DNA of 64,000 bases, taken from NCBI GenBank assembly GCA_017466345.1, contig JAFTUI010000007.1, positions 62,001 through 126,000 of the forward strand, read 5' to 3'. Under the pieces are notes generated by a model. That model saw nothing but the letters and a program-made list of their open reading frames with translations. It was not told the origin of the DNA and made no database searches. The position numbers were made by a program, and so were the translations under genes. Below, one piece after another: positions 1 to 64,000 of the stretch. The stretch comes from Tidjanibacter sp. GTDB taxonomy: Bacteria > Bacteroidota > Bacteroidia > Bacteroidales > Rikenellaceae. The stretch's first letter is position 1. The number at the start of each line of letters is the position of its first letter.

Positions 1-67
1 TATCTACTTTCGAAGCACCGTACTGACCGAAAAGCTCTTGCTTTTTCTCTGCGTTCAAATAACTCAT
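1..67 (-). CDS. rpsO: 30S ribosomal protein S15, N-terminal part
   Basis: The reverse strand reads MSYLNAEKKQELFGQYGASK from an ATG at 67 and runs off the left edge after 22 residues. This matches the start of Bacteroidales S15, which binds the central domain of 16S rRNA early in 30S assembly. Only the N-terminus is visible. A GGCG-GATT-CGCC hairpin lies in the leader between the likely promoter and the start codon; S15 genes are often autoregulated through leader structure, but nothing here proves it. Confidence 0.85.
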   Translation of the reverse strand, partial: MSYLNAEKKQELFGQYGASKVD

Positions 68-141
68 TGTTTTGTAAAAATTTAGTTATGTTCCACTTTG
101 CGGCGAATCCGCCTTATCCCGAATATCGCCAAAGCGTGGCG

Positions 142-149
142 CAAAAATA
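142..149 (-). promoter_or_regulatory. Probable -7 box for rpsO
   Basis: The reverse strand reads TATTTTTG, a match to the Bacteroidetes -7 consensus TAnnTTTG. It would give a leader of about 70 nt before rpsO. No clear -33 TTTG lies 19 bp upstream. Confidence 0.45.
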
Positions 150-154
150 CAAAT

Positions 155-340
155 AAAATTGAAAATTGAAAATTGAAAGTTGAAATTTATTGAAAATAAG
201 TGAAAAAAGGGGGTCAACAACTCACTTTGATGGTCGAGCAGCAACCAACAACCTACTCAAATTGCCGACTCCCCTATGACTCCAAGACCACTAAATTTAT
301 TTTATCAATTTTCAATTCTCAATTTTCAATTTTCAATTCT
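155..340. repeat. Two AATTGAA-type heptamer arrays upstream of apbE
   Basis: The gap between rpsO and apbE holds two microsatellite-like tracts. One at about 155-190 repeats AAAATTG; one at about 306-340 repeats its complement, CAATTTT/CAATTCT. The same 7-bp unit recurs at 1368-1393, 3782-3803 and 24715-24738, always at a gene boundary. The tracts face each other as inverted copies. No convincing gene is seen between them. Confidence 0.7.
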
Positions 341-346
341 CCCCTC

Positions 347-354
347 TATCTTTG
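347..354 (+). promoter_or_regulatory. TATCTTTG -7 box immediately before apbE
   Basis: A perfect TAnnTTTG match lies only 4 nt before the ATG of apbE, so transcription would begin at or just after the start codon. Either the message is nearly leaderless or the match is fortuitous. No TTTG sits 19 bp upstream; that position is inside the heptamer tract. Confidence 0.3.
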
Positions 355-358
355 TGGT

Positions 359-1810
359 ATGAAACACTCGAAACTCATACTCCCCCTTGTGTTGGCTGTC
401 GCTGTGGTGGCGCTTTTGGTTGTGGATTGCCGCCGCAACCCCGCCCACAAAGAGGTGCAACCCTCTGTGACTCTGCGTGGTGAGGCTCTCGGCACGCTCT
501 ATCAAATCACAGCCCTCGGCTCGCTGCCTGACGATTTCGGGCAGAGGTTGGACTCGCTCTTCGAGGTTGCCAACCGTTCGATGAGCATCTTCGACCCCCA
601 ATCACTGTTGAGTCGCATCAATCGTGGCGAGGTGGAGGAGGCTGACGAGCACATCGCCCACTGCTTGGCTATGGCGCAAAGGGTAAGCCAAATTTCAGAT
701 GGTGCGTATGATGTTACCATCAAGCCTTTGGTAGAGGCTTTTGGCTTTGCGGGCAAAAACCCCGACTACAAGGTCAATGTAGACTCGCTGTTGCAATTTG
801 TGGGCTACGAGAAGGTGCGGGTAGAGGGCTCCAAAATCATCAAGAGCGACCCACGCACAACCATAGACCTCAACTCCATAGCCAAAGGTTATACGGTTGA
901 TTTGGCAGCCAGACTCTTGGAGAGCGTGGGTTGCACCGACTACCTTGTGGACATCGGTGGTGAGATTTACTGCCGAGGCACCAACCCTCGTGGCGAGAGG
1001 TGGGGTGTGGGCATAGAGACGCCGTTTGAGGGCAATTTTTCACTCACGGGCGAGCATATCACTACCGTTGTGAGGGTGTCGGAGGTGGGTATGGCTACCA
1101 GCGGCAACTACCGCAACTACCGCACCGACTCCGAGGGCAACAAGTACACACATATTATAGACCCGCGCACGGGCGCGAACACAACCTCTTCGCTCCTGTC
1201 GGCTACGGTCTTGGCGGAGAGTTGCGCCCTGGCAGACGCCTATGGAACAATGTTCATAGCCCTCGGCTTGGAACGCTCGCGCGAGATTGCCGAGAGGGAG
1301 AACATCGCCGCCCTTTTCATCTACGATGACGGAGGCAAGATGAAGGTGTGCAAAAGCAGTGCTTTTGAATTCAAAATTCAAAATTCAAAATTAGGGAGTC
1401 GAAATGACAGCAGAAGAGATAAAGATATTGCAGGGGCTGAACCCTGCTCAGGAGGCAGCAGTGAGGGACTATACCTCCCCTTCGCTCATTGTGGCAGGTG
1501 CGGGGTCGGGAAAGACCCGTGTGCTAACGTGTCGCATTGCGTGGATGATTTCGCAGGGTGTGGCTCCCTACAACATTATGGCTCTCACGTTTACGAACAA
1601 AGCAGCCAAAGAGATGAGGGAGCGTATAACTGCTATGGTGGGCGAGCAGAAGGCTCGCTACATTTGGATGGGCACATTCCACTCCATATTCCTCAAAATA
1701 CTCGCACGCGAGGTGCAACACATAGGCTACGAGCCCAACTTCACAATCTACGACACTTCGCAAACCGAGAGCCTTTTGAAGAGTATCATCAAGGAGATGC
1801 AACTGAGTGA
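359..1810 (+). CDS. apbE: FAD:protein FMN transferase (ApbE) with stop-codon loss
   Basis: ApbE enzymes transfer FMN from FAD onto threonines of exported flavoproteins such as Na+-translocating NADH dehydrogenase and Rnf subunits. The start chosen at 359 gives a hydrophobic N-terminus with Cys24; Asp before that Cys is atypical for a lipobox, so a signal anchor is also possible. Family motifs are clear: VDIGGEIYCRG, a THIIDPRTG metal-binding stretch and SCALADAYGTM. The conserved protein ends near base 1365 (about 335 residues, the usual size). The frame then passes through a heptamer array at 1368-1393 without a stop and continues about 140 residues, to 1810, inside the helicase gene in another frame. 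That tail resembles nothing and is probably an accident of repeat number or an assembly error. Confidence 0.85.
   Translation: MKHSKLILPLVLAVAVVALLVVDCRRNPAHKEVQPSVTLRGEALGTLYQITALGSLPDDFGQRLDSLFEVANRSMSIFDPQSLLSRINRGEVEEADEHIAHCLAMAQRVSQISDGAYDVTIKPLVEAFGFAGKNPDYKVNVDSLLQFVGYEKVRVEGSKIIKSDPRTTIDLNSIAKGYTVDLAARLLESVGCTDYLVDIGGEIYCRGTNPRGERWGVGIETPFEGNFSLTGEHITTVVRVSEVGMATSGNYRNYRTDSEGNKYTHIIDPRTGANTTSSLLSATVLAESCALADAYGTMFIALGLERSREIAERENIAALFIYDDGGKMKVCKSSAFEFKIQNSKLGSRNDSRRDKDIAGAEPCSGGSSEGLYLPFAHCGRCGVGKDPCANVSHCVDDFAGCGSLQHYGSHVYEQSSQRDEGAYNCYGGRAEGSLHLDGHIPLHIPQNTRTRGATHRLRAQLHNLRHFANREPFEEYHQGDATE
1368..1393 (+). repeat. Heptamer AATTCAA array at the apbE 3' end
   Basis: Three copies of AATTCAA followed by AATTAG. 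In the apbE frame the TAG is read as TTA GGG, so translation continues. One unit fewer puts TAG in frame. One unit more brings in TGA overlapping the ATG of the next gene. The tract therefore sets whether apbE ends normally. Confidence 0.85.
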
Positions 1811-3803
1811 CGAGGTCTACAAGCCTCGCGATGTGCGCTCACGCATATCTCTCGCCAAGAACAACCTTGTGACTCCCGAGTCCTACGAGGCAAACGGAAC
1901 ACTCATAGAGGAGGACAAAAAGCGCCGTCAGCCACAGTTCTACCAGCTCTACAAGAACTACGCTACTCGTTGCCGCCAGAACAATGCAATGGACTTTGAC
2001 GACCTCCTTTTGCTCACAAACATACTCTTCCGCGACCACCCCGAGGTGTTGCAGAAGTATCAGGCTCAGTTCCCCTACATCTTGGTGGATGAGTATCAGG
2101 ACACCAACGCTGCCCAATACCTCATTGTGAGGAATTTGGCTGCTGTCACGGGCAACATCTGTGTTGTGGGCGATGATGCACAAAGTATCTACTCCTTCCG
2201 AGGGGCAAAAATCGAAAATATCTTCCGCTTTCAGAAGGATTTCCCGAAGGCCAAAATCTACAAGCTCGAACAGAACTACCGCTCTACGCAGACCATTGTG
2301 GATGCTGCCAACAGCGTCATAGAGCACAACAAATACCGCATCAAAAAGCAGGTTTTCTCGGAGAACTCTCAGGGCGAGAAGATAAAAATCTTCCGTGCCT
2401 ACACCGAGGGCGAGGAGGCTCAGATGGTGGCAAACGGTATTCGTGGCGCACACATTGCCGATGGCACGAGCGATTGGAGCAACATTGCCGTACTCTACCG
2501 CACCAACGCCCAATCGCGAGCATTGGAGGAGGCACTGCGCAAGCGCAATATCCCCTACCGTATTTATGGCGGTCACTCATTCTACGACCGCAAAGAGGTC
2601 AAGGACCTGATGGCATACTTCAAGACCATCGTCAATCCCAAAGATGACGAGTCGTTGCTGAGGATTATCAACTTCCCCGCACGAGGCATTGGCGATGTTA
2701 CCATCGGTAAAATACGCACCATAGCCCAAAGCAAGGGGGTAAGTATGTGGGAGGCTATGCAGAGTGCTTCGCCCGAGGAGCAGGCTGTGATGGGCAAGAA
2801 GGTCGGAGAGTTCCACTCGCTCATCTCATCACTTTCGCTCCTGCGTAGCCACAAGACACTCTACGAATTTGGCGTGGAGGTTGCCACACGCAGCGGCATC
2901 CTCTCGCTCTACAAGCTCAACCCCTCGCCCGAGAGTGAAAATGCGCTCCAACTCATAGAGGAGTTGCTCAACTCGATGCAAGACTTCCGCCACAACACCA
3001 TAGAGGTTGCGGGCGAAGAGGAGATTAGGGAGCCCTCATTGGAAGAGTGGTTGCAGAACATCTCGCTACTGACCGATATGGACGAAGGCGAGGAGGATGG
3101 TCGCAACTGGGTAACGCTCCTTACAGCACACTCCTCGAAAGGTTTGGAGTTCGACCATATATTCATCACGGGTATGGAGGAGAACCTCTTCCCGAGCGTC
3201 ATATCGCTCACCTCGCCCGAGCAGGTCGAGGAGGAACGCAGGCTCTTCTATGTGGCTCTTACGAGGGCTAAGGTGGATGTTACGATAACCTTTGCCTCTT
3301 CTCGTTTCAAGTGGGGAAGTATGGAGTTCAGCCGCCCGAGCCGCTTCCTCAAAGAGATAAACCCACGTTACTTGGATGTGCGCTACGAGGACGAGGAGGA
3401 GCAAGATGAGGAGCAACAAAGCTCACGCCGCCGCGAGCAGATTGACGACCTGCGCCGCCGCTTCGACCAGCGACAAGGGCGCACCATTGTGGAGCGCAGA
3501 GAGTTCCAGAGTAGCCGCCAGAACTACACACCCAACACCCCTCAACGCCCCGTAGCACCCCAACGTCCCGATATGTCGAAATTCCGTAGCGTAGGCATAC
3601 GCACCGAGGCAGGAGGCAGCGCAAAGGTGGAGAGTGCGGGTGCCTATGCCGTAGGGCAGAGGGTTAGCCACGCTCGCTTTGGCGTGGGCGTGATTGAGGC
3701 TATCGAGAGGCTTACATCCGACACCAAACTGACCGTAAGGTTCGACAACGGGGATGTGAAAAACCTCTTGGCAAAATATGCAAAATTGAAAATTGAAAAT
3801 TGA
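1404..3803 (+). CDS. pcrA: ATP-dependent DNA helicase, UvrD/PcrA family
   Basis: Superfamily 1A 3'-5' helicase of 799 residues, a usual length. Visible motifs are the Q-motif region (GLNPAQEAAV), Walker A AGAGSGKT at 31-38, Walker B/motif II VDEYQDTN, motif III GDDAQSIYSFRGA, motif IV around EQNYRSTQ, and motifs V/VI LLTAHSSKGLEFDHIF and ERRLFYVALTRAK. The C-terminus (VGQRVSHARFGVGVIEAIE to the end) is the Tudor-like tail that contacts RNA polymerase in PcrA. Expected roles are nucleotide-excision repair and clearing of replication-transcription conflicts. The stop codon lies within an AAAATTG heptamer tract, so the last residues (KLKIEN) are repeat-encoded. pcrA is preferred to uvrD because of the tail, but the two are hard to separate by eye. 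Confidence 0.9.
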   Translation: MTAEEIKILQGLNPAQEAAVRDYTSPSLIVAGAGSGKTRVLTCRIAWMISQGVAPYNIMALTFTNKAAKEMRERITAMVGEQKARYIWMGTFHSIFLKILAREVQHIGYEPNFTIYDTSQTESLLKSIIKEMQLSDEVYKPRDVRSRISLAKNNLVTPESYEANGTLIEEDKKRRQPQFYQLYKNYATRCRQNNAMDFDDLLLLTNILFRDHPEVLQKYQAQFPYILVDEYQDTNAAQYLIVRNLAAVTGNICVVGDDAQSIYSFRGAKIENIFRFQKDFPKAKIYKLEQNYRSTQTIVDAANSVIEHNKYRIKKQVFSENSQGEKIKIFRAYTEGEEAQMVANGIRGAHIADGTSDWSNIAVLYRTNAQSRALEEALRKRNIPYRIYGGHSFYDRKEVKDLMAYFKTIVNPKDDESLLRIINFPARGIGDVTIGKIRTIAQSKGVSMWEAMQSASPEEQAVMGKKVGEFHSLISSLSLLRSHKTLYEFGVEVATRSGILSLYKLNPSPESENALQLIEELLNSMQDFRHNTIEVAGEEEIREPSLEEWLQNISLLTDMDEGEEDGRNWVTLLTAHSSKGLEFDHIFITGMEENLFPSVISLTSPEQVEEERRLFYVALTRAKVDVTITFASSRFKWGSMEFSRPSRFLKEINPRYLDVRYEDEEEQDEEQQSSRRREQIDDLRRRFDQRQGRTIVERREFQSSRQNYTPNTPQRPVAPQRPDMSKFRSVGIRTEAGGSAKVESAGAYAVGQRVSHARFGVGVIEAIERLTSDTKLTVRFDNGDVKNLLAKYAKLKIEN

Positions 3804-3853
3804 GAGTTATTCTTTAATGTCCTTAAAGCCATTAAAGCCATTAAAGTCCTTAG
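3782..3853 (+). repeat. Heptamer tract and 9-bp tandem array between helicase and nth
   Basis: AAAATTG is repeated three times over the helicase stop codon. It is followed at 3812-3853 by a degenerate 9-bp array with units such as TTAAAGCCA and TTAAAGTCC, which also occur at 5705-5760. The array ends just before the nth start codon at 3858. Confidence 0.7.
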
Positions 3854-3857
3854 CAAA

Positions 3858-4490
3858 ATGAAACGCGCAGAAAGATATAGTGGAATTGTGGAGTATTTCA
3901 GCGAGGCGATGCCCGTAGCGGAGAGCGAACTCGACTTTCGTTCGCCCTATGAGTTGTTGGTGGCAGTGATGCTCTCGGCGCAGTGTACGGACAAGAGGGT
4001 AAACCTCACAACACCCGCCTTTTTCGACCGCTTCCCCTCGCCCGCCGAGCTGGCAGAGGCAACAGCCGAGGATATTTATCCCTACATAAAGAGCATATCC
4101 TACCCCAACAACAAGGCTAAAAACCTCGCCAAGATGGCTCGACAACTTGTAGGCGACTTTGGGGGCATGGTGCCCGATACGGTGGCGGAGCTCGAAACCC
4201 TCGCAGGGGTGGGGCGCAAGACTGCCAATGTGGTCGCCTCGGTACTCTTCGGCAGGGAGGTTATGCCCGTAGATACACACGTTTTTAGGGTGTCGCGCCG
4301 CATAGGTCTTACGGTTGGTGCCAAAACCCCTCTGCAAGCCGAGGAGCAACTCGAAAAGGGCTTTCCAAAGCACCTGCTACCCATAGCCCACCATTGGCTC
4401 ATACTCCACGGCAGGTATGTCTGCACCGCCCGCCGTCCCAAGTGCGAGGAGTGCGGCATAAGGCAGTGGTGCAAGTCGGCACCAAAGTAA
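3858..4490 (+). CDS. nth: Endonuclease III, DNA glycosylase/AP lyase
   Basis: Base-excision repair enzyme that removes oxidised pyrimidines and nicks at the abasic site. At 210 residues it has the normal length. The helix-hairpin-helix is LAGVGRKTANVV with catalytic Lys121. The catalytic Asp139 is in MPVDTHVFRVSRR. The [4Fe-4S] cluster ligands are Cys189, Cys196, Cys199 and Cys205 at the C-terminus, all present. It sits with the helicase and recO in a plus-strand DNA-repair group, though the spacing with repeats argues against tight coupling. Confidence 0.95.
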   Translation: MKRAERYSGIVEYFSEAMPVAESELDFRSPYELLVAVMLSAQCTDKRVNLTTPAFFDRFPSPAELAEATAEDIYPYIKSISYPNNKAKNLAKMARQLVGDFGGMVPDTVAELETLAGVGRKTANVVASVLFGREVMPVDTHVFRVSRRIGLTVGAKTPLQAEEQLEKGFPKHLLPIAHHWLILHGRYVCTARRPKCEECGIRQWCKSAPK

Positions 4491-4494
4491 TAAA

Positions 4495-4547
4495 GCGATA
4501 CGCAGTATCGCATAAAAACTTTTGGGCGACTTTTTATAAAAAGTCGC
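4495..4547. repeat. Two stem-loops between nth and recO
   Basis: GCGATAC-GCA-GTATCGC at 4495-4511 follows the nth stop. At 4526-4547 lies a 22-nt perfect palindrome with arms GCGACTTTTTA/TAAAAAGTCGC, preceded by AAAACTTTT. The second is the same hairpin type that opens the composite cassettes at 34882 and 39754, so this is a minimal copy of that module without the rest of the cassette. It may act as a transcription terminator. Confidence 0.6.
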
Positions 4548-4576
4548 AAAAGAGCAAGTCGTTAGACAAAAAAACA

Positions 4577-5305
4577 ATGAAACAATACAAAGCCCGAGGC
4601 GTAGTCCTCAACACTCTGAAATATGGCGAGTCGTCCATCATCGCCCACATCCTGACGGATGTGGCGGGTAGGCGTGGCTATATGGTGCAGGGCTTGGGCA
4701 AGGGCAAAGGCTCCTCACGGGGCAAGGGTGCGCTGTTTCAGCCTATGTTTCTGGTGGAGTTTGTGGGCTTGGAGAGCAACAAGATGGACCTCGACCGACT
4801 GAAAGAGGTCACCCTCGCCGAGCCGCTCCAAACCATCCCATTCGATGTGCGCAAGAGCACCATTGCGCTCTTTATGTCGGAGGTGCTCTATAAACTCGTG
4901 CGAGAAGTGGAGCCCAACTCGCCACTCTTCGAGTTTGTCTACGACTCGGTAGTGGCTCTCGATAGGATGAACGAGGGCGTCTACAACTTTCACTTGTGGT
5001 TTATGGTTGCCCTGAGTCGTCATCTGGGCTTCTACCCCTCGGGAGAGTATGCCGAGGGTATGATTTTCGACATAGAGTCGGGATGTTTCGCCGCCACACC
5101 ACCCTTAGGCGGACTCTACATCAATGCCGACAACACACTGCTCTTCCACCAACTCTTGGAGTCTTCGCCAGCCGACCTCGCCCAGATAGCTCTTTCGAGA
5201 GTGCAACGCAAGGATTTCCTGGGCGCACTCCTCGCCTACTACGGCTACCATCTGGATACCATCCACACCATCTCCTCACTCCGCATCCTCTCGGAAGTGT
5301 TCTGA
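4577..5305 (+). CDS. recO: DNA repair protein RecO
   Basis: RecO loads RecA onto SSB-coated single-stranded DNA in RecFOR recombination. The start at 4577 gives MKQYKARGVVLNTLKYGESS, the expected N-terminal OB-fold start; the frame stays open upstream to 4394 but that part overlaps nth and the palindromic repeat. The OB fold covers about residues 1-80 and a helical domain follows. Total length 242 residues, normal for Bacteroidetes RecO. The zinc-finger cysteines of some RecO proteins are absent. Weak sequence conservation is usual for the family, but the N-terminal pattern is characteristic. Confidence 0.88.
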   Translation: MKQYKARGVVLNTLKYGESSIIAHILTDVAGRRGYMVQGLGKGKGSSRGKGALFQPMFLVEFVGLESNKMDLDRLKEVTLAEPLQTIPFDVRKSTIALFMSEVLYKLVREVEPNSPLFEFVYDSVVALDRMNEGVYNFHLWFMVALSRHLGFYPSGEYAEGMIFDIESGCFAATPPLGGLYINADNTLLFHQLLESSPADLAQIALSRVQRKDFLGALLAYYGYHLDTIHTISSLRILSEVF

Positions 5306-5344
5306 GGTTTCTTTCTTCGATTTTCATTTTGTGATTTTCTTCTC

Positions 5345-5996
5345 CACTTTTTGTAAAAAGCGGAACCAAAAACTTTTAGTGTAGCCTTTGCGGTGGTGTG
5401 ACTGCCTTGCGGCAGGTCTGAAATGAGCAAACCACCAATCTCTTTCAAACAAGTTTGAGAGATGGTGTTTTCCTCATTTCTGCTCCTTCGGAGCATTCCA
5501 CACCACCGAAAAAAGACTCCTCTCAAAAACTCCCCTGCAATCCCTGTTACCCCTGCTACCCTTGTTATCCCTGCAAGAAAAACAAGATAGGTAGATGCCA
5601 ACCGCCTGCCTATGGCAGTCGTGGCAAGACGGACAGACCTCTCCCCCGCTTTGCGGACCCTCCCCTAACTTAGGGGAGGGTGCAAGGATTGCAGGGATAA
5701 CAGGGTATTAAGGACGTTAAGGTCACTAAGGTCATTAAAGTCCTTAAACTCCTTAAATTCCCATAAGCCCTATAAGCCTTATATGCCCTATATGCCTTAG
5801 GACTATTGACGTTAGACCAAAATTCCCAGCGAGTGGGTTTTGTGAGGTGATTTTTGTGCCACAATTCCCAACCTGCGGGTGATTTATGTGAGGCGAGTTC
5901 AAGGCTTGCGCAGCGCGAGAAAGCGGAGTTTACAAAAGTAAATGAGCATTTCGAGCGCAAGCGTAACGCAGCAGATGCGGTGCGAGATGTGCTCGC
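5345..5996 (+). repeat. Composite intergenic cassette, copy A
   Basis: This fills the 757-bp gap between convergent recO and the susE/F-like gene. In order: an imperfect hairpin around TTTTTGTAAAAAG (5345-5364); conserved AACCAAAAACTTTTAGTG; a cloverleaf with a 10-bp closing stem CGGTGGTGTG (5391-5400) to CACACCACCG (5499-5508), holding hairpins CTGCC-TTGC-GGCAG, one with apex TTCAAACAAGTTTGA, and TGCTCC-TTC-GGAGCA; a 9-bp array (5533-5576); its inverted counterpart (5682-5706) after a TCCCCTAACTTAGGGGA palindrome; further 9-bp arrays (5705-5800); then the second palindromic module with arms CTTGCGC (5905-5911) and GCGCAAG (5955-5961) around GTTTAC/GTAAAT. No gene is credible here. Confidence 0.75.
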
Positions 5997-6033
5997 AAAA
6001 AAGGTGGGGCGACTCGTAGTAAGCCGCCCCACC
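5997..6033 (-). terminator. Intrinsic terminator of the susCDE operon
   Basis: On the minus strand GGTGGGGCG and CGCCCCACC form a 9-bp GC-rich stem followed by six T residues. It lies 30 nt after the stop codon of the susE/F-like gene. Confidence 0.85.
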
Positions 6034-6062
6034 CAAAAATTTATTGCGTAACTAACCTGTAA

Positions 6063-7481
6063 TTACTCGATAGTACCAGTACCTGCGTTGAAGTCGAAGG
6101 TAATAGTCTGCTCAGCGTATACAGAAGCGGCATTGTGAGCACCGAAGTCGCCACCGTTACCACGGTAAACGATCTCGCCCTCGAAAATCGAGAACTCTGC
6201 CTTCCAAGCGTCTACGCCATCGATCTTAACAAATGCACGGAGCAAACCATCAGCGGTAGCAACACCGCTAACAGTACCGTCAGCATTTACAGTCAGAGGC
6301 ACCTGACCAGCGCTGGTATTATCCCAACCACCGAATGCATCGCCCAAACCGCAAACAGTAGCGGGCGAAAGGGTAATAGCCTTATCATCACTGTTGTAGA
6401 TAATGAGAGTCAAACCAGTGTTCTCAACGGTTACAGTTGCAGCGGTCGCCTCATCGAAGTTACCAGTCTCCTTGTTGTAGATAGACGAAACTGCCTCCAA
6501 CTCGGTACCAGCGGTAAGATACTTCACTGCCCAGCTGTTCTTGGTGTCGCCATTGATAGGAGTGATCTCGTAACCACCAACGAGGAAGCTATTGAGCTTA
6601 CGAACATAAGTGGTCGAGTATTTGAACGAGTCACCAACCTCGCCCGAAGTCTTGTCGTAGGTCAAGATAACTTTGTAAACGCCACCAACCTCGTTGATAA
6701 TGTCGTTGTACTCTGCAATCGACTTGTCGGTAGTGTTCGAAAGACCATTCTCGCCATCGAACTTATCGCCAAGCGAAATCTCAGCCTTTACAAGACCCGA
6801 AGAGTCGAGGTTAATCTTCCAACCGGTGCGGTCGTATTTGAATTTGAATGCAGCACCTTTGGTGAGCTCAACCTCGTCCCAAGTCCAAGTGATAGTACCA
6901 TCCTCTTTTACCTCGCGAACACCTTTTTTGTCCTCAGCAAGAACATTACCACCATTGATATACCAATCAACGGGCATACAGATAATCTGTGCCTGAGGCA
7001 TAAGGGGTTCAGAAATGTTGGTGTCGAAGATGATGTGATAGAAACCATCCTCTTCTACTTGCATAGCGGGCATCTCCATACCTTCGGGAACATCGCCCTC
7101 GTCCATAAGTTTGCCACTATGTACCATAGCCTCGGGGTTCTCATCATAGTCATACTTCACAGGAGACAAAACTGCGCTGTAATAGTGGAGTTCGCCACCT
7201 TTATACTCAGCCAGCCAGAAGTCTTTGCCACCCTCCAACCAGATGTACTTCTCGTACATACCAACGCGGTACTCTTTGTCTACCTCATTGTAGCCACGAG
7301 CCATCATATTTGCAGAAATAACAACCTCGCTACCAGTTGCGGGACCATAAACATAGAAACCAGCTTGGGTAACATTTTCAAGGAAGTCATCACCAAGGTC
7401 ATCACCATTGGGCTCCTCACCACAAGCGACCATACCAAGCATCAGTGCCATAGCACCGAACAAATACAAAAGTTTTTTCAT
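6063..7481 (-). CDS. SusE/SusF-like outer-membrane starch-binding lipoprotein
   Basis: A 472-residue predicted surface lipoprotein: signal peptide MKKLLYLFGAMALMLGMVAC with lipidation Cys20 followed by acidic residues. It is the last gene of susC-susD-susE order, the position of SusE/F-type glycan-binding proteins that hold starch at the cell surface without catalysis. An N-terminal Ig-like stretch is followed by repeated beta-rich modules with many aromatic residues (for example WTWDEVELTKGAAFKFKYD), as in SusE/F carbohydrate-binding modules. Sequence is poorly conserved in this family, so the call rests on signal, size, aromatic beta modules and position. A strong terminator follows. Confidence 0.75.
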   Translation of the reverse strand: MKKLLYLFGAMALMLGMVACGEEPNGDDLGDDFLENVTQAGFYVYGPATGSEVVISANMMARGYNEVDKEYRVGMYEKYIWLEGGKDFWLAEYKGGELHYYSAVLSPVKYDYDENPEAMVHSGKLMDEGDVPEGMEMPAMQVEEDGFYHIIFDTNISEPLMPQAQIICMPVDWYINGGNVLAEDKKGVREVKEDGTITWTWDEVELTKGAAFKFKYDRTGWKINLDSSGLVKAEISLGDKFDGENGLSNTTDKSIAEYNDIINEVGGVYKVILTYDKTSGEVGDSFKYSTTYVRKLNSFLVGGYEITPINGDTKNSWAVKYLTAGTELEAVSSIYNKETGNFDEATAATVTVENTGLTLIIYNSDDKAITLSPATVCGLGDAFGGWDNTSAGQVPLTVNADGTVSGVATADGLLRAFVKIDGVDAWKAEFSIFEGEIVYRGNGGDFGAHNAASVYAEQTITFDFNAGTGTIE

Positions 7482-7526
7482 TGTGTTTTTGATAATTAAG
7501 TTAATATATAAGGTTTATGTTGTCAA

Positions 7527-9314
7527 TTAATAGCCCTCGTTCTGAGTCCAAACATCCACACCATCAATCTCAGGCGATTTCTCCAATACCGAGTAGGGGA
7601 TGGGGAACCAATTCAGGTGCTCGCTGGTGCCCTCAACATACTGAACGTAGCTGGGGTCGCCAAACTTACCAAAGCGGATAAGGTCGCGGCGGCGTACCAA
7701 CTCCCAAGAGAACTCACGACCACGCTCATCGAGGATGTTGTCGAGAGTAATCTCGCCATAAGCCTGCTCGAAGGTGTACTCCTCGCCCTCTTTGGTGCCA
7801 TAGGCAAATGCACGTTTCTTCAAGGTAGCAAGGTCACGCTGCTCGTCACCCTTGAAGCCCGTATCCTTACCACCGCGCAAGATAGCCTCCCTCTTCATCC
7901 AAAGAACATCGGCATAGCGCATCAGCACAAAGTCGTTCTCTGCCCAAGCATAGGTACCGGTCTCGTCAATCTCGTATTTGGTCATACGAGCGCCATCGTA
8001 CCAGTTGGCTGCATCGAGGCTCTCAACCTCAACACGAATAGGATCGGTTGCACCATTCTGATCAGCAGCAAGACTGCCTTTGGTATTGTATATAGGACCT
8101 ACAAACCAGCCCCACTGTTTCTCGCGCTTAGTGCCTTTGTCGGTCTCCCAACCAGCACCACGAACATCGTTCACATTGAACAACTCCATAAATTTAGGAC
8201 GAGCGCAGAAACCATTCCAGGGTTTCTCGATAAGATTGTAGGAAGACTGGTGCGAATAGTGGAGCGAAAGGTGAATCATACGCATCTTATTCATCATCGA
8301 GCCGTTGTAGCGAACATCGAAGTTTGCCCTACCATCCTCTACAAGAATAAACATATTCTCTTTCGAAGACTCGTTGTCGATGGCAAAGTTTGCGAAGTAG
8401 TCCTCCTCGATGGAGTAGATGTCGCTCTCGATAACTGCATCGCAGCACTCAACAACGCAATCGTAGAAGCTCTTGTTGCCATCCCACCTTGCGGGCAAAA
8501 GGCGCAAGTGACCATACTCCTTTTTCCACGCTTTCTGTTCCTCCTCGGTGGCATCCTCCTTCAAAGCGGGAATCTCCTTAACAAAGATATTCTCGGGGAA
8601 GACATTCTCGGGAGTACAGCCATACGACTCGGCGTTCAGGTAGAGGCGAGCCAACAGACCCTGAGCAAAGCCACGAGTTACGCGACCATAGTACTGGGTG
8701 CCCTCTGCCTCGGGAATCTTGTCGAGGTTGCGCTCCAAGCACGACACAAGGTACGACCATACCAAGTGGGGCTCCATAAGAGGCTCAACACTCTCTACAT
8801 ACTCTTCGAGGTAGGGAATACGACCGAAGCAGTCGAAGATGAGGTAGAAATAGTACGAACGCAATACCTCCAACTCGCTAACAAAAGCGTTGTAGGATGC
8901 CTCGGACATATTTGCCTTCTCTTTGAAGTCAGCAAAGGTCTTAATCATCTGGTTGCAGTTTACTGCACCCGAAATAGTGGTGTTCCAGATGTTTTTGAAA
9001 GCATCTGCAAAAGAGTTCCATTTGTGAGTATTGAGTCGTTTCCAATAGCCACCATCAGCCCAGTGCTCGCTTGGCATACGAATAGGGCAAAGACACTCGT
9101 CGGCAGTAAGTGACGATACACCCCAATATCCCCAGTGGTCGTGTACCCATTTGAGGTCTGCATAGCACTGACCAAACATCATAACGGCGGTCTCCTCGCT
9201 CGACATCATATCCTCAACAGAGGGGTTGCCGTAGTTTACCTCGTCCAACAAATCGGAGCAAGAGGTCATCGAAAGAGTGGCTACGGCTGCCAATATGTAA
9301 AATAACTTTTTCAT
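7527..9314 (-). CDS. susD: SusD-family starch-binding outer-membrane lipoprotein
   Basis: RagB/SusD family, 595 residues. Signal peptide MKKLFYILAAVATLSMTSC gives lipidated Cys19, and the mature start SDLLDEVNYGNPS resembles the family N-terminus. The C-terminal part has the expected pattern: NDFVLMRYADVLWMKREAIL, then LDERGREFSWELVRRRDLIRFGKF. SusD forms the lid on the SusC transporter and binds the sugar entering the channel. It starts 15 bp after susC and is followed 45 bp later by the SusE/F-like gene, so all three are co-transcribed. The starch specificity is inferred from the neighbouring amylases. Confidence 0.93.
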   Translation of the reverse strand: MKKLFYILAAVATLSMTSCSDLLDEVNYGNPSVEDMMSSEETAVMMFGQCYADLKWVHDHWGYWGVSSLTADECLCPIRMPSEHWADGGYWKRLNTHKWNSFADAFKNIWNTTISGAVNCNQMIKTFADFKEKANMSEASYNAFVSELEVLRSYYFYLIFDCFGRIPYLEEYVESVEPLMEPHLVWSYLVSCLERNLDKIPEAEGTQYYGRVTRGFAQGLLARLYLNAESYGCTPENVFPENIFVKEIPALKEDATEEEQKAWKKEYGHLRLLPARWDGNKSFYDCVVECCDAVIESDIYSIEEDYFANFAIDNESSKENMFILVEDGRANFDVRYNGSMMNKMRMIHLSLHYSHQSSYNLIEKPWNGFCARPKFMELFNVNDVRGAGWETDKGTKREKQWGWFVGPIYNTKGSLAADQNGATDPIRVEVESLDAANWYDGARMTKYEIDETGTYAWAENDFVLMRYADVLWMKREAILRGGKDTGFKGDEQRDLATLKKRAFAYGTKEGEEYTFEQAYGEITLDNILDERGREFSWELVRRRDLIRFGKFGDPSYVQYVEGTSEHLNWFPIPYSVLEKSPEIDGVDVWTQNEGY

Positions 9315-9329
9315 CTTCTGTGGGATTTA

Positions 9330-12314
9330 TTAGTTGAATGTAACATTTACACCGAACAAGAATGTTGCAACGGTGGGATAGAAATCGGGATAGTCAATAC
9401 CTGCGCTCCAAACACTGTTGGTATCAACCTCGGGGTCGAGACCGGTATATTTGGTAAGGGTCAGCAGGTTCTGTGCAGTAAAATAAACGCGCAAATTCTC
9501 GATTGACGAGCCCTCGGGGAGTTTGTGAGTGTAGCCCAAAGTGATGTTGTCAACTTTCAGGTACGAACCATCCTCCAAGTAGTACGAAGAGAACTGCGAT
9601 TTGTTGGAGTAGCGAACCTTCTTGGCACTTGCATCTTTGATAAACACATTGAGCGACTGCGAACTCTGAGGACCGTATGCCCAACGAGTTACGTTCAGCA
9701 CATCGTTGCCATAGACACCACGAACGAAGATAGTTGCATCGAAGTTCTTATAGCGGAAGGTGTTGTTCCAACCGTATGTAAACAAAGGCTGTGCGTTACC
9801 AATAACCTTGCGGTAGCCCTCGTTGATGGTAGTACCGGTGGTATAGTCGCCATCGGGAGTGATATATACCCACTCGTCTTTCGAGAAGCCATAGAACTCA
9901 TAGCCATAGAAAGCACCTACCGACTGACCCTCGATAAGGATCTGGGTGTTGGTATTCATAATACCATTCTCGCCTACGCCACCCGAAGTGGTCTGCTTAT
10001 AGTTGAAGCCCTTGCTGGGGTCGGAGAGTTTGGTAATGTAGTTGCGGTTGAATGCGATGGTAGGAGTAGAGGTCCAAGTGAAGTCCTTGCTACGGATGAT
10101 GTCTGCGTTGAGTACCAACTCCACACCGAAGCTATCCATCTGACCTGCGTTAGCAAGCAGCGTGGGATAGGTGTAGGGAGGAGTGGGAACCTCGTAGTCC
10201 CACAACAGGTCGCGGGTCTGACGATAGTAAACATCCAAGCTACCATAGAAGCGGTTGTCGGCAACAGCGTAGTCCAAACCGAGGTTATACTCGTGTTTCT
10301 TCTCCCAGCGGAGGTCGGGGTTCACGTTACGCGAAACACCATAGGTCTGTACATACTTGCCATCGTAGAGGAAGGTACCACCGGGCGATACAACGGTAAT
10401 CGAACGGAGGTCCTCGTTGAGGTTGTTACCGGTAACACCCCAACCCAAACGGAGTTTCAGGTCGTTGATGTAGTCGTTACCCATCATAAACTCCTCCTCG
10501 TTGATGCGCCAACCGAGCGAAACGGCGGGGAACCAACCCCACTTATTGTTGGCACCAAAGCGGCTCGAACCCTCGCGGCGAAGCGAAGCCGAAACAAGGT
10601 ACTTGCCATCATACGAGTAGTTCACACGACCAAAGGCTGCTGCCAGGGTGTTGGAGTTGCGGTACGAGCCGGCATTGAGGTAGAGTTTATTAACCTCACC
10701 GTTACCAATCTGGTAGTACTTGATGTCGGGAGTAGCAAAACCGTTGTTCTCGATGTTCATACCATCGTACATAAAGTTTTGGTACGAAACACCAGCCACT
10801 GCGGTGATGCTGTGAGCGTCATACGACCAAACATAGTCAGCAGTTATCTCATAGAGGCGCGAAAGGCTCATATTGCTCGAACGACCAGCCATACCCGAAC
10901 CCGTCTCATCGGTATTGATGATACCATTTGCCCAATAGGAGCGGTTGTCGCCCTCCTCCATAGCCGCAAAAGCGTTCAGCTTGAAGCCATCGAAGAGTTC
11001 ATACGAAGCCTTAATCGAGCCACGGAAGAAGTTACCATCGCCATAGCTCTCCTTGTTCATCATATTCTCAACGGGGTTCGACTGACCCGTACCCTGGGGT
11101 TTGAAGTAACCCGACTTGGTATTCTTGTCGTAGATGGGATAGGTGGGGTTCACGATAGCAGCCTGCTTGAAGTCGCCGCAGAAGAAGTCGTTGCGGTACT
11201 GCATATACGAGAGGTCATACTGCAAGTCGAGTTTGCCATTCAGAGCCTTCTGCGAAGCAGCGATTTTAGCCATCAACTCCTCACGGTTGGAGGTCTTAGC
11301 GATACCCTGAGCATCCTTATAAGCCACCGAAGCGCGATAGTTGAAGTTGCTTGCCGAACCGGTAATTGCCACGTTGTGGTGCTGAGTCATTGCCACATCG
11401 CGAGTCAGAGCATCCATCCAATCAGTCTGGCTAACATTGCCGTCCTTATCCTTGTAGATAACGGGAACAACCTTGCCACCCGAAAGTTTTTCGAGGTTTA
11501 CAAACTCCTCGGGAGTTGCAAGACCCATATCGCCATTCTGCACCGAAGCCGACACATAGCCAGAATACTCAACAGCGGTCTTAGCCTCTTTCGAGAAGTT
11601 CTCGCCACGTTTGGTGGTGATGATAATCACACCGTTGGTACCACGAGTACCATAGATAGCCGCAGCCGAACCGTCTTTCAGGACGTCCATCGAAGCGATC
11701 TCATCGTTGGAGATGTTGTCGATGTTGCTCACGGGCACACCATCCACGATGAACAGAGGCGAGGTACCTGCACCCTTGTCAAGAGTGGAGAAACCACGAA
11801 TCTGCATACTGTAACCGGTGCTGGTGGGGTCGGAGGTGGTCTTGATGATGTTCAAACCTGCAACCTTACCCTGCAACATACCTACGGGGTTGGTTTTGAT
11901 ACCCTGGTTGAAGTCCTCCGATTTGATGCTTGCCACCGAACCGGTAACCTCTTTTTTCTTCTGGGAGCCGTAACCCACCATCACAATCTCCTCAATCTGC
12001 TGTGCGCTCTCTTCGAGGGTGAAGTTGATGGTCGAGCGACCTGCAACGGGCTCATAGATGTCGGTGTAGCCAACATAACTAACCCACAGAGTGGCGTTTT
12101 TGTCCACATTGATGGTGTAGGAGCCATCGTAACTTGTGATAGTACCCAAGTTAGTCTTAGCATCCACAACCGTAGCACCAATGACGGGCTCGCCTTTGGC
12201 ATCCGTCACAACACCCGATACGGGTACTTTCTGTGCGTAGGCAGCAACACTGAGCACAAACAGCGCAGCCACCAACGAGAATGCCTTTCTAAAACTTAGT
12301 AATTGTTTTAACAT
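9330..12314 (-). CDS. susC: SusC-family TonB-dependent outer-membrane transporter
   Basis: 994 residues, usual length. Order: signal peptide ending AAYAQ; carboxypeptidase-regulatory-like domain (VSGVVTDAKGEPVIGATVV, about 30-110); TonB box region EEIVMVGYGSQKKK; plug domain (GSVASIKSEDF, then LFIVDGVPVSNIDNI and DVLKDGSAAAIYGTRGTNG); then a 22-strand barrel ending YPTVATFLFGVNVTFN with terminal aromatic-rich strand. It imports maltooligosaccharides using TonB-ExbBD energy. First gene of the susC-D-E unit, behind its own promoter. Confidence 0.95.
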   Translation of the reverse strand: MLKQLLSFRKAFSLVAALFVLSVAAYAQKVPVSGVVTDAKGEPVIGATVVDAKTNLGTITSYDGSYTINVDKNATLWVSYVGYTDIYEPVAGRSTINFTLEESAQQIEEIVMVGYGSQKKKEVTGSVASIKSEDFNQGIKTNPVGMLQGKVAGLNIIKTTSDPTSTGYSMQIRGFSTLDKGAGTSPLFIVDGVPVSNIDNISNDEIASMDVLKDGSAAAIYGTRGTNGVIIITTKRGENFSKEAKTAVEYSGYVSASVQNGDMGLATPEEFVNLEKLSGGKVVPVIYKDKDGNVSQTDWMDALTRDVAMTQHHNVAITGSASNFNYRASVAYKDAQGIAKTSNREELMAKIAASQKALNGKLDLQYDLSYMQYRNDFFCGDFKQAAIVNPTYPIYDKNTKSGYFKPQGTGQSNPVENMMNKESYGDGNFFRGSIKASYELFDGFKLNAFAAMEEGDNRSYWANGIINTDETGSGMAGRSSNMSLSRLYEITADYVWSYDAHSITAVAGVSYQNFMYDGMNIENNGFATPDIKYYQIGNGEVNKLYLNAGSYRNSNTLAAAFGRVNYSYDGKYLVSASLRREGSSRFGANNKWGWFPAVSLGWRINEEEFMMGNDYINDLKLRLGWGVTGNNLNEDLRSITVVSPGGTFLYDGKYVQTYGVSRNVNPDLRWEKKHEYNLGLDYAVADNRFYGSLDVYYRQTRDLLWDYEVPTPPYTYPTLLANAGQMDSFGVELVLNADIIRSKDFTWTSTPTIAFNRNYITKLSDPSKGFNYKQTTSGGVGENGIMNTNTQILIEGQSVGAFYGYEFYGFSKDEWVYITPDGDYTTGTTINEGYRKVIGNAQPLFTYGWNNTFRYKNFDATIFVRGVYGNDVLNVTRWAYGPQSSQSLNVFIKDASAKKVRYSNKSQFSSYYLEDGSYLKVDNITLGYTHKLPEGSSIENLRVYFTAQNLLTLTKYTGLDPEVDTNSVWSAGIDYPDFYPTVATFLFGVNVTFN

Positions 12315-12378
12315 AAGCGATTGTTTAGTTATTTATTAAGTAGTTTGTGTTTCCCTTTTGGTTTTGCCAAGCTATTGG

Positions 12379-12386
12379 CAAAAATA
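12379..12386 (-). promoter_or_regulatory. Promoter -7 box for susC-susD-susE
   Basis: The minus strand reads TATTTTTG, matching TAnnTTTG, about 65 nt before the susC ATG at 12314. A small inverted repeat, GCCAA-gcta-TTGGC (12366-12379), overlaps the downstream edge and could be an operator. The -33 region is A/T-rich without a clean TTTG, as expected if an activator is needed. Confidence 0.55.
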
Positions 12387-12436
12387 ACATTTTTATTGTA
12401 AATATAGGTATACAGCCTCTAATTTTGCTGGTTTTA

Positions 12437-12474
12437 GGGACAAACCACCCGTTTTGAGTGACGGGTGGTGTCCC
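12437..12474. terminator. Strong stem-loop between malQ and susC
   Basis: ACCACCCGT and ACGGGTGGT pair, extended by GGGAC/GTCCC, with an 8-nt loop. It begins 13 nt after the malQ stop on the minus strand. There is no T-run, only TAAAACC, so it may be a partial terminator or an mRNA-stabilising 3' end that sets different levels for the enzyme genes and susCDE. Confidence 0.5.
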
Positions 12475-12486
12475 ATCTCCATAGGA

Positions 12487-14790
12487 TTAGCGCCCCGAAG
12501 CGGCTATCATACCCTTAATCTTCTGGTTCAGTCCCTCCTCTTTCAGGAGCTGTTCAACCGTCAGATGCATCCTATAACGCCAATAGTGGTTGGGGATTGC
12601 GGGGATGTTAATTCGCTCGCTCTCCACATCCTCTTTGCGCACACTCTCGTCCATCGAGAGCCAATCCTGCAAGGGCAAAATTGTGAGTGCCGCAGGCGAC
12701 AGAAGGTGGTTATTTACAATAGTTTGGCAAATCTCGCCATTAGCCTCAGCGGGAGCCACGCCCTGTTTCCAGAGAATTTCGTTGTAGAACGCCTGGGTGG
12801 TAGCCCTATCCTCGCGCCACCAGCCACGGATGGTGCTCGTGTCGTGCGAGCCTGTGGTGCAGACCGAAGCATAGGGGTAGCGGTTTGTGAAGCCGAACTT
12901 GTTTTTGGGGTCCTTAGGCATACGCTGCACCTCCAACGAGAGGATGCCGAGATTTTGCATAACGGGACCCACGCAGTCGGGAACCATACCGAGGTCTTCG
13001 CCGCAGCACATCATCTCGGTAGCATCCACAAGTGCGGGGAGTTTCTCCATTGCAAGTGCGCCCCAGAAATCGTTGTGACGGCGATAGAAGAAGTCGTTGT
13101 AGAGTTCGTTGAACCTATCTTTCTCCCACTGCGAGAGCCACTGGTAGCTCTTGGTGTGCTGTGCCGAGATGCGGGGGTGGAAATGACCGGGTTTGCGGGG
13201 GTCCTCAATGAAGAGCACCTCGCCCGTAAGACCAAACAGAGCATTTTTAACCCTGTCGTTCTTGCCACCCAGAGCCTCTGCAATCTGACGCTGGGTGCGG
13301 TACTCGGGTTTCAGCTCAAAGTATCCATTGTCTTTGGGATTGAGATAGGGAGTCCAGTCCTCGCCACCAAAGTATTCGCCGAGGTAGTCCCAGTGGATTT
13401 GGGGCTCCACATACCTCTCGCGATTCATTGGCATACCCCTCTGAGCCAACTCTTCGTAGCTGAAAGGCATTGCGGGGTTGAAATATCCGAGCAAGCCGAC
13501 AATCGACTCCATAGGAATCTCCCAAATGCGGAAGAAGCCGAGGATGTGGTCGATACGGTACAGGTCGAAGTAGTCTGCCATCTTCTCGAAGCGGCGTTTC
13601 CACCAAGCGTAGCCATCCTGAGCCATTACCTCCCAATTGTAGGTGGGGAAGCCCCAATTCTGACCGTCTGCCGAGAAGTCATCGGGTGGAGCACCCGCCT
13701 GGCAGTTCATATTGAAGAGCCTTGCATCGCTCCAAGCCTCCACCGAGTCGCGCGAGATGCCGATTGGAATATCGCCTTTGAGCACTACGCCCAACGAGCG
13801 GCAATACTCCACACTCTCTTTGAGCTGGCGGTCGAGTTGGTACTGCAACCAATAGTAGAGAGCTACCTTCGAGTACTCTTTCGATGCGGGGTCGATGAGT
13901 TTCTCAACGAGTTTTTTGGAGTAGTTAGCCTCCTTGCCCCACTCGTGGAAGTTGGCGGTACCCTTCTTATCCCTCAGGTAGCAGAAGGCAGCGTAATTGT
14001 CGAGCCAATCTTTGTTTGCCTCATAGAATTTCGCAAAAGCCTTAGTCGCCAATGTGCGTTTGCCACTCTTGGCAAAAGCCTTGCGGATGAACTCGAATTT
14101 CATCTTCACAACGGCGTCATAGTCGCACAATTCCAGCGCATTGAGTCTATCCATCTCCTCGCCCTCGGCTCCGAGTTCGCGGATTGAGAGGTAGAGGGGG
14201 TTGAGTGCAAAAATGGAGATTGCGCTATAAGGATACGAGTCTTTCCAAGTGAAGGTTTGGGTGGTGTCGTTGATGGGGAGAATTTGGATAATCTTCTGGC
14301 CCGTAGCGGCAGCCCACTCGCCCATCTTCTTCAAATCCACAAAGTCGCCAATACCCTGGCTCTGCTCGGTGCGGAGCGAGAAAACGGGAATTGCCACACC
14401 TGCACCCTTCCAGTCGAAGTTGCCGCGGAAAGTGGCGTCAATCTGCTCGCTCTCCATCTCGCCACAAACGTAGTAGCGGCGGTTGTAACCATCCTCCCAC
14501 CAAGTCTGACCATTCTCCTTGATGATGAACTTGTACTCAAACTCATCGCCCAACTTTGCGAGGTCGAGAGTGAGGGTCCAGTAGGGGTACGAAGAGAGTG
14601 TGAGGGGCACAGCCTTAGCCAAGTCCCACGCACCGAGAGCCTCGTTGCTACCGATGATATAGAGCCTCTGCGAAGGGCGTGCTGCGGGAGCATATACCCT
14701 GAACGAAAGACGGTGCTTTGCCCTGCACTGCGCCTCCTTCTCGCGGGGGAAGAAGGTCGCAAAGGGCGAAGTTTCATAGATATTTTTCAT
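12487..14790 (-). CDS. malQ: 4-alpha-glucanotransferase with CBM20 domain (GH77)
   Basis: Disproportionating enzyme that transfers alpha-1,4-glucan segments among maltooligosaccharides and releases glucose. Residues about 25-122 form one CBM20 starch-binding domain (FRVYAPAARPSQRLYIIGSN, ALGAWD, WTLTLDL). The GH77 barrel follows from about 130: FSLRTEQSQGIGDF, the nucleophile region FDLYRIDHILGFFRIWEIP, acid/base CGEDLGMVP and stabiliser GSHDTSTIRGWW. No signal peptide, so cytoplasmic. At 767 residues it carries a single CBM20, whereas many Bacteroidetes and plant DPE2-type enzymes carry two. It follows the SusA-like gene by 27 bp. Confidence 0.93.
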   Translation of the reverse strand: MKNIYETSPFATFFPREKEAQCRAKHRLSFRVYAPAARPSQRLYIIGSNEALGAWDLAKAVPLTLSSYPYWTLTLDLAKLGDEFEYKFIIKENGQTWWEDGYNRRYYVCGEMESEQIDATFRGNFDWKGAGVAIPVFSLRTEQSQGIGDFVDLKKMGEWAAATGQKIIQILPINDTTQTFTWKDSYPYSAISIFALNPLYLSIRELGAEGEEMDRLNALELCDYDAVVKMKFEFIRKAFAKSGKRTLATKAFAKFYEANKDWLDNYAAFCYLRDKKGTANFHEWGKEANYSKKLVEKLIDPASKEYSKVALYYWLQYQLDRQLKESVEYCRSLGVVLKGDIPIGISRDSVEAWSDARLFNMNCQAGAPPDDFSADGQNWGFPTYNWEVMAQDGYAWWKRRFEKMADYFDLYRIDHILGFFRIWEIPMESIVGLLGYFNPAMPFSYEELAQRGMPMNRERYVEPQIHWDYLGEYFGGEDWTPYLNPKDNGYFELKPEYRTQRQIAEALGGKNDRVKNALFGLTGEVLFIEDPRKPGHFHPRISAQHTKSYQWLSQWEKDRFNELYNDFFYRRHNDFWGALAMEKLPALVDATEMMCCGEDLGMVPDCVGPVMQNLGILSLEVQRMPKDPKNKFGFTNRYPYASVCTTGSHDTSTIRGWWREDRATTQAFYNEILWKQGVAPAEANGEICQTIVNNHLLSPAALTILPLQDWLSMDESVRKEDVESERINIPAIPNHYWRYRMHLTVEQLLKEEGLNQKIKGMIAASGR

Positions 14791-14817
14791 CTGTCCTTTT
14801 ATATTGTTATCTTGTTG

Positions 14818-16659
14818 TTATTTAACGAATTCTATTACATCGCAGCCATAGCCCTCGATAACCTCGGAGCCACCTGCAACCACCTCTGCACCGCTGAGAA
14901 TGCTGCAACCCTTTGCACCCTCGGGGATAACCTCCTCGTAGTCGCTCCAAGTGAGTTTGCGTCCCTCGGGCGAGAAGTTTGTAATGGTCAGCACCACCTT
15001 CTCTTCGTTGTGACGTGCGAAGACGTAGAGGTTGTCGGTGCGATAGAACTGTGTGAGTTTGCCGCTGTGCAAAACGGGCTCCGAAGTGCGGTAGCGGAGC
15101 AACGTGCGGGTATGCTCGAAGGCTGCCTGCTCATCGGCACTCCTACCCTCGGCAGTAAACTTATTGTTCTTGTCGCCCTTCCAGCCACCCTCGAACTCGC
15201 TGCGAGCGCCGCCGTGACCCTGCGAAAGGTCGCTCGAACGCTGCATAATCTCGGTACCATAGAGCAACTGAGGCACACCACGAGTGGTGGCGATGATTGC
15301 CATACCTATTTTATACTTGCGCAAATCGCCCTCTACGGTGTCGGCAAAGCGTTCAATGTCGTGGTTGTCGAGGAAGGTCAAAAGTGTGTTGGGGTTGCCA
15401 TAGAGGAAGTCCTGCATAATCGAGGCATAGACACCGTGACCGCCCCACATCCAGCCATCGGGCTGCTTGGACAGACCTTGTGCGATTTTCTCTTGCAGGG
15501 GGAAGTCCATAACCGAAGGCAGACCGCTCGAATAGCCATCGCGGTTGTTGCTATCGCCCTCCCAATAGGCGCAGATGGCAGGAACAGAGTTCCAGCACTC
15601 GCCCACAATGTTGAGGTTGGGGTACTCGTTCAGAATTGAGCGAGTCCAGCGAGCCATAGCCCATTTGTTGTTATAGGGGAAGGTATCTACCCTCAGACCG
15701 TCCAAGTCTGCCCACTCAATCCACCAGCAGTAGAGTTGGGTATAATAGTTGAGCACCAGAGGATTTTCCAAGTTCGTGTCGGGCATTGAGTAGTCAAACC
15801 AGCCCTCCTCCATCATCTTTTGGTCGCGCGAGGAGCGGTTTACGGGGTCTGCCTGCATCATCCAGCCGTGGTTGGTGATGAGGGGTTTGTCGCCATTGTG
15901 TACCCAATCGCTCGAAGGGAAGTCGCCTGCCCACCAGTGAGCCGTACCGCAGTGGTTGGTTACAACATCAAAAATCATCTTAATACCCCTCTTATGAGCC
16001 TCAGCAACCAACTCTTTGTAGAGTTCGTTGGAGCCATAGCGGGGGTCAATATGGTAGTAGTCCGAGGTGGAGTAGCCGTGGTAGGAAGCAAAGCCCTCGT
16101 TGTCGAGCGTAAGAGGAGTGTTCCAGATTGCCGTAACACCCAAGTCGGCAAGGTAGTCGAGGTGGTCGATGATACCCTGAATGTCGCCACCGTGACGACC
16201 GAAGGGCTCCTTGCGGTTGCAGCCTTCGGCGCACTCGGCAACGGTGTCGTTCGACTCATCGCCATTGGCAAACCTATCGGGCATAATCAGATACACCACA
16301 TCCTTTGCGCTAAAACTCTCCCTCTCTGCCGAGCCATCACGACGGTTGTCGATATGGTAGGCAAAGGTGTGTTTCTTGCGACCTTTGGAGAGTGTGATGT
16401 TCCAATCGCCAGCCTTCCTCACGTCCAAATCGAGGAAGAGATAGTTTGGATTATCGGTACGAATTGTGCCTTTCAGATACAGACCTTCTTCCTCTACCGA
16501 TACTTCCGAGGAGGCGATATCCTCGCCGTGCAACATCAGTTGCAGGGGAGTTTTCATATCGGTCCACCACGAAAGGGGCTCCACACGATCCACCTTTTGT
16601 GCGCTCAGCGAGAGCGCACAAAGGGTAGATATAAGAGTTACAAAAATACGTTTCATCAT
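14818..16659 (-). CDS. susA: SusA-like neopullulanase / periplasmic GH13 alpha-amylase
   Basis: GH13 enzyme of 613 residues with a signal peptide ending SLSAQ and no lipidation Cys, so probably periplasmic. A cyclomaltodextrinase-type N-terminal beta domain (about 22-110) precedes the barrel: VVYLIMPDRFANGD, GDIQGIIDHLDYLADLGV, FDVVTNHCG. Nucleophile Asp is in GLRVDTFPYNNKW, acid/base Glu in NIVGECWN, and the third Asp in LTFLDNHDIER. The C-terminal beta domain ends GCDVIEFVK. In the Sus system SusA cuts imported maltooligosaccharides to maltose and glucose. It sits between the surface amylase gene and malQ with gaps of 22 and 27 bp. Confidence 0.9.
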   Translation of the reverse strand: MMKRIFVTLISTLCALSLSAQKVDRVEPLSWWTDMKTPLQLMLHGEDIASSEVSVEEEGLYLKGTIRTDNPNYLFLDLDVRKAGDWNITLSKGRKKHTFAYHIDNRRDGSAERESFSAKDVVYLIMPDRFANGDESNDTVAECAEGCNRKEPFGRHGGDIQGIIDHLDYLADLGVTAIWNTPLTLDNEGFASYHGYSTSDYYHIDPRYGSNELYKELVAEAHKRGIKMIFDVVTNHCGTAHWWAGDFPSSDWVHNGDKPLITNHGWMMQADPVNRSSRDQKMMEEGWFDYSMPDTNLENPLVLNYYTQLYCWWIEWADLDGLRVDTFPYNNKWAMARWTRSILNEYPNLNIVGECWNSVPAICAYWEGDSNNRDGYSSGLPSVMDFPLQEKIAQGLSKQPDGWMWGGHGVYASIMQDFLYGNPNTLLTFLDNHDIERFADTVEGDLRKYKIGMAIIATTRGVPQLLYGTEIMQRSSDLSQGHGGARSEFEGGWKGDKNNKFTAEGRSADEQAAFEHTRTLLRYRTSEPVLHSGKLTQFYRTDNLYVFARHNEEKVVLTITNFSPEGRKLTWSDYEEVIPEGAKGCSILSGAEVVAGGSEVIEGYGCDVIEFVK

Positions 16660-16681
16660 TCGTGCAATTTGCTATCATCCA

Positions 16682-19600
16682 TTAGTTCGCCTTACCAAGG
16701 GCAATGAACTCGTGGGGTTTGAGAGTTACCTTGTAGGTCGCGCCCAAAGTAATCTTCTCGCCAGTGATGATGTTGGTCCACTCGCCAGTCTGAGGAACAT
16801 TGATAGTGGTCTCCTTGGTCTGGTTGGTGGTCTGGTTAGCAACAACAATCACAGCACCATCATCGTTGCTCAGCACAAGTGTCTTACCTGCCGCTGCCGA
16901 CTCGCCAACATTCCAAACCTTACACTGAGTGTTGCCGCCATCGTGCGAGAAGATTGCGGGGTGGTCGGTACGCCACGAGATAACCTTCGAGAGGTTGTCG
17001 TAGAGAGCCTTGCGGTGGGTATTCTCGTAGTAGCCAAGGGTCCAAGCAACGGGTTTCTCGCCTGTACGGTCGTTGTAGTCGATGGAGTAGTCGTATGCCA
17101 ACTCGCCAAACTGCCAAATCATCTTAGGATAGGGCGAGAGGAACTCCAAAGCATACAGACCAGAGAGTTGGCTGGCTGCCTCTGCCGACTCAACGGTTTT
17201 GAGTACGCCATTGCCATACTTCGTCATCTTGAAGGCAACCCTCTCCTCATCGTGGCTCTCTGCGAAGTTGATGCGACCATAGGTGCGGATGTTCGAGAAG
17301 TTGCTCTTGCCGCTCTCGTGCCAGCCCATTGCGCTCTCCTGCATAGCAGTCATCGCACCTTTATTCCAGAGCATAATACCCTCATAAGCAGCAAGCTCAT
17401 TTTCCTCCTTACTGTCGCAGAAGTGCTCGAAGATGATATAAGCATCATCCTCAATCTCGCGGATAGCATCGGCGTACTCTTTGAGCCAGCCGATACGCTC
17501 TGCCGAATAACCACCTGCATCGTAGTTCGAGGGGTTCTGAACGATACCCTTGGTGAGGTCGAAGCGATAACCGTCAATGTTGTACTCTTTGAGCCAGAAC
17601 TGCAATACCTCCTTGAAGTAGGAGCGGGTCTTAGCATAGGAGTGGTTGAAATCGTGATATACGTTGAAGTTGTGTTTTGCCTCCACATTGAAGAATGGGT
17701 TGCTGGAAGTCGTGCAGTTCTTAGCCGAATCCCACCACATCTTAGCCCAGGGGAACTGACCTGTTGCGTGGTTGAACACAACGTCCAAAATCACAGCAAT
17801 ACCCCTCTTGTGGCACTCATCGATAAACTCCTTGTAGTCCTCCTTCGTACCGTAAGCCTTGTCGGCAGCAAAGTAGAAGCAGGGGTTGTAGCCCCACGAG
17901 TTGTTACCATCGAACTCGTGGATAGGCATCAGCTCAATAGCGTTCACGCCGAGTGTTTCGAGGTAGTCGAGTTTCTCGGTAACAGCGTCAATCGAGCCCT
18001 CCTCGGTAAAGTCGCGGATGAGCAACTCGTAAATCACGAGCGAGTGGCGGTTGGGACGCTCAAAATCGGTAACCTGCCAATTATAAACCTCCTTGGTGGT
18101 CGAGAATACCGACACCACATCGGTGGTATTTGCGGGGTACTCTTTCAGGTTGGGATAAATCTCGTTATGCTCGTTAATCCACTTGTCGTTCCAGGGGTCG
18201 AGAATCTTCTCGCAGTAGGGGTCGCCAACGCGGATTTTGCCATCTACCAAGAATTGGTAAGCATACTCGGTGTTGGGCTGCAAGTCGCTAACGGTGGTCC
18301 AGAAGTAGTCACCATCCTTCTTCATAAGATACTGGTTCGAGGGAGCAAACTCGTTGAAGTCGCCAAGCAGGATAATCTGTTTCTTACCAGGAGCAAAGAG
18401 TACGAAGGTAGCCTCCGAGCCCTCAACAGTAACACCCTCTTTTACGCCTGCGGGACGTGCGGCACTCTGAGTCGAGCCCAGCGCAGCAACGATAACCTTC
18501 TCGGTAACAGTTGCGCCATCCTTGTCGTAGGCGGTAGCCTCAAATACCATATCGCCAACCTCGGTAACGGTGTGCTCATAGACAATCTCTTCGCTATCGG
18601 TAGCAGCAACCTCTGAGCCATTGAGCGAGAGCACAAGGTTCTCGGAGTTCTGAGCCACAACCTTCACGGAGACCTCATCGCCAACAGATACAATCTCGCC
18701 GTGTGTGGGCGAAACAAACGACACAACAAGTTCGGAAGCATCAACAAGGTCTACATAAATATCCTGACCATTGTTCTTAACCTCTTTGGTACCACCGCTG
18801 GTGCGGAATACGAATGCCAACTGTTTAACCTCCTCGCCTTCGGGAACGCCATAGAATGCCTTAGCACCACCCGAAATCACAAGGCCATAGATGCCATTGC
18901 CAACGTGTGTGAGGCAGCAGTCCTCTGCATCCACATTCCAATCGTGTTTCACATATTTCCAGTCGCCACCACCAACACTCTTGTCGGTGATAACACCGGT
19001 GTGAGCATAGAGTTTCTCGCCAGGTGTGATGCTTGTGCCCTGAGTATTGACAACAACCACAAAGTCGGTAGACATATCGGGCGACACGAGCGAAGGAAGT
19101 GTAGCAATCAAGGGCCATTCGAGAGTGGGGTTGATGTCGTCAATGCTGTAAATATCCTGAATTACAACATCGTTATCAATCCTATCAAACTCCATTGCGC
19201 CCTCGTTCTCAGCTACCCAATCGGTAACGGTAGTGGTAAACTGAACCTTCTCGCTGGCTTTGGGCTCCAAGTTTGCGGTGTATGCCTTGCCCGACTCAAA
19301 AGAGGATGTCGAGGTGCAAAGGTAGCGGTTACCCGAAGTGGAAAGAATCTCAACCTCAACCTTGGCATTTGCCTGAGGAACAGAGATGAAGGCATAAGCC
19401 TCTTTACCATCTATGGTTACCTTTGCGGGGGTAATGTTGCCCTTTGAGTTGTTTACCACAGTGGCGGAGCCATCTTTGAGTTTGATGCGCGATTTGGTAT
19501 AAAGACCCGACACTGTCACACTCTCAATAACCTCGCCTTCGGGCATATTGACAGCATAGACAACCTTCGAGAGCATATGGCGGAAAGGCAACTCCACAGC

Positions 19601-20059
19601 CTCCGAAGTGGGTTTGGAGTTGGTAATTGCCAACATAAAGTCCGATTTTTTGTAGCCCTCCTGACCGCTCTGGTTGTTCTGCACGGTTGCAACATAGCCA
19701 CTACTGTTGTACATTGCGTTAGCATCGTAGGGGTAGTAGCCCATAACGATCGACTCCAAATTTTCGTCCTCATACCAAGTATACTTCTGCTCTGAGCCAA
19801 AAGCACCATCTTTGCAGACAAAGGGAGCGTTGTTGAGGTAGATCTTGGAGGTGTAGATGTGTACACCCACAGCATCGCCATTCTCAAAAGCCGTGTCGGT
19901 GGCTTTTGTGTAGTTCTCGATGGTCGCATTGATCTTAACCGCTTTGCGACCGCCAACGGGCTCCTCTACGGGATCCTCCTCGCAAGAGGTCATCAGCGAA
20001 GCCGCCGCCATCAAGGCGAGGCTCATCAGTTTGATTGTACTAAAAAATGTTTTTTTCAT
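16682..20059 (-). CDS. Fimbrillin-like / starch-binding / CBM48 / GH13 surface amylase lipoprotein
   Basis: An 1125-residue lipoprotein (SLMTSC, Cys26) taking the place of SusG. Domains: fimbrillin (Mfa/FimA)-like about 40-270 (VKINATIENYTKATDTAFEN, FRHMLSKVVYAV, SSFESGKAYTANLEPK); a CBM26-like module about 305-440 (YAHTGVITDK, WKYVKHDW, CCLTH, AFYGVP, LAFVFR); an Ig-like linker about 445-527; CBM48 about 540-630; and a GH13 barrel about 670-1040. Catalytic residues are present: Asp834 in GYRFDLTKG, Glu878 in IIFEHFCD, Asp937 in ESHDEER. It should cut starch or glycogen at the cell surface. The fimbrillin-like N-terminus on an amylase is unusual. Product specificity cannot be told from sequence. 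Confidence 0.85.
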   Translation of the reverse strand: MKKTFFSTIKLMSLALMAAASLMTSCEEDPVEEPVGGRKAVKINATIENYTKATDTAFENGDAVGVHIYTSKIYLNNAPFVCKDGAFGSEQKYTWYEDENLESIVMGYYPYDANAMYNSSGYVATVQNNQSGQEGYKKSDFMLAITNSKPTSEAVELPFRHMLSKVVYAVNMPEGEVIESVTVSGLYTKSRIKLKDGSATVVNNSKGNITPAKVTIDGKEAYAFISVPQANAKVEVEILSTSGNRYLCTSTSSFESGKAYTANLEPKASEKVQFTTTVTDWVAENEGAMEFDRIDNDVVIQDIYSIDDINPTLEWPLIATLPSLVSPDMSTDFVVVVNTQGTSITPGEKLYAHTGVITDKSVGGGDWKYVKHDWNVDAEDCCLTHVGNGIYGLVISGGAKAFYGVPEGEEVKQLAFVFRTSGGTKEVKNNGQDIYVDLVDASELVVSFVSPTHGEIVSVGDEVSVKVVAQNSENLVLSLNGSEVAATDSEEIVYEHTVTEVGDMVFEATAYDKDGATVTEKVIVAALGSTQSAARPAGVKEGVTVEGSEATFVLFAPGKKQIILLGDFNEFAPSNQYLMKKDGDYFWTTVSDLQPNTEYAYQFLVDGKIRVGDPYCEKILDPWNDKWINEHNEIYPNLKEYPANTTDVVSVFSTTKEVYNWQVTDFERPNRHSLVIYELLIRDFTEEGSIDAVTEKLDYLETLGVNAIELMPIHEFDGNNSWGYNPCFYFAADKAYGTKEDYKEFIDECHKRGIAVILDVVFNHATGQFPWAKMWWDSAKNCTTSSNPFFNVEAKHNFNVYHDFNHSYAKTRSYFKEVLQFWLKEYNIDGYRFDLTKGIVQNPSNYDAGGYSAERIGWLKEYADAIREIEDDAYIIFEHFCDSKEENELAAYEGIMLWNKGAMTAMQESAMGWHESGKSNFSNIRTYGRINFAESHDEERVAFKMTKYGNGVLKTVESAEAASQLSGLYALEFLSPYPKMIWQFGELAYDYSIDYNDRTGEKPVAWTLGYYENTHRKALYDNLSKVISWRTDHPAIFSHDGGNTQCKVWNVGESAAAGKTLVLSNDDGAVIVVANQTTNQTKETTINVPQTGEWTNIITGEKITLGATYKVTLKPHEFIALGKAN

Positions 20060-20080
20060 AGTGTATTATGATTTGTTTGA

Positions 20081-20920
20081 TTATTGATTCTCGGAATCGG
20101 GTCGCTCAATCACAGTAATACCTGACCTGCACAGAGCAAAATACTGAGAAGCCTCGCCACCACAGCATATTGATAAGTTCTTGGGTGCATCGAAGGTGTA
20201 CTCAAACTTATTTACGCCATTGTTCAGCGAGGCAATGTGGGCGAAGGTGGGCTCTTGGTCCTCCTCGGCAAAATTATACTCTACCGAATAGATCTGATAT
20301 CCCTCGGGAATATTCTGAGCCACCACCAAAAATTGGCAAGGCTCGCCAACATATACCATCGACCCTGCACTTGGTGCAAGAATCTGAGCCGCTGTCGCAT
20401 CTGCGGCATAGAGAGGAAGAACGAAGTCTGCAATTCCACCATACGCCTTAACTACTTTTGTAGCGTTAGCATTACGGAATACAAAGGTCATCGCAGTCAA
20501 TACGTCCTCAGTGCCGACATTGTAGAAGGCGCGGGGACCGCCCTTGATAACGAGCGAGTAGATTGTACCGCCCTCGTGAGTGAGGCAACAATCCACCTCA
20601 TTTACACCCCAATCGTGCTTAACATACTTCCAATCACCATTGTCCGTACTATCTGTCGTAAGAACGCCGGTGTGTGCATAGAGGACTTCGCCCTCTTCGA
20701 TGCCATAGCCTTCAACATTGACCACAACACGCACATCTTCGGCACTATCGGGAGCCACAAAATAGGGAACAGTATAAATCAATGGCTGAAACTCGTTCAG
20801 ATTGACATTGGGTTGCTCTCCCCCATTCTCGTCCCCGTCTGCCTTGCAACAACCGGCAAATGTAAGCAGACCTGCCATTAAGAGTAGAATGGAAGAATAT
20901 TTTACAAATTCGCGTTTCAT
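20081..20920 (-). CDS. Starch-binding-module lipoprotein, free-standing
   Basis: A 279-residue lipoprotein (FAGC, Cys24) whose residues about 45-165 closely match the CBM26-like module of the amylase encoded next: YAHTGVLTTDS, GDWKYVKHDWG, VDCCLTHEGG, RAFYNVG, MTFVFRNANATKVVK. A second beta domain follows (ILAPSAGSMVYVGEPCQFLVVAQN), resembling the amylase's Ig-like linker. It looks like a duplicated, enzyme-free copy that acts as a surface starch-binding protein, a second SusE/F analogue. Only 8 bp separate it from the transporter gene and 21 bp from the amylase gene, so it lies within one operon. CBM26 is assigned by pattern recall only. Confidence 0.7.
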   Translation of the reverse strand: MKREFVKYSSILLLMAGLLTFAGCCKADGDENGGEQPNVNLNEFQPLIYTVPYFVAPDSAEDVRVVVNVEGYGIEEGEVLYAHTGVLTTDSTDNGDWKYVKHDWGVNEVDCCLTHEGGTIYSLVIKGGPRAFYNVGTEDVLTAMTFVFRNANATKVVKAYGGIADFVLPLYAADATAAQILAPSAGSMVYVGEPCQFLVVAQNIPEGYQIYSVEYNFAEEDQEPTFAHIASLNNGVNKFEYTFDAPKNLSICCGGEASQYFALCRSGITVIERPDSENQ

Positions 20921-20928
20921 ATTACCGA

Positions 20929-22290
20929 TTATTTTTCGCTTGTTTTCTTTGTCTTAATGCCAAAGACTGCGATTGCGCCCAGCACGAGCGAGATACCCGC
21001 AATAACTAGCATCACACCCTGACCACTCTGTACCATAGCACCGCTTTCGAGCGTTACCATTGCGCCACCGAAGGTCTTGAAGAGGAAGCCACCAACGAGC
21101 GCTGCCACAATCTGAGGCAGGCAGATGGTGCAGTTGAAAAGACCGAGGTAGGAGCCCATCGACTTACCCGAAAGCGAGTTGGTCAGCATAGCAAAAGGCA
21201 TTGCCAGCATTGCCGCCCAAGCGCAACCAATCAGCAAGAACGACACGAACAAGAGGTACTGATTGTGGATGAAGTAGGTCGAGATGAAACCTGCGGCACC
21301 GAGCAAAAGGCTCACCGAATATGCGACCTTCTCGCGGCGGAACAAGGGAAGTACCAAAGCCCAAAGGATGGAACCCACAGCCTGAACAGCGAATAGCACG
21401 CCCGTCCAGTCGCCCGCACTCTGGAATGCAGCCGATTTAGCATCTACCGTACCCCAAACATTCTCGGCAATGGCACCTGTGGTGTTGTTCCACATATAGA
21501 GGAACGCAAACCAGCAGAAGAACTGCACAAGACCAATCTGCCAGAAGGCTTTGGGAGCGTGCAGAAGCAGCACGAAGAGGTTGGTTTTCTCTTTCTTCTC
21601 CTCTTTCTCGGCGGGTTTGATACCGTGGAACTCAGCATACTCCTCAGGGTTCATCTCCTTAACCTTCACGCCCGTAAAGAGCACGCAGAGGATGAGGATT
21701 ACTGCGCCAATGTAGAACGACCAAGTTACCGAAGGGGGAATCATACCCTCGGGTGCGGTGTTCTTGATACCAATCCAAGTGAAGAAGTAGGGGAAGAGGT
21801 AGCCAACGAGCGAGCCTGCGTTGCAGAGCATACTCTGGATAGAATATGCCTTAGTCTTCTGCTCCTCGTTTACCATATCGCCAACCATCATCTTGAAGGG
21901 CTGCATAGCCATATTGATTGACGTATCCAAAAGCATCAGCATAATGGCACCGAAGCCGAGTGCAGCCTTAACCGTAAGGTTGAAACTACCCGAGTTGGGC
22001 AGAAGAGCCATAACGATAACTGCCACGATGGAGCCAACGTAGAGGTAGGGTTTGCGGCGACCCAAGCGACACCAAGTCTTGTCGCTCATAGCACCCACGA
22101 TGGGTTGAACGATCATACCCATAAGAGGGGGCAACACCCAGAAGAAACTCAGGGTGTGGGGGTCTGCACCGAGGGTTGCAAAAATGCGGCTGATGTTGGC
22201 ACTCTGCAATGCGTAGGCAATCTGTACACCGAAGAATCCGAAGCTCAGATTCCACATCTGCCAAAACGATAGATTTCTTTTGTTACTCAT
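20929..22290 (-). CDS. MFS maltose/maltooligosaccharide transporter
   Basis: 453 residues with about 12 hydrophobic segments. It has the pattern of the sugar-transporting MFS group related to SLC45/GPH carriers: LSFWQMWNLSFGFFGVQIAYALQ at the N-terminus, the loop 2-3 signature GAMSDKTWCRLGRRKPY and a charged central loop (KPAEKEEKKEK). These proteins are typically found beside malQ and GH13 genes in Bacteroidetes and move maltose or short maltooligosaccharides across the inner membrane with protons. It is the first gene of the minus-strand enzyme operon. Confidence 0.85.
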   Translation of the reverse strand: MSNKRNLSFWQMWNLSFGFFGVQIAYALQSANISRIFATLGADPHTLSFFWVLPPLMGMIVQPIVGAMSDKTWCRLGRRKPYLYVGSIVAVIVMALLPNSGSFNLTVKAALGFGAIMLMLLDTSINMAMQPFKMMVGDMVNEEQKTKAYSIQSMLCNAGSLVGYLFPYFFTWIGIKNTAPEGMIPPSVTWSFYIGAVILILCVLFTGVKVKEMNPEEYAEFHGIKPAEKEEKKEKTNLFVLLLHAPKAFWQIGLVQFFCWFAFLYMWNNTTGAIAENVWGTVDAKSAAFQSAGDWTGVLFAVQAVGSILWALVLPLFRREKVAYSVSLLLGAAGFISTYFIHNQYLLFVSFLLIGCAWAAMLAMPFAMLTNSLSGKSMGSYLGLFNCTICLPQIVAALVGGFLFKTFGGAMVTLESGAMVQSGQGVMLVIAGISLVLGAIAVFGIKTKKTSEK

Positions 22291-22432
22291 TTTGTTTGTT
22301 TTGTTTTATAGTTTTTCTTGTGTTTTTTTGCTCTGTTTTACCCTCTTCGAGGCTCTATTTTGCGCCCGTTTTGGGAGCCATTTTCTCTCCCGCATACACA
22401 CGCGCACACCTATTTATTATAATAAAACTTTG

Positions 22433-22439
22433 CAATATA
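22433..22439 (-). promoter_or_regulatory. Possible -7 box for the transporter-amylase-malQ operon
   Basis: The minus strand reads TATATTG about 140 nt before the transporter ATG at 22290, a near match to TAnnTTTG. TTTTG and ATTG occur upstream, at 22 and 16 bp, not the ideal 19. The rest of the 293-bp divergent gap is A/T-rich with no gene. A site for the neighbouring LytTR regulator would be expected here but none was identified by eye. Confidence 0.3.
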
Positions 22440-22524
22440 CGTTTTTTTCTTGAAACAATCACAAAATTTTGACGAATGGCGCATTTTTCGTGACGAGCAA
22501 AGAGAAAAAATGTTCTAAAAAAGG

Positions 22525-22555
22525 TTTGGAAACCCACAAAAAAGTGCTATCTTTG
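22525..22555 (+). promoter_or_regulatory. Promoter of the membrane-protein/LytS/LytTR operon
   Basis: TTTG at 22525-22528 and TATCTTTG at 22548-22555 are separated by exactly 19 bp, a full Bacteroidetes housekeeping promoter. The expected start is about 22562, giving a leader of about 20 nt before the ATG at 22584. Confidence 0.85.
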
Positions 22556-22583
22556 AAAACCTAAACCAAAACGTTCCGACCCA

Positions 22584-22937
22584 ATGAACGCAAAACTCAA
22601 CAAGTGTAGTTGGATAATACACCTTTTTGCCATAGCGCACGCCATATCGTCTTTCGCGATGGGGCAATGGGGGTTCGATGACGAGATTCTGCTCTCGCTT
22701 CTGACCATCTCTATGATTGTGGCAGTTACGCAAATCTACAAATTGCCCTTGGAGGTGTCTGCTGCTTTGGCGGTGTTGTGCTGCTTTGCGGGCTACTATT
22801 TGGGCACCCTCGGTGGCAAATGGCTCACAGCCTCTGGCTTTGATTTTCTCATCAGATATTCCAGCGAAATAACTACTTTCGTAGTGACCGAAATCCTCGG
22901 CTGGGCAGCAACACTCATCTCGGCAAAGCGCAAATAA
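22584..22937 (+). CDS. Small integral membrane protein, unknown function
   Basis: 117 residues with three likely membrane segments (about 10-27, 35-75 as one or two, and 95-112) and a basic end (SAKRK). Not recognised. It begins directly behind a consensus promoter and ends 10 bp before the kinase gene, so the three genes form one transcript. Such a protein could modulate the kinase, but this is inferred only from the neighbourhood. Confidence 0.7.
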   Translation: MNAKLNKCSWIIHLFAIAHAISSFAMGQWGFDDEILLSLLTISMIVAVTQIYKLPLEVSAALAVLCCFAGYYLGTLGGKWLTASGFDFLIRYSSEITTFVVTEILGWAATLISAKRK

Positions 22938-22947
22938 TCATCACGTT

Positions 22948-23952
22948 ATGAACAAAGAACTGAGCCGCATCATCCTTGTTGTTGTCGCCATTTTGCTCCT
23001 CCGCATCGGACTCGTAGGCATCTACGAGTATTTCGGTGCAGCGGGTGGTGTGGATATGTTCGATGCCATCGGCATCATTGCCCTCGACACCCTAAACCTA
23101 CCCATAACCTTGTCGCTCACACTCCTTACGGGCTACCTCATAAACAAAATTGAGTGGCTCCGTGCGCACACGTTTTTTAGGGTGCTTTCGTGGGTTATTG
23201 TGGTGCTCATTTGTGCCCTTGTTTCGACCTTCATTGCCACCTCCCAGAGCCAATTCTCAGTGGGTAGCATTGAGTGGTATTCGCTCCTTTTTGTTGCCAT
23301 TCTTTTTTGCGCCATCATCCTCATTGCGCTCCATTTGTGGCTGTGGTTTCGCTCTTCGCGCAGGTATCTATCGAAGGTCATTGCCAAGAGCGAACGCACT
23401 AATTATCAGTATGTTCAGCTGAAACAGCAACTCAACCCTCACTTCCTTTTCAACAGCCTTTCCATCCTCGACTACCTTGTGCAGGAGCAACAGACCGAGC
23501 GTGCGAGCGACTACATAAAAAAACTCGCCAACATCTACCGCTACCTGCTAAAACAAGAGGAGTACGACACCATAGAACTCTCCAAAGAGGTCGACTTTTT
23601 GGGGCTCTATATTGACATTATGAGAGAGCGTTTTTTGGACGGTTTCGAGGTCGAAATCGACCTTCCCTCAAAGGTGCTCTCACGCAAGGTTGTCCCTTGT
23701 GCCTTGCAGGTTTTGGTCGAAAATGCCTTTAAGCACAACACCGCAACACCCGATCACAAACTGAAAATCAAGATTTGGAGTGAAGGGGGCAAGGTTGTGG
23801 TGCAAAACAACATAAACCACAAACAAACACCCTCCCTATCTAATGGATTTGGGCTCAAAAACCTCAGAGTGCAGTATAGCGTTCTCTCTGGCGAGAGCAT
23901 CGATGTAGAACAAGATAAGGAGTTCTTTACAGTCAAATTTCCCTTACTATGA
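22948..23952 (+). CDS. LytS/YehU-type sensor histidine kinase
   Basis: 334 residues. Four membrane segments lie in the first 135 residues (about 7-25, 45-65, 78-97, 112-135), with no large extracytoplasmic sensor domain. The His_kinase domain follows, with phospho-acceptor His165 in QLNPHFLFNSL, then the ATPase with VVPCALQVLVENAFKHN (N box) and GFGLKNLRVQY (G box). The gene overlaps the response regulator by 4 bp (ATGA), which indicates translational coupling. It would phosphorylate the LytTR protein. The stimulus is unknown; the location between the starch transporter and pullulanase suggests sugar or envelope status, an inference only. Confidence 0.92.
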   Translation: MNKELSRIILVVVAILLLRIGLVGIYEYFGAAGGVDMFDAIGIIALDTLNLPITLSLTLLTGYLINKIEWLRAHTFFRVLSWVIVVLICALVSTFIATSQSQFSVGSIEWYSLLFVAILFCAIILIALHLWLWFRSSRRYLSKVIAKSERTNYQYVQLKQQLNPHFLFNSLSILDYLVQEQQTERASDYIKKLANIYRYLLKQEEYDTIELSKEVDFLGLYIDIMRERFLDGFEVEIDLPSKVLSRKVVPCALQVLVENAFKHNTATPDHKLKIKIWSEGGKVVVQNNINHKQTPSLSNGFGLKNLRVQYSVLSGESIDVEQDKEFFTVKFPLL

Positions 23953-24716
23953 GAGCATTAATAATTGAAGACGAAATTCCTTCGAGACTCAACCTTTCTC
24001 GTGCCCTTAGGAGCATCTCTCCCGACATAGAAATTGTGGGGAGCTTGGGCTCTGTGGCAGAGTCGATAGAGTGGTTCAACACCCACCCCGAAGGTGCCGA
24101 TTTGGTCTTTATGGATGTACAGCTGAGCGATGGGTTGTGCTTCGATATTTTCAAGAGGACAACGGTCTGCGGCAAGATTGTAATTACCACAGCCTACGAC
24201 AATTACGCCCTCGAAGCCTTCAAAATTCACTCGGTGGACTACCTGCTCAAACCCATCGACAGAGAGGCTCTGCGCAACACCGTAAATCACTGTTATTCGC
24301 TGCTCTCCGCCTCGCCCAAAGAGAGCATTGATTATGCTCGTCTTGCCGAGATTTTCACACCCAGACAAGTTGAGTGGAAAGATCGTTTTTTGGTTAAGGT
24401 GGGCGACAAAATCATCCTCGTGAGGGTGGAGAATATCGCCTTTTTCTACTCCGAAAACAAGACCACTTTCCTCGTTACGGACGAGGGCAGAGAGTATATT
24501 GTCGATGAGTCGCTCGATGCCATCGAGGGGAAACTAAACCCCACCTCTTTCTTCCGCATTGGTCGCTCGTGCATTGTATCGCTGGCGCAAATTCAAGTGG
24601 TAACTAAGCACTTCGGCTCGCGCCTGAGGGTGCAGCTGCGCTCCTCGAAGCGCGATGACCTCTTTGTGTCACGCGCACGCACAGGCGAGTTCCTCGAATG
24701 GCTCAACGGGAATTGA
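23949..24716 (+). CDS. LytTR-family response regulator
   Basis: 255 residues. The receiver domain (1-120) has acidic residues in IIEDE, phospho-acceptor Asp56 in VFMDVQLSDG, Thr in ITTAYDNYALEAF and Lys101 in YLLKPID. A LytTR DNA-binding domain follows from about 145 (DRFLVKVGDKIILVRVENI, FFRIGRSCIVSLAQI) to the end. Such regulators bind paired 9-bp-like sites upstream of target operons. The start ATG overlaps the kinase stop, and the stop TGA lies in an AATTGAGAATT tract related to the heptamer repeats elsewhere in the window. Targets could include the divergent transporter operon or the downstream pullulanase. Confidence 0.92.
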   Translation: MRALIIEDEIPSRLNLSRALRSISPDIEIVGSLGSVAESIEWFNTHPEGADLVFMDVQLSDGLCFDIFKRTTVCGKIVITTAYDNYALEAFKIHSVDYLLKPIDREALRNTVNHCYSLLSASPKESIDYARLAEIFTPRQVEWKDRFLVKVGDKIILVRVENIAFFYSENKTTFLVTDEGREYIVDESLDAIEGKLNPTSFFRIGRSCIVSLAQIQVVTKHFGSRLRVQLRSSKRDDLFVSRARTGEFLEWLNGN

Positions 24717-24738
24717 GAATTCTCAATTTTCAATTCGT
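24715..24738. repeat. AATTGA/TCAATT tract at the end of the LytTR gene
   Basis: The LytTR stop codon lies in AATTGAGAATTCTCAATT, a palindrome made from the same AATTGAA-type unit that borders apbE and the helicase gene. It may work as a weak terminator. The 143-bp gap to the pullulanase gene also has a small stem, CTTGCGC-TCT-GCGCAAG (24811-24827), with arms identical to those of cassettes A and D. Confidence 0.6.
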
Positions 24739-24859
24739 TTCCCCTTGCTTATCCCTAAAATTTGCCTATTCATCGCAAAGTGTGTGGCGATTTGGAGAAA
24801 AATCGCTACCTTGCGCTCTGCGCAAGAGCAAGGCAAAACAATAAACAAAAAATATAATA

Positions 24860-26857
24860 ATGAAAACACTTCTTAAACTTGCCGCCATTGCGTGTGGCGT
24901 GATGACTATGGCTTGCAAAACCCAAACTACCGTTGGCGACTTCGCCTCTTACCCCGAGTACAAAAAGAGCGACCTCGGACTGACCTACACCCCCGAAAAA
25001 TCAACTCTCCGCCTATGGGCTCCCAGCGCAGAGAGTGTAACCCTTCGCATCTATGCCGAGGGCGTGGGTGGCGAGGCTCTCGAAACCATCGCTATGGAGA
25101 AGAGCACCAAAGGTACTTGGGTAGCAACACTCGAAGGCGACCGCAAAGGTCAGTTCTACACCTATCAGATTACCCACCAGGGTAAGGCTCTTGCCGAAAC
25201 CCCGGGTGTGTGGAACAAGGCTGTGGGTGTGAATGGCGTAAGGGCTGCCATCATCAACCTCGCCGACACCAATCCCGAAGGTTGGGAGAATGACCATCGC
25301 ATTGAGGTAGAGAACTTTACCGACATCGTCATCTACGAGATGCACCACCGCGACTTCTCGATTGCCGACAACAGTGGCATCGCAAGCAAGGGTAAATTCC
25401 TCGCTCTCACGGAGCAGGGCACCCTCACTCCCGAGGGTTTGAAGAGCGGCATCGACCACCTCAAAGAGCTCGGCATAACCCACGTTCATATTCTCCCATC
25501 CTACGACTACGGTTCGATTGACGAGGCCCACTTGGAGGAGAACAAATACAACTGGGGCTACGACCCCAAGAACTACAACGTTCCTGAGGGTGGCTACTCC
25601 ACCGACCCCTTCACTCCCGAGGTGCGCATCCGCGAGATGAAGCAGATGGTGCAGGCTCTCCACGAGGCGGGCATTGGCGTGATTATGGACGTTGTGTACA
25701 ACCACACCTTTGTGAATGACGGCTCGAACTTCTCGCTGACCGTTCCCGGCTACTACTACCGTCAGACCGCCGATGGCGACTACTCCAACGCTTCGGGTTG
25801 TGGCAACGAGACCGCTTCGGAGCGTCCTATGGTGCGCCGCTACATCACCGAGTCGGTGAAGTATTGGGCTCAGGAGTACCACATCGATGGTTTCCGTTTC
25901 GACCTTATGGCTATCCACGACATCGAGACTATGAACCTCCTGCGCAGCGAGTTGGACAAAATATCGCCCTCCATATTTGTCTATGGCGAGGGTTGGATGG
26001 CAAGCAGCACTCCCCTGCCCGCCGAGCAGCAGGCATCGAAGCACAACGGTCCCAAGTTCCCCCGTATAGCTGTATTTAGCGATGACGTGCGTGACGGCTT
26101 GCGTGGCGAGTGGATGAGCGCAGGCGAGGGCGGTTTTGCTACGGGCAAGGTTACAAACCGCCAGAAGGAGAGCATCAAGTTTGCCGTTGTGGGCGCAGGT
26201 CAGCACCCCCAGGTGGACTACGAGGCTGTGAACTACTCCTCGGCACCCTACGCCAACGACCCCATAGAGGTTATCAACTATGTTTCGTGCCACGATGACG
26301 AGTGTCTGCGCGACAAGATTGATATGGTAGCAAAAGATGCCACCCCCGAGCAGCGCAAGCGTATGGACCTTTTGGCACAGACAGTCGTTATGACCTCGCA
26401 GGGCGTACCCTTCATCTTCTGCGGCGAGGAGCTCTATCGCACCAAAGGCCACATCCGCAACACCTACAACCTCCCCGACCATATCAACCGCATAGATTGG
26501 AGCCACAAGGCTAAATATGCCGATGTGTTTGACTACTACAAGCAACTCATCGCTATGCGCCGCACCCATCCCGCATTCCGTATGGCAACCAACGAGCAGG
26601 TTGTGGCTAACCTCAAATTCCTCGACTCGCCCGAAGGCACTGTGATGTACACCATCAATGGCGCAGCAGTGGGCGACAATTGGAACGAGGTGCTGGTAAT
26701 CTACAATGGCAACCGCACAGGCGTAGATATGGTCTTCCCCGAGGGCGAGTGGAACATCGTCTGCGAAGATGGTAGGATGCAACTCTCCTCGCCCCGCCCC
26801 TTCAAAGGCAGCGACTTCTACGTCCACGGTACCAGCGCAATCATCGCCTACCGATAA
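24860..26857 (+). CDS. pulA: Type I pullulanase lipoprotein (GH13)
   Basis: Debranching enzyme that hydrolyses alpha-1,6 links in pullulan and branched starch. 665 residues. The signal peptide ends VMTMAC (Cys19), so it is a probable lipoprotein. A CBM48 module covers about 40-125 (STLRLWAPSAESVTLRIY, GQFYTYQI). The GH13 barrel begins IVIYEMHHRDFS and has the type I signature YNWGYDP, nucleophile region HIDGFRFDLMAIHD, acid/base region FVYGEGWMA and YVSCHDDECLRDK. It is separate from the minus-strand locus but completes it by removing branch points. A strong terminator follows. Confidence 0.95.
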   Translation: MKTLLKLAAIACGVMTMACKTQTTVGDFASYPEYKKSDLGLTYTPEKSTLRLWAPSAESVTLRIYAEGVGGEALETIAMEKSTKGTWVATLEGDRKGQFYTYQITHQGKALAETPGVWNKAVGVNGVRAAIINLADTNPEGWENDHRIEVENFTDIVIYEMHHRDFSIADNSGIASKGKFLALTEQGTLTPEGLKSGIDHLKELGITHVHILPSYDYGSIDEAHLEENKYNWGYDPKNYNVPEGGYSTDPFTPEVRIREMKQMVQALHEAGIGVIMDVVYNHTFVNDGSNFSLTVPGYYYRQTADGDYSNASGCGNETASERPMVRRYITESVKYWAQEYHIDGFRFDLMAIHDIETMNLLRSELDKISPSIFVYGEGWMASSTPLPAEQQASKHNGPKFPRIAVFSDDVRDGLRGEWMSAGEGGFATGKVTNRQKESIKFAVVGAGQHPQVDYEAVNYSSAPYANDPIEVINYVSCHDDECLRDKIDMVAKDATPEQRKRMDLLAQTVVMTSQGVPFIFCGEELYRTKGHIRNTYNLPDHINRIDWSHKAKYADVFDYYKQLIAMRRTHPAFRMATNEQVVANLKFLDSPEGTVMYTINGAAVGDNWNEVLVIYNGNRTGVDMVFPEGEWNIVCEDGRMQLSSPRPFKGSDFYVHGTSAIIAYR

Positions 26858-26869
26858 ACACTATACACA

Positions 26870-26901
26870 AGAGCGAGTTGAGACTTCAACCCGCTCTTTT
26901 T
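26870..26901 (+). terminator. Intrinsic terminator after pulA
   Basis: AGAGCGAGTTGA and TTCAACCCGCTCT pair around a 3-nt loop with one mismatch and run into TTTTT. It starts 13 nt after the pulA stop. Confidence 0.85.
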
Positions 26902-26930
26902 GTGTCTGCTTTATGGCTTTCTTCTTCTCC

Positions 26931-27190
26931 GCTTTTTCTCCGCTTTTTGTAAAAAGCGGAACCAAAAACTTTTAGTGCAGCCTTCGCGTGGAGAGAGATG
27001 TGTCTGCTTTACAGCAGTTCTTAAAACAGAACGCCACCGCCACCTTCAAACAAGTTTGAGTGGCGGTGGTGTCCTATTTTATGCTCTTCTCGCGAAGAGC
27101 AACACATCCCCCTCCCCGAAAAAAGGCATCTCTCAAACTCACTCTGTTATCCTTGCAATCCCTGTTACCCCTGCTACCCTTGCGAGAAAA
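26931..27190 (+). repeat. Composite intergenic cassette, copy B
   Basis: It opens with a perfect 20-nt palindrome, arms CCGCTTTTTG/TAAAAAGCGG (26940-26959), then AACCAAAAACTTTTAGTGCA. The cloverleaf closing stem is GATGTGT (26997-27003) to ACACATC (27102-27108), extended by GGAG/CTCC. Inner hairpins are CTGCT-TTAC-AGCAG (27004-27017), a long arm CACCGCCAC...GTGGCGGTG with the invariant TTCAAACAAGTTTGAG apex, and GCTCTTC-TCGC-GAAGAGC (27083-27100). Every stem differs in sequence from copy A yet still pairs. A 9-bp array of GTTACCCCT/GCTACCCTT type ends the copy. Confidence 0.75.
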
Positions 27191-27220
27191 ATAGGAATAA
27201 CAAAAGGTACAGGGACAAGG

Positions 27221-27291
27221 TATTCTCCACGAAAAAAAGCAGACCAGACGGTCTGCCTCTATTTTCGTGGAGAATACGAGAGTCGAACTCG
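27221..27291. repeat. Duplicated tRNA-Ala 3' fragment with mirrored terminator hairpin
   Basis: Bases 27264-27291 are identical over 28 nt to 27485-27512, the T-arm and acceptor 3' end of the tRNA-Ala gene 221 bp away. The fragment forms part of a long hairpin (27221-27276): TATTCTCCACGAAAA pairs with TTTTCGTGGAGAATA around an inner stem GCAGACC/GGTCTGC. On the minus strand the inner stem is followed by seven T. There is no complete second tRNA. Between the copies are small palindromes (GGGGTGC-TCGC-GCACCCC, CCCTCCTTTGAAAAGGAGGG) and an inverted 15-nt T-arm piece, GAGGTCACGAGTTCG, near 27363. Confidence 0.7.
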
Positions 27292-27442
27292 GGGTGCTCG
27301 CGCACCCCTTTGGGGTTGTGTTCACAATCCTCCCAAACCCTCCTTTGAAAAGGAGGGCTTCGGAGGTCACGAGTTCGTGTTACAACACCCACCCATAGTA
27401 AGCCCCCTTTACAGAAAGGGGGTTTGGGGGATAGGTAACACC

Positions 27443-27488
27443 TATTCTCCACAAGAAAAGGACAACCTTTCGGGTTGTCCTTTCTTCG

Positions 27489-27497
<9 letters not shown>
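27443..27497 (-). terminator. tRNA-Ala terminator extended by a mirrored acceptor strand
   Basis: On the minus strand GGACAACC-CGAAA-GGTTGTCC runs into TTTTCTT directly after the tRNA, a standard terminator. The stem then continues: the tRNA 3' strand TATTCTCCAC is matched by GTGGAGAATA beyond the T-run (27443-27452). A read-through transcript could therefore pull the acceptor 3' strand out of the tRNA fold. Confidence 0.7.
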
Positions 27498-27562
<65 letters not shown>

Positions 27563-27575
27563 TCGGTTTGCTCTG

Positions 27576-27583
27576 CAAAGATA
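27576..27583 (-). promoter_or_regulatory. -7 box for tRNA-Ala
   Basis: The minus strand reads TATCTTTG 13 nt before the tRNA 5' end. The -33 region is A/T-rich and lacks a clear TTTG. The box lies back to back with the TonB-family gene promoter. Confidence 0.6.
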
Positions 27584-27617
27584 TATATTTTTTGTAATAA
27601 AAAAGGAAGTTTGTGCG

Positions 27618-27645
27618 TTGTTTTCGTTTTTTCTTCATATATTTG
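27618..27645 (+). promoter_or_regulatory. Promoter of the TonB-family gene
   Basis: TTG at 27618-27620 and TATATTTG at 27638-27645 are 17 bp apart. The leader would be about 78 nt before the ATG at 27730. Confidence 0.6.
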
Positions 27646-27729
27646 TAGGTACATTTTGGGGTAAAGTGTGGCACATACGCCTACCATACACCACAAACAC
27701 ACTGATAAACAATTAAATACACTACAATA

Positions 27730-28407
27730 ATGGAAGTTAAAAAGAATCCCAAAGTAGACCTCCAAAACCGTAAAGGCATCTATTTGGAGATCGGTTTGAT
27801 CGTCTCGCTCGCTCTTTGCATTGTTGCATTCAGCCTCGGTCAGAGCAAAAAAACTATCGAGATTGTGACCGTTAGCGGTCCTGAGGTAGAGGTGGAGTTG
27901 GTAGACATTACCAAGACCGAAGAGCCCAAACCACAGGCTCCCGTAAAGCAAGCTGTAAAACTCATCAGCGATGCTATCAACGTGGTTAAGAACGAGACCG
28001 TAATCGAGACCGAGTTCGATTTTGCCGAGTTTACCGAAGAGGAGATCATCGTAGAAGAGATTGTCGTAGAGGAGGATATTGAAGAGGAGGCTGCTTTTGT
28101 GAAGGTAGAGATTATGCCTTCGTTTATGGGTGGCGACCTCAACACTTTCCGTACCTGGTTCTCGGGCGAGTTCAAAATCCCCGCAGTGGCTGCTGAGAAT
28201 GGCATTCAGGGCAAGGTGGTTATGAAATTCGTGATTGAGAAAGATGGTAGCATTGGCGGTATTGAGTTCCTCCAATCGCCCGATAAGGTTTACGAGGATG
28301 AGGCAAGGCGAGTGCTGATGAAGTCGCCCCGCTGGACTCCCGGTCGTCAGCGTGACCAAGTAGTTCGCGTATTCTACATCCTGCCTATCGACTGCCGCTT
28401 GCAGTAG
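27730..28407 (+). CDS. Energy transducer TonB family protein
   Basis: 225 residues: cytoplasmic N-terminus, one membrane segment at about 17-36 (GIYLEIGLIVSLALCIVAFS), a Pro/Glu-rich periplasmic spacer with long acidic runs (EEEIIVEEIVVEEDIEEEA), and a C-terminal TonB domain from about 140 (NGIQGKVVMKFVIEKDGSI, SPRWTPGRQRDQVVRVFYILPI). It would couple the ExbBD proton motive force to outer-membrane receptors; SusC in this window is a candidate partner, but no exbB/exbD lie nearby. Several TonB paralogues per genome are normal in this group. It has its own promoter and terminator. Confidence 0.88.
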   Translation: MEVKKNPKVDLQNRKGIYLEIGLIVSLALCIVAFSLGQSKKTIEIVTVSGPEVEVELVDITKTEEPKPQAPVKQAVKLISDAINVVKNETVIETEFDFAEFTEEEIIVEEIVVEEDIEEEAAFVKVEIMPSFMGGDLNTFRTWFSGEFKIPAVAAENGIQGKVVMKFVIEKDGSIGGIEFLQSPDKVYEDEARRVLMKSPRWTPGRQRDQVVRVFYILPIDCRLQ

Positions 28408-28434
28408 GGGTGTATCAAAAGACAAAAACATCAC

Positions 28435-28466
28435 AAGGGGGCTTGCTTTGTTGAGTCCCCTTTTTT
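28435..28466 (+). terminator. Intrinsic terminator after the TonB-family gene
   Basis: AAGGGGGCT and AGTCCCCTT pair with one mismatch, followed by a T-run within TTTTTT (28461-28466), 28 nt after the stop codon. Confidence 0.8.
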
Positions 28467-28535
28467 AGGACAACACATTTCACCACTCATTTGGCATCCA
28501 TTTCGGCTCTCTTTTTGAGTGTCAAGGATTAGACT

Positions 28536-29744
28536 ATGGCAGAACAAGACAACAACATACCAACCATCAACCGCGACTACCAGAGGGCAGTCCTTGTTGC
28601 TGTGTGTCGTGACCGTCAGCCTATGGCGCAGGTGGAGGAGTATCTCGCCGAGCTCGAATTCCTCGCCGAGACGGCACATATTGTCACAGAGCATCGCTTT
28701 GTGCAGAAGCTCTCTACGCCCGACAGTCGCTACTTCGTAGGACCTGGTAAGTTGGAGGAGATACGCGACTGGTGCGAGGAGAACGAGATAGATGTGGTGA
28801 TTTTCGATGACGAGCTCTCGCCATCGCAGACCCGCAACATCGAAAAGGTCATCGGCAGGCGCATATCTGACCGCACAAGGCTCATCCTCGACATCTTCGT
28901 GCAGAGGGCTCGCACAGCCTACGCCAAAACGCAGGTCAAACTCGCACAATATGAGTATATGTTGCCCCGTCTGACGGGTATGTGGACTCACTTGGAGCGC
29001 CAGAGAGGTGGTACGGGTACTCGTGGAGGTTCGGGCGAGAGGGAGATTGAGACCGACCGAAGGGTTGTGCGCAACAATATCTCGAAGCTCAAAGAGGAGC
29101 TCAAAAAGATTGACCGACAAATGGCTGTGCAGCGCAGCAACCGTGGCTCAATGGTAAGGGTTGCGCTGGTGGGCTACACCAACGTGGGTAAATCGACACT
29201 GATGAACCTCATAAGCAAGAGCGATGTTTTTGCCGAGAACAAACTCTTTGCAACACTCGACACCACGGTACGCAAGGTGGTCTTCGACAACCTCCCGTTC
29301 CTGATGTCCGACACCGTAGGTTTCATCCGCAAATTGCCCACACAACTTGTCGAGGCGTTCAAATCTACGCTCGATGAGGTGAGGGAGGCGGACCTACTCA
29401 TCCACGTTGTGGATATTTCGCACCCTGCCTTTGAGGACCAGCTGAATGTCGTCAAGCAGACCCTTGCCGACATAGGTGCAAGCGACAAGCCCGTATTCTT
29501 GGTGTTCAACAAGATAGACGCCTACACCTGGACTCCAAAGGAGGAAGACGACCTAACGCCCGCAACCAAAGAGAACATATCGCTCGAAGAGTTGCAGCGC
29601 AGTTGGATAGCCAAGGCAAACACCCCCTGCATATTCCTCTCGGCACTCACAAAGGAGAATATCGACAAGTTCCGCACCGACCTCTACGGTATGGTACGCG
29701 AGATACACGCGGGGCGTTATCCCTTCAACAATTTCTTGTATTAG
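28536..29744 (+). CDS. hflX: Ribosome-associated GTPase HflX
   Basis: 402 residues. The N-terminal HflX domain (about 15-120: RAVLVAVCRD, RYFVGPGKLEEIRDW, VIFDDELSPSQTRNIEK) is followed by a helical linker with the glycine-rich GGTGTRGGSGE and a G domain from about 198: G1 GYTNVGKST, G2 near LFATLDTT, G3 DTVGF, G4 NKID and G5 SAL. HflX splits stalled 70S ribosomes, especially after heat or antibiotic stress. No promoter was recognised in the 69 bp after the upstream terminator. Length is typical. Confidence 0.95.
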   Translation: MAEQDNNIPTINRDYQRAVLVAVCRDRQPMAQVEEYLAELEFLAETAHIVTEHRFVQKLSTPDSRYFVGPGKLEEIRDWCEENEIDVVIFDDELSPSQTRNIEKVIGRRISDRTRLILDIFVQRARTAYAKTQVKLAQYEYMLPRLTGMWTHLERQRGGTGTRGGSGEREIETDRRVVRNNISKLKEELKKIDRQMAVQRSNRGSMVRVALVGYTNVGKSTLMNLISKSDVFAENKLFATLDTTVRKVVFDNLPFLMSDTVGFIRKLPTQLVEAFKSTLDEVREADLLIHVVDISHPAFEDQLNVVKQTLADIGASDKPVFLVFNKIDAYTWTPKEEDDLTPATKENISLEELQRSWIAKANTPCIFLSALTKENIDKFRTDLYGMVREIHAGRYPFNNFLY

Positions 29745-29786
29745 AGCAAAGAGACCAAAAAAGTAACTATATAATACAACAAAGGT

Positions 29787-30440
29787 ATGGTACACATTCT
29801 TGACAAAGAGAGTTCAATTCTCAACAAGTTTCTTGCGGAGATTCGCGATGTAAACATTCAGGGCGACAGTATGCGCTTTCGCCGCAACCTCGAACGCATT
29901 GCAGAGATTTGCGCCTACGAGATTAGCCGCACCCTCAACTATACACCCCAGATTGTCGAAACACCACTGGGAGAGGCTCAGGTGATGCTCTCGGATGACA
30001 AGATTGTCCTTGCCACCATTCTGCGTGCAGGATTACCCTTCCATAGCGGCTTTCTAAACTTCTTCGATGGCGCACAAAACGCCTTCGTGACCGCCTACCG
30101 CAAACACCACAAAGACGGCTCCTTCGAGGTTAAGGTGGAGTATATTTCGTGTGGTGTGCTCGAAGGTAAGGTGCTTATTCTGGTCGATCCAATGCTTGCC
30201 ACAGGCACCTCGCTCGTCTACTCCTACGAAGCACTTGTAGCCAAAGGCGGAGCCCCCAAAGAGTTGCACGTTGCGGCAGTCATAGCCAGCGAAGAGGGCG
30301 TGGAATATGCCGAGAAACACCTCCCCCACGGCACACACATCTGGTGCGCATCGGTAGACCCCGAACTCTCGGCACAAAGCTACATCATCCCCGGTCTGGG
30401 CGATGCCGGCGACCTCGCCTATGGCTCCAAGTTGGAGTAG
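29787..30440 (+). CDS. upp: Uracil phosphoribosyltransferase
   Basis: 217 residues. It makes UMP from uracil and PRPP in pyrimidine salvage. The PRPP-binding loop is LVDPMLATGTSLVYSYEAL, and the uracil-binding C-terminal motif is YIIPGLGDAGDLAYG, both intact. ILRAGLPFHSGFL corresponds to the family's conserved ILRAGL segment. It follows hflX by 42 bp and could be co-transcribed. The cassette at 30451 begins 10 nt after its stop. Confidence 0.95.
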   Translation: MVHILDKESSILNKFLAEIRDVNIQGDSMRFRRNLERIAEICAYEISRTLNYTPQIVETPLGEAQVMLSDDKIVLATILRAGLPFHSGFLNFFDGAQNAFVTAYRKHHKDGSFEVKVEYISCGVLEGKVLILVDPMLATGTSLVYSYEALVAKGGAPKELHVAAVIASEEGVEYAEKHLPHGTHIWCASVDPELSAQSYIIPGLGDAGDLAYGSKLE

Positions 30441-30450
30441 GTTTTTCTTT

Positions 30451-30727
30451 CTCCGCTTTTTGTAAAAAGCGTCCTTTTTCGCACCTTTTTGTAAAAAGGT
30501 GCTACCAAAAACTTTTAGTGCACCCATACGGTGAGGTGTGGCTGCCTTTGCAGGCAGATTAGCTGTCAAAACAATAGCCCTCTTTCAAACAAGTTTGAGA
30601 GGGCTATTCTTTTGCCCGCCACTCTCCTTCGGAGAGCCCCACACCTCCCCGAAAAAGGCTTCCCTCAAACCATCCTTGTAACCCCTGTTATCCCTGCTAT
30701 CCTTGTTACCCCTGCTATCCTTGTTTG
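30451..30727 (+). repeat. Composite intergenic cassette, copy C
   Basis: Two opening hairpins, one imperfect at about 30453 and one perfect at 30481-30502 with arms GCACCTTTTTG/TAAAAAGGTGC, then ACCAAAAACTTTTAGTGCA. Cloverleaf: closing stem GAGGTGTGG (30533-30541) to CCACACCTC (30639-30647), with hairpins CTGCC/GGCAG, TAGCCCTC/GAGGGCTA with the TTCAAACAAGTTTGAG apex, and CTCTCC-TTC-GGAGAG. CCCCGAAAAAGGC follows, then a 9-bp array of GTTACCCCT/GCTATCCTT units (30675-30726). It fills the gap between convergent upp and a small minus-strand gene. Confidence 0.75.
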
Positions 30728-30737
30728 CCACTCCTAT

Positions 30738-30782
30738 AAAAATAGTCGGTGCAGTTACCCCAAAGGTACCGCACCGACTATT
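30738..30782 (-). terminator. Intrinsic terminator of the small membrane protein gene
   Basis: AATAGTCGGTGC (30742-30752 region) and GCACCGACTATT pair over 11-12 bp; on the minus strand TTTTTATAGG follows. It lies about 26 nt beyond the stop of the gene at 30809. Confidence 0.8.
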
Positions 30783-30808
30783 AACGTGAGTTTCGCGCGA
30801 GGGGAAAA

Positions 30809-31003
30809 CTATTGTTGTTTATTGAGCCAAGTTTCGAGGTTTTGGCGAGCCCAGAAGTAGTAGAGGGCAAGACCTACCCAGCTTGTTGCCAATACAATCA
30901 CTGCCACGATAAGCTTCCAGGGCAGGTCGATGTTTTTCTTAAATACGTCAAGCACGCACCACACAGCGCACACAAGACCTACGATGTAAAGAATAAATCC
31001 CAT
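30809..31003 (-). CDS. Small two-pass membrane protein, PLDc_N-like
   Basis: 64 residues with two membrane segments (about 3-19 and 29-50) joined by a short charged loop (DVFKKNIDLPWK). The pattern of hydrophobic residues, conserved Trp and ending LALYYFWARQ resembles the phospholipase D-nuclease N-terminal (PLDc_N) domain that occurs alone in many small bacterial membrane proteins. Function is unknown. It has a good terminator but no recognisable promoter. Confidence 0.7.
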   Translation of the reverse strand: MGFILYIVGLVCAVWCVLDVFKKNIDLPWKLIVAVIVLATSWVGLALYYFWARQNLETWLNKQQ

Positions 31004-31082
31004 AATTTTTTAGTTTTGTTTGAGTTAGTTTATAGTGTTTAGTATTGTTTCATTTCTCCTCTCCCCCTCATAAAAAGGGGTA

Positions 31083-31440
31083 GATGCCCACAAGATGTAC
31101 TTTGAACGAGTTCGTATCGCAAGGCGTGGTATTCTCATCCCTCCCCCCTATAAAAAGTGCATATTGCGGAGCAGATGCAAGGCTTGCGATGGGAGAGGAT
31201 GCGGAGTTTGCCACTCGCAAATGAGCAATCCGAGCCCGAGCGTAACGTAGCAGATGCCCGCAAGATGTACTTTGAACGAGTGCGTATCGCAAGTCGAGGT
31301 ATTCTCATCCCTCCCCCCCTATAAAAAGTGCATATTGCGGAGCAGATGCAAGGCTTGCGATGGGCGAGGATGCGGAGTTTGCCCCTCGCAAATGAGCAAT
31401 CCGAGCCCGAGCGTAACGCAGCAGATGCCCGCAAGATGTA
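31083..31440. repeat. Tandem duplication of a palindromic module beside murA
   Basis: Two units of 170 and 171 bp (31083-31252, 31253-31423) differ at only a few positions; a third partial unit, GATGCCCGCAAGATGTAC, runs up to the murA stop codon. Each unit holds a hairpin TTTGC-CACTC-GCAAA (31207-31221 in unit 1) within arms GGCTTGCG and CCCGAGCG, the layout of the second palindromic module in cassettes A, D and E, where the apex reads GTTTAC/GTAAAT. The unit ends GCGTAACGTAGCAGATGC, as in the other copies. No gene is seen between 31004 and 31444. Confidence 0.75.
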
Positions 31441-31444
31441 CTTT

Positions 31445-32758
31445 TTATTCGTGGCGGATGATTTTAAGACCAAGATTATTCAATCGTCCTTCGATGTTTT
31501 GGTAGCCTCGGTCAATCTGCTCGACATTTTGGATAATGCTCTTGCCATCGGCGTTGAGTGCTGCAAGGAGCAGAGCCACGCCCGCACGGATGTCGGGCGA
31601 AGCCATTGTTGTGGGGCGCAAGCGGCGCGAGTGGTCGTGACCGATGACCGTAGCCCTATGGGGGTCGCAGAGGATAATCTGTGCGCCCATATCTATCAAT
31701 TTATCCACGAAGAAGAGGCGGCTCTCGAACATCTTTTGATGAATCAGGACGGAGCCTTTGGCTTGCGTAGCCACAACGAGGAAGACACTCAGCAGGTCGG
31801 GGGTAAGACCGGGCCAGGGAGCATCGGCGATGGTCATAATGGAGCCATCCATAAAGCTCTCTATCTCGTAGTGTTCCTGTTTGGGAATGAAGATGTCATC
31901 GCCCCTCTGCTCGAAGCGGATACCCATACGGGCGAATTGTGCGGGGATGATGCCGAGGTTGTCAAACGACACGTTTTTGATGGTCAGCTCGGACTGTGTC
32001 ATCGCTGCCAAGCCGATGAAACTACCAACCTCAATCATATCGGGCAGCATAGTGTGCTCCGTACCGCCGAGCGACTCCACACCGTGAATAGTCAGAAGGT
32101 TGGAGGCTATGCCCTCAATCTTGGCGCCCATACGGCAGAGCATCTTGCAGAGTTGTTGCAGATAGGGCTCACAAGCGGCATTATAAATAGTGGTTGTACC
32201 CTCGGCAAGAACGGCTGCCATAACGATATTGGCTGTGCCCGTAACCGAAGCCTCATCGAGGAGCATATAGGTACCCTGCAACTTCGAGGCATCGACCTCG
32301 AAGAAGTCGCCCGCAGAGTCGAAGTTGATGTGTGCGCCGAGTTTTTGGAAGCCTATGAAGTGTGTGTCGAGCCTGCGGCGACCAATCTTATCGCCACCAG
32401 GTTTGGGGATGTAAGCCACACCAAAGCGTGCCAGCAGGGGACCAATGACCATCACCGAGCCACGCAACTTAGAGCCACGTTTGCGGTAGTCCTCGGTACG
32501 CAGGTAGCCCAGGTCGATATTCTTAGCACGGAAGGTGTAGGTGCCCTCGGCAAGTCGCTCAATCTCCACGCCCAAGTTGCGCAGCAGTTCAATCAGTGCC
32601 AGCACATCGACAATCTCGGGGACATTGTGGAGTGTCACACGCTCTTCGGTAAGGAGTGTGGCACAGATAATCTGCAATGCCTCATTCTTTGCACCCTGGG
32701 GGGTAATTTCGGCTCCCTCTTTCATCGAGCGTCCGCCATAAACCTCAAAATATGCCAT
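31445..32758 (-). CDS. murA: UDP-N-acetylglucosamine 1-carboxyvinyltransferase, Cys-to-Asp active site
   Basis: 437 residues. It catalyses the first committed step of peptidoglycan synthesis, transferring enolpyruvate from PEP to UDP-GlcNAc. The N-terminus has QGAKNEALQIICATLL with catalytic Lys24 and Asn25, then RGSVMVIGPLLARFG. The loop that normally reads GGC-x-IGARP is GGDKIGRRRLDTHF, with Asp123 in place of the Cys that fosfomycin alkylates. Asp at this position is active in other bacteria and makes the enzyme fosfomycin-insensitive, so intrinsic resistance is expected. The C-terminus (TMASPDIRAGVALLLAAL, IDRGYQNIEGRLNNLG) is intact. The stop codon directly abuts the duplicated repeat. 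Confidence 0.95.
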   Translation of the reverse strand: MAYFEVYGGRSMKEGAEITPQGAKNEALQIICATLLTEERVTLHNVPEIVDVLALIELLRNLGVEIERLAEGTYTFRAKNIDLGYLRTEDYRKRGSKLRGSVMVIGPLLARFGVAYIPKPGGDKIGRRRLDTHFIGFQKLGAHINFDSAGDFFEVDASKLQGTYMLLDEASVTGTANIVMAAVLAEGTTTIYNAACEPYLQQLCKMLCRMGAKIEGIASNLLTIHGVESLGGTEHTMLPDMIEVGSFIGLAAMTQSELTIKNVSFDNLGIIPAQFARMGIRFEQRGDDIFIPKQEHYEIESFMDGSIMTIADAPWPGLTPDLLSVFLVVATQAKGSVLIHQKMFESRLFFVDKLIDMGAQIILCDPHRATVIGHDHSRRLRPTTMASPDIRAGVALLLAALNADGKSIIQNVEQIDRGYQNIEGRLNNLGLKIIRHE

Positions 32759-32789
32759 AGGAAAAAGTGTGTTTATTCAAGTTTGATTG

Positions 32790-32797
32790 TAAAGTTA
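32790..32797 (-). promoter_or_regulatory. Possible -7 box for murA
   Basis: The minus strand reads TAACTTTA, one base from TAnnTTTG, about 32 nt before the murA start. It lies in the 75-bp gap after batB, so murA may have its own start besides any read-through from the Bat operon. Confidence 0.35.
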
Positions 32798-32833
32798 GTA
32801 TTTTTTATCGTAAGGAGCAAATCCTACGCCCCT

Positions 32834-33856
32834 CTACTCCTTGCCACCGAAGAGGTTGAAGCGTGCAAGCACCCTATTGCGGCGTGGCAGGATAACGAGT
32901 TCCACCAACAGCAACACAAGTGCCGCAACAAGCGGTATATGGAATTTCTCGTCATACTCCTCGAAAATCTCGGTCTTGAACTTCGACTTCTCGGTGCGGT
33001 TTATCTTATCGACAATCTCCTGCACACCCACACTCGCCGCGGTAGCCCTAATGTAGGCTCCACCCGTTGTGGCGGCAATTTTTTGGAGAGTTGTCTCGTC
33101 CAATTTCGACACCACAATCTCGCCCTTGTCGTCACGCACAAAGTCGCCATCTATGCTTATGGGTGCGCCCTCTGGTGTGCCGATACCTATTGTATAGACT
33201 TGCACACCCTTCTCGGCAGCCCTCTCAGCCGCCGCCAAAGCATCGTCCTCGTGGTTTTCGCCATCGGTTACAAGCACCACCACCCTACTACCCTCCGAGT
33301 CGCTCGAAAAGGCACTTGTAGCGAGGTCTATGGCAGCACCTATTGCTGTACCCTGTTTAGTTACCTGCGTGGGCGAGATGCGCTCCACAAAGTTGCGGGC
33401 TGTAAGGTAGTCCGAGGTGATGGGTAGTTGGACATAGGCATCGCCCGCAAAGACCACAACGCCAATACGCTCCTCCGACAAGCCCTCTATAACCCTGCTA
33501 ACTGCATATTTTGTGCGCTCCAACCTATTGGGCGAGAAGTCGCTCGCCAGCATAGAGTTCGACACGTCAATAGCCACCATAATCTCTACGCCCTCGCGCT
33601 CCACCTCGCGGAGTTTGGAGCCCGCCTGAGGGCGTGCAACAGCGACAACAACAAGTGCCACAGCCACCGCAAAAATCCAAAACTTCCACCTTAGTTTCGC
33701 AATCGACATATCGGGAGCCAAACGTCTAAGGGCACTCTGGCTGCCAAATTGGGCGAGGGCTTTACGCCTACGGGCTACCATCAGCTCAAACAGCACCGCA
33801 AAGACGGGTACCAATAAAAGCAGGTACAAAAACTCTATGTTCGCAAATCTAAACAT
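32834..33856 (-). CDS. batB: BatB-type von Willebrand factor A membrane protein
   Basis: 340 residues. Two N-terminal membrane segments (about 8-25 and 58-75), a VWA domain from about 88 with MIDAS motif DVSNS, conserved Thr in TKQGTAIG and Asp in LVTDGENHED, and a C-terminal membrane segment (IPLVAALVLLLVELVIL). Bat proteins are linked to oxygen and stress tolerance in Bacteroides and are thought to form inner-membrane complexes; the mechanism is unclear. It follows batA by 13 bp. It is called B rather than A because of order and the DVSNS motif. Confidence 0.85.
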   Translation of the reverse strand: MFRFANIEFLYLLLLVPVFAVLFELMVARRRKALAQFGSQSALRRLAPDMSIAKLRWKFWIFAVAVALVVVAVARPQAGSKLREVEREGVEIMVAIDVSNSMLASDFSPNRLERTKYAVSRVIEGLSEERIGVVVFAGDAYVQLPITSDYLTARNFVERISPTQVTKQGTAIGAAIDLATSAFSSDSEGSRVVVLVTDGENHEDDALAAAERAAEKGVQVYTIGIGTPEGAPISIDGDFVRDDKGEIVVSKLDETTLQKIAATTGGAYIRATAASVGVQEIVDKINRTEKSKFKTEIFEEYDEKFHIPLVAALVLLLVELVILPRRNRVLARFNLFGGKE

Positions 33857-33869
33857 CTCTCTTTTTTCG

Positions 33870-34856
33870 CTAAGGTAGTTTATTTATCCACACCCTCTCC
33901 ACCAAGAACTCCGCCACCAGCAGCAGCAAAGCCCACAAGAGCCACACACCAAAGAGTTCGTTATGGCGGGTGTAGTTATCGGTCTCGATTTTGGTCTTTT
34001 CGAGTTCGTTTATCTTATTATAGACCTCACGCAGGGTGTTCTTATCCGTAGCGCGGAAGTACTCGCCACCCGTCTTGGCAGCAATATCTGTCAGCGTCTG
34101 CTCGTCAATCTCCACCCTCTGTTGCGAGTAGCGCATCTTACCCCAAGCATCGTAGTAGGGGTAGGGAGCGTAGCCCCTCTTACCCACGCCAATAGTATAT
34201 ACCCTTATGCCATACTCGGCAGCAATCTCGGCAGCCGACAGTGGGGCAATCTGTCCCGCATTATTAACACCATCGGTAAGCAGTATGATAACCTTGCTCT
34301 TAGCCTCCGACTCACGAAGTCTATTGACAGCCGTTGCCAAGCCCATACCTATTGCTGTACCGTCCTCCACAACGCCAAACTCAACCTGCGACAGCAGCGT
34401 CTGTAATGCCGCCTTATCGGTCGTCAGAGGGCTCTGAGTATAGCTCTCGCCCGCAAAGACCACCAAACCTATCCTATCGTTGGGGCGGTCGGCAATAAAC
34501 CTCGCAGCCACATCTTTGGCAGCCGTAAGCCTATCGGGCTCGAAGTCCGCAGCCAGCATAGTACCCGACACATCCAACGACAGCACAATATCAATACCCT
34601 CAACCGTTGTCTTGCTCAGTTGCTCGGTGGTCTGAGGACGAGCCAAAGCCACCACAATCATTGCCACAGCCGCACATCTCAGCACAAAAGGCAGATGTCT
34701 GCACCACGAGCGCAATGTGCGAGGAGCACCACTCAGCATCCCCACATTCGACACCCTCAGCGAAGCACCACCAGCCCGCTCGCGCCACAAGTAGTATCCC
34801 ACCATCGGCACAAGCAGCAACAATAACCACAACATCTTCGGACTTGCAAACTCCAT
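33870..34856 (-). CDS. batA: BatA-type von Willebrand factor A membrane protein
   Basis: 328 residues with the same layout as its neighbour: membrane segments at about 8-24 and 57-72, a VWA domain with DVSGT MIDAS, VEDGTAIGMG and LLTDGVNNAG, and a C-terminal membrane segment (LFGVWLLWALLLLVAEFLV). BatA and BatB are paralogues that probably work together. The start lies about 25 nt from the opening hairpin of cassette D, which separates it from batC, so it may be transcribed independently of the genes upstream. Confidence 0.88.
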   Translation of the reverse strand: MEFASPKMLWLLLLLVPMVGYYLWRERAGGASLRVSNVGMLSGAPRTLRSWCRHLPFVLRCAAVAMIVVALARPQTTEQLSKTTVEGIDIVLSLDVSGTMLAADFEPDRLTAAKDVAARFIADRPNDRIGLVVFAGESYTQSPLTTDKAALQTLLSQVEFGVVEDGTAIGMGLATAVNRLRESEAKSKVIILLTDGVNNAGQIAPLSAAEIAAEYGIRVYTIGVGKRGYAPYPYYDAWGKMRYSQQRVEIDEQTLTDIAAKTGGEYFRATDKNTLREVYNKINELEKTKIETDNYTRHNELFGVWLLWALLLLVAEFLVERVWINKLP

Positions 34857-34881
34857 ATTTTTCTTTTTCTCTTTTTCTTTT

Positions 34882-35444
34882 GCGACTTTTTATAAAAAGT
34901 CGCCTTTTTCGCACCTTTTTGTAAAAAGGTGCTACCAAAAACTTTTAGTGCACCAACCAATTGTGGTACTACCTACCGCTTTGCTTAGGAGTGGCTTCGG
35001 AGCCACCTGCACAAGAGCGTCACTCTGACGCCTTTGCGGTAAGGTGTGGCTATCTTTCGCAGATAGTCTGGCAGTCGAACTGCCAGCCCACTTTCAAACG
35101 AGTTTGAGTGGGCTGACACTTCGCCCGCCTCTCTCCTTCGGAGAGCCTCGCACCTCCCCGAAAAAACTTCTCTCAAACTCCTACTTATATATGCCCCATA
35201 TGCCTTATAAGCCATATAAGCCTTAGGACTATTGACGTTAGACGTTAGACCAAAATTCCCTGCGAGTGGGTTTTGTGGAGGGATTTTTGCGCCACAATTC
35301 CCAACCTGCGGGTGATTTATGTGAGGCGAGTTCAAGGCTTGCGCAGCGCGAGAGAGCGGAGTTTACAAAAGTAAATGAGCATTTCGAGCGCAAGCGTAAC
35401 GCAGAAATCGCCCACAGAAATCAGCCGCACACAAGGCACGCTCG
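34882..35444 (+). repeat. Composite intergenic cassette, copy D
   Basis: The 588-bp gap between batA and batC is almost entirely cassette. Palindromes: GCGACTTTTTA/TAAAAAGTCGC (34882-34903) and GCACCTTTTTG/TAAAAAGGTGC (34911-34932). An extra arm follows with ACCA-ATTG-TGGT, GTGGCT-TCGG-AGCCAC and GCGTCA-CTC-TGACGC. Cloverleaf: closing stem GGTGTG to CGCACC, hairpins CTATC/GATAG, an extra CTGGCAGT-CGA-ACTGCCAG, CCCAC...GTGGG with the TTTCAAACGAGTTTGAG apex, and CTCTCC-TTC-GGAGAG. Then a 9-bp array (35186-35250) with GACGTTAGA units, and the second palindromic module (arms CTTGCGC 35338-35344 and GCGCAAG 35388-35394), which ends at the batC stop codon. Confidence 0.75.
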
Positions 35445-36203
35445 CTACCAGTTCTTGCCGGAGCGTGGCATCATAACCGCAGCCTTCTCGCCATCCACCT
35501 TCTCGCGAGTCTTATCCTCGGCAGCCTGCACAGCATCGAGCATCTGCTCGCTCTCTGGTCGGGGTGCGGGGGTCTCCTGAGGCTCCTCATCCTGGTCGCT
35601 CGGCTCAGGTTTCTCGCCCTGTTGGTCCTCAGGTTGGGGTTGCTCGTTGGGGTTCTGTTCCTTGTCGCCCTTCTCGTCATCCTCGCCGCCTTCGGACTGC
35701 TGGTTTTGGTTATTTTGGTTGTTCTGGTTGTTCTGTTGGTTTTGGTCGTTGTTCTGCTGGTTCTCCATCATAGCCTTGGTGTAGGCGTAGTTGAACTTAG
35801 CCTCCATATCCTTGGGGTTGAGCCTCAGGGATGATTTGTACGACTCCAAAGCCTCCTCCAACTTCTGCTGTTGGAACTGCGCATTGCCGAGGTTGTAGAG
35901 TGTTTTTGCCTTTACCTCATCCGAAAGGTTGGGGTATTCGGAGAGTTCGCGGAAGGTGTTCTCGGCACTCTCGAAGTCGCCCATAGCGTATTGTGAGTCG
36001 CCGAGGTTGAACTTACCCTCCACCGAGGCAGCATCTTTTTGGAGCGCTGTGCGGTACTCCTTCTGCGCCTCCTCCATACGTTGCTCCTCGTAGAGTGAGT
36101 TACCCCTGCGGACGTGTTTGCGTTCGGGGTATTTTTGACCATAGGCTGTCGTTGCTACGAAGAGAGCAAGCAGTGGCAACAGGTATTTCAGAACTCTACT
36201 CAT
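35445..36203 (-). CDS. batC: BatC-type tetratricopeptide-repeat protein
   Basis: 252 residues from the start chosen at 36203: signal peptide MSRVLKYLLPLLALFVATTAYGQ, TPR repeats about 30-145 (RRGNSLYEEQRMEEAQKEYRTAL, VEGKFNLGDSQYAMGDFESAE, TLYNLGNAQFQQQKLEEALESY), then a low-complexity tail rich in Gln/Asn (ENQQNNDQNQQNNQNNQNNQ) and in Glu/Pro. The N-terminus overlaps the end of the upstream gene by 8 bp, supporting co-transcription. An in-frame start farther upstream would add a basic, non-conserved segment and was not used. The stop codon touches the palindromic module of cassette D. Confidence 0.85.
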   Translation of the reverse strand: MSRVLKYLLPLLALFVATTAYGQKYPERKHVRRGNSLYEEQRMEEAQKEYRTALQKDAASVEGKFNLGDSQYAMGDFESAENTFRELSEYPNLSDEVKAKTLYNLGNAQFQQQKLEEALESYKSSLRLNPKDMEAKFNYAYTKAMMENQQNNDQNQQNNQNNQNNQNQQSEGGEDDEKGDKEQNPNEQPQPEDQQGEKPEPSDQDEEPQETPAPRPESEQMLDAVQAAEDKTREKVDGEKAAVMMPRSGKNW

Positions 36204-37209
36204 CTGCTCCCTCCTTTCTCTCCTCGGCGACAACACCTTCGATGTTTTGCGCCTCGGGGGCGACAACCTCCTCCTTAATCTCCTTGCTCTCCTCCACGAA
36301 GTAGTAGACCATATTGTAGTACTCCTCGTGGCTCTCCTCCGAGGGGGTATATTTCGCAAATTTCACAAGGTCGCTCTCGGCGAGCAGTGAGCCGAGGTTG
36401 GCTGTGTGTTTAGGCTCAACCTCTGCCGCCTTCATTGCCGAGAGAATCTCGTCAGTGGTCATCTCCATAGCTCCCACACCATAACGCCCTGCGAGGTACT
36501 CCCTGAGAATCTCCGTAAGGCGGGTATAGTACTCCTTAATCTTTCCGTTCTGCCACAATTTCTGGTTGTGGAGCATCTCCAAGTGTCGTATTGCCACAAC
36601 GTGTGGGGGTTCTCTGCGCTCCTCTGTGGTCTGTTTTCTCTTCCTTAGGCGCGAGAGCACCAGCAGCACCAAGCCTGCCACAACAGCCGCCACACCCAAG
36701 CCAGCAAGCGTATAGCCGCCCACCTCGCCAAGTTTCAAGGGTGCTTTGAGGGGTTGTTTGATGTCGTAGATGGTCTTTTGTGCTGTATCTACGGGCATCA
36801 TCTGCACCTGCAAATGTAGTGGTTCCGAAGCGAAAAGGGTGTCCACCCTCACACCGTCAGTATAGAGCACTGCGAGCGAGTCGAGGCTATACATTGCGGG
36901 CTCAAAAGAGGTCATACGCCACCTCTTGCGCAGCTGAATACTACCCTCGGCAAGCTTTGTGGTATCCAACTTTCTCTCTTCGAGAAGTTCTATCTTGCCC
37001 TCGGCAAACTCGGAGGTTATAGAGGGGAAGCCCACACCATAGCCCTCGGGAGCAGCAACCTCCAACACAAGGTCGAAGTGGTCGCCTAAGAGCACACTAT
37101 CGGGCTCAAACCTTGCACCAACAATCTCCACACCCCTCTGTGCGGCAGCAGCAAACACCACTCCCACACTCATACACAGCGCAATAATATATCTTTTCAA
37201 CCCTCTCAT
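36196..37209 (-). CDS. Bat-operon membrane protein, function unknown
   Basis: 337 residues: signal peptide (about 1-23, ending AAAAQ), a periplasmic beta-sandwich-like domain about 25-150 (FEPDSVLLGDHFDLVLEV), one membrane segment about 168-186 (YTLAGLGVAAVVAGLVLLVL) and a cytoplasmic helical domain (HNQKLWQNGKIKEYYTRLTE, GVGAMEMTTDEIL). Proteins of this layout usually sit between the DUF58 gene and batA in Bacteroidetes Bat operons. It is not the larger BatD. It starts directly after the DUF58 gene and overlaps batC by 8 bp. Confidence 0.75.
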   Translation of the reverse strand: MRGLKRYIIALCMSVGVVFAAAAQRGVEIVGARFEPDSVLLGDHFDLVLEVAAPEGYGVGFPSITSEFAEGKIELLEERKLDTTKLAEGSIQLRKRWRMTSFEPAMYSLDSLAVLYTDGVRVDTLFASEPLHLQVQMMPVDTAQKTIYDIKQPLKAPLKLGEVGGYTLAGLGVAAVVAGLVLLVLSRLRKRKQTTEERREPPHVVAIRHLEMLHNQKLWQNGKIKEYYTRLTEILREYLAGRYGVGAMEMTTDEILSAMKAAEVEPKHTANLGSLLAESDLVKFAKYTPSEESHEEYYNMVYYFVEESKEIKEEVVAPEAQNIEGVVAEERKEGADE

Positions 37210-38091
37210 CTATCGTCTTTTGAAGAGTTTGATAAGTTCCTTAACATAGTCTTCCTCGGTGGTCACATCGGCGTGGTCTACCCTTACGCGGGCGAGAATC
37301 TTATCCATAGCCTCGTGGCGGGCGTTCCACTGTGCGGCGTAGTGTTCCCTCGCTGCCCTCGAAGAGGTGTCGACAAACATACGGCGACCGCTCTCCAAGT
37401 CCTCCATCTCCACCAAGCCCACATCGGGCAGTTCGGCATCCCTCGGGTCATAGACCTTAATACCCACAATATCGTGTTTGCCCGAAGCGATACCCAGCAC
37501 CTTCGAGAGTCGTTCGTCCTCACTTGCGGGAGTGTCGAAGTCGCTCAGCACAAAGGTCGTACTGCGCTTTTTCAGCACCGCTGTGAGGTACTCCAAAGGC
37601 ACCACCAGCGAGGTCGCTTTGCTCTCGGGCTCAAACTCCAAAAGAGTGCTGATAATCCTGAGGATATGTGAGCGACCTTTCTTGGGAGGTATGAACTTCT
37701 CCACCCTATCGCTGAACAGCAAGCAGCCCACCTTATCGTTATTCTGGGCTGCCGAGAACGCCAGCACAGCCGCAATCTCGGTCATCACCGCACGCTTCGT
37801 CTTATCGCCCGAGCCAAATGCCCCCGAGCCACTGACATCGACCATCAGCATCATCGTCAGCTCACGCTCCTCCTCATAGATTTTGATGTGGGGCTTGCGC
37901 ATACGGGCAGTGACATTCCAGTCTATATCCCTCACATCATCACCCACACGGTACTCCCTAACCTCGCTGAACGACACACCCCTGCCACGGAAAGCACTAT
38001 GGTAGTGTCCGGCAAAAATGTCGTTGGAGAGTCCGCGAGTCTTAATCTCTATCTTTCGGACCTGTTTGAGTATGTCTGATGTCTCCTTCAA
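37210..38091 (-). CDS. DUF58 domain protein of the Bat operon
   Basis: About 293 residues from a TTG start at 38091. Conserved N-terminus TSDILKQVRKIEIKTRGLSN, then the DUF58 core FRGRGVSFSEVREYRVGDD-x-RDIDWNVTARM and a VWA-like fold with MVDVSGSGAFG and VLSDFD. DUF58 proteins accompany MoxR ATPases. The start is uncertain: relatives begin with Met where this gene has Lys (AAG), two residues after the TTG. The only upstream in-frame ATG, at 38229, lies inside cassette E and would add 46 repeat-encoded residues (such as STTIGWCTKSFWFRF). TTG, or a lost ATG with altered initiation, is more likely. Confidence 0.8.
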   Translation of the reverse strand: MKETSDILKQVRKIEIKTRGLSNDIFAGHYHSAFRGRGVSFSEVREYRVGDDVRDIDWNVTARMRKPHIKIYEEERELTMMLMVDVSGSGAFGSGDKTKRAVMTEIAAVLAFSAAQNNDKVGCLLFSDRVEKFIPPKKGRSHILRIISTLLEFEPESKATSLVVPLEYLTAVLKKRSTTFVLSDFDTPASEDERLSKVLGIASGKHDIVGIKVYDPRDAELPDVGLVEMEDLESGRRMFVDTSSRAAREHYAAQWNARHEAMDKILARVRVDHADVTTEEDYVKELIKLFKRR

Positions 38092-38117
38092 TTTGTTCTT
38101 ATTTTTCTTCGCTTTCT

Positions 38118-38646
38118 CCGCTTTTTGTAAAAAGCGGAACCAAAAACTTTTAGTGCACCAACCAATAGTGGTACTACCTACCGCTTTGCTTAGGAGTGGC
38201 TTTGGAGCCACTTGCACTTTGAGCATCACTCTGACGCCTTGCGGTGAGGTGTGACTGCCTTTACGGGCAGATTAACAGCCAAAATAGCAGCCCTCCTTCA
38301 AACAAGTTTGAGAGGGCTCCTATTTCGTCTGCCACTCTCCTTCGGAGAGCCTCACACCTCCCCGAAAAAGCATTCTCTCAAACTCCCACATATTGCTCCC
38401 CTAAGTTAGGGGAGCGGTCGCAACGCGACTGAGGGGTATGTTTCCTGTATGCCTTATATGCCCTATAAGCCCTATAAGACTAAGGACTCTTGACGTTAGA
38501 CGTTAGACGTTAGACCCTAAAACCGCGAGTGCATATCGTGTGGCGAGTTCAAGGCTTGGTTTTGATTTTGCTCCGCAGTTTACAAATGGTAAATGAGGAA
38601 GCAAAATCAAAAGCATAACGCAGAAATCGCCCACGAGATGTGCTCG
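38118..38646 (+). repeat. Composite intergenic cassette, copy E
   Basis: This fills the gap between the DUF58 gene and moxR. It opens with palindrome CCGCTTTTTG/TAAAAAGCGG (38118-38137), then the extra arm with GTGGCT-TTGG-AGCCAC. Cloverleaf closing stem GAGGTGTG to CACACCTC, hairpins CTGCC/GGCAG, AGCCCTC/GAGGGCT with the TTCAAACAAGTTTGAG apex, and CTCTCC-TTC-GGAGAG. A TCCCCTAAGTTAGGGGA palindrome (38397-38413), a 9-bp array (38446-38515) ending in three GACGTTAGA units, and the second module with a perfect 13-bp stem TTTTGATTTTGCT (38560-38572) to AGCAAAATCAAAA (38600-38612) around GTTTAC/GTAAAT. It ends at the moxR stop codon. Confidence 0.75.
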
Positions 38647-39645
38647 CTAAGGTACCTCTACGGCGTTCAGTATCTCCGTAATAATCTCCTCAGTGGTAAC
38701 ATTCTCCGCCTCAGCCTCGTAGGACAAGCCTATACGGTGGCGCAGAACATCGTGGCACATAGCCCTCACATCCTCGGGGATGACGTAGCCCCTATGTTTG
38801 ATGAAGGCGTAAGCCTTAGATGCCTTAGCCAATGCGATACTTGCACGGGGCGAAGCGCCATACGAAATCATAGGCGAGAGTTTCGACAGACCATATTCGG
38901 CGGGTTCGCGGGTGGCAAAGATGATGTCGACAATATACTTCTCGATCTTCTCGTCCATATAGACATCGCTCACAACCTTACGAGCCCTCACAATATCCTC
39001 GGGAGTTACTACCTTCTGCACCTCGGGCATACCCTCGCCGGCAAGGTTGAGCCTTACAATATCGCGCTCCTCCTGGCGTTTGGGGTAGGAGATTTTGGCT
39101 TTGAGCATAAACCTATCGACCTGAGCCTCGGGCAGAGGATAGGTACCCTCCTGCTCGATGGGGTTCTGGGTAGCCATAACGAGGAAGGGCTCGGGAAGAG
39201 CAAAGGTCTCCTCGCCGATAGTTACCTGTCGCTCCTGCATAGCCTCCAAAAGCGCACTCTGCACCTTTGCGGGCGAGCGGTTAATCTCATCCGCCAAAAC
39301 AAAATTGGCAAAGATGGGACCTTTTTTTACGGTGAACTCCTCGTTCTTCTGGGAGTAAATCAAGGTGCCCACAAGGTCGGCAGGCAGCAAATCGGGCGTA
39401 AACTGCACCCTACTAAACTTAGCATCCACAGCCTTCGAGAGTGTGGTGATAGCCAAGGTCTTAGCCAAGCCGGGGACACCCTCCAAAAGGATGTGACCGC
39501 CCGTAAGCAAGCCAATAATCAGAGTATCGACAAGGTGGCGCTGACCCACAATCACACGACCCATCTCCATCGACAGCGAGTCCACAAACAGACTCTCCTT
39601 CTCGATACGTTCATTCAGTTCTTTGATGTTAATAATCTCGCTCAT
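38647..39645 (-). CDS. moxR: MoxR-family AAA+ ATPase
   Basis: 332 residues from the ATG at 39645, chosen because MSEIINIKELNERI starts like relatives; an in-frame ATG 60 nt upstream adds a non-conserved segment. Walker A GGHILLEGVPGLAKT, Walker B FVLADEINRSPAKVQSALLEAMQE, sensor 1 FLVMATQNPIEQEGTYPLPEAQ, and the C-terminal lid (LSPMISYGASPRASIALAKA). MoxR chaperone-like ATPases work with DUF58 and VWA proteins such as BatA/B. First gene of the Bat operon, with a promoter-like TAACTTTG upstream. Confidence 0.93.
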   Translation of the reverse strand: MSEIINIKELNERIEKESLFVDSLSMEMGRVIVGQRHLVDTLIIGLLTGGHILLEGVPGLAKTLAITTLSKAVDAKFSRVQFTPDLLPADLVGTLIYSQKNEEFTVKKGPIFANFVLADEINRSPAKVQSALLEAMQERQVTIGEETFALPEPFLVMATQNPIEQEGTYPLPEAQVDRFMLKAKISYPKRQEERDIVRLNLAGEGMPEVQKVVTPEDIVRARKVVSDVYMDEKIEKYIVDIIFATREPAEYGLSKLSPMISYGASPRASIALAKASKAYAFIKHRGYVIPEDVRAMCHDVLRHRIGLSYEAEAENVTTEEIITEILNAVEVP

Positions 39646-39723
39646 ATTGTTGTGTTTTATATCTATTTTCTCTCGTTTTTGGTCAGCGCACACGCCACCC
39701 GACAAAGTAAACGTATAGACTCA

Positions 39724-39731
39724 CAAAGTTA
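39724..39731 (-). promoter_or_regulatory. -7 box for moxR and the Bat operon
   Basis: The minus strand reads TAACTTTG (TAnnTTTG) about 80 nt before the moxR start. No TTTG 19 bp upstream; the opening palindrome of cassette F lies where the -33 region would be. Confidence 0.5.
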
Positions 39732-39753
39732 GTATTTTTCTCTATTTTCTTCT

Positions 39754-40142
39754 GCGACTTTTTATAAAAAGTCGCCTTTTCGCACCTTTTTGTAAAAAGG
39801 TGCTGCCAAAAACTTTTCGTGCACCAACCAATTGTGGTACTACCTGCCGCTTTGCTTAGGAGTGGCTTAGGAGCCACTTGCACAAATGCGTCACTCTGAC
39901 GCCTTTGCGGTGTTGGGATTTCTATTCAGTGTATATAGAGAAAACGAAGAAGAGCAGAAAACGCACAGAGCGGAGGGATTTTTGGCGTCAGAGTGACGCT
40001 TTTATGATGGGATTTCTCCCAACCAAAAAAGCATAACACGAGATGAGAGCAAGGCATACAAGAAAGCGGACTCCGCAGTTTACTTAACGTAAATGAGGAG
40101 TCCGCTTATCGAAGTATAACGTAGCTATCGCTCGTGTTATGC
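39754..40142 (+). repeat. Composite intergenic cassette, copy F, rearranged
   Basis: The opening palindromes (39754-39775; the second at about 39782-39803) and the extra arm with GTGGCT-TAGG-AGCCAC and GCGTCA-CTC-TGACGC match D and E. The cloverleaf is missing: the sequence switches at about 39911 to a different 110-bp segment bounded by TTGGGA and TCCCAA and containing a second, inverted AGCGTCACTCTGACGCC. The second palindromic module follows with an 11-bp stem AAGCGGACTCC (40064-40074) to GGAGTCCGCTT (40097-40107) around GTTTAC/GTAAAT. It merges with the rplQ end. Confidence 0.7.
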
Positions 40143-40150
40143 TTTTTTGG
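40023..40150 (-). terminator. Long terminator hairpin mirroring the rplQ 3' end
   Basis: The last 12 nt of rplQ plus 8 nt beyond it are repeated as an exact 20-nt inverted copy at 40023-40042 (CCAAAAAAGCATAACACGAG against its complement at 40131-40150). On the minus strand the hairpin, with the second palindromic module inside it, ends in TTTTTT. This would terminate the whole ribosomal transcript. Confidence 0.75.
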
Positions 40151-40748
40151 CGCCGGTCTTAACAGCCTTAACCTTAGCACCCGAAGTCTTAGCGGCAGTA
40201 GCCTTAGGAGCTTTGGGAGCAGCGGGTTTCTTTGCAGCAGGCTTCTTAGCGGCTTTGGGAGCCTCAGCAACCTCAACCTCTGCGGTCTCGGCAACCTCTG
40301 CTACAACCTCTGCGTCCTGAGCCTTCTTAGCGCGGCTGCGGCGAGTTTTGGGAGCAGCAGCCTTAGGTGCTACGCCCTCAACATAGGTCTCGTTGAAGTC
40401 TACGAGCTCGATGATACACATCTCAGCAGCGTCACCTACGCGGAAACCGGTGTGGAGAATACGAGTGTAACCACCGGGGCGGTCAGCGATCTTAGGAGCA
40501 ACGGTGCGGAACAACTCTGCGGTTGCAAATTTGTCTTTCAGATAGCTGAAAACAACACGGCGCTGGTGGGTGGTGTCCTCTTTCGATTTGGTAATGATGG
40601 GCTCAACAAATTTTTTCAGAGCCTTTGCTTTTGCCACAGTGGTCTCGATGCGTTTGTGGAGAATAAGGCTTGCAGCCATATTCGACATCAACGCTTTGCG
40701 GTGCGAAGCCTGACGACCCAAGTGGTTTACTTTCTTATTGTGTCTCAT
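40137..40748 (-). CDS. rplQ: 50S ribosomal protein L17 with Ala/Lys/Pro-rich tail
   Basis: 203 residues. The L17 core ([20 protein letters not shown] to about 125) binds 23S rRNA near the exit tunnel. Beyond it lies an unusually long tail of about 70 residues made of Ala, Lys, Pro, Glu and Val ([38 protein letters not shown]), similar to histone H1-like sequence. L17 in many bacteria is about 120-130 residues; long tails are known in Bacteroidetes. Last gene of the ribosomal cluster, 23 bp after rpoA. Confidence 0.93.
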
Positions 40749-40771
40749 AAATTAATGTTTCTTTTTGTGGG

Positions 40772-41764
40772 TTATTCCTTATCCAACTTGTAGGGCGAAA
40801 CGTCCATACCAAAGTGGAGGTTCAAAGATGCCAAGAGGTCATCCAACTCGGTGAGCGACTTCTTACCGAAGTTACGGAACTTCAACAAATCGTTGCGGTT
40901 GTAACGTACCAAGTCACCAATAGTATCTACCTCAGCAGCCTTCAAGCAATTGAGGGCGCGAACCGAAAGATCCTGATCGGAAAGTTTGGTTTTCAGGAGT
41001 TGACGCATATGAAGTACATTCTCGTCAAACTCCTCGGCGGGCGAAGCCTCTTCCATATTGAGCGTAATCTTCTCGTCCGAGAAGAGCATCAAGTGGTGGA
41101 TGAGAATCTTAGCAGCCTCTTTCAGAGCCTCTTTGGGATGAACAGAGCCATCAGTTGTAACCTCGATGTTGAGTTTATCGTAGTCGGTCTTCTGCTCAAC
41201 ACGATAGGGCTCAACCGAGTACTTAACATTGATGATAGGGGTGTGAATCGAGTCGATAGGCAACAGACCAAACTCTGCATCGGCAGGGCGGTTCTCCTCT
41301 GCGGGAACATAACCGCGACCTTTGCCGATAGTGAGGTCAATGGTCAACTTGGTATCGGGGGTGAGGTGGCAGATTACCAACTCGGGATTCAACACTTTGA
41401 AGTTCGAAAGGAAATTCGAGATATAGCCTGCGGTGAGCTCGGTCTGACCTGCTACGTTGATGGTAACCTTCTCCGACTCGGCGGTCTCAATAGTGCGAAT
41501 GAAGCGCACCTGTTTGAGGTTCAGGACAATATCAATCATTCCCTCCATAACTCCGGGGATGGCGGCAAACTCGTGGTCTACCCCAGCAATCTTCACGGTG
41601 GTAATTGCGTAACCCTCCAACGAGGAGAGCAACACCCTGCGCAAAGCGTTACCGATGGTCATACCGAAACCGGGCTCCAAAGGACGGAATTCGAATTTTC
41701 CGAATGTGGAGGTGGATTCGAGCATAATCACCTTCTCGGGTTTCTGGAATGCTAAAATTGCCAT
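40772..41764 (-). CDS. rpoA: RNA polymerase alpha subunit
   Basis: 330 residues. The N-terminal domain assembles beta and beta-prime ([34 protein letters not shown]). The linker is at about 235-250, and the C-terminal domain has the helix-hairpin-helix that contacts UP elements and activators ([34 protein letters not shown]). Located between rpsD and rplQ, the standard alpha-operon order. Confidence 0.97.
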
Positions 41765-41795
41765 AATGGTGTATCCTTTCTTTGTTTGTTAAGTA

Positions 41796-42404
41796 CTATT
41801 TCGAGTACAACTCAACGATGAGCTGCTCTTTGATGTTCTCGGGAATATCCTCGCGCTCAGGACGCTGCAAGAATTTACCGGTGAGGGTCTCAGCGTTCCA
41901 CTCCAACCAAGCATACTGGTTTGCGCGGCGACCTGCAAGGCTCTCGGTAATGGTTTCGAGAGTTTTCGATTTCTCGCGAACTGCAACAACATCACCTGCT
42001 TTGAGGCTGTACGAAGGAATGTTTACCACGTTGCCATTAACGGTGATGTGGCGGTGCGACACCAACTGACGTGCAGCTGCACGAGTAGGAGCAATACCAA
42101 GACGGTATACTACGTTGTCGAGGCGGCTTTCGAGCAATTTCAAAAGGTTCTCACCGGTGATACCACCCATAGCGGCAGCTTTCTCAAACGCATTGTGGAA
42201 CTGACGCTCCAACAAACCGTAGGTATATTTTGCTTTCTGTTTTTCGTTCAGCTGGGTACCGTACTCCGAAACTTTTTTGCGTTTGCGGTTCAGACCGTGC
42301 TGACCAGCAGGATAGTTCTTCTTGTCGAGAACCTTGTCTGCACCAAAAATAGGCTCGCCAAACTTACGAGCGATTTTACTTTTTGGACCTGTATATCTAG
42401 CCAT
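41796..42404 (-). CDS. rpsD: 30S ribosomal protein S4
   Basis: 202 residues. Primary 16S rRNA binder and translational fidelity protein. It has the S4 RNA-binding domain ([34 protein letters not shown]) and the N-terminal arm without zinc-binding cysteines. Lies between rpsK and rpoA; S4 often represses its own operon, but no site was identified. Confidence 0.97.
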
Positions 42405-42466
42405 TGTTCTTCTTGTTTTACTTGTGTTGAAACTAAATGTTTACTCTCCTTTTTTGCGAGCCCGAA

Positions 42467-42856
42467 TTATACGCGGCGGCGGTTAGGAGCACGGCAACCG
42501 TTGTGGGGCAGTGGAGTAACGTCAATAATCTCCATCACAGCGATACCTGCGCCATCGATGGTGCGGATTGCCGACTCACGACCCTGACCGGGACCTTTTA
42601 CATAAACTTTTACTTTACGCAAGCCCAAGTCGTATGCAACTTTTGCACAATCTGCGGCAGCAGTCTGTGCTGCGTAGGGAGTGTTCTTCTTCGAACCACG
42701 GAAGCCCATCTTACCTGCCGAACTCCAACTGATAACCTCGCCAGCAGCGTTGGTGATGGTGATGATTACGTTGTTGAAAGTCGAGTGTACGAAAGCCATA
42801 CCGACTGCGTCTACTTTTACTACGCGCTTCTTAACTGATACTGGTTTCTTTGCCAT
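42467..42856 (-). CDS. rpsK: 30S ribosomal protein S11
   Basis: 129 residues. Platform protein of the small subunit. Conserved [38 protein letters not shown] and the basic end [15 protein letters not shown]. 62 bp before rpsD and 14 bp after rpsM. Confidence 0.97.
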
Positions 42857-42870
42857 AACTCTCTACTTAA

Positions 42871-43251
42871 TTATTTAGTTGCTTTTTTCTTGTTTGCTAC
42901 GGTCTTCTTCTTACCCTTGCGAGTACGAGCGTTGTTCTTGGTGCTCTGACCACGAACGGGAAGACCAACACGGTGACGGATACCACGATAGCAACCGATA
43001 TCCATCAGTCGTTTGATGTTGAGTTGTACGAGCGAACGGCACTCACCCTCAACTTTGATACCGCTCTCAGCGATAGCGTTACGGATAGCACCTACCTGCT
43101 CATCGGTCCAGTCATCAACCTTGGTGTTGTAGTCGATGCCAGCCATATCAAGAATCATTCGTGCGGTGCTACGACCGATACCATAAATATAGGTCAAGCC
43201 GATTTCGCCGCGTTTATTTTTAGGTAAATCTACACCTACTATACGTGCCAT
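42871..43251 (-). CDS. rpsM: 30S ribosomal protein S13
   Basis: 126 residues. Head protein that contacts the P-site tRNA and L5. Conserved [20 protein letters not shown], helix-two-turn-helix ([20 protein letters not shown]) and a basic Lys-rich tail. Confidence 0.97.
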
Positions 43252-43279
43252 AAATCTTCTTCTTTTTCTTTTTAGTTAA

Positions 43280-43396
43280 TTACTTTTGGCGCATTTTGAA
43301 TTTAGGATTCTTCTTGCAAATAACATAGAGGTGGTTGCCACGCTTTACGATTTTGCAATCCTCGCTTCTTTTCTTAATTGATGCTCTAACTTTCAT
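43280..43396 (-). CDS. rpmJ: 50S ribosomal protein L36
   Basis: A 38-codon gene ([20 protein letters not shown]...). Zinc-type L36 has four ligands (CxxC, C, H). Here the first Cys is Ser11 and the His is Lys; only Cys14 and Cys27 remain, so zinc binding is probably lost. It lies 28 bp before rpsM, the normal place, and is preceded by a 350-bp gap with a tandem repeat. Confidence 0.92.
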
Positions 43397-43540
43397 CTTT
43401 GAAAAGTTTTTAATTTAGTTTGTTTTTGTGGCATAATCTCTTCGCCGTAAGGTTTAACCAAAAGTAGCGACTGTCACAGTTCTTTTCTCTCTTTTAGAAA
43501 CCAAAGTCATATTCCCATACGACTCTGCCTTCTCTTGTTG

Positions 43541-43666
43541 CAAACCCAAAGTGCCTTGCACCTCATCTTTGCCCCTTTGTTGCAAACCCAAGGCGCCTTG
43601 CACCTCGTCTTTGCCCCTTTGTTGCAAACCCAAAGTGCCTTGCACCCCGATTTTGCTCTCTTTGCT
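43541..43666. repeat. Three 42-bp tandem repeats between infA and rpmJ
   Basis: Units start at 43541, 43583 and 43625, each CAAACCCAA-rGyGCCTTGCAC followed by a T/C-rich stretch. The period is 14 codons. On the minus strand an open frame (43454-43675, TTG start) reads the repeat as QQRGKDEVQGTLGL. Units 1 and 2 differ by one silent and one Thr/Ala change. GTGC-CTT-GCAC palindromes recur in each. The rest of the 43397-43748 gap holds no recognised feature. Confidence 0.8.
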
Positions 43667-43748
43667 CAGCCTCAATATCCTTTTTGTATTGACCGCTGGC
43701 TTATTGCAACACTCTGTACTCTTGACCCCTTGTTCTTCGGCGGGGAGG

Positions 43749-43967
43749 TTATTTGTAACGGAACGAGATGCGACCTTTCGTCAAGTCGTAGGGCGACATC
43801 TCAACCTTTACTTTGTCACCGGGAAGGATTTTGATGTAGTGCATCCTCATCTTTCCCGAGATGTGGGCGGTGATAACGTGTCCGTTGTCCAGCTCTACGC
43901 GAAACATTGCGTTGCTGAGCGCCTCCACGATAGTACCGTCCTTTTCAATAGCCGCTTGCTTTGCCAT
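43749..43967 (-). CDS. infA: Translation initiation factor IF-1
   Basis: 72 residues, a single OB fold ([56 protein letters not shown]). IF-1 occupies the A site during initiation. It has its own consensus promoter in the gap after map. Confidence 0.97.
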
Positions 43968-44019
43968 AAGAGTTCTTGTTTTTGTTCTGTTTTACGAAAT
44001 TCCTTTTTTGTTTAGCGCG

Positions 44020-44050
44020 CAAAGATAGTAATTTTCTTTGGATTACCAAA
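44020..44050 (-). promoter_or_regulatory. Internal promoter for infA-rpmJ-rpsM and downstream genes
   Basis: On the minus strand TTTG (44047-44050) and TATCTTTG (44020-44027) are spaced exactly 19 bp, a full Bacteroidetes promoter. Expected start at about 44013, a 46-nt leader. It can drive the alpha-operon part separately. Confidence 0.85.
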
Positions 44051-44057
44051 TTTTCAA

Positions 44058-44837
44058 CTACTTACGCTCTGCCAACGCCTGCTCTATGATGCCGAAATCG
44101 GTCAGCACATCTGCCTCGCCATTGCGTATTGCCACCGCAAATTCGAAGTGTGCCGAGGGTTTACGGTCTTTTGTGCGCACCGTCCAGCCGTCACGCTCAA
44201 AAACCACATTCTTCGAGCCCATATTAATCATTGGCTCTATGCAGATGACCATTCCCTCTTTCAGGAGTGGTCCTGTGCCCCTTCTGCCGTAGTTGGGAAC
44301 TTCGGGCGACTCGTGCATATCTCTGCCCAAGCCGTGACCCACAAGTTCACGCACTACACCATAACCATACTTCTCGGCGTGTGTCTGCACTGCTGACGAT
44401 ATGTCGCCTACGCGGTTGCCCGCAACAGCCTTCTCCACACCTTTGTAGAGCGACTCCTTGGTAACCCTGAGCAACTGCTCCACCTCAGGAGCAATCTCGC
44501 CCACACCAAAGGTGTATGCCGAGTCGCCATAGAAGCCTTTGAGGATGGTACCACAATCCACCGACACTATATCTCCCTCCCTGAGGGCGTAGTTCGATGG
44601 GATACCGTGCACTACATTCTCATTCACCGACACACAGAGTGTGTTGGGAAATCCGCCGTAGCCCAGGAAGCCCGGAACTGCTCCGTGAGAACGGATAAAC
44701 TCCTCCGCAATCCTATCCAACTCCAAAGTTGTTACCCCAGGGCGGATATGTTTGCCAACCTCGGCAAGTGTTGCACTCACCAGCAGGTTATTCTCACGCA
44801 GCAGTTCGACCTCTTCCTGTGTTTTGAGATATATCAT
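44058..44837 (-). CDS. map: Methionine aminopeptidase type I
   Basis: 259 residues. It removes N-terminal Met from new proteins. Metal ligands are visible: Asp in VSVDCGTILKGFYGDSAYTF (two Asp), His in ELVGHGLGRDMHESPEVPNY, and Glu in CIEPMIN and HFEFAVAI. Located between secY and infA, a common bacterial order; 46 bp after secY. Confidence 0.96.
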   Translation of the reverse strand: MIYLKTQEEVELLRENNLLVSATLAEVGKHIRPGVTTLELDRIAEEFIRSHGAVPGFLGYGGFPNTLCVSVNENVVHGIPSNYALREGDIVSVDCGTILKGFYGDSAYTFGVGEIAPEVEQLLRVTKESLYKGVEKAVAGNRVGDISSAVQTHAEKYGYGVVRELVGHGLGRDMHESPEVPNYGRRGTGPLLKEGMVICIEPMINMGSKNVVFERDGWTVRTKDRKPSAHFEFAVAIRNGEADVLTDFGIIEQALAERK

Positions 44838-44883
44838 CTCGTCTTTTCTTTAAGAACTCTTACTTCCAACAAGCACAAGTCTA

Positions 44884-46194
44884 TTAGTAACGGCCCTTAA
44901 TCCTACCGGTCTTCATAAGACCATCGTAGTGACGAAGGAGCAGATAACTTTCGACCTGTTTGAGAGTGTCGAGAACTACACCCACCAAAATCAGCAGCGA
45001 GGTACCTCCGAAGAAGAGCGCAAACTGACGGTTGATGCCAAGCATCTCGGCAAATGCGGGCAGGATAGCCACCAAAGCCAAGAAAATCGAGCCGGGAAGG
45101 GTGATTCTCGTCATAATGGTGTCGATGTAGTTACGGGTCTCCTTACCGGGTTTAACACCGGGAATGAAGCCACCGTTACGCTTCAAATCGTCCGCCATCA
45201 TCTGGGGATTCACAATAATTGCTGTGTAGAAGTAGGTAAACGCGAACACCAGCAGAGCAAAGGTAAAGTTATACCAGAAGCCGGTGTAGTTGTTGAATGC
45301 AGCAGCAATGCCCCTGGTTGACTCCCAGTTGCCAAACAACATAGGAATGAACATAAGTGCCTGAGCGAAGATGATAGGCATCACATTCGCAGCGTTCACT
45401 TTCAGAGGAATGTACTGGCGTACACCACCGTACTGCTTGTTGCCCACAATACGTTTTGCGTACTGTACGGGAATCTTGCGGGTTGCCTGCACGAGTGCGA
45501 TAGCAGCCATAAAGATGAAGTACAAGAGTACGAACTCCACAACGAGCATTACCCAACCACCTGTTGCCGCATTGGTCCTTGCATCCAACTCAGCCAAAAG
45601 GGCGTGGGGCAGACGTGCAACGATACCCACCATAATAATCAGCGAAATACCGTTACCAAGACCTTTGTCGGTAATCTTCTCACCCAGCCACATCACAAAC
45701 ATAGTACCGGCAATAAGTACCACGAGTGCTGTGAAGATGAAGAAGGCGTTGTACTCCATAACGAAAGCGCCAGGAGCTTGGGCGTGCAGGTTAGCAAGAT
45801 AAGCGGGACCCTGCAAACACAAAACTGCAATGGTCAGATATCTTGTAATTTGGTTCATCTTGCGGTGACCACTCTCGCCCTCTTTCTGCAACCTCTGGAA
45901 GTAGGGTACTACAATACCCAGAAGTTGTACGATAATCGAAGCCGAGATGTAGGGCATTACACCGAGCGCAAAGATAGACGCATTGGAGAACGCACCACCC
46001 GAGAAGATATCCAACAGACCCATAAGACCATCGGCGGTCTGTGCGCTCATTGCGCTCAGGGCGTTGGGGTTGATACCGGGAATCACCACAAAACTTCCGA
46101 ACCTATATATAAGAAGAAGACCAAGCGTGTAGAGAATCCTCTTACGCAACTCCTCAATCTTAGATATATTCTTAATGGTTTCGACAAGTTTCAT
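44884..46194 (-). CDS. secY: Protein translocase subunit SecY
   Basis: 436 residues with ten membrane segments. The channel subunit through which proteins with Sec signals leave the cytosol. Conserved YRFGSFVVIPGINPNALS at TM1 and plug, AIIVNPQMMADDLKRNGGFIPGVKPG in the cytosolic C5 loop, and the YDGLMKTGRIKGRY end. Follows rplO by 27 bp. Confidence 0.97.
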   Translation of the reverse strand: MKLVETIKNISKIEELRKRILYTLGLLLIYRFGSFVVIPGINPNALSAMSAQTADGLMGLLDIFSGGAFSNASIFALGVMPYISASIIVQLLGIVVPYFQRLQKEGESGHRKMNQITRYLTIAVLCLQGPAYLANLHAQAPGAFVMEYNAFFIFTALVVLIAGTMFVMWLGEKITDKGLGNGISLIIMVGIVARLPHALLAELDARTNAATGGWVMLVVEFVLLYFIFMAAIALVQATRKIPVQYAKRIVGNKQYGGVRQYIPLKVNAANVMPIIFAQALMFIPMLFGNWESTRGIAAAFNNYTGFWYNFTFALLVFAFTYFYTAIIVNPQMMADDLKRNGGFIPGVKPGKETRNYIDTIMTRITLPGSIFLALVAILPAFAEMLGINRQFALFFGGTSLLILVGVVLDTLKQVESYLLLRHYDGLMKTGRIKGRY

Positions 46195-46221
46195 CGCTTA
46201 ACTTTGTTAGTCTGGTTGTAA

Positions 46222-46668
46222 TTAGAGTTTTTCAACTTTACCACCCTTAGCCTCAATAGCAGCAATTGCTGTCTGGCTGAAAGCGTGAGCAGTTACGTTG
46301 AGTGCTTTGGTTACCTCACCCTTACCGAGGATCTTCACGCGGTTGTTCTTCGAGATGAAGCCAGCCTCGATGAGAGTCTCGATATTGATGTCGGTGATGT
46401 TCTTGCTTGCAGCCAACTGTTCGAGAGTATCCAAGTTGATGGGTTTGTACTCAACACGTTTGATGTTAGTGAAACCGAACTTGGGCATACGGCGCTGCAA
46501 AGGCATCTGACCGCCCTCGAAGCCCAACTTGTGGCTGTAACCCGAACGCGACTGTGCACCTTTGTGACCGCGTGTGGAGGTACCACCGTGACCCGAACCC
46601 TGACCGCGACCAATTCTCTTCTCGTGGTGAGTAGAGCCTGCTGCGGGTTTAAGATTGCTTAAATTCAT
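46222..46668 (-). CDS. rplO: 50S ribosomal protein L15
   Basis: 148 residues. Glycine/arginine-rich N-terminal extension (GSTHHEKRIGRGQGSGHGGT) reaching into 23S rRNA, then the globular domain. Sits between rpmD and secY as in the standard spc operon. Confidence 0.97.
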   Translation of the reverse strand: MNLSNLKPAAGSTHHEKRIGRGQGSGHGGTSTRGHKGAQSRSGYSHKLGFEGGQMPLQRRMPKFGFTNIKRVEYKPINLDTLEQLAASKNITDINIETLIEAGFISKNNRVKILGKGEVTKALNVTAHAFSQTAIAAIEAKGGKVEKL

Positions 46669-46706
46669 CGTTATTCTCTTTTTTTACTTTTTTACTTCTG
46701 TGAACT

Positions 46707-46892
46707 TTACTCTTTAACGGTCTCAACCTTAACCAGATGTTTAACCTTGTTAATCATACCGAGGATGATGGCCGAATCCTCGTGCTCAACGGTCTGGTTT
46801 ACTTTGTGCAGACCAAGTGCATCGAGGTTGCTGCACTGGTTCTTAGTCTGACCAATGCGGCTCTTTACCTGAGTGATTTTCAATCTTGCCAT
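46707..46892 (-). CDS. rpmD: 50S ribosomal protein L30
   Basis: 61 residues (MARLKITQVKSRIGQTKNQC, LDALGLHKVNQTVEHEDSA). Small late-assembling protein of the large subunit, usual length and position between rpsE and rplO. Confidence 0.95.
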   Translation of the reverse strand: MARLKITQVKSRIGQTKNQCSNLDALGLHKVNQTVEHEDSAIILGMINKVKHLVKVETVKE

Positions 46893-46909
46893 AATTTCTC
46901 CTTTCTTGA

Positions 46910-47425
46910 TTAGCCGTTAAATACTTGATTCATAGAGATACCACGCAACTGAGCTACCGAAGCAGCGTCACGGAGCTCCATAAGAGCACCTACGGTTGCT
47001 TTCACCAAGTTGTGGGGGTTCGATGAACCTTTGCTTTTTGCAAGTACGTTGTGGATACCTACGCTCTCGAACACAACACGCATTGCACCACCTGCCTTAA
47101 CACCGGTACCAGGGGCTGCGGGGCGCATAAGCACCTGCGAACCACCATAGCGGAACTCCTGCGAGTGGGGAATTGTGCCGTTGATTACGGGAATCTTTAC
47201 CAAGTTCTTCTTTGCGTCCTCAACACCTTTCGCAATTGCCGACTGAACCTCGCTTGCCTTGCCAAGACCGTAGCCTACAACGCCAGCCTCGTTACCAACA
47301 ACTACGATTGCCGAAAAACTCATTGTGCGACCACCTTTGGTAGTCTTCGACACCCTCTGGATTGCTACGAGCCTGTCTTTCAGTTCGAGGTCGCTTGTTT
47401 TTACTTTGATATTACTGTTTGCCAT
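46910..47425 (-). CDS. rpsE: 30S ribosomal protein S5
   Basis: 171 residues. N-terminal double-stranded RNA-binding fold ([38 protein letters not shown]) and C-terminal domain ([20 protein letters not shown]). It acts in mRNA entry and fidelity. Confidence 0.97.
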
Positions 47426-47434
47426 AGTTGCTTC

Positions 47435-47797
47435 TTAGAATTTAAGACCGCCTTCGCGAGCGGCGTCTGCCAACATTTTTACTCTTCCGTGGTAGAGGTA
47501 GCCGTTACGGTCGTACGATACAGCCTCGATGCCCTTTGCAAGAGCAATCTCTGCGATACGTTTGCCGACCATCTTAGCCTGCTCGATACCATTTACTTTC
47601 TGTGCTGCCTCAGCAATCTCTTTGTCCAAAGACGAAGCGGCTGCCAAAGTTACACCCTTAGTGTCGTCAATCAACTGTACATAGATCTGCTTGTTGCTGC
47701 GGAATACAGTCATACGAGGTCTTGCTGCGGTACCCTCAACTACTTTGCGGATACGCATTTTAATCCTCTCTCTTCTTTCGATTTTATTCAATGCCAT
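47435..47797 (-). CDS. rplR: 50S ribosomal protein L18
   Basis: 120 residues. 5S rRNA-binding protein with [20 protein letters not shown] and [20 protein letters not shown]. 15 bp after rplF and 9 bp before rpsE. Confidence 0.97.
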
Positions 47798-47812
47798 ATT
47801 TACGCGATTTTA

Positions 47813-48370
47813 CTATTTAGCGTTAGCAGACTTACCAGCCTTACGACGCAAGGTTTCACCAATAAATTTAATACCTTTACCTTTGTAGGGTTCGGGTTTG
47901 CGGAACGAGCGAATCTTTGCAGCAACCTGACCAACAAGTTGTTTATCGATGCTCTTGAGAGTGAGAATGGGGTTACCCTTCTTCTCCTGCTGTACCTCAG
48001 CCTTAACCTCGGCGGGCAACATAAGGAAAATATCGTGCGAATAACCCAAAGAGAGTTTCAGGAGCTGACCCTCAACCTCTGCTTTGAAACCAACACCTAC
48101 GAGTTCCTGTTTAATCTCGTAGCCTTTCGAAACGCCCACTACCATATTGTTGATGAGTGCGCGGTACAAGCCGTGCATCGAGCGGTGGCGTGGCTGGTTC
48201 GTAGGACGAGTTACTGTCAATACGTTACCCTCAACGGTTACGGTGATGTCCGAATCAACTTTCTGGCTCAACGCACCAAGAGGTCCTTTCACGCTTACCA
48301 CGTTGTTAGCAGCAACCTCTACGGTTACGCCTGCGGGCAAGTTTACAGGTAATTTACCAATTCTTGACAT
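47813..48370 (-). CDS. rplF: 50S ribosomal protein L6
   Basis: 185 residues from the ATG at 48370 (MSRIGKLPVNLPAGVTVEVA); an upstream in-frame ATG at 48427 would overlap rpsH and is not conserved. Two L6 folds, with the second ending EPYKGKGIKFIGETLRRKAG, the 23S rRNA-binding motif near the sarcin-ricin loop. Confidence 0.96.
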   Translation of the reverse strand: MSRIGKLPVNLPAGVTVEVAANNVVSVKGPLGALSQKVDSDITVTVEGNVLTVTRPTNQPRHRSMHGLYRALINNMVVGVSKGYEIKQELVGVGFKAEVEGQLLKLSLGYSHDIFLMLPAEVKAEVQQEKKGNPILTLKSIDKQLVGQVAAKIRSFRKPEPYKGKGIKFIGETLRRKAGKSANAK

Positions 48371-48398
48371 TGTTTTTGTTTGTTTTGTAAAGTTAATA

Positions 48399-48797
48399 CT
48401 AGTAGATGTAGCAGAGAACCTCGCCACCTACGTTTTCCTGACGTGCTTTTTTGTCGGTCATAATACCTTTGGGAGTCGAAACGATAGCGATACCCAAGCC
48501 GTTCTGAACCTTAGGCATATCGGCTGCCGAAGAGTAGCGGCGAAGACCGGGACGCGATACGCGCTCCAAACCCTTGATAGCGCACTGCTTGGTCTGGGGG
48601 TGGTACTTCAACGCAATTTTGATAGTCGAAAAGCCCTTCTCGTTCTTGTCAAACTTGTAGGCGAGGATGTAACCCTGTTCGTAGAGAATCTTGGTCATCT
48701 CTTCCTTCATTTTTGAACCGGGAGCTTCAACCGTTTTGTGGTTGGCTTTCGCCGCGTTTCTAATCCTCGTGAGGAAATCCGCAATAGGATCTGTCAT
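48399..48797 (-). CDS. rpsH: 30S ribosomal protein S8
   Basis: 132 residues. Binds 16S rRNA helix 21. MTDPIADFLTRIRNAAKANH at the start; conserved C-terminal GLGIAIVSTPKGIMTDKKAR. S8 is the autoregulator of the spc operon in other bacteria. Here it is preceded, unusually, by a 366-bp gap with its own promoter and a stem-loop. Confidence 0.96.
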   Translation of the reverse strand: MTDPIADFLTRIRNAAKANHKTVEAPGSKMKEEMTKILYEQGYILAYKFDKNEKGFSTIKIALKYHPQTKQCAIKGLERVSRPGLRRYSSAADMPKVQNGLGIAIVSTPKGIMTDKKARQENVGGEVLCYIY

Positions 48798-48990
48798 AGT
48801 TTTAATGGATTAAAATGTTAAAAATGTAAGTTAATTATTTCGAGTTCAGCACCTTACACATTCCGCCACTTCTCAGCAAAAGCCTCGTCACAACATCTGT
48901 TCAGGCACCTCTCTCATAACACCTCAACTGCCGACCACCCCTTGTGAGGGATAGTCGGCAATGTTGGTGGTTTGTTGTTTTTCGCTTTTT
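48798..48990 (-). promoter_or_regulatory. Long structured leader before rpsH
   Basis: About 190 nt of untranslated leader would precede rpsH if transcription starts at the TATCTTTG promoter at 48997. It contains a stem TGCCGAC/GTCGGCA with an inner CCC/GGG pairing (48929-48960). No gene is seen in the 366-bp gap from 48798 to 49163. In most bacteria rpsN and rpsH are nearly contiguous, so this is an insertion into the spc operon and a candidate regulatory leader. Confidence 0.5.
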
Positions 48991-48996
48991 AGCCGC

Positions 48997-49004
48997 CAAA
49001 GATA
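48997..49004 (-). promoter_or_regulatory. Internal spc-operon promoter, -7 box
   Basis: The minus strand reads TATCTTTG, a perfect TAnnTTTG, with TTTG at 49027-49030 (22 bp spacing, slightly long). It is placed to transcribe rpsH and everything downstream. Confidence 0.65.
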
Positions 49005-49163
49005 GGAACTTTTTGTGGATAAATTGCAAACTTCGGGGCAGAAATTCAACATCTTACCCTATTTTTGCTTTCTACGCCCTGCGCCACAAACCTCGCAACA
49101 AACACTCATTGCTCAGCCCTGAGCCTCAGACATAGACCACTTAGCCCCTCTCTTGGCACCCTG

Positions 49164-49460
49164 CTACCACGATGCTTTCTTCACGCCGGGGATAAGACCG
49201 TGCGAAGCCATCTCGCGGAACTGAATACGGCTCAAACCAAACTGGCGAATGTAGCCTTTGGGACGACCGGTAATCTGGCAGCGGTTGTGCTGGCGGATGG
49301 GGTTCGAGTTGCGGGGCAGTTTCGAAAGAGCCTGCCAAGCCTCCATCTCGTTCATCTCACCTGCCTTAACAGCGGCAGCGATAGCCTCACGCTTTGCAGC
49401 ATAGCGTTGTGCGAGTTTAACACGTTTAACCTCGCGTGCTTTCATTGATTCTTTTGCCAT
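49164..49460 (-). CDS. rpsN: 30S ribosomal protein S14
   Basis: 98 residues, the longer zinc-independent form ([39 protein letters not shown]); the CxxC pairs of the zinc form are absent. Three bp after rplE. Confidence 0.96.
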
Positions 49461-49463
49461 ACC

Positions 49464-50021
49464 TTATGCTTTTTTAGCGTTTTTGAATGGAAGACCAAAC
49501 TCACGGAGAAGAGCATAACCCTCCTCGTCAGTATTTGCGGTAGTTACGAAGCAAATCTCCATACCGAGAATCTTGGTGATCTTGTCGATGTCGATCTCGG
49601 GGAAGATGATCTGCTCTTTGATACCGAGGGTGTAGTTGCCCTGACCGTCAAATTTCTCGTTGATGCCTTTGAAGTCGCGGATACGGGGAAGTGCAACTGC
49701 GATAAGCCTCTCCAAGAACTCGTACATACGGTCGCCACGGAGGGTTACGCGAACACCTACGGGCATACCCTTACGGAGTTTGAAGTTCGAAATATCCTTG
49801 CGCGAACGGGTCTGAACAGCCTTCTGACCAGCGATAATCGAGAGCTCCTCCTGAGCAATCTCGATGAGTTTCTTGTCAGCAACAGCCTCGCCAACACCCT
49901 CGTTCAGCACGATTTTCTGCAATTTGGGTACCTGCATAATGCTCTTGTAGCCAAATTCTTTCATAAGGGCAGGTACAATCTGCTCCTTATAAGTGGTTTT
50001 GAGTGTAGGAATGTAAGCCAT
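49464..50021 (-). CDS. rplE: 50S ribosomal protein L5
   Basis: 185 residues. Binds 5S rRNA and forms the B1b bridge with S13. Conserved [20 protein letters not shown] and [20 protein letters not shown]. Its ATG overlaps the rplX stop (TAATG), implying translational coupling. Confidence 0.97.
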
Positions 50022-50344
50022 TATTTAATCTCCTCTCCTGATTTTTTAGCGTAACGTACAAGTTTGCCATTCTCGCCCTCTTTGCGACCTACGCGGGTAG
50101 GTTTGCCGGTTTTGGGGTCTGCAAGCATAAGGTTCGAAATGTGAATAGGAGCCTCCTGCTCAACAATACCGCCCTGGGTGTTCTTGGCACTGGGTTTGGT
50201 GTGTTTTTTGATGATGTTGAAACCCTCAACGATTGCGCGCTGATTTTTGGTATCTACCTCCAAAACACGACCGGTTTTCTCTTTGCTTTTGCTACCGCCC
50301 GAAACTACGAAAACGGTATCACCTTTTTTGATATGTAATTTCAT
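50021..50344 (-). CDS. rplX: 50S ribosomal protein L24
   Basis: 107 residues with an N-terminal KOW motif ([40 protein letters not shown]). Assembly initiator of the large subunit. Overlaps rplE by one base. Confidence 0.96.
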
Positions 50345-50365
50345 ACTGCTAATCGGTATTTAAGA

Positions 50366-50731
50366 TTACAATACTTCGGGTGCAAGCGAGATGATTTTCA
50401 TATACTGGTCGCGCAACTCACGAGCAACGGGACCAAAGATACGAGTACCACGCATCTCACCCTGGGGGTTCAACAATACTACGGCGTTGTCATCGAAACG
50501 AATGTACGAACCGTTAGCACGGCGAATCTCCTTCTTTGTTCTAACTACAACCGCTTTCGATACGGTACCCTTCTTGATGTCGCCCGAAGGGGTTGCGCTC
50601 TTGACGGTCACAACGATTTTGTCGCCAATCGAGGCGTACTTCTTCTTGGTACCACCCAAAACACGGATGCAAAGAACCTCTTTGGCACCACTGTTGTCGG
50701 CTACTACCAATCTGCTTTCCTGTTGTATCAT
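50366..50731 (-). CDS. rplN: 50S ribosomal protein L14
   Basis: 121 residues ([40 protein letters not shown]). Lies at the subunit interface; the binding site for silencing factor RsfS in other bacteria. Confidence 0.97.
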
Positions 50732-50733
50732 GA

Positions 50734-50988
50734 CTATTTAGCTCTTTCAATAATTTCTACTAATCTCCAACGCTTAGTCTTGCTCAGAGGTCGCGTCTCC
50801 ATAATCTTAACGGTGTCGCCCTCGTTGCAGGTGTTCTGCTCGTCCTCAGCCACAAAACGAGTGGTCTTGTTCACGAACTTACCATAGATAGGGTGTTTTA
50901 CCTTACGGTGAACTGCAACGACAATGGATTTCTCCATCTTATTGCTGACTACCACACCGATTCTCTCTTTTCTAAGATTTCTTTCCAT
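50734..50988 (-). CDS. rpsQ: 30S ribosomal protein S17
   Basis: 84 residues from the ATG at 50988 ([20 protein letters not shown]); an in-frame start at 51003 would overlap rpmC and is not conserved. OB-fold 16S binder, conserved [20 protein letters not shown]. Confidence 0.95.
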
Positions 50989-50996
50989 AGCCTCAA

Positions 50997-51191
50997 TTAA
51001 CATTTAGTGTTTTTCTGGTGCAGTACAGTCTTCATACGAGCGATGTCTCTGCGAGCTTTCTTAATAACGGTAGTATCCTCCACGGGAGATACGGCGTGAT
51101 TAACCTTCAAAGTGGCAAGTTTTGCCTGCTCAGCCTCGATGCGCTCTACCAAATCGGCTACTGCCATCTCTTTCAATTCTGCTGTTTTCAT
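50997..51191 (-). CDS. rpmC: 50S ribosomal protein L29
   Basis: 64 residues, two long helices ([38 protein letters not shown]). Located at the peptide exit with L23. Eight bp before rpsQ. Confidence 0.95.
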
Positions 51192-51219
51192 AACTTCTCT
51201 TGTCTGCTTTAATGGTTAA

Positions 51220-51639
51220 CTATTCAACGTAATCTCTGCGTACAACGAGTTTGGTCTCGATGGGGAGCTTCTGTGCGCCAAGACGCAATGCCTCTTTGGC
51301 TACCTCGAAGGGAACACCCTCAATCTCAAACATAATACGACCGGGAGTAACAGGAGCAACATAGCCCTCGGGGTTACCTTTACCTTTACCCATACGAACC
51401 TCAGCGGGTTTCTTGGTAATGGGCTTATCGGGGAAGATGCGGATCCAAATCTGACCCTCACGTTTCATATAACGCACGATAGCCTGACGAGCAGCCTCAA
51501 TCTGACGACCGGTAATCCAGGTCGAATCCATTGCTTTCAGACCGAACGAACCGAACGCAAGCTGGTTGCCACGCTGAGCAAGACCTTTCATGCGTCCTTT
51601 CTGCATTCTTCTAAATTTAGTCCTTTTTGGTTGTAACAT
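51220..51639 (-). CDS. rplP: 50S ribosomal protein L16
   Basis: 139 residues ([40 protein letters not shown]). Needed for peptidyl-transferase centre maturation and A-site tRNA positioning. Confidence 0.97.
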
Positions 51640-51664
51640 TGTCTTATCTTATTTAGAAGTGTTC

Positions 51665-52408
51665 CTATTTGTTGTTATTGTTTCTCCTGCGCTTGCGGTC
51701 GCCGCGGGGTTTGCCACCACGCTGCTCGCCCTGTGCAGGACCTGCTACGGACGATGCGCCTGCAATCTCGAACAGGTCACGTTTGCCATAAACCTCACCT
51801 ACGCAAATCCATACCTTAACACCGAGGATACCTACTTTGGTAAGCGCCTCAGCAAGGCAGTAGTCTACGTCTGCGCGGAAAGTGTGCAGAGGAATACGAC
51901 CCTCTTTGTAGGTCTCGCTACGAGCCATCTCAGCGCCACCAATACGACCGCTAATCTGAATCTTGATACCCTCAGCACCCATACGCATAGTCGATGCGAT
52001 AGTGGTTTTGATGGCACGGCGATACGATACGCGACCCTCCAACTGGCGAGCCAACTGGTTTGCAACGATTACAGCGTCAATCTCGGGGCGTTTAACCTCA
52101 AAGATGTTGATCTGTACCTCTTTGCCGGTGAGTTTTTTGAGCTCCTCTTTGAGCTTGTCAACCTCCTGACCACCTTTACCGATAATCAAACCGGGACGAG
52201 CGGTGCTGATGGTTACGGTCACGAGTTTAAGAGTGCGCTCGATAATGATTTTCGAAATGCTAGCCTTTGCAAGACGGGCATTCAGATAGGTACGAATTTT
52301 CGAGTCCTCAACCAAGCGGGTTGAAAAATCTTTACCGCCGTACCAGTTGGAATCCCAACCACGGATGATACCAAGACGGTTTGCAATTGGATTAACTTTC
52401 TGTCCCAT
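51665..52408 (-). CDS. rpsC: 30S ribosomal protein S3
   Basis: 247 residues. KH domain ([20 protein letters not shown]) and C-terminal domain, at the mRNA entry site. It ends in an Arg/Lys/Asn-rich tail ([16 protein letters not shown]) typical of Bacteroidetes S3. Three bp after rplV. Confidence 0.97.
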
Positions 52409-52411
52409 CTC

Positions 52412-52828
52412 TTACTCAGCTGATTTAGTTTCTACTACCATTTTGTCTACAATAATCGTAACGTGGTTGGAACGCTTACGAATGCGGTGTGCACGACCCT
52501 GAGGTGCGGGCTGGATGCGTTTGAGCATACGACCACCATCCACCTTGATCTCTTTTACACAGAGTTTGGTGTCCTCCAAACGCTCGGTGGGGTTCTTAGC
52601 CTCCCAGTTGGCGATAGCCGAACGGAGAAGTTTCTCCAACTTCACCGAAGCCTCTTTCTTCGAGTAACGGAGAAGACCCAATGCTTTATTAACCTCTACG
52701 CCGCGAACGGTGTCGGCAACGATACGCATCTTGCGGGGCGAGGTAGGGCAATCACGCAGCGAGGCAACAGCCACCTGCTTCTTTGCGGCCTTCATTTTCT
52801 CGGCCATTTGATATTTTCTTGCTCCCAT
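52412..52828 (-). CDS. rplV: 50S ribosomal protein L22
   Basis: 138 residues. The beta-hairpin loop ([20 protein letters not shown]) lines the exit tunnel and is where macrolide resistance changes occur; it looks normal. N-terminal extension of about 25 residues ahead of [19 protein letters not shown]. Confidence 0.97.
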
Positions 52829-52836
52829 ATCCTACT

Positions 52837-53106
52837 TTATTTTTTTCTGTTACCGGCGTGACCGCGGAAGGTGCGTGTGGGTGCGAACTCTCCGAGTTTG
52901 TGGCCTACCATATTTTCAGTTACATAAACGGGTATAAACTTGTTACCGTTGTGTACAGCAATTGTCTGACCTACGAAGTCGGGCGAAATCATACTTGCCC
53001 TCGACCAAGTCTTAATTACGGTCTTCTGATTGCTCTCGTTCTGAGCGATTACTCGCTGTTCGAGCCTGGGCTCAATGAACGGTCCTTTTTTAAGTGAACG
53101 ACTCAT
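52837..53106 (-). CDS. rpsS: 30S ribosomal protein S19
   Basis: 89 residues ([39 protein letters not shown]). Forms a head complex with S13. Eight bp before rplV. Confidence 0.97.
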
Positions 53107-53121
53107 TATGCTACTATTTTT

Positions 53122-53949
53122 TTATTTTGTTTTCTTGGAGATAATGAATTTGCTGGTGGTCTTCTTAGGATTGCGAGTCTTGTAACCCTTAGCCAACAGA
53201 CCTTTACGCGAACGGGGGTGACCACCACTCGAACGACCTTCACCACCACCCATAGGGTGATCAACGGGGTTCATAGTCACACCACGGTTGTGAGGCCTGC
53301 GACCGAGCCAACGCTTCCTACCGGCTTTACCGTGCTGCTCGAGGCTGTGGTCGGGATTCGACACAGCACCAACAGTGGCGCGGCAAGTGCAGAGAACCAT
53401 ACGGGTCTCGCCCGAAGGAAGTTTAATAATAGCATATTTACCCTCGCGAGCCAAAAGCTGTGCGTAGGTACCAGCCGAACGAGCCAAAACTGCGCCCTGA
53501 CCGGGGTAGAGTTCGATTGCGTGGATGATGGTACCCAGAGGAATGTTTGCCAAAAGCAGGGTGTTACCTACCTCGGGAGCAACGCCCTCAGTGCCGCTCA
53601 TTACGGTCTGACCTACTTTCAAGCCGTTGGGAGCCAAAATGTAGCTCTTCGAGCCGTCTGCGTAAACAATCAGAGCGATACGAGCCGAACGGTTGGGATC
53701 GTACTCAATGGTTGCAACAGTTGCAGCCATACCATCTTTCGCACGTTTGAAGTCAATAACACGGTACATCTGTTTGTGACCACCACCGATGTAACGAACG
53801 GTCATCTTACCGGCGTGGTTACGACCACCGCTGCTCTTCTTAGGCTCGAGCAACGATTTCTCAGGCACCGAGCAGGTAATATCCGTAAAGGTACCTGCGA
53901 TTTTATGTCTTGTTCCCGGAGTTACGGGATTAAACTTTTTTACTGCCAT
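53122..53949 (-). CDS. rplB: 50S ribosomal protein L2
   Basis: 275 residues. Core protein near the peptidyl-transferase centre. Conserved [20 protein letters not shown] and, near the C-terminus, [20 protein letters not shown] with the functionally key His in DHPMGGG. Confidence 0.97.
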
Positions 53950-53956
53950 CTCTCAA

Positions 53957-54247
53957 TTAGATATTACTGTAGAAATCAATAGTATCGCCCTCTTTCAAGG
54001 TTACGATTGCTTTTTTCACTGCATTGGTGCGACCTACCAAGTAGCCAGATTTGGTGTAGCGTGCTTTGAGCTTACCTTTGGTGTTGATGGTGTTTACGCT
54101 CTCAACAACTACGTTGTACATCTGCTCTACGGCTGCGCGAATCTCCAATTTGTTAGCCCTGCGGTCAACGATAAAACCATACTGACCGAGTTTCTCGCCC
54201 TGACCTGCCATTTTCTCGGTCAAGATGGGTTTGATAATTACATTCAT
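53957..54247 (-). CDS. rplW: 50S ribosomal protein L23
   Basis: 96 residues (MNVIIKPILTEKMAGQGEKL, GYLVGRTNAVKKAIVTLKEG). Docking site for trigger factor and SRP at the exit tunnel. Confidence 0.96.
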   Translation of the reverse strand: MNVIIKPILTEKMAGQGEKLGQYGFIVDRRANKLEIRAAVEQMYNVVVESVNTINTKGKLKARYTKSGYLVGRTNAVKKAIVTLKEGDTIDFYSNI

Positions 54248-54269
54248 TGTCTGTTCGGTTTTTTAGTGA

Positions 54270-54893
54270 TTAGAAATTCTCGTTTACCTTAGCCAATGCG
54301 CTCTCGGTGAACAACATCACACCTGCGTTCATCACGTCATAGGTGTTGAGGTTGGCAGCCTGCATTACCTTCACTTTGGGAAGGTTGCGAACGCTCAGGC
54401 AAATGTTGTGGTCGGTCTCTGCTACTACGAGCAATACCTTCTTACCAGCCAAGTTGAGAGCCTCTGCCATTGCTACGAACGATTTGGTTTTGGGAGTCTC
54501 CATAACGAAATCCTCTACAACGGTGATAGCCTCTGCCTGGGCTTTCAGAGAGAGTGCGCTGCGGCGTGCAAGCGATTTGAGCTTCTTGTTCAGCTTGAAG
54601 CTGTAATCGCGGGGTACGGGACCAAAGATGCGACCGCCGCCGGGGAAGAGAGGCGAGAGGATGCTACCTGCACGAGCACCGCCTGTGCCTTTCTGACGTT
54701 TGAGTTTGCGGGTCGAGCCTGCTACCTCGTTACGCTGTTTTGCTTTGTGGGTACCCTGACGCTGGTCAGCCAAGTACTGCTTAACAGCCAAGTAGATAGC
54801 GTGAGTGTTGGGCTCAATACCAAAGACCTCCTGCGAAAGAACTGCTTTCTTCGAGGTCTGAGTTCCTGTGGTGGTGTAAATTGTAAGTTCCAT
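54270..54893 (-). CDS. rplD: 50S ribosomal protein L4
   Basis: 207 residues from the ATG at 54893 (MELTIYTTTGTQTSKKAVLS); an in-frame ATG seven codons upstream overlaps rplC. The tunnel loop RKLKRQKGTGGARAGS is intact. L4 represses the S10 operon in some bacteria. Confidence 0.95.
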   Translation of the reverse strand: MELTIYTTTGTQTSKKAVLSQEVFGIEPNTHAIYLAVKQYLADQRQGTHKAKQRNEVAGSTRKLKRQKGTGGARAGSILSPLFPGGGRIFGPVPRDYSFKLNKKLKSLARRSALSLKAQAEAITVVEDFVMETPKTKSFVAMAEALNLAGKKVLLVVAETDHNICLSVRNLPKVKVMQAANLNTYDVMNAGVMLFTESALAKVNENF

Positions 54894-54903
54894 CTCCTCA
54901 ATC

Positions 54904-55521
54904 CTACTTTTCAATGATTACATAAGTACCTTTTGCACCGGGAACCGAACCCTTAACCAAGAGAAGGTTGTTCTCGGCAATAACTTTGAGGACTTTAAGG
55001 TTCTGAACCTTAACCCTCTCACCGCCGGTCTGACCGGGCAAGCGTTTGCCCTTGAAGACGCGCGAAGGATACGAAGATGCACCAAGCGAACCAGGTTTAC
55101 GCTGGCGGTTGTGCTGACCGTGGGTCTGACCACCTACACCGGCAAAGCCGTGGCGTTTTACAACACCCTGGTAGCCTTTACCTTTCGATACACCCACTAC
55201 GTCTACCCAGTCACCCTCCTCGAAGGTGTCTGCAACGGTGAGTGTCTGACCCAGAGTTACCTCATCGAACTCCTTGAACTCCACCAATTTGGCTTTGGGC
55301 GATACACCCGATTTGCCAAAGTGACCTAACAAGCTTTTGCTGGTGTGCTTTTCACTCTTCTCGCCATAGGCAATCTGAACTGCGGAGTAGCCATCCTTCT
55401 CCTCGTTCTTGATTTGCGTAACTACACAGGGACCAGCCTCAATAACAGTGCATGGTATATTTTTACCCTCGGCACTGAAAACGGAAGTCATTCCGATTTT
55501 TTTTCCAATAAGTCCTGACAT
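54904..55521 (-). CDS. rplC: 50S ribosomal protein L3
   Basis: 205 residues ([40 protein letters not shown]). Early assembly protein close to the peptidyl-transferase centre. A 183-bp gap with a stem-loop separates it from rpsJ; normally the two genes are close. Confidence 0.97.
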
Positions 55522-55629
55522 TTTACCTGTCTTTAATTACTTGTTGTTTGTTAAATAAAAAGTTTGTGTGTATAAAGTTTCTTCTACTTTATCGCTTTTG
55601 TTGTCCTTCTTTCGGGAGCGCAATAAGGC

Positions 55630-55678
55630 GGGTTCCTCGCGCGTGCGTATTTATTTATAGGTATCGGACAAGGAACCC
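55630..55678 (-). promoter_or_regulatory. Stem-loop between rpsJ and rplC
   Basis: GGGTTCCT and AGGAACCC pair around a 33-nt loop, 26 nt after the rpsJ stop. No T-run follows, so it is not a plain terminator. Downstream, ATAAAGT-AGAAGAA-ACTTTAT forms another small stem (about 55574-55594). Together with the 183-bp gap they suggest an attenuator or ribosomal-protein binding site within the S10 operon. Confidence 0.4.
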
Positions 55679-55704
55679 CCTATTTTGCATCACCCCGCAG
55701 TTTA

Positions 55705-56010
55705 TCAGACTTTGATGTTTACCTCAACACCCGAGGGCAACTCCAACTTCATCAGAGCGTCAATAGTCTTGGGGGTTGAACTGTAAATATCAAGAATCCT
55801 CTTGAAGGTGCAGAGCTGGAACTGCTCGCGAGCTTTCTTGTTAACGAAAGTCGAACGGTTCACAGTGAAAATCTTTTTCTGAGTAGGAAGTGGAATAGGA
55901 CCGCTAACTACTGCGCCTGTGCTTTTCACAGTTTTTACGATTTTCTCAGCCGATTTATCAACCAAGTTGTGATCGTAAGATTCGAGTTTGATTCTAATTT
56001 TCTGACTCAT
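55705..56010 (-). CDS. rpsJ: 30S ribosomal protein S10
   Basis: 101 residues ([40 protein letters not shown]). Head protein that also binds NusB in antitermination. Here it follows fusA by 14 bp, so the str and S10 operons are joined; no tuf gene lies between. Confidence 0.97.
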
Positions 56011-56024
56011 GGTTATTTATTCTT

Positions 56025-58139
56025 TTATTCCAATTCTTGTTTTTTGCCACCGCACTTCTCGATAACCTCTTTTGCTACATTCTGAGGTACTTCGTCATAG
56101 TGCGAGAACTCCATAGTCGAGGTTGCGCGACCCGAAGAGAGTGTACGCAATACGGTAACGTAGCCAAACATACCCGACAGGGGCACTTTTGCTTTGATAG
56201 CCGTTGCAACACCTTTGCTCTCGGTACCCTCAATCTGACCGCGGCGTTTGTTCAAATCGCCGATGATGTCACCCATATACTCCTCGGGAGTTACAACCTC
56301 CACCTTCATAATGGGCTCTTTGAGTACGGGCTGGCACTTGGGTGTAGCCTCGCGGAAACCGTTGCGAGCACAAATCTCAAACGAGAGTGCATCGGAGTCT
56401 ACGGGGTGGAACGAACCATCTTTCAAGGTTACCTTCATCGAGTCGATACCGAAGCCAGCCAAAGGACCGTTTGCCATTGCCGACTCAAAGCCTTTCTGGA
56501 CTGCGGGGATGAACTCCTTAGGTACGTTACCGCCCTTAACCTCGTCAATGAACTGCAAGCCCTGAACGCCCTCGTCTGCGGGACCGATCTCGAAGATGAT
56601 ATCTGCAAACTTACCGCGACCACCAGACTGTTTCTTGAATACCTCGCGCATCTGGAAGGTGCCATTGAGAGCCTCCTTGTACGATACCTGGGGAGCACCT
56701 ACGTTAATCTCGATACCAAACTCCCTACGGAGACGGTCGATAATAATATCGAGGTGCAACTCGCCCATACCGCTGATAATGGTCTGACCACTATCCTGGT
56801 CGGTCTTAACCGTAAAGGTGGGATCCTCCTCAGCCAACTTGCCGAGTGCGATGCCGAGTTTATCCAAATCCTTCTGAGTCTTAGGCTCCACAGCGATACC
56901 GATAACGGGCTCGGGGAAGGTCATCGACTCCAAGGTAATCTGTTTGTCCTCAACACACAAGGTGTCGCCGGTGCGAACATCCTTGAAACCTACAACTGCG
57001 CAAATATCGCCTGCGCCGATGGTATCCATAGGATTCTGCTTGTTGGCGTGCATCTGGTAGATACGGCTGATACGCTCCTTCTTGCCCGAGCGGGTATTGA
57101 AGACATAGGTACCTGCATCGAGTTTACCCGAATAGATGCGGATGAATGCCAAGCGACCTACATAGGGGTCGGTAGCAATCTTGAACGCGAGAGCGCAGAA
57201 GGGATCCTCATCGGTGGGGTAACGCTTAACGGTGCTCTCGTTGCGAGGATCGGTACCAACAATAGCCTCAATGTCGAGGGGCGAAGGCAAGAACATCATA
57301 ATCGAGTCCAACAGAAGCTGAACACCTTTGTTCTTGAACGACGAGCCACACAACATAGGGATAATCTGCATACTGATGGTAGCCTTGCGGATTGCAGCAA
57401 TGAGTTCATCGGGAGTAATCGAATCGGGATCCTCGAAGAACTTCTCCATAAGAGCCATATCGACCGTAGCAACCTCCTCTACGAGGTGTGCCCTTGCCTC
57501 CTCAACCTCTGCTTTCATCTCCTCGGGTACCTCCTCGTAGGTATAGTTTACGAGTTGGTCTTTCTTTGCATCGTCATAGATGATAGCCCTATTATATATA
57601 AGGTCTATAACACCACGGAACGACTGCTCGCTACCGATGGGCAAAGTGATAGGCACTGCGTTGGCACCAAGGCGCTCCTTAACCTGTGCGCAGACATTCA
57701 TAAAGTCTGCACCGGTACGGTCCATCTTATTAACGTAACCGATACGGGGAACGTTGTACTTATCTGCCTGACGCCATACGGTCTCGCTCTGGGGCTCAAC
57801 ACCACCAACAGCGCAGAAAGTTGCCACAGCACCGTCCAACACGCGCAACGAACGCTCTACCTCAACAGTGAAGTCAACGTGTCCGGGAGTGTCGATAAGG
57901 TTAATCTGGTACTGTTTGCCTTTGTAATTCCAGAAAGCGGTAGTTGCTGCCGAAGTAATGGTGATACCACGCTCCTGCTCCTGAACCATCCAGTCCATAG
58001 TAGCCGAACCATCGTGAGTCTCACCAATCTTGTGAGTCTTACCGGTGTAGAACAAGATTCGCTCGGAAGTAGTAGTCTTACCGGCATCGATGTGCGCCAT
58101 AATGCCGATATTACGAGTATATGTTAAATCTCTTCCCAT
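56025..58139 (-). CDS. fusA: Elongation factor G
   Basis: 704 residues. Translocation GTPase with G1 [14 protein letters not shown]2 region [15 protein letters not shown]3 DTPGHVDFT and G4 NKMD, then domains II-V ([40 protein letters not shown]). Joined to rpsG by an 8-bp gap. One of possibly several EF-G paralogues in the genome, but this is the operon copy. Confidence 0.97.
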
Positions 58140-58147
58140 CGAATCTC

Positions 58148-58624
58148 TTAGAATCTGAAGTGTGCGAATGCTTTATTTGCCTCTGCCATACGGTGCATCT
58201 CCTCTTTACGTTTGAAGGCAGCACCCTCGTTGTTGTAGGCAGCCATAATCTCACCGCAGAGTTTCTCTGCCATAGACTTACCTGCGCGCTTACGAGAATA
58301 AAGGACCATATTTTTCATCGAAATCGAAATTTTGCGCTCAGGACGAACCTCCATAGGTACCTGGAAGGTAGCACCACCGATACGGCGAGATTTTACCTCA
58401 ACCTGGGGAGTGATGTTCTCCAATGCCTGCTTCCATACTTCAAGAGGAGCCTTGTCTGCATCCTTCATCTTCTCGCCCACCATATCCAACGCATCGTAGA
58501 AAATGGTGTATGCAATACTCTTCTTACCGTCCAGCATCAAATTATTCACAAAGCGGGTAACCATAACGTCACCAAACTTGGGGTCTGGAAGTAGAATGTG
58601 CTTTTTAGGCTTTGCTTTTCTCAT
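58148..58624 (-). CDS. rpsG: 30S ribosomal protein S7
   Basis: 158 residues ([40 protein letters not shown]). Nucleates 30S head assembly. Lies between rpsL and fusA, standard str order; S7 is a repressor of this operon in E. coli. Confidence 0.97.
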
Positions 58625-58672
58625 TTTGTCTTAAATCTTTAATGTGTTCTTAACTAACTTTGTTGTGAGAGA

Positions 58673-59056
58673 TTACTTTTTGGCTGCTTTGGGACGCTTA
58701 GCACCATACTTCGAGCGGCGCTGACGACGACCATCCACACCTGCGCTATCCAATGCACCACGCACCAAGTGGTAACGTACACCGGGGAGGTCTTTTACAC
58801 GACCACCGCGCACCAAAACGATTGAGTGTTCCTGCAAGTTGTGACCTTCACCAGGGATGTAGGCATTCACCTCTTTCTGGTTGGTGAGTTTCACACGAGC
58901 AACTTTACGCATTGCCGAGTTAGGCTTCTTGGGGGTGGTGGTGTAAACACGCACGCACACGCCGCGCCTCTGAGGACAAGCGTCAAGGGCGGGAGATTTA
59001 CTCTTCATCTCCAACTGTACCCTGCCTTTTCTTACTAACTGTTGAATAGTTGGCAT
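58673..59056 (-). CDS. rpsL: 30S ribosomal protein S12
   Basis: 127 residues. Decoding-centre protein with [39 protein letters not shown] and [20 protein letters not shown]. The lysines where streptomycin-resistance changes arise (TTPKKPNS and the position before GVRYH) read as Lys in TPKK and Pro-Gly in DLPGVRYH, the wild-type pattern. First gene of the fused ribosomal cluster. Confidence 0.97.
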
Positions 59057-59136
59057 TTTACTGTTTTTTAGTCCTTTGTTTTGTTAAACATTTAATTCTC
59101 GTTTCCCGTAGGGAACATCGCGTTTCCCATTTTTCG
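59057..59136 (-). promoter_or_regulatory. rpsL leader with alternative hairpins
   Basis: The leader of about 80 nt contains GGGAAAC, GTTCCC and GGGAAAC in a row (59101-59128). The middle element can pair with either neighbour, so two hairpins exclude each other. This could be an autoregulatory or attenuator switch; no function is proven. Confidence 0.4.
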
Positions 59137-59142
59137 GGCGTG

Positions 59143-59172
59143 CAAAGATACGGCATTTTTTCTTTTCTACAA
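59143..59172 (-). promoter_or_regulatory. Promoter of the str-S10-spc ribosomal cluster
   Basis: On the minus strand TTG (59170-59172) and TATCTTTG (59143-59150) with 19-bp spacing. Expected start near 59136. The rest of the gap up to the leuS promoter (59173-59382) is T-rich and shows nothing else. Confidence 0.8.
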
Positions 59173-59382
59173 TATATATGAGAAAATTTTTGCCCCTTTT
59201 GAGCCGATTTTTCAGCATTTTAGCCCCTTTTTGGGCTTTTGGTCAATTCTTTTTTCTTATCGTTTTTTGAGGATTATTTGTTTTGCTTATTGCTTTTTGT
59301 GGGGCACCCCTGTATTTTGCTGATAATATGAGTATTACAAAAAAACTTTGTGAGGATTTGCATTTTGCACCACAAATATGTT

Positions 59383-59390
59383 TATCTTTG
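59383..59390 (+). promoter_or_regulatory. -7 box for leuS
   Basis: TATCTTTG matches TAnnTTTG; TTTG occurs upstream with 15- or 22-bp spacing, neither ideal. It would give a 37-nt leader before the ATG at 59434. Confidence 0.6.
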
Positions 59391-59433
59391 TGGCTCATAA
59401 GGTTGTGCAAAAAGCGAAAAAACTTCAAAATAT

Positions 59434-62190
59434 ATGGAATACAACTTCAAAGAACTCGAAGCCAAGTGGCAAGCCGAGTGGCAAAAACAGCAGACCTACA
59501 AGGTCGATGTAGACGACTCTAAACCCAAGTTTTACGTTTTGGATATGTTCCCCTACCCTTCGGGGGCGGGACTTCACGTTGGTCACCCTCTGGGCTACAT
59601 CGCCTCGGACATCTACTCGCGCTACAAACGCTCCTGCGGCTTCAATGTGCTCCACCCTATGGGCTACGATGCCTTTGGTCTGCCCGCCGAGCAGTACGCC
59701 ATACAGACCGGTCAGCACCCCGCAGTGACCACCGAGCAGAACGTGGCACGCTACCGTAGCCAGCTCGACAAGATTGGTTTCTCGTACGATTGGTCGCGCG
59801 AGGTACGCACTTGTGAGCCAGAGTATTACAAGTGGACACAGTGGGCTTTCCTCGAAATGTTCTCGCACTACTACGACAACACCACCGACAAGGCTGAGCC
59901 TATCGAAAAACTCGTCGAGCGATTTGCTATTCAAGGCACTGAGGGCTTGGATGCTGCTTGCACCGAACAGCTCTCGTTTACTGCCGAGGAGTGGAACTCG
60001 TGGGACGAGAAAAAGCACGAAGAGGTACTCCAAAACTACCGTCTGGCGTTCCGTGCCGACACAATGGTGAACTGGTGTGCCGAGTTGGGTACCGTGCTTG
60101 CCAATGACGAGGTTAAGGATGGTCTTTCGGTGCGCGGTGGCTTCCCCGTTGTGCAGCGTAGGATGAAACAGTGGCTCCTTAGGGTTACCGCCTATGCACC
60201 CCGCCTCTTGGAGGGTTTGGATAAGTTGGAGTGGAGCGAGTCGCTCAAAGAGATTCAGCGCAATTGGATTGGCAAGAGCACCGGTGCTCAGGTCTTCTTC
60301 GACATTGAGGGTAGCGACAAGAAACTCGAAATTTTCACCACCCGCCCCGACACAATTTTTGGCGTTACGTTTATGGTTATCGCCCCCGAACACGAGTGGG
60401 TAAAGGAGCTGACAATCTCCGATGCCCAAAGCGAAGTGGAGGCATATTTGGAGGCAACAAAGAAACGCTCCGAGCGTGAGCGTATCGCCGAGACGAAACG
60501 TGTGAGCGGCGTCTTTACGGGCTCCTACGCCATCAACCCCTTCACGGGTAAGCGTATTCCTATCTATGTGAGTGACTATGTGTTGGCTGGTTATGGCACG
60601 GGTGCCATTATGGCGGTTCCCGCCCACGACTCGCGCGACTGGGCTTTTGCAAAACACTTTGGCTTGGAGATTATCCCCGTTGTGGAAGGCGGCAATGTAG
60701 AGGAGGCTTCCTACGATGCCAAAGAGGGAAAACTTATCAATTCGGACTTTATCAACGGTTTGGATGTGAAGGTTGCCATTGAGCGTATGTGGGACGAGAT
60801 TGAGGCTCGCGGATTGGGCAAACGTAAAGTGAATTACCGTCTGCGTGATGCTATTTTCAGCCGCCAGCGTTATTGGGGCGAGCCCTTCCCAATTTACTAT
60901 AAAGACGATATTGCACACCCCCTGTCGGCAGAGCAACTGCCCCTCGAATTGCCCGAGGTTGAGAAGTTCACCCCCACCGCCGAGGGCGAACCCCCATTGG
61001 CTCGCTCCGAGAAGTGGCACACCACCGAGGGCTACGCCTACGAGACCAGCACAATGCCCGGTTTTGCAGGCTCCTCTGCCTACTATCTGCGCTATATGGA
61101 CCCCCACAATGCGGAGGCTCTTGTGAGCCGTAAGGCAAACGACTATTGGCGCAACGTGGACCTCTATGTGGGTGGTATTGAGCACGCTACGGGTCACCTT
61201 ATCTACTCGCGCTTCTGGAACAAATTCCTCTTCGACTTGGGGGTTATCTGCGAGGACGAGCCTTTCAAGAAACTCGTCAATCAGGGTATGATTCAGGGGC
61301 GCTCGAACTTCGTATATCGTGTTGTGGGTACCAACAAATTCGTGTCGCTCGGCTTGCGCAAGGAGTACGAGACACAGGAGATTCACGTTGATGTAAACAT
61401 CGTGAAAAACGACATCCTCGACCTTGATGCCTTCCGTGCTTGGCGTCCCGAATTCCACGATGCTGAGTTCATCTTGGAGGACGGCAAATACGTCTGTGGA
61501 TGGGCTATCGAGAAGATGAGTAAGAGTATGTTCAACGTGGTCAATCCCGACTACATTGTAGATAATTACGGTGCCGACACGTTGCGTATGTACGAGATGT
61601 TCCTCGGTCCTTTGGAGCAGAGCAAGCCCTGGGACACCAACGGCATAGACGGCGTTCACAAATTCCTGCGCCGCTTCTGGGGCAAATTTTTCGACAAGGA
61701 GGGTAACTTCGCCGTAAGCAACGAAGAGCCCACTCCTGCCGAACAGAAAACCCTCCACAAGACCATCAAGAAGGTTAGGGAGGATATCGAGAACTTCTCG
61801 TTCAACACCTCCATTTCGGCATTTATGATTTGCCTCAACGAACTCGGTCAGTGCAACAAGAGGGCTGTTTTGGAGCCCTTCGCAGTGTTGCTCTCGCCCT
61901 TTGCACCCCACATCACCGAGGAGTTGTGGCTCCTGCTGGGATGCGAGGGCTCTATTTGCGATGCCGCCTACCCCGAGTTCAACCCCGACTTCTTGGTCGA
62001 GAACTCGTTTGAGTACCCTGTGTCATTCAACGGCAAGATGAGGTTCAAGAAATCGCTACCTCTGGGTATCTCCAATGGCGAGATTGAGGCTCTTGTGATG
62101 GCAGACGAGCAGACCGCCCGCTACACCGAGGGCAAGACCCCCAAGAAGGTCATCATCGTTCCCGGTAAGATTATCAACATCGTACTGTAA
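59434..62190 (+). CDS. leuS: Leucyl-tRNA synthetase
   Basis: 918 residues. Class I synthetase: HIGH-type motif in [20 protein letters not shown] motif in [15 protein letters not shown], editing domain (CP1) with [16 protein letters not shown] and [20 protein letters not shown], including the conserved Asp. The anticodon-binding C-terminal domain includes [16 protein letters not shown]. Length is within the range for Bacteroidetes LeuRS, which carry an insertion before KMSKS. It is divergent from rpsL. Confidence 0.97.
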
Positions 62191-62213
62191 CGACTTAACT
62201 ACACGGTTATTGG

Positions 62214-62247
62214 GAAAGGGAATCATTTTAGATTTCCTTTTCTTTTT
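62214..62247 (+). terminator. Probable terminator after leuS
   Basis: GAAAGGGAATC and GATTTCCTTTTC pair imperfectly around a 6-nt loop and run into TTTTT, 23 nt after the leuS stop. Confidence 0.55.
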
Positions 62248-62274
62248 GTTAAATTCGGTTTTTTGCTAATTTTG
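62245..62274 (+). promoter_or_regulatory. Promoter of the DNA methyltransferase gene
   Basis: TTTG at 62245-62248 and TAATTTTG at 62267-62274, spacing 18 bp. Start near 62281 with a leader of about 14 nt. The -33 element overlaps the T-run of the leuS terminator. Confidence 0.65.
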
Positions 62275-62294
62275 TGACACAATCACACTGAAAT

Positions 62295-63761
62295 ATGAAT
62301 GCTGCAAAGTTATATGGACGAGTTTATACTCCACACTACTTGGTCAAACTAATGCTTGACTATGTGGGCTATGTGGGCTCCGAGAGCATACTTTGCAAGC
62401 ACATCATCGACAATAGTTGTGGCGATGGTGCTTTCTTGGTGGAGATTGTCCGCCGATACTGCAATGCACACATATCGGCAGGGGGTAGCATCGAAGACCT
62501 CAGGCAAAACCTAAGCACCTTTATTCACGGCATAGAGATAGATTCCCACGAGTGCGAAGTGTGCAAACAGAATCTCAACTCTGTCGCCGAAGTGTTCGGT
62601 CTAACTAATGTGTGTTGGGATGTCGTTTGCGAAGACACCCTTGCAACGTCTGCATACAACGGCAAGATGGACTATGTTGTGGGAAACCCACCCTATGTTA
62701 GGGTACACAACCTCACGGACAGCACCTACCGACACGTCAAAAAATACACATTTGCACAAGGGGGTATGACCGACCTATTTGTAGTGTTCTTCGAAATAGG
62801 TTTCAGAATGATGTCGCCTGCTGGCAAAATGTGCCTTATTACTCCAAACTCTTGGCTTAATAGTGTGGCGGGGAGTGTTCTTCGCTCATACCTTGCGGAA
62901 AGCAAGCAATTGAATGGAGTTATTGACCTTGAACACCACCAAGCATTTAAGGCAACCACCTATTCTCTCATTTCGCGCTTTTCTCAAACGCCTTGCGAAC
63001 AGATAGAGTACAATGTGTTTGACGAAAAAACCCTCGGAAAGTGTTATCGTTGCCACATAGCTCTTGATGAGATGAACATTGGTGGGCTTTTTTATCTGGC
63101 AGATTCTCAAACACTGCAACGATTAAGAGAGATTAGGATGGTACCTCATCCGCAAAATGTCAGAGTCAAAAACGGCTTTGCAACCCTTGCGGATGGTGTC
63201 TTTATTGGCGACTGGAATTTTAGTGGAATGACCATAGATGTTGTTAAGTCTTCGACAGGCAAGTGGAGCAAGTGCCTATTCCCTTACTCCAACTCCAAAC
63301 CCATTCCTCTGTGTGAGATTGAGCAACAGTTCCCCGATGTCTACGAGTACTATATGAGCAAAAAGGAGGCTCTATGCAAGGACACCACCCCTCCCGAGCC
63401 AACGCCACAACAAGACCTCTTTGGGGTGCAATGTCCGAAGGGAATGCAGAATACCACGTGGCACCTCTTTGGTCGCACTCAGGCGATAAACGATGTGGCA
63501 AAGGACAAAATCGCCATCAACTCTGTCATCAAGGACAAGAGTAGTATCAAACTATCCTTCGTCCCTAGTGGCAAAGGGGTATATGGTGGCTTGTATATGC
63601 TCTCGGCTGTCAGTTTTGAGAAGATTCAGGAGTTGGTTTCCTCGGAGGAGTATATCTCATACATTGCTACGTTGAAGAATTACAAGAGCGGCGGATACTA
63701 CACCTGCACAGCAAAAGATGTTGAACTTTATCTAAACTACAAACTACAAAGCAATGAATAA
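62295..63761 (+). CDS. Type II adenine-specific DNA methyltransferase
   Basis: 488 residues. N6-adenine methyltransferase of the gamma-type order: SAM-binding motif I IIDNSCGDGAFLVEI (about 38-50), acidic motif II in HGIEID, catalytic motif IV NPPYVRV at 131-137, and a hydrophobic motif V/VI region GKMCLITPNSWLNS. The C-terminal half should be the target-recognition domain, as in TaqI- or Eco57I-like enzymes. No REase domain is fused. The final codons overlap the next gene by 8 bp, as in a restriction-modification pair. The recognition sequence cannot be predicted. This small system between leuS and the window edge may be horizontally acquired. Confidence 0.88.
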   Translation: MNAAKLYGRVYTPHYLVKLMLDYVGYVGSESILCKHIIDNSCGDGAFLVEIVRRYCNAHISAGGSIEDLRQNLSTFIHGIEIDSHECEVCKQNLNSVAEVFGLTNVCWDVVCEDTLATSAYNGKMDYVVGNPPYVRVHNLTDSTYRHVKKYTFAQGGMTDLFVVFFEIGFRMMSPAGKMCLITPNSWLNSVAGSVLRSYLAESKQLNGVIDLEHHQAFKATTYSLISRFSQTPCEQIEYNVFDEKTLGKCYRCHIALDEMNIGGLFYLADSQTLQRLREIRMVPHPQNVRVKNGFATLADGVFIGDWNFSGMTIDVVKSSTGKWSKCLFPYSNSKPIPLCEIEQQFPDVYEYYMSKKEALCKDTTPPEPTPQQDLFGVQCPKGMQNTTWHLFGRTQAINDVAKDKIAINSVIKDKSSIKLSFVPSGKGVYGGLYMLSAVSFEKIQELVSSEEYISYIATLKNYKSGGYYTCTAKDVELYLNYKLQSNE

Positions 63762-64000
63762 CAGCGAGTTTTTGTCCGTACTGAAAGACGCTTTTGCAAA
63801 ATTCTTATCTACCGGTTCTCGCAGCAATCAGAAATTGCTGATTCTACACCACAAGGTCGCAACAGACATCCTCTCGCTGTTGGGAAGTGACTATTGCGTC
63901 AAATCTCTTGGTGTGGGAGAGGGTAAAGAAGCTACGCTCACCGGTCGTTACTTTGACAAAAAAGTAGATATAACCTTTTTCAAAAAAGATGGCAACCAAG
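63754..64000 (+). CDS. Probable restriction endonuclease partner, N-terminal part
   Basis: An ATG at 63754 overlaps the methyltransferase end; 82 codons are visible before the window ends (MNNSEFLSVLKDAFAKFLST..., then GKEATLTGRYFDKKVDITFF). The overlap and the GRYFDKKVDITFF pattern, resembling the Asp-rich strand of PD-(D/E)xK nucleases, fit a type II restriction enzyme. The catalytic core would lie largely beyond the edge, so this is an inference from context. Confidence 0.55.
   Translation, partial: MNNSEFLSVLKDAFAKFLSTGSRSNQKLLILHHKVATDILSLLGSDYCVKSLGVGEGKEATLTGRYFDKKVDITFFKKDGNQ

What the first reader, a model, noticed from the sequence alone, without database searches (positions are those of the whole stretch)
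5391..5508. Cloverleaf-shaped repeat with compensatory base changes in every stem
Four intact copies in the window (A 5391-5508, B 26997-27108, C 30533-30647, E about 38242-38359; D at about 35042-35155 is close) share one architecture: a closing stem enclosing three hairpins. Stem sequences differ but pairing is kept. Hairpin 1: CTGCC/GGCAG, CTGCT/AGCAG, CTATC/GATAG. Hairpin 3: GCTCC/GGAGC, CTCTTC/GAAGAG, CTCTCC/GGAGAG. Closing stem: GGTGTG/CACACC, GATGTGT/ACACATC. The middle arm keeps an invariant TTCAAACAAGTTTGAG apex on a variable stem. This pattern indicates selection on structure, as for a non-coding RNA or a DNA element recognised as a fold. I do not recognise it as a named RNA family.
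Basis: seen in the sequence. Interest (0 to 1): 0.85.

Follow-up and report, generated by a model that had tools for sequence, protein, structure and literature searches.

The report
Cloverleaf-folding repeat at gene ends
Gut bacteria related to Alistipes carry many copies of a short non-coding repeat whose sequence keeps changing while its cloverleaf fold is kept, mostly where two genes run towards each other; what spreads it and what it does are unknown.

Summary
All five window copies fold into a four-way junction (z -5.9 to -9.5). The host genome holds 25 full-length copies. Covariation is very strong: 38 of 42 pairs change on both sides, score 0.862 against 0.194 shuffled and about 0.11 slid. 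Nothing credible in Rfam.

Corrections and additions. (1) The better-folding strand is the reverse complement of the one read; its hairpins 1 and 3 end in GNA/GNRA loops (156 of 292 loops against 5 of 261). (2) It is a dispersed insertion: copy E splits moxR from a DUF58 gene, and at 4 of 9 orthologous loci another subtype has replaced it. (3) It sits at gene 3' ends: 66 of 99 copies lie between convergent genes, 1 between divergent.

Best reading: a new REP/MITE-like structured repeat without Y1 transposase (0 of 14 element-rich genomes). DNA or RNA is open.

The parts
5390..5514 (-). copy A, cloverleaf core (folded strand: minus); between recO (+) and a SusE/F gene (-)
5343..5381 (+). M0 module of copy A (hairpin plus ACCAAAAACTTTTAGTG)
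26990..27122 (-). copy B, cloverleaf core; between a pullulanase-like gene (+) and tRNA-Ala 27488-27562 (-)
26939..26977 (+). M0 module of copy B
30528..30655 (-). copy C, cloverleaf core; between a UPRTase gene (+) and an EPSP synthase gene (-)
30481..30520 (+). M0 module of copy C
35036..35164 (-). copy D, cloverleaf core; between a TPR gene and a VWA/BatA gene, both on minus
34911..34950 (+). M0 module of copy D, followed by a further repeat module before the core
38241..38368 (-). copy E, cloverleaf core; splits moxR from a DUF58 gene, both on minus
38117..38155 (+). M0 module of copy E, followed by a further repeat module before the core
39805..39821 (+). M0 box (2 mismatches) without a cloverleaf match

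Best explanation
It is a dispersed, non-autonomous extragenic repeat of about 120-135 bp, usually with a module of about 40 bp (M0) in front, that keeps a cloverleaf fold while its sequence turns over. SHOWN: fold kept with near-complete sequence replacement across species; high and patchy copy number; presence of a copy in an operon junction where relatives have none; replacement of one subtype by another at fixed loci; position at gene 3' ends, mainly between convergent genes; strand-specific hairpin caps on the minus strand. INFERRED: it spreads and is exchanged as a folded single strand, somewhat more likely DNA than RNA, recognised by a trans-acting enzyme that reads the four-way fold and its nearly invariant apex; copies survive where no promoter is hit; template switching during replication helps keep the arms complementary. 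The enzyme is unknown and does not look like a Y1 (REP-type) transposase.
For: Covariation 38 of 42 pairs, 93.9% of cells paired, 0.862 against 0.194 shuffled; on 58 distinct rows 37 of 42, 94.9%, 0.711 against 0.184. GNA/GNRA loops 156 of 292 on minus against 5 of 261 on plus. Minus folds better in 45 of 49 and 40 of 55 cores. Watson-Crick cells 2241 of 2397, G-T only 34 on plus or 58 on minus, which leans to DNA. Patchy: present in 54 of 201 family genomes, often at high copy. Copy E: no cloverleaf in the other 21 genomes whose junction is visible. Subtype replaced at 4 of 9 loci, a chimera at a fifth. 66 of 99 copies convergent, 1 divergent against 33 of 207 and 35 of 207 spacers in own contigs. 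Inverted ends and start 6-35 bases after a stop codon in copies without M0 in G170.
Against: No enzyme found; no target-site duplication or exact empty site established. GNRA loops are also an RNA hallmark. In the own genome 13 (-,-) copies against 1 (+,+) put the folded strand in the mRNA sense, as an RNA function would; this does not hold in the other genus (3 against 8). Spread by ordinary recombination and gene conversion alone could explain the replacements.
Confidence: 0.5

Rival explanations
1. RNA element: the minus strand is transcribed with the right-hand gene or operon, and the four-way junction works in the 3' UTR or between cistrons, protecting or processing mRNA as NEMIS and ERIC RNAs are proposed to do.
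For: Right-hand gene reads into the element in 22 of 24 own copies, 16 of 20 in other genomes and 49 of 57 in a second genus. A terminator-like site lies between gene and element in only 4 of 21 own copies tested, one of them strong. GNRA caps on that strand. ERIC and NEMIS are precedents (PMC2229807, section 5 part 1).
Against: Co-directional copies pooled are 19 (-,-) and 13 (+,+), so no general sense rule. Wobble pairs are scarce: 58 of 2397 cells on minus. Copy A has a strong terminator before it. The left-hand gene is the closer one in the second genus.
Confidence: 0.25
2. No function in the fold: template switching during replication keeps the arms complementary, and gene conversion spreads variants; the cloverleaf is a mutational by-product.
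For: Template switching can create and maintain hairpins and explain multi-base compensatory changes (PMC8794818, abstract read). Hairpin 1 of L068 is the exact reverse complement of that of L067, and the L074 apex is inverted. G-T pairs are rare. A chimeric copy exists.
Against: Template switching should mix loop orientation, but GNA/GNRA loops are on one strand 156 to 5. Three of five apex pairs never vary in 58 rows. Full-length architecture is kept across genera.
Confidence: 0.12
3. Bidirectional transcription end or insulator between convergent genes: the element stops or separates opposing transcription.
For: 46 of 57 copies in the second genus and 66 of 99 overall lie between convergent genes.
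Against: The folds have no T-run directly after them in the copies examined by eye; scans of four window regions put no minus-strand terminator-like site at the core (one plus-strand site falls on the middle arm of C). In G170 at least two copies (L221, L224) follow what looks like a complete terminator. Copies D and E lie between genes of one direction.
Confidence: 0.13

Closest known systems
REP / BIME / REPIN repeats with TnpA_REP (RAYT)
   Same: High-copy extragenic palindromic repeats; folded single strand recognised; loops short and stem sequences varying by family (PMC3733652 passages; PMC8266576 abstract).
   Different: Here 120-135 bp with a four-way junction instead of a single short hairpin; no Y1 transposase in 14 element-rich genomes; G-T pairing scarce, whereas it was often seen in GTAG repeats.
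ERIC, NEMIS/Correia, RUP, CIR and other small mobile repeats
   Same: Size, intergenic position, stem-loop fold closed by paired ends, spread without own enzyme (PMC2229807, section 5 part 1).
   Different: Other phyla; the review text read describes long single stem-loops or two arms, not a closing stem with three arms; near-complete covariation across genera was not described in the text read.
BrickBuilt MITE of Porphyromonas gingivalis (same order)
   Same: Intergenic, composite element of Bacteroidales with internal short tandem repeats and stem-loops (PMC4596501 passages).
   Different: 23-nt repeats and short terminal inverted repeats similar to ISPg elements; no cloverleaf reported in the passages seen. 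Not compared base by base.
Integron attC sites
   Same: Recalled: at gene 3' ends, bottom strand folds, structure kept while sequence varies.
   Different: The elements lie singly among housekeeping genes such as recO, UPRTase and moxR, not in cassette arrays; attC is a single imperfect hairpin (recalled).

Membership tests
REP / RAYT (REPtron) | Cognate Y1 (HUH) transposase in the genome | tested here: not met
   PF01797: 0 of 14 element-rich genomes; 1 of 24 genus genomes, G007, where neither R1 nor R2 finds the element. Genomes are 77-98% complete.
REP / RAYT (REPtron) | Palindrome of 20-40 bp tagged by GTAG or CGTC (PMC3733652 abstract in the listing, passages) | tested here: not met
   Cores are 117-133 bases. 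GTAG precedes some own copies (AGTGTAGCC) but not others (AGTGCAGCC, AGTGCACC); other genera have other letters there.
MITE | Terminal inverted repeats | tested here: met
   The closing stem makes the ends inverted repeats, e.g. GCGGATTTAGG and CCTAAATCCG in G170 copies; it pairs in 97.5% of cells.
MITE | Target-site duplication and a parent transposon | tested here: inconclusive
   The moxR-DUF58 spacers of relatives do not align with the flanks of E; no parent element identified; only PF01797 and PF00078 were searched.
Known Rfam RNA family | Score at or above a family's gathering threshold | tested here: not met
   Whole window: only a tRNA. Ten loci at E up to 5: best on an element mir-290, 34.3 bits against 51.
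Intrinsic terminator | GC-rich hairpin followed at once by a T-run | tested here: inconclusive
   Scans of four window regions (A, C, D, E): no minus-strand site at a core; plus-strand sites at the middle arm of C and at M0 hairpins of C and D. B was not scanned.
ERIC/NEMIS-type co-transcribed repeat | Transcript over the repeat that changes mRNA stability | not testable with these tools
Integron attC | Cassette array and integron integrase | not tested
   Integrase families were not searched; the neighbours of the five window copies are ordinary genes.

The most novel reading that the evidence does not exclude
A mobile family whose substrate is the folded minus strand itself, a four-way junction capped by GNA/GNRA loops and read at its apex by an enzyme unlike Y1 transposases, which both inserts copies at gene ends and swaps one subtype for another at occupied sites (structure-guided cassette exchange).
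Probability: 0.2. Interest if true: 0.85.

Novelty: new variant of a known kind. Interest (0 to 1): 0.62.

Why it matters
It is an abundant, widely distributed, apparently unnamed structured repeat of gut Rikenellaceae, with covariation in nearly every pair, that nevertheless behaves like a repeat population that inserts and replaces itself. It is a natural test case for separating selection on a fold from template-switch maintenance, and for finding what spreads structured repeats where the known REP transposase is missing. Several copies lie at contig ends, so it probably also breaks assemblies of these genomes.

Tried and rejected
Sense-strand 3' UTR rule: strong in the own genome (right-hand gene 22 of 24; 13 (-,-) against 1 (+,+)) but not general (3 against 8), so demoted to a rival. 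Y1 transposase as driver: not supported. Reverse transcriptase as driver: RVT_1 in 4 of 24 genus genomes (G000, G005, G013, G019), not matching element-rich G006, G008, G012; of three RT stretches scanned, those of G000 and G019 hit defence-type RT models best and that of G005 gives weaker mixed RT hits. Phage or plasmid origin: no match of copy E in phages or plasmids by distant blastn; 0 hits of the M0-plus-apex pattern in viral contigs. Replication-strand preference: GC skew in the element's orientation is negative in 23 of 25 own copies, but it is confounded with gene direction. The convergent-gene control inside the fetched loci (46 of 57 against 2 of 70 other spacers) is biased, because a spacer next to a convergent one cannot itself be convergent; I use the own-contig background, which is from another genus. 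Direct-terminator reading: see rivals.

Rows dropped before counts. Antisense matches of the same places. Loci L069, L076, L077 (antisense duplicates), L075 (copy with its right half lost), L082, L084, L086, L089, L092, L096 (same contigs as G006, G008, G012 loci), and the second match in L090. Pattern hits L085, L087, L095 were judged chance from their reading and folds. A5 leaves out L074, L080 and L090. A6 was made from 62 loci: 30 of the 60 second-genus loci, 20 of the 24 other-genome loci, 5 of 25 own, and 7. L044 and L045 (identical) are both counted. The 60 second-genus copies come from five genomes chosen for having many listed hits.

Literature: searches listed no paper that I recognised as describing this element; only open-licence PMC papers are held, and most were seen as listings only.

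Full report
OBSERVATION. The five window copies were read and folded. Each forms a closing stem with three hairpins, with z-scores -9.5, -9.1, -6.8, -5.9 and -6.9 for A to E and no shuffle as good. DNA parameters give the cloverleaf for all five on both strands. In front of each lies a module, M0: a hairpin with CTTTTTGTAAAAAG at its tip and the box ACCAAAAACTTTTAGTG. The box occurs at 47 places in the genome with up to 2 mismatches, 0 for the reversed control. M0 also occurs without a cloverleaf, and in other genomes in tandem and in inverted pairs.

EXTENT. A covariance model from 19 own copies (R1) finds 25 full-length places in the own genome; L044 and L045 are identical, so 24 distinct cores. 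R1 finds the element in 10 of 61 genomes, own included. A model from 23 diverse copies (R2) finds it in 54 of 201 genomes of the family and 6 of 22 genera, own included. At most 17 candidates were scored per genome and 11 genomes reach 17, so copy counts there are lower bounds. In the wider order 5 of 295 genomes match, own included; of the other four, L236 has the full cloverleaf, the rest are less clear. Named records from a pattern scan are Tidjanibacter, Alistipes and other Rikenellaceae MAGs, mostly from animal guts (lineages).

STRUCTURE. On the 23-row alignment 93.9% of cells pair, 38 of 42 pairs have two-sided changes, and the covariation score is 0.862 against 0.194 shuffled and 0.106-0.128 slid. 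On 58 distinct rows: 94.9%, 37 of 42, 0.711 against 0.184 shuffled and 0.070-0.109 slid. Three of the five apex pairs never vary. Both alignments were fitted to the model's structure and lean towards it, and the shuffle ignores relatedness; R-scape could not be run.

STRAND. Its terminal loops are GNA or GNRA in 69 of 134 and 87 of 158 cases, most of the rest being the CTTG/CTCG apex; the other strand has 2 of 126 and 3 of 135. Of 2397 pair cells 2241 are Watson-Crick, 34 are G-T on plus and 58 are A-C on plus, that is G-T on minus (the excess on minus sits largely at two positions). The shortage of G-T and the many GNA triloops lean to DNA; GNRA loops fit RNA as well. That RNA helices usually hold more G-U, and that GNA loops are unusually stable in DNA, is recalled.

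POSITION. Gene calls are my own codon-usage predictions. In the own genome the right-hand gene reads towards the element in 22 of 24 copies and the left-hand gene in 10 of 25; in other genomes 16 of 20 and 18 of 21. Of 60 copies from five genomes of a second genus, fetched as a further test, the left-hand gene reads towards it in 57 of 60 and the right-hand gene in 49 of 57. Of the 99 copies with both neighbours called, 66 are convergent, 19 (-,-), 13 (+,+) and 1 divergent, the last weakly called. Own-contig background: 33 convergent, 139 co-directional, 35 divergent spacers of at least 30 bases. Eight M0 boxes without a cloverleaf all have the right-hand gene reading towards them. So the sense-strand rule of the own genome does not generalise; the gene-end rule does.

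EVOLUTION. Copy E lies between moxR and a DUF58 gene. Of 24 genus genomes, 22 show this junction and 2 (G010, G023) are cut before it. R2 finds the element only in the own genome. From stop codon to the start of the protein match, 16 relatives have about 10-125 bases; G003, G013 and G017 about 216-252; G019 (250) and G005 (343) carry an M0-like stretch without the cloverleaf (partly from the printed sequences). At 9 loci with both flanks matched between genomes, 4 hold a different subtype in one genome (cores 64-78% identical, flanks 84-95%), one holds a chimera (88%), and the other 4 have cores at least 97% identical (13 pairs). Subtypes therefore replace each other in place. L067 and L068 differ by an exact reversal of hairpin 1, and L074 has an inverted apex, as template switching would give (PMC8794818, abstract).

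MECHANISM. Most likely a REP/MITE-like repeat whose folded strand is recognised, DNA somewhat more likely than RNA. Not shown: the enzyme, the intermediate, any effect on the host. Among 11 G170 copies fetched, 9 lack M0; they begin soon after a stop codon (6-35 bases in seven of them) or after what looks like a complete terminator, and have inverted ends. Y1 transposases were found in 1 of 24 genus genomes and 0 of 14 element-rich ones.

COMPARISON. It works like the small mobile repeats reviewed in PMC2229807 (section 5 part 1 read) and like REPs, but fails two REP-defining tests (see membership). Searches listed no paper I recognised as describing it. PMC8040213 (passages) lists palindromic candidates in Bacteroidetes that were not compared base by base, so overlap with an unnamed candidate there cannot be excluded.

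Noticed in passing
window 5532-5576, 5727-5799, 30683-30725, 38444-38515: Short tandem arrays of 9-bp and 7-bp units (CCCTGTTAC, ATAAGCCCT, GACGTTA) follow the elements; similar arrays follow copies in other genomes.
   Followed up: partly
window 31082-31444: A 171-bp unit repeated about twice (95% matches) between copy C and the EPSP synthase gene.
   Followed up: no
window 33870-39705: moxR, DUF58, TPR and VWA/BatA genes, recalled as one Bat-type operon in relatives, are split here by copies D and E.
   Followed up: partly
L236, L237, L238 (other families of the order): Element-like matches lie right beside tRNA genes (Ser, Thr, Ser); L236 and L237 also show a partial repeat of the tRNA 3' end on the far side. 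In L237 the match overlaps the tRNA.
   Followed up: partly
G021 (L122-L135), G013 (L141): M0 alone forms tandem units of about 91 and 106 bp and inverted pairs around a small hairpin; the M0 pattern has 51 matches in G021.
   Followed up: partly
L018 and L030 (own genome): Truncated elements that join another module to the right end of the cloverleaf at a shared CTTCGGAG, as recombination between hairpins would give.
   Followed up: no
L159, G000:C14:118193-118777 (-): A reverse transcriptase whose best PADLOC models are RT-Protease and RT-TIR defence types.
   Followed up: partly
window 6034-6002 (-): A strong terminator-like hairpin (14 pairs, T-run) just after the SusE/F gene, so copy A probably lies beyond the end of that transcript.
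   Followed up: no
window 43535-43664: A 42-bp tandem repeat of about 3 copies.
   Followed up: no
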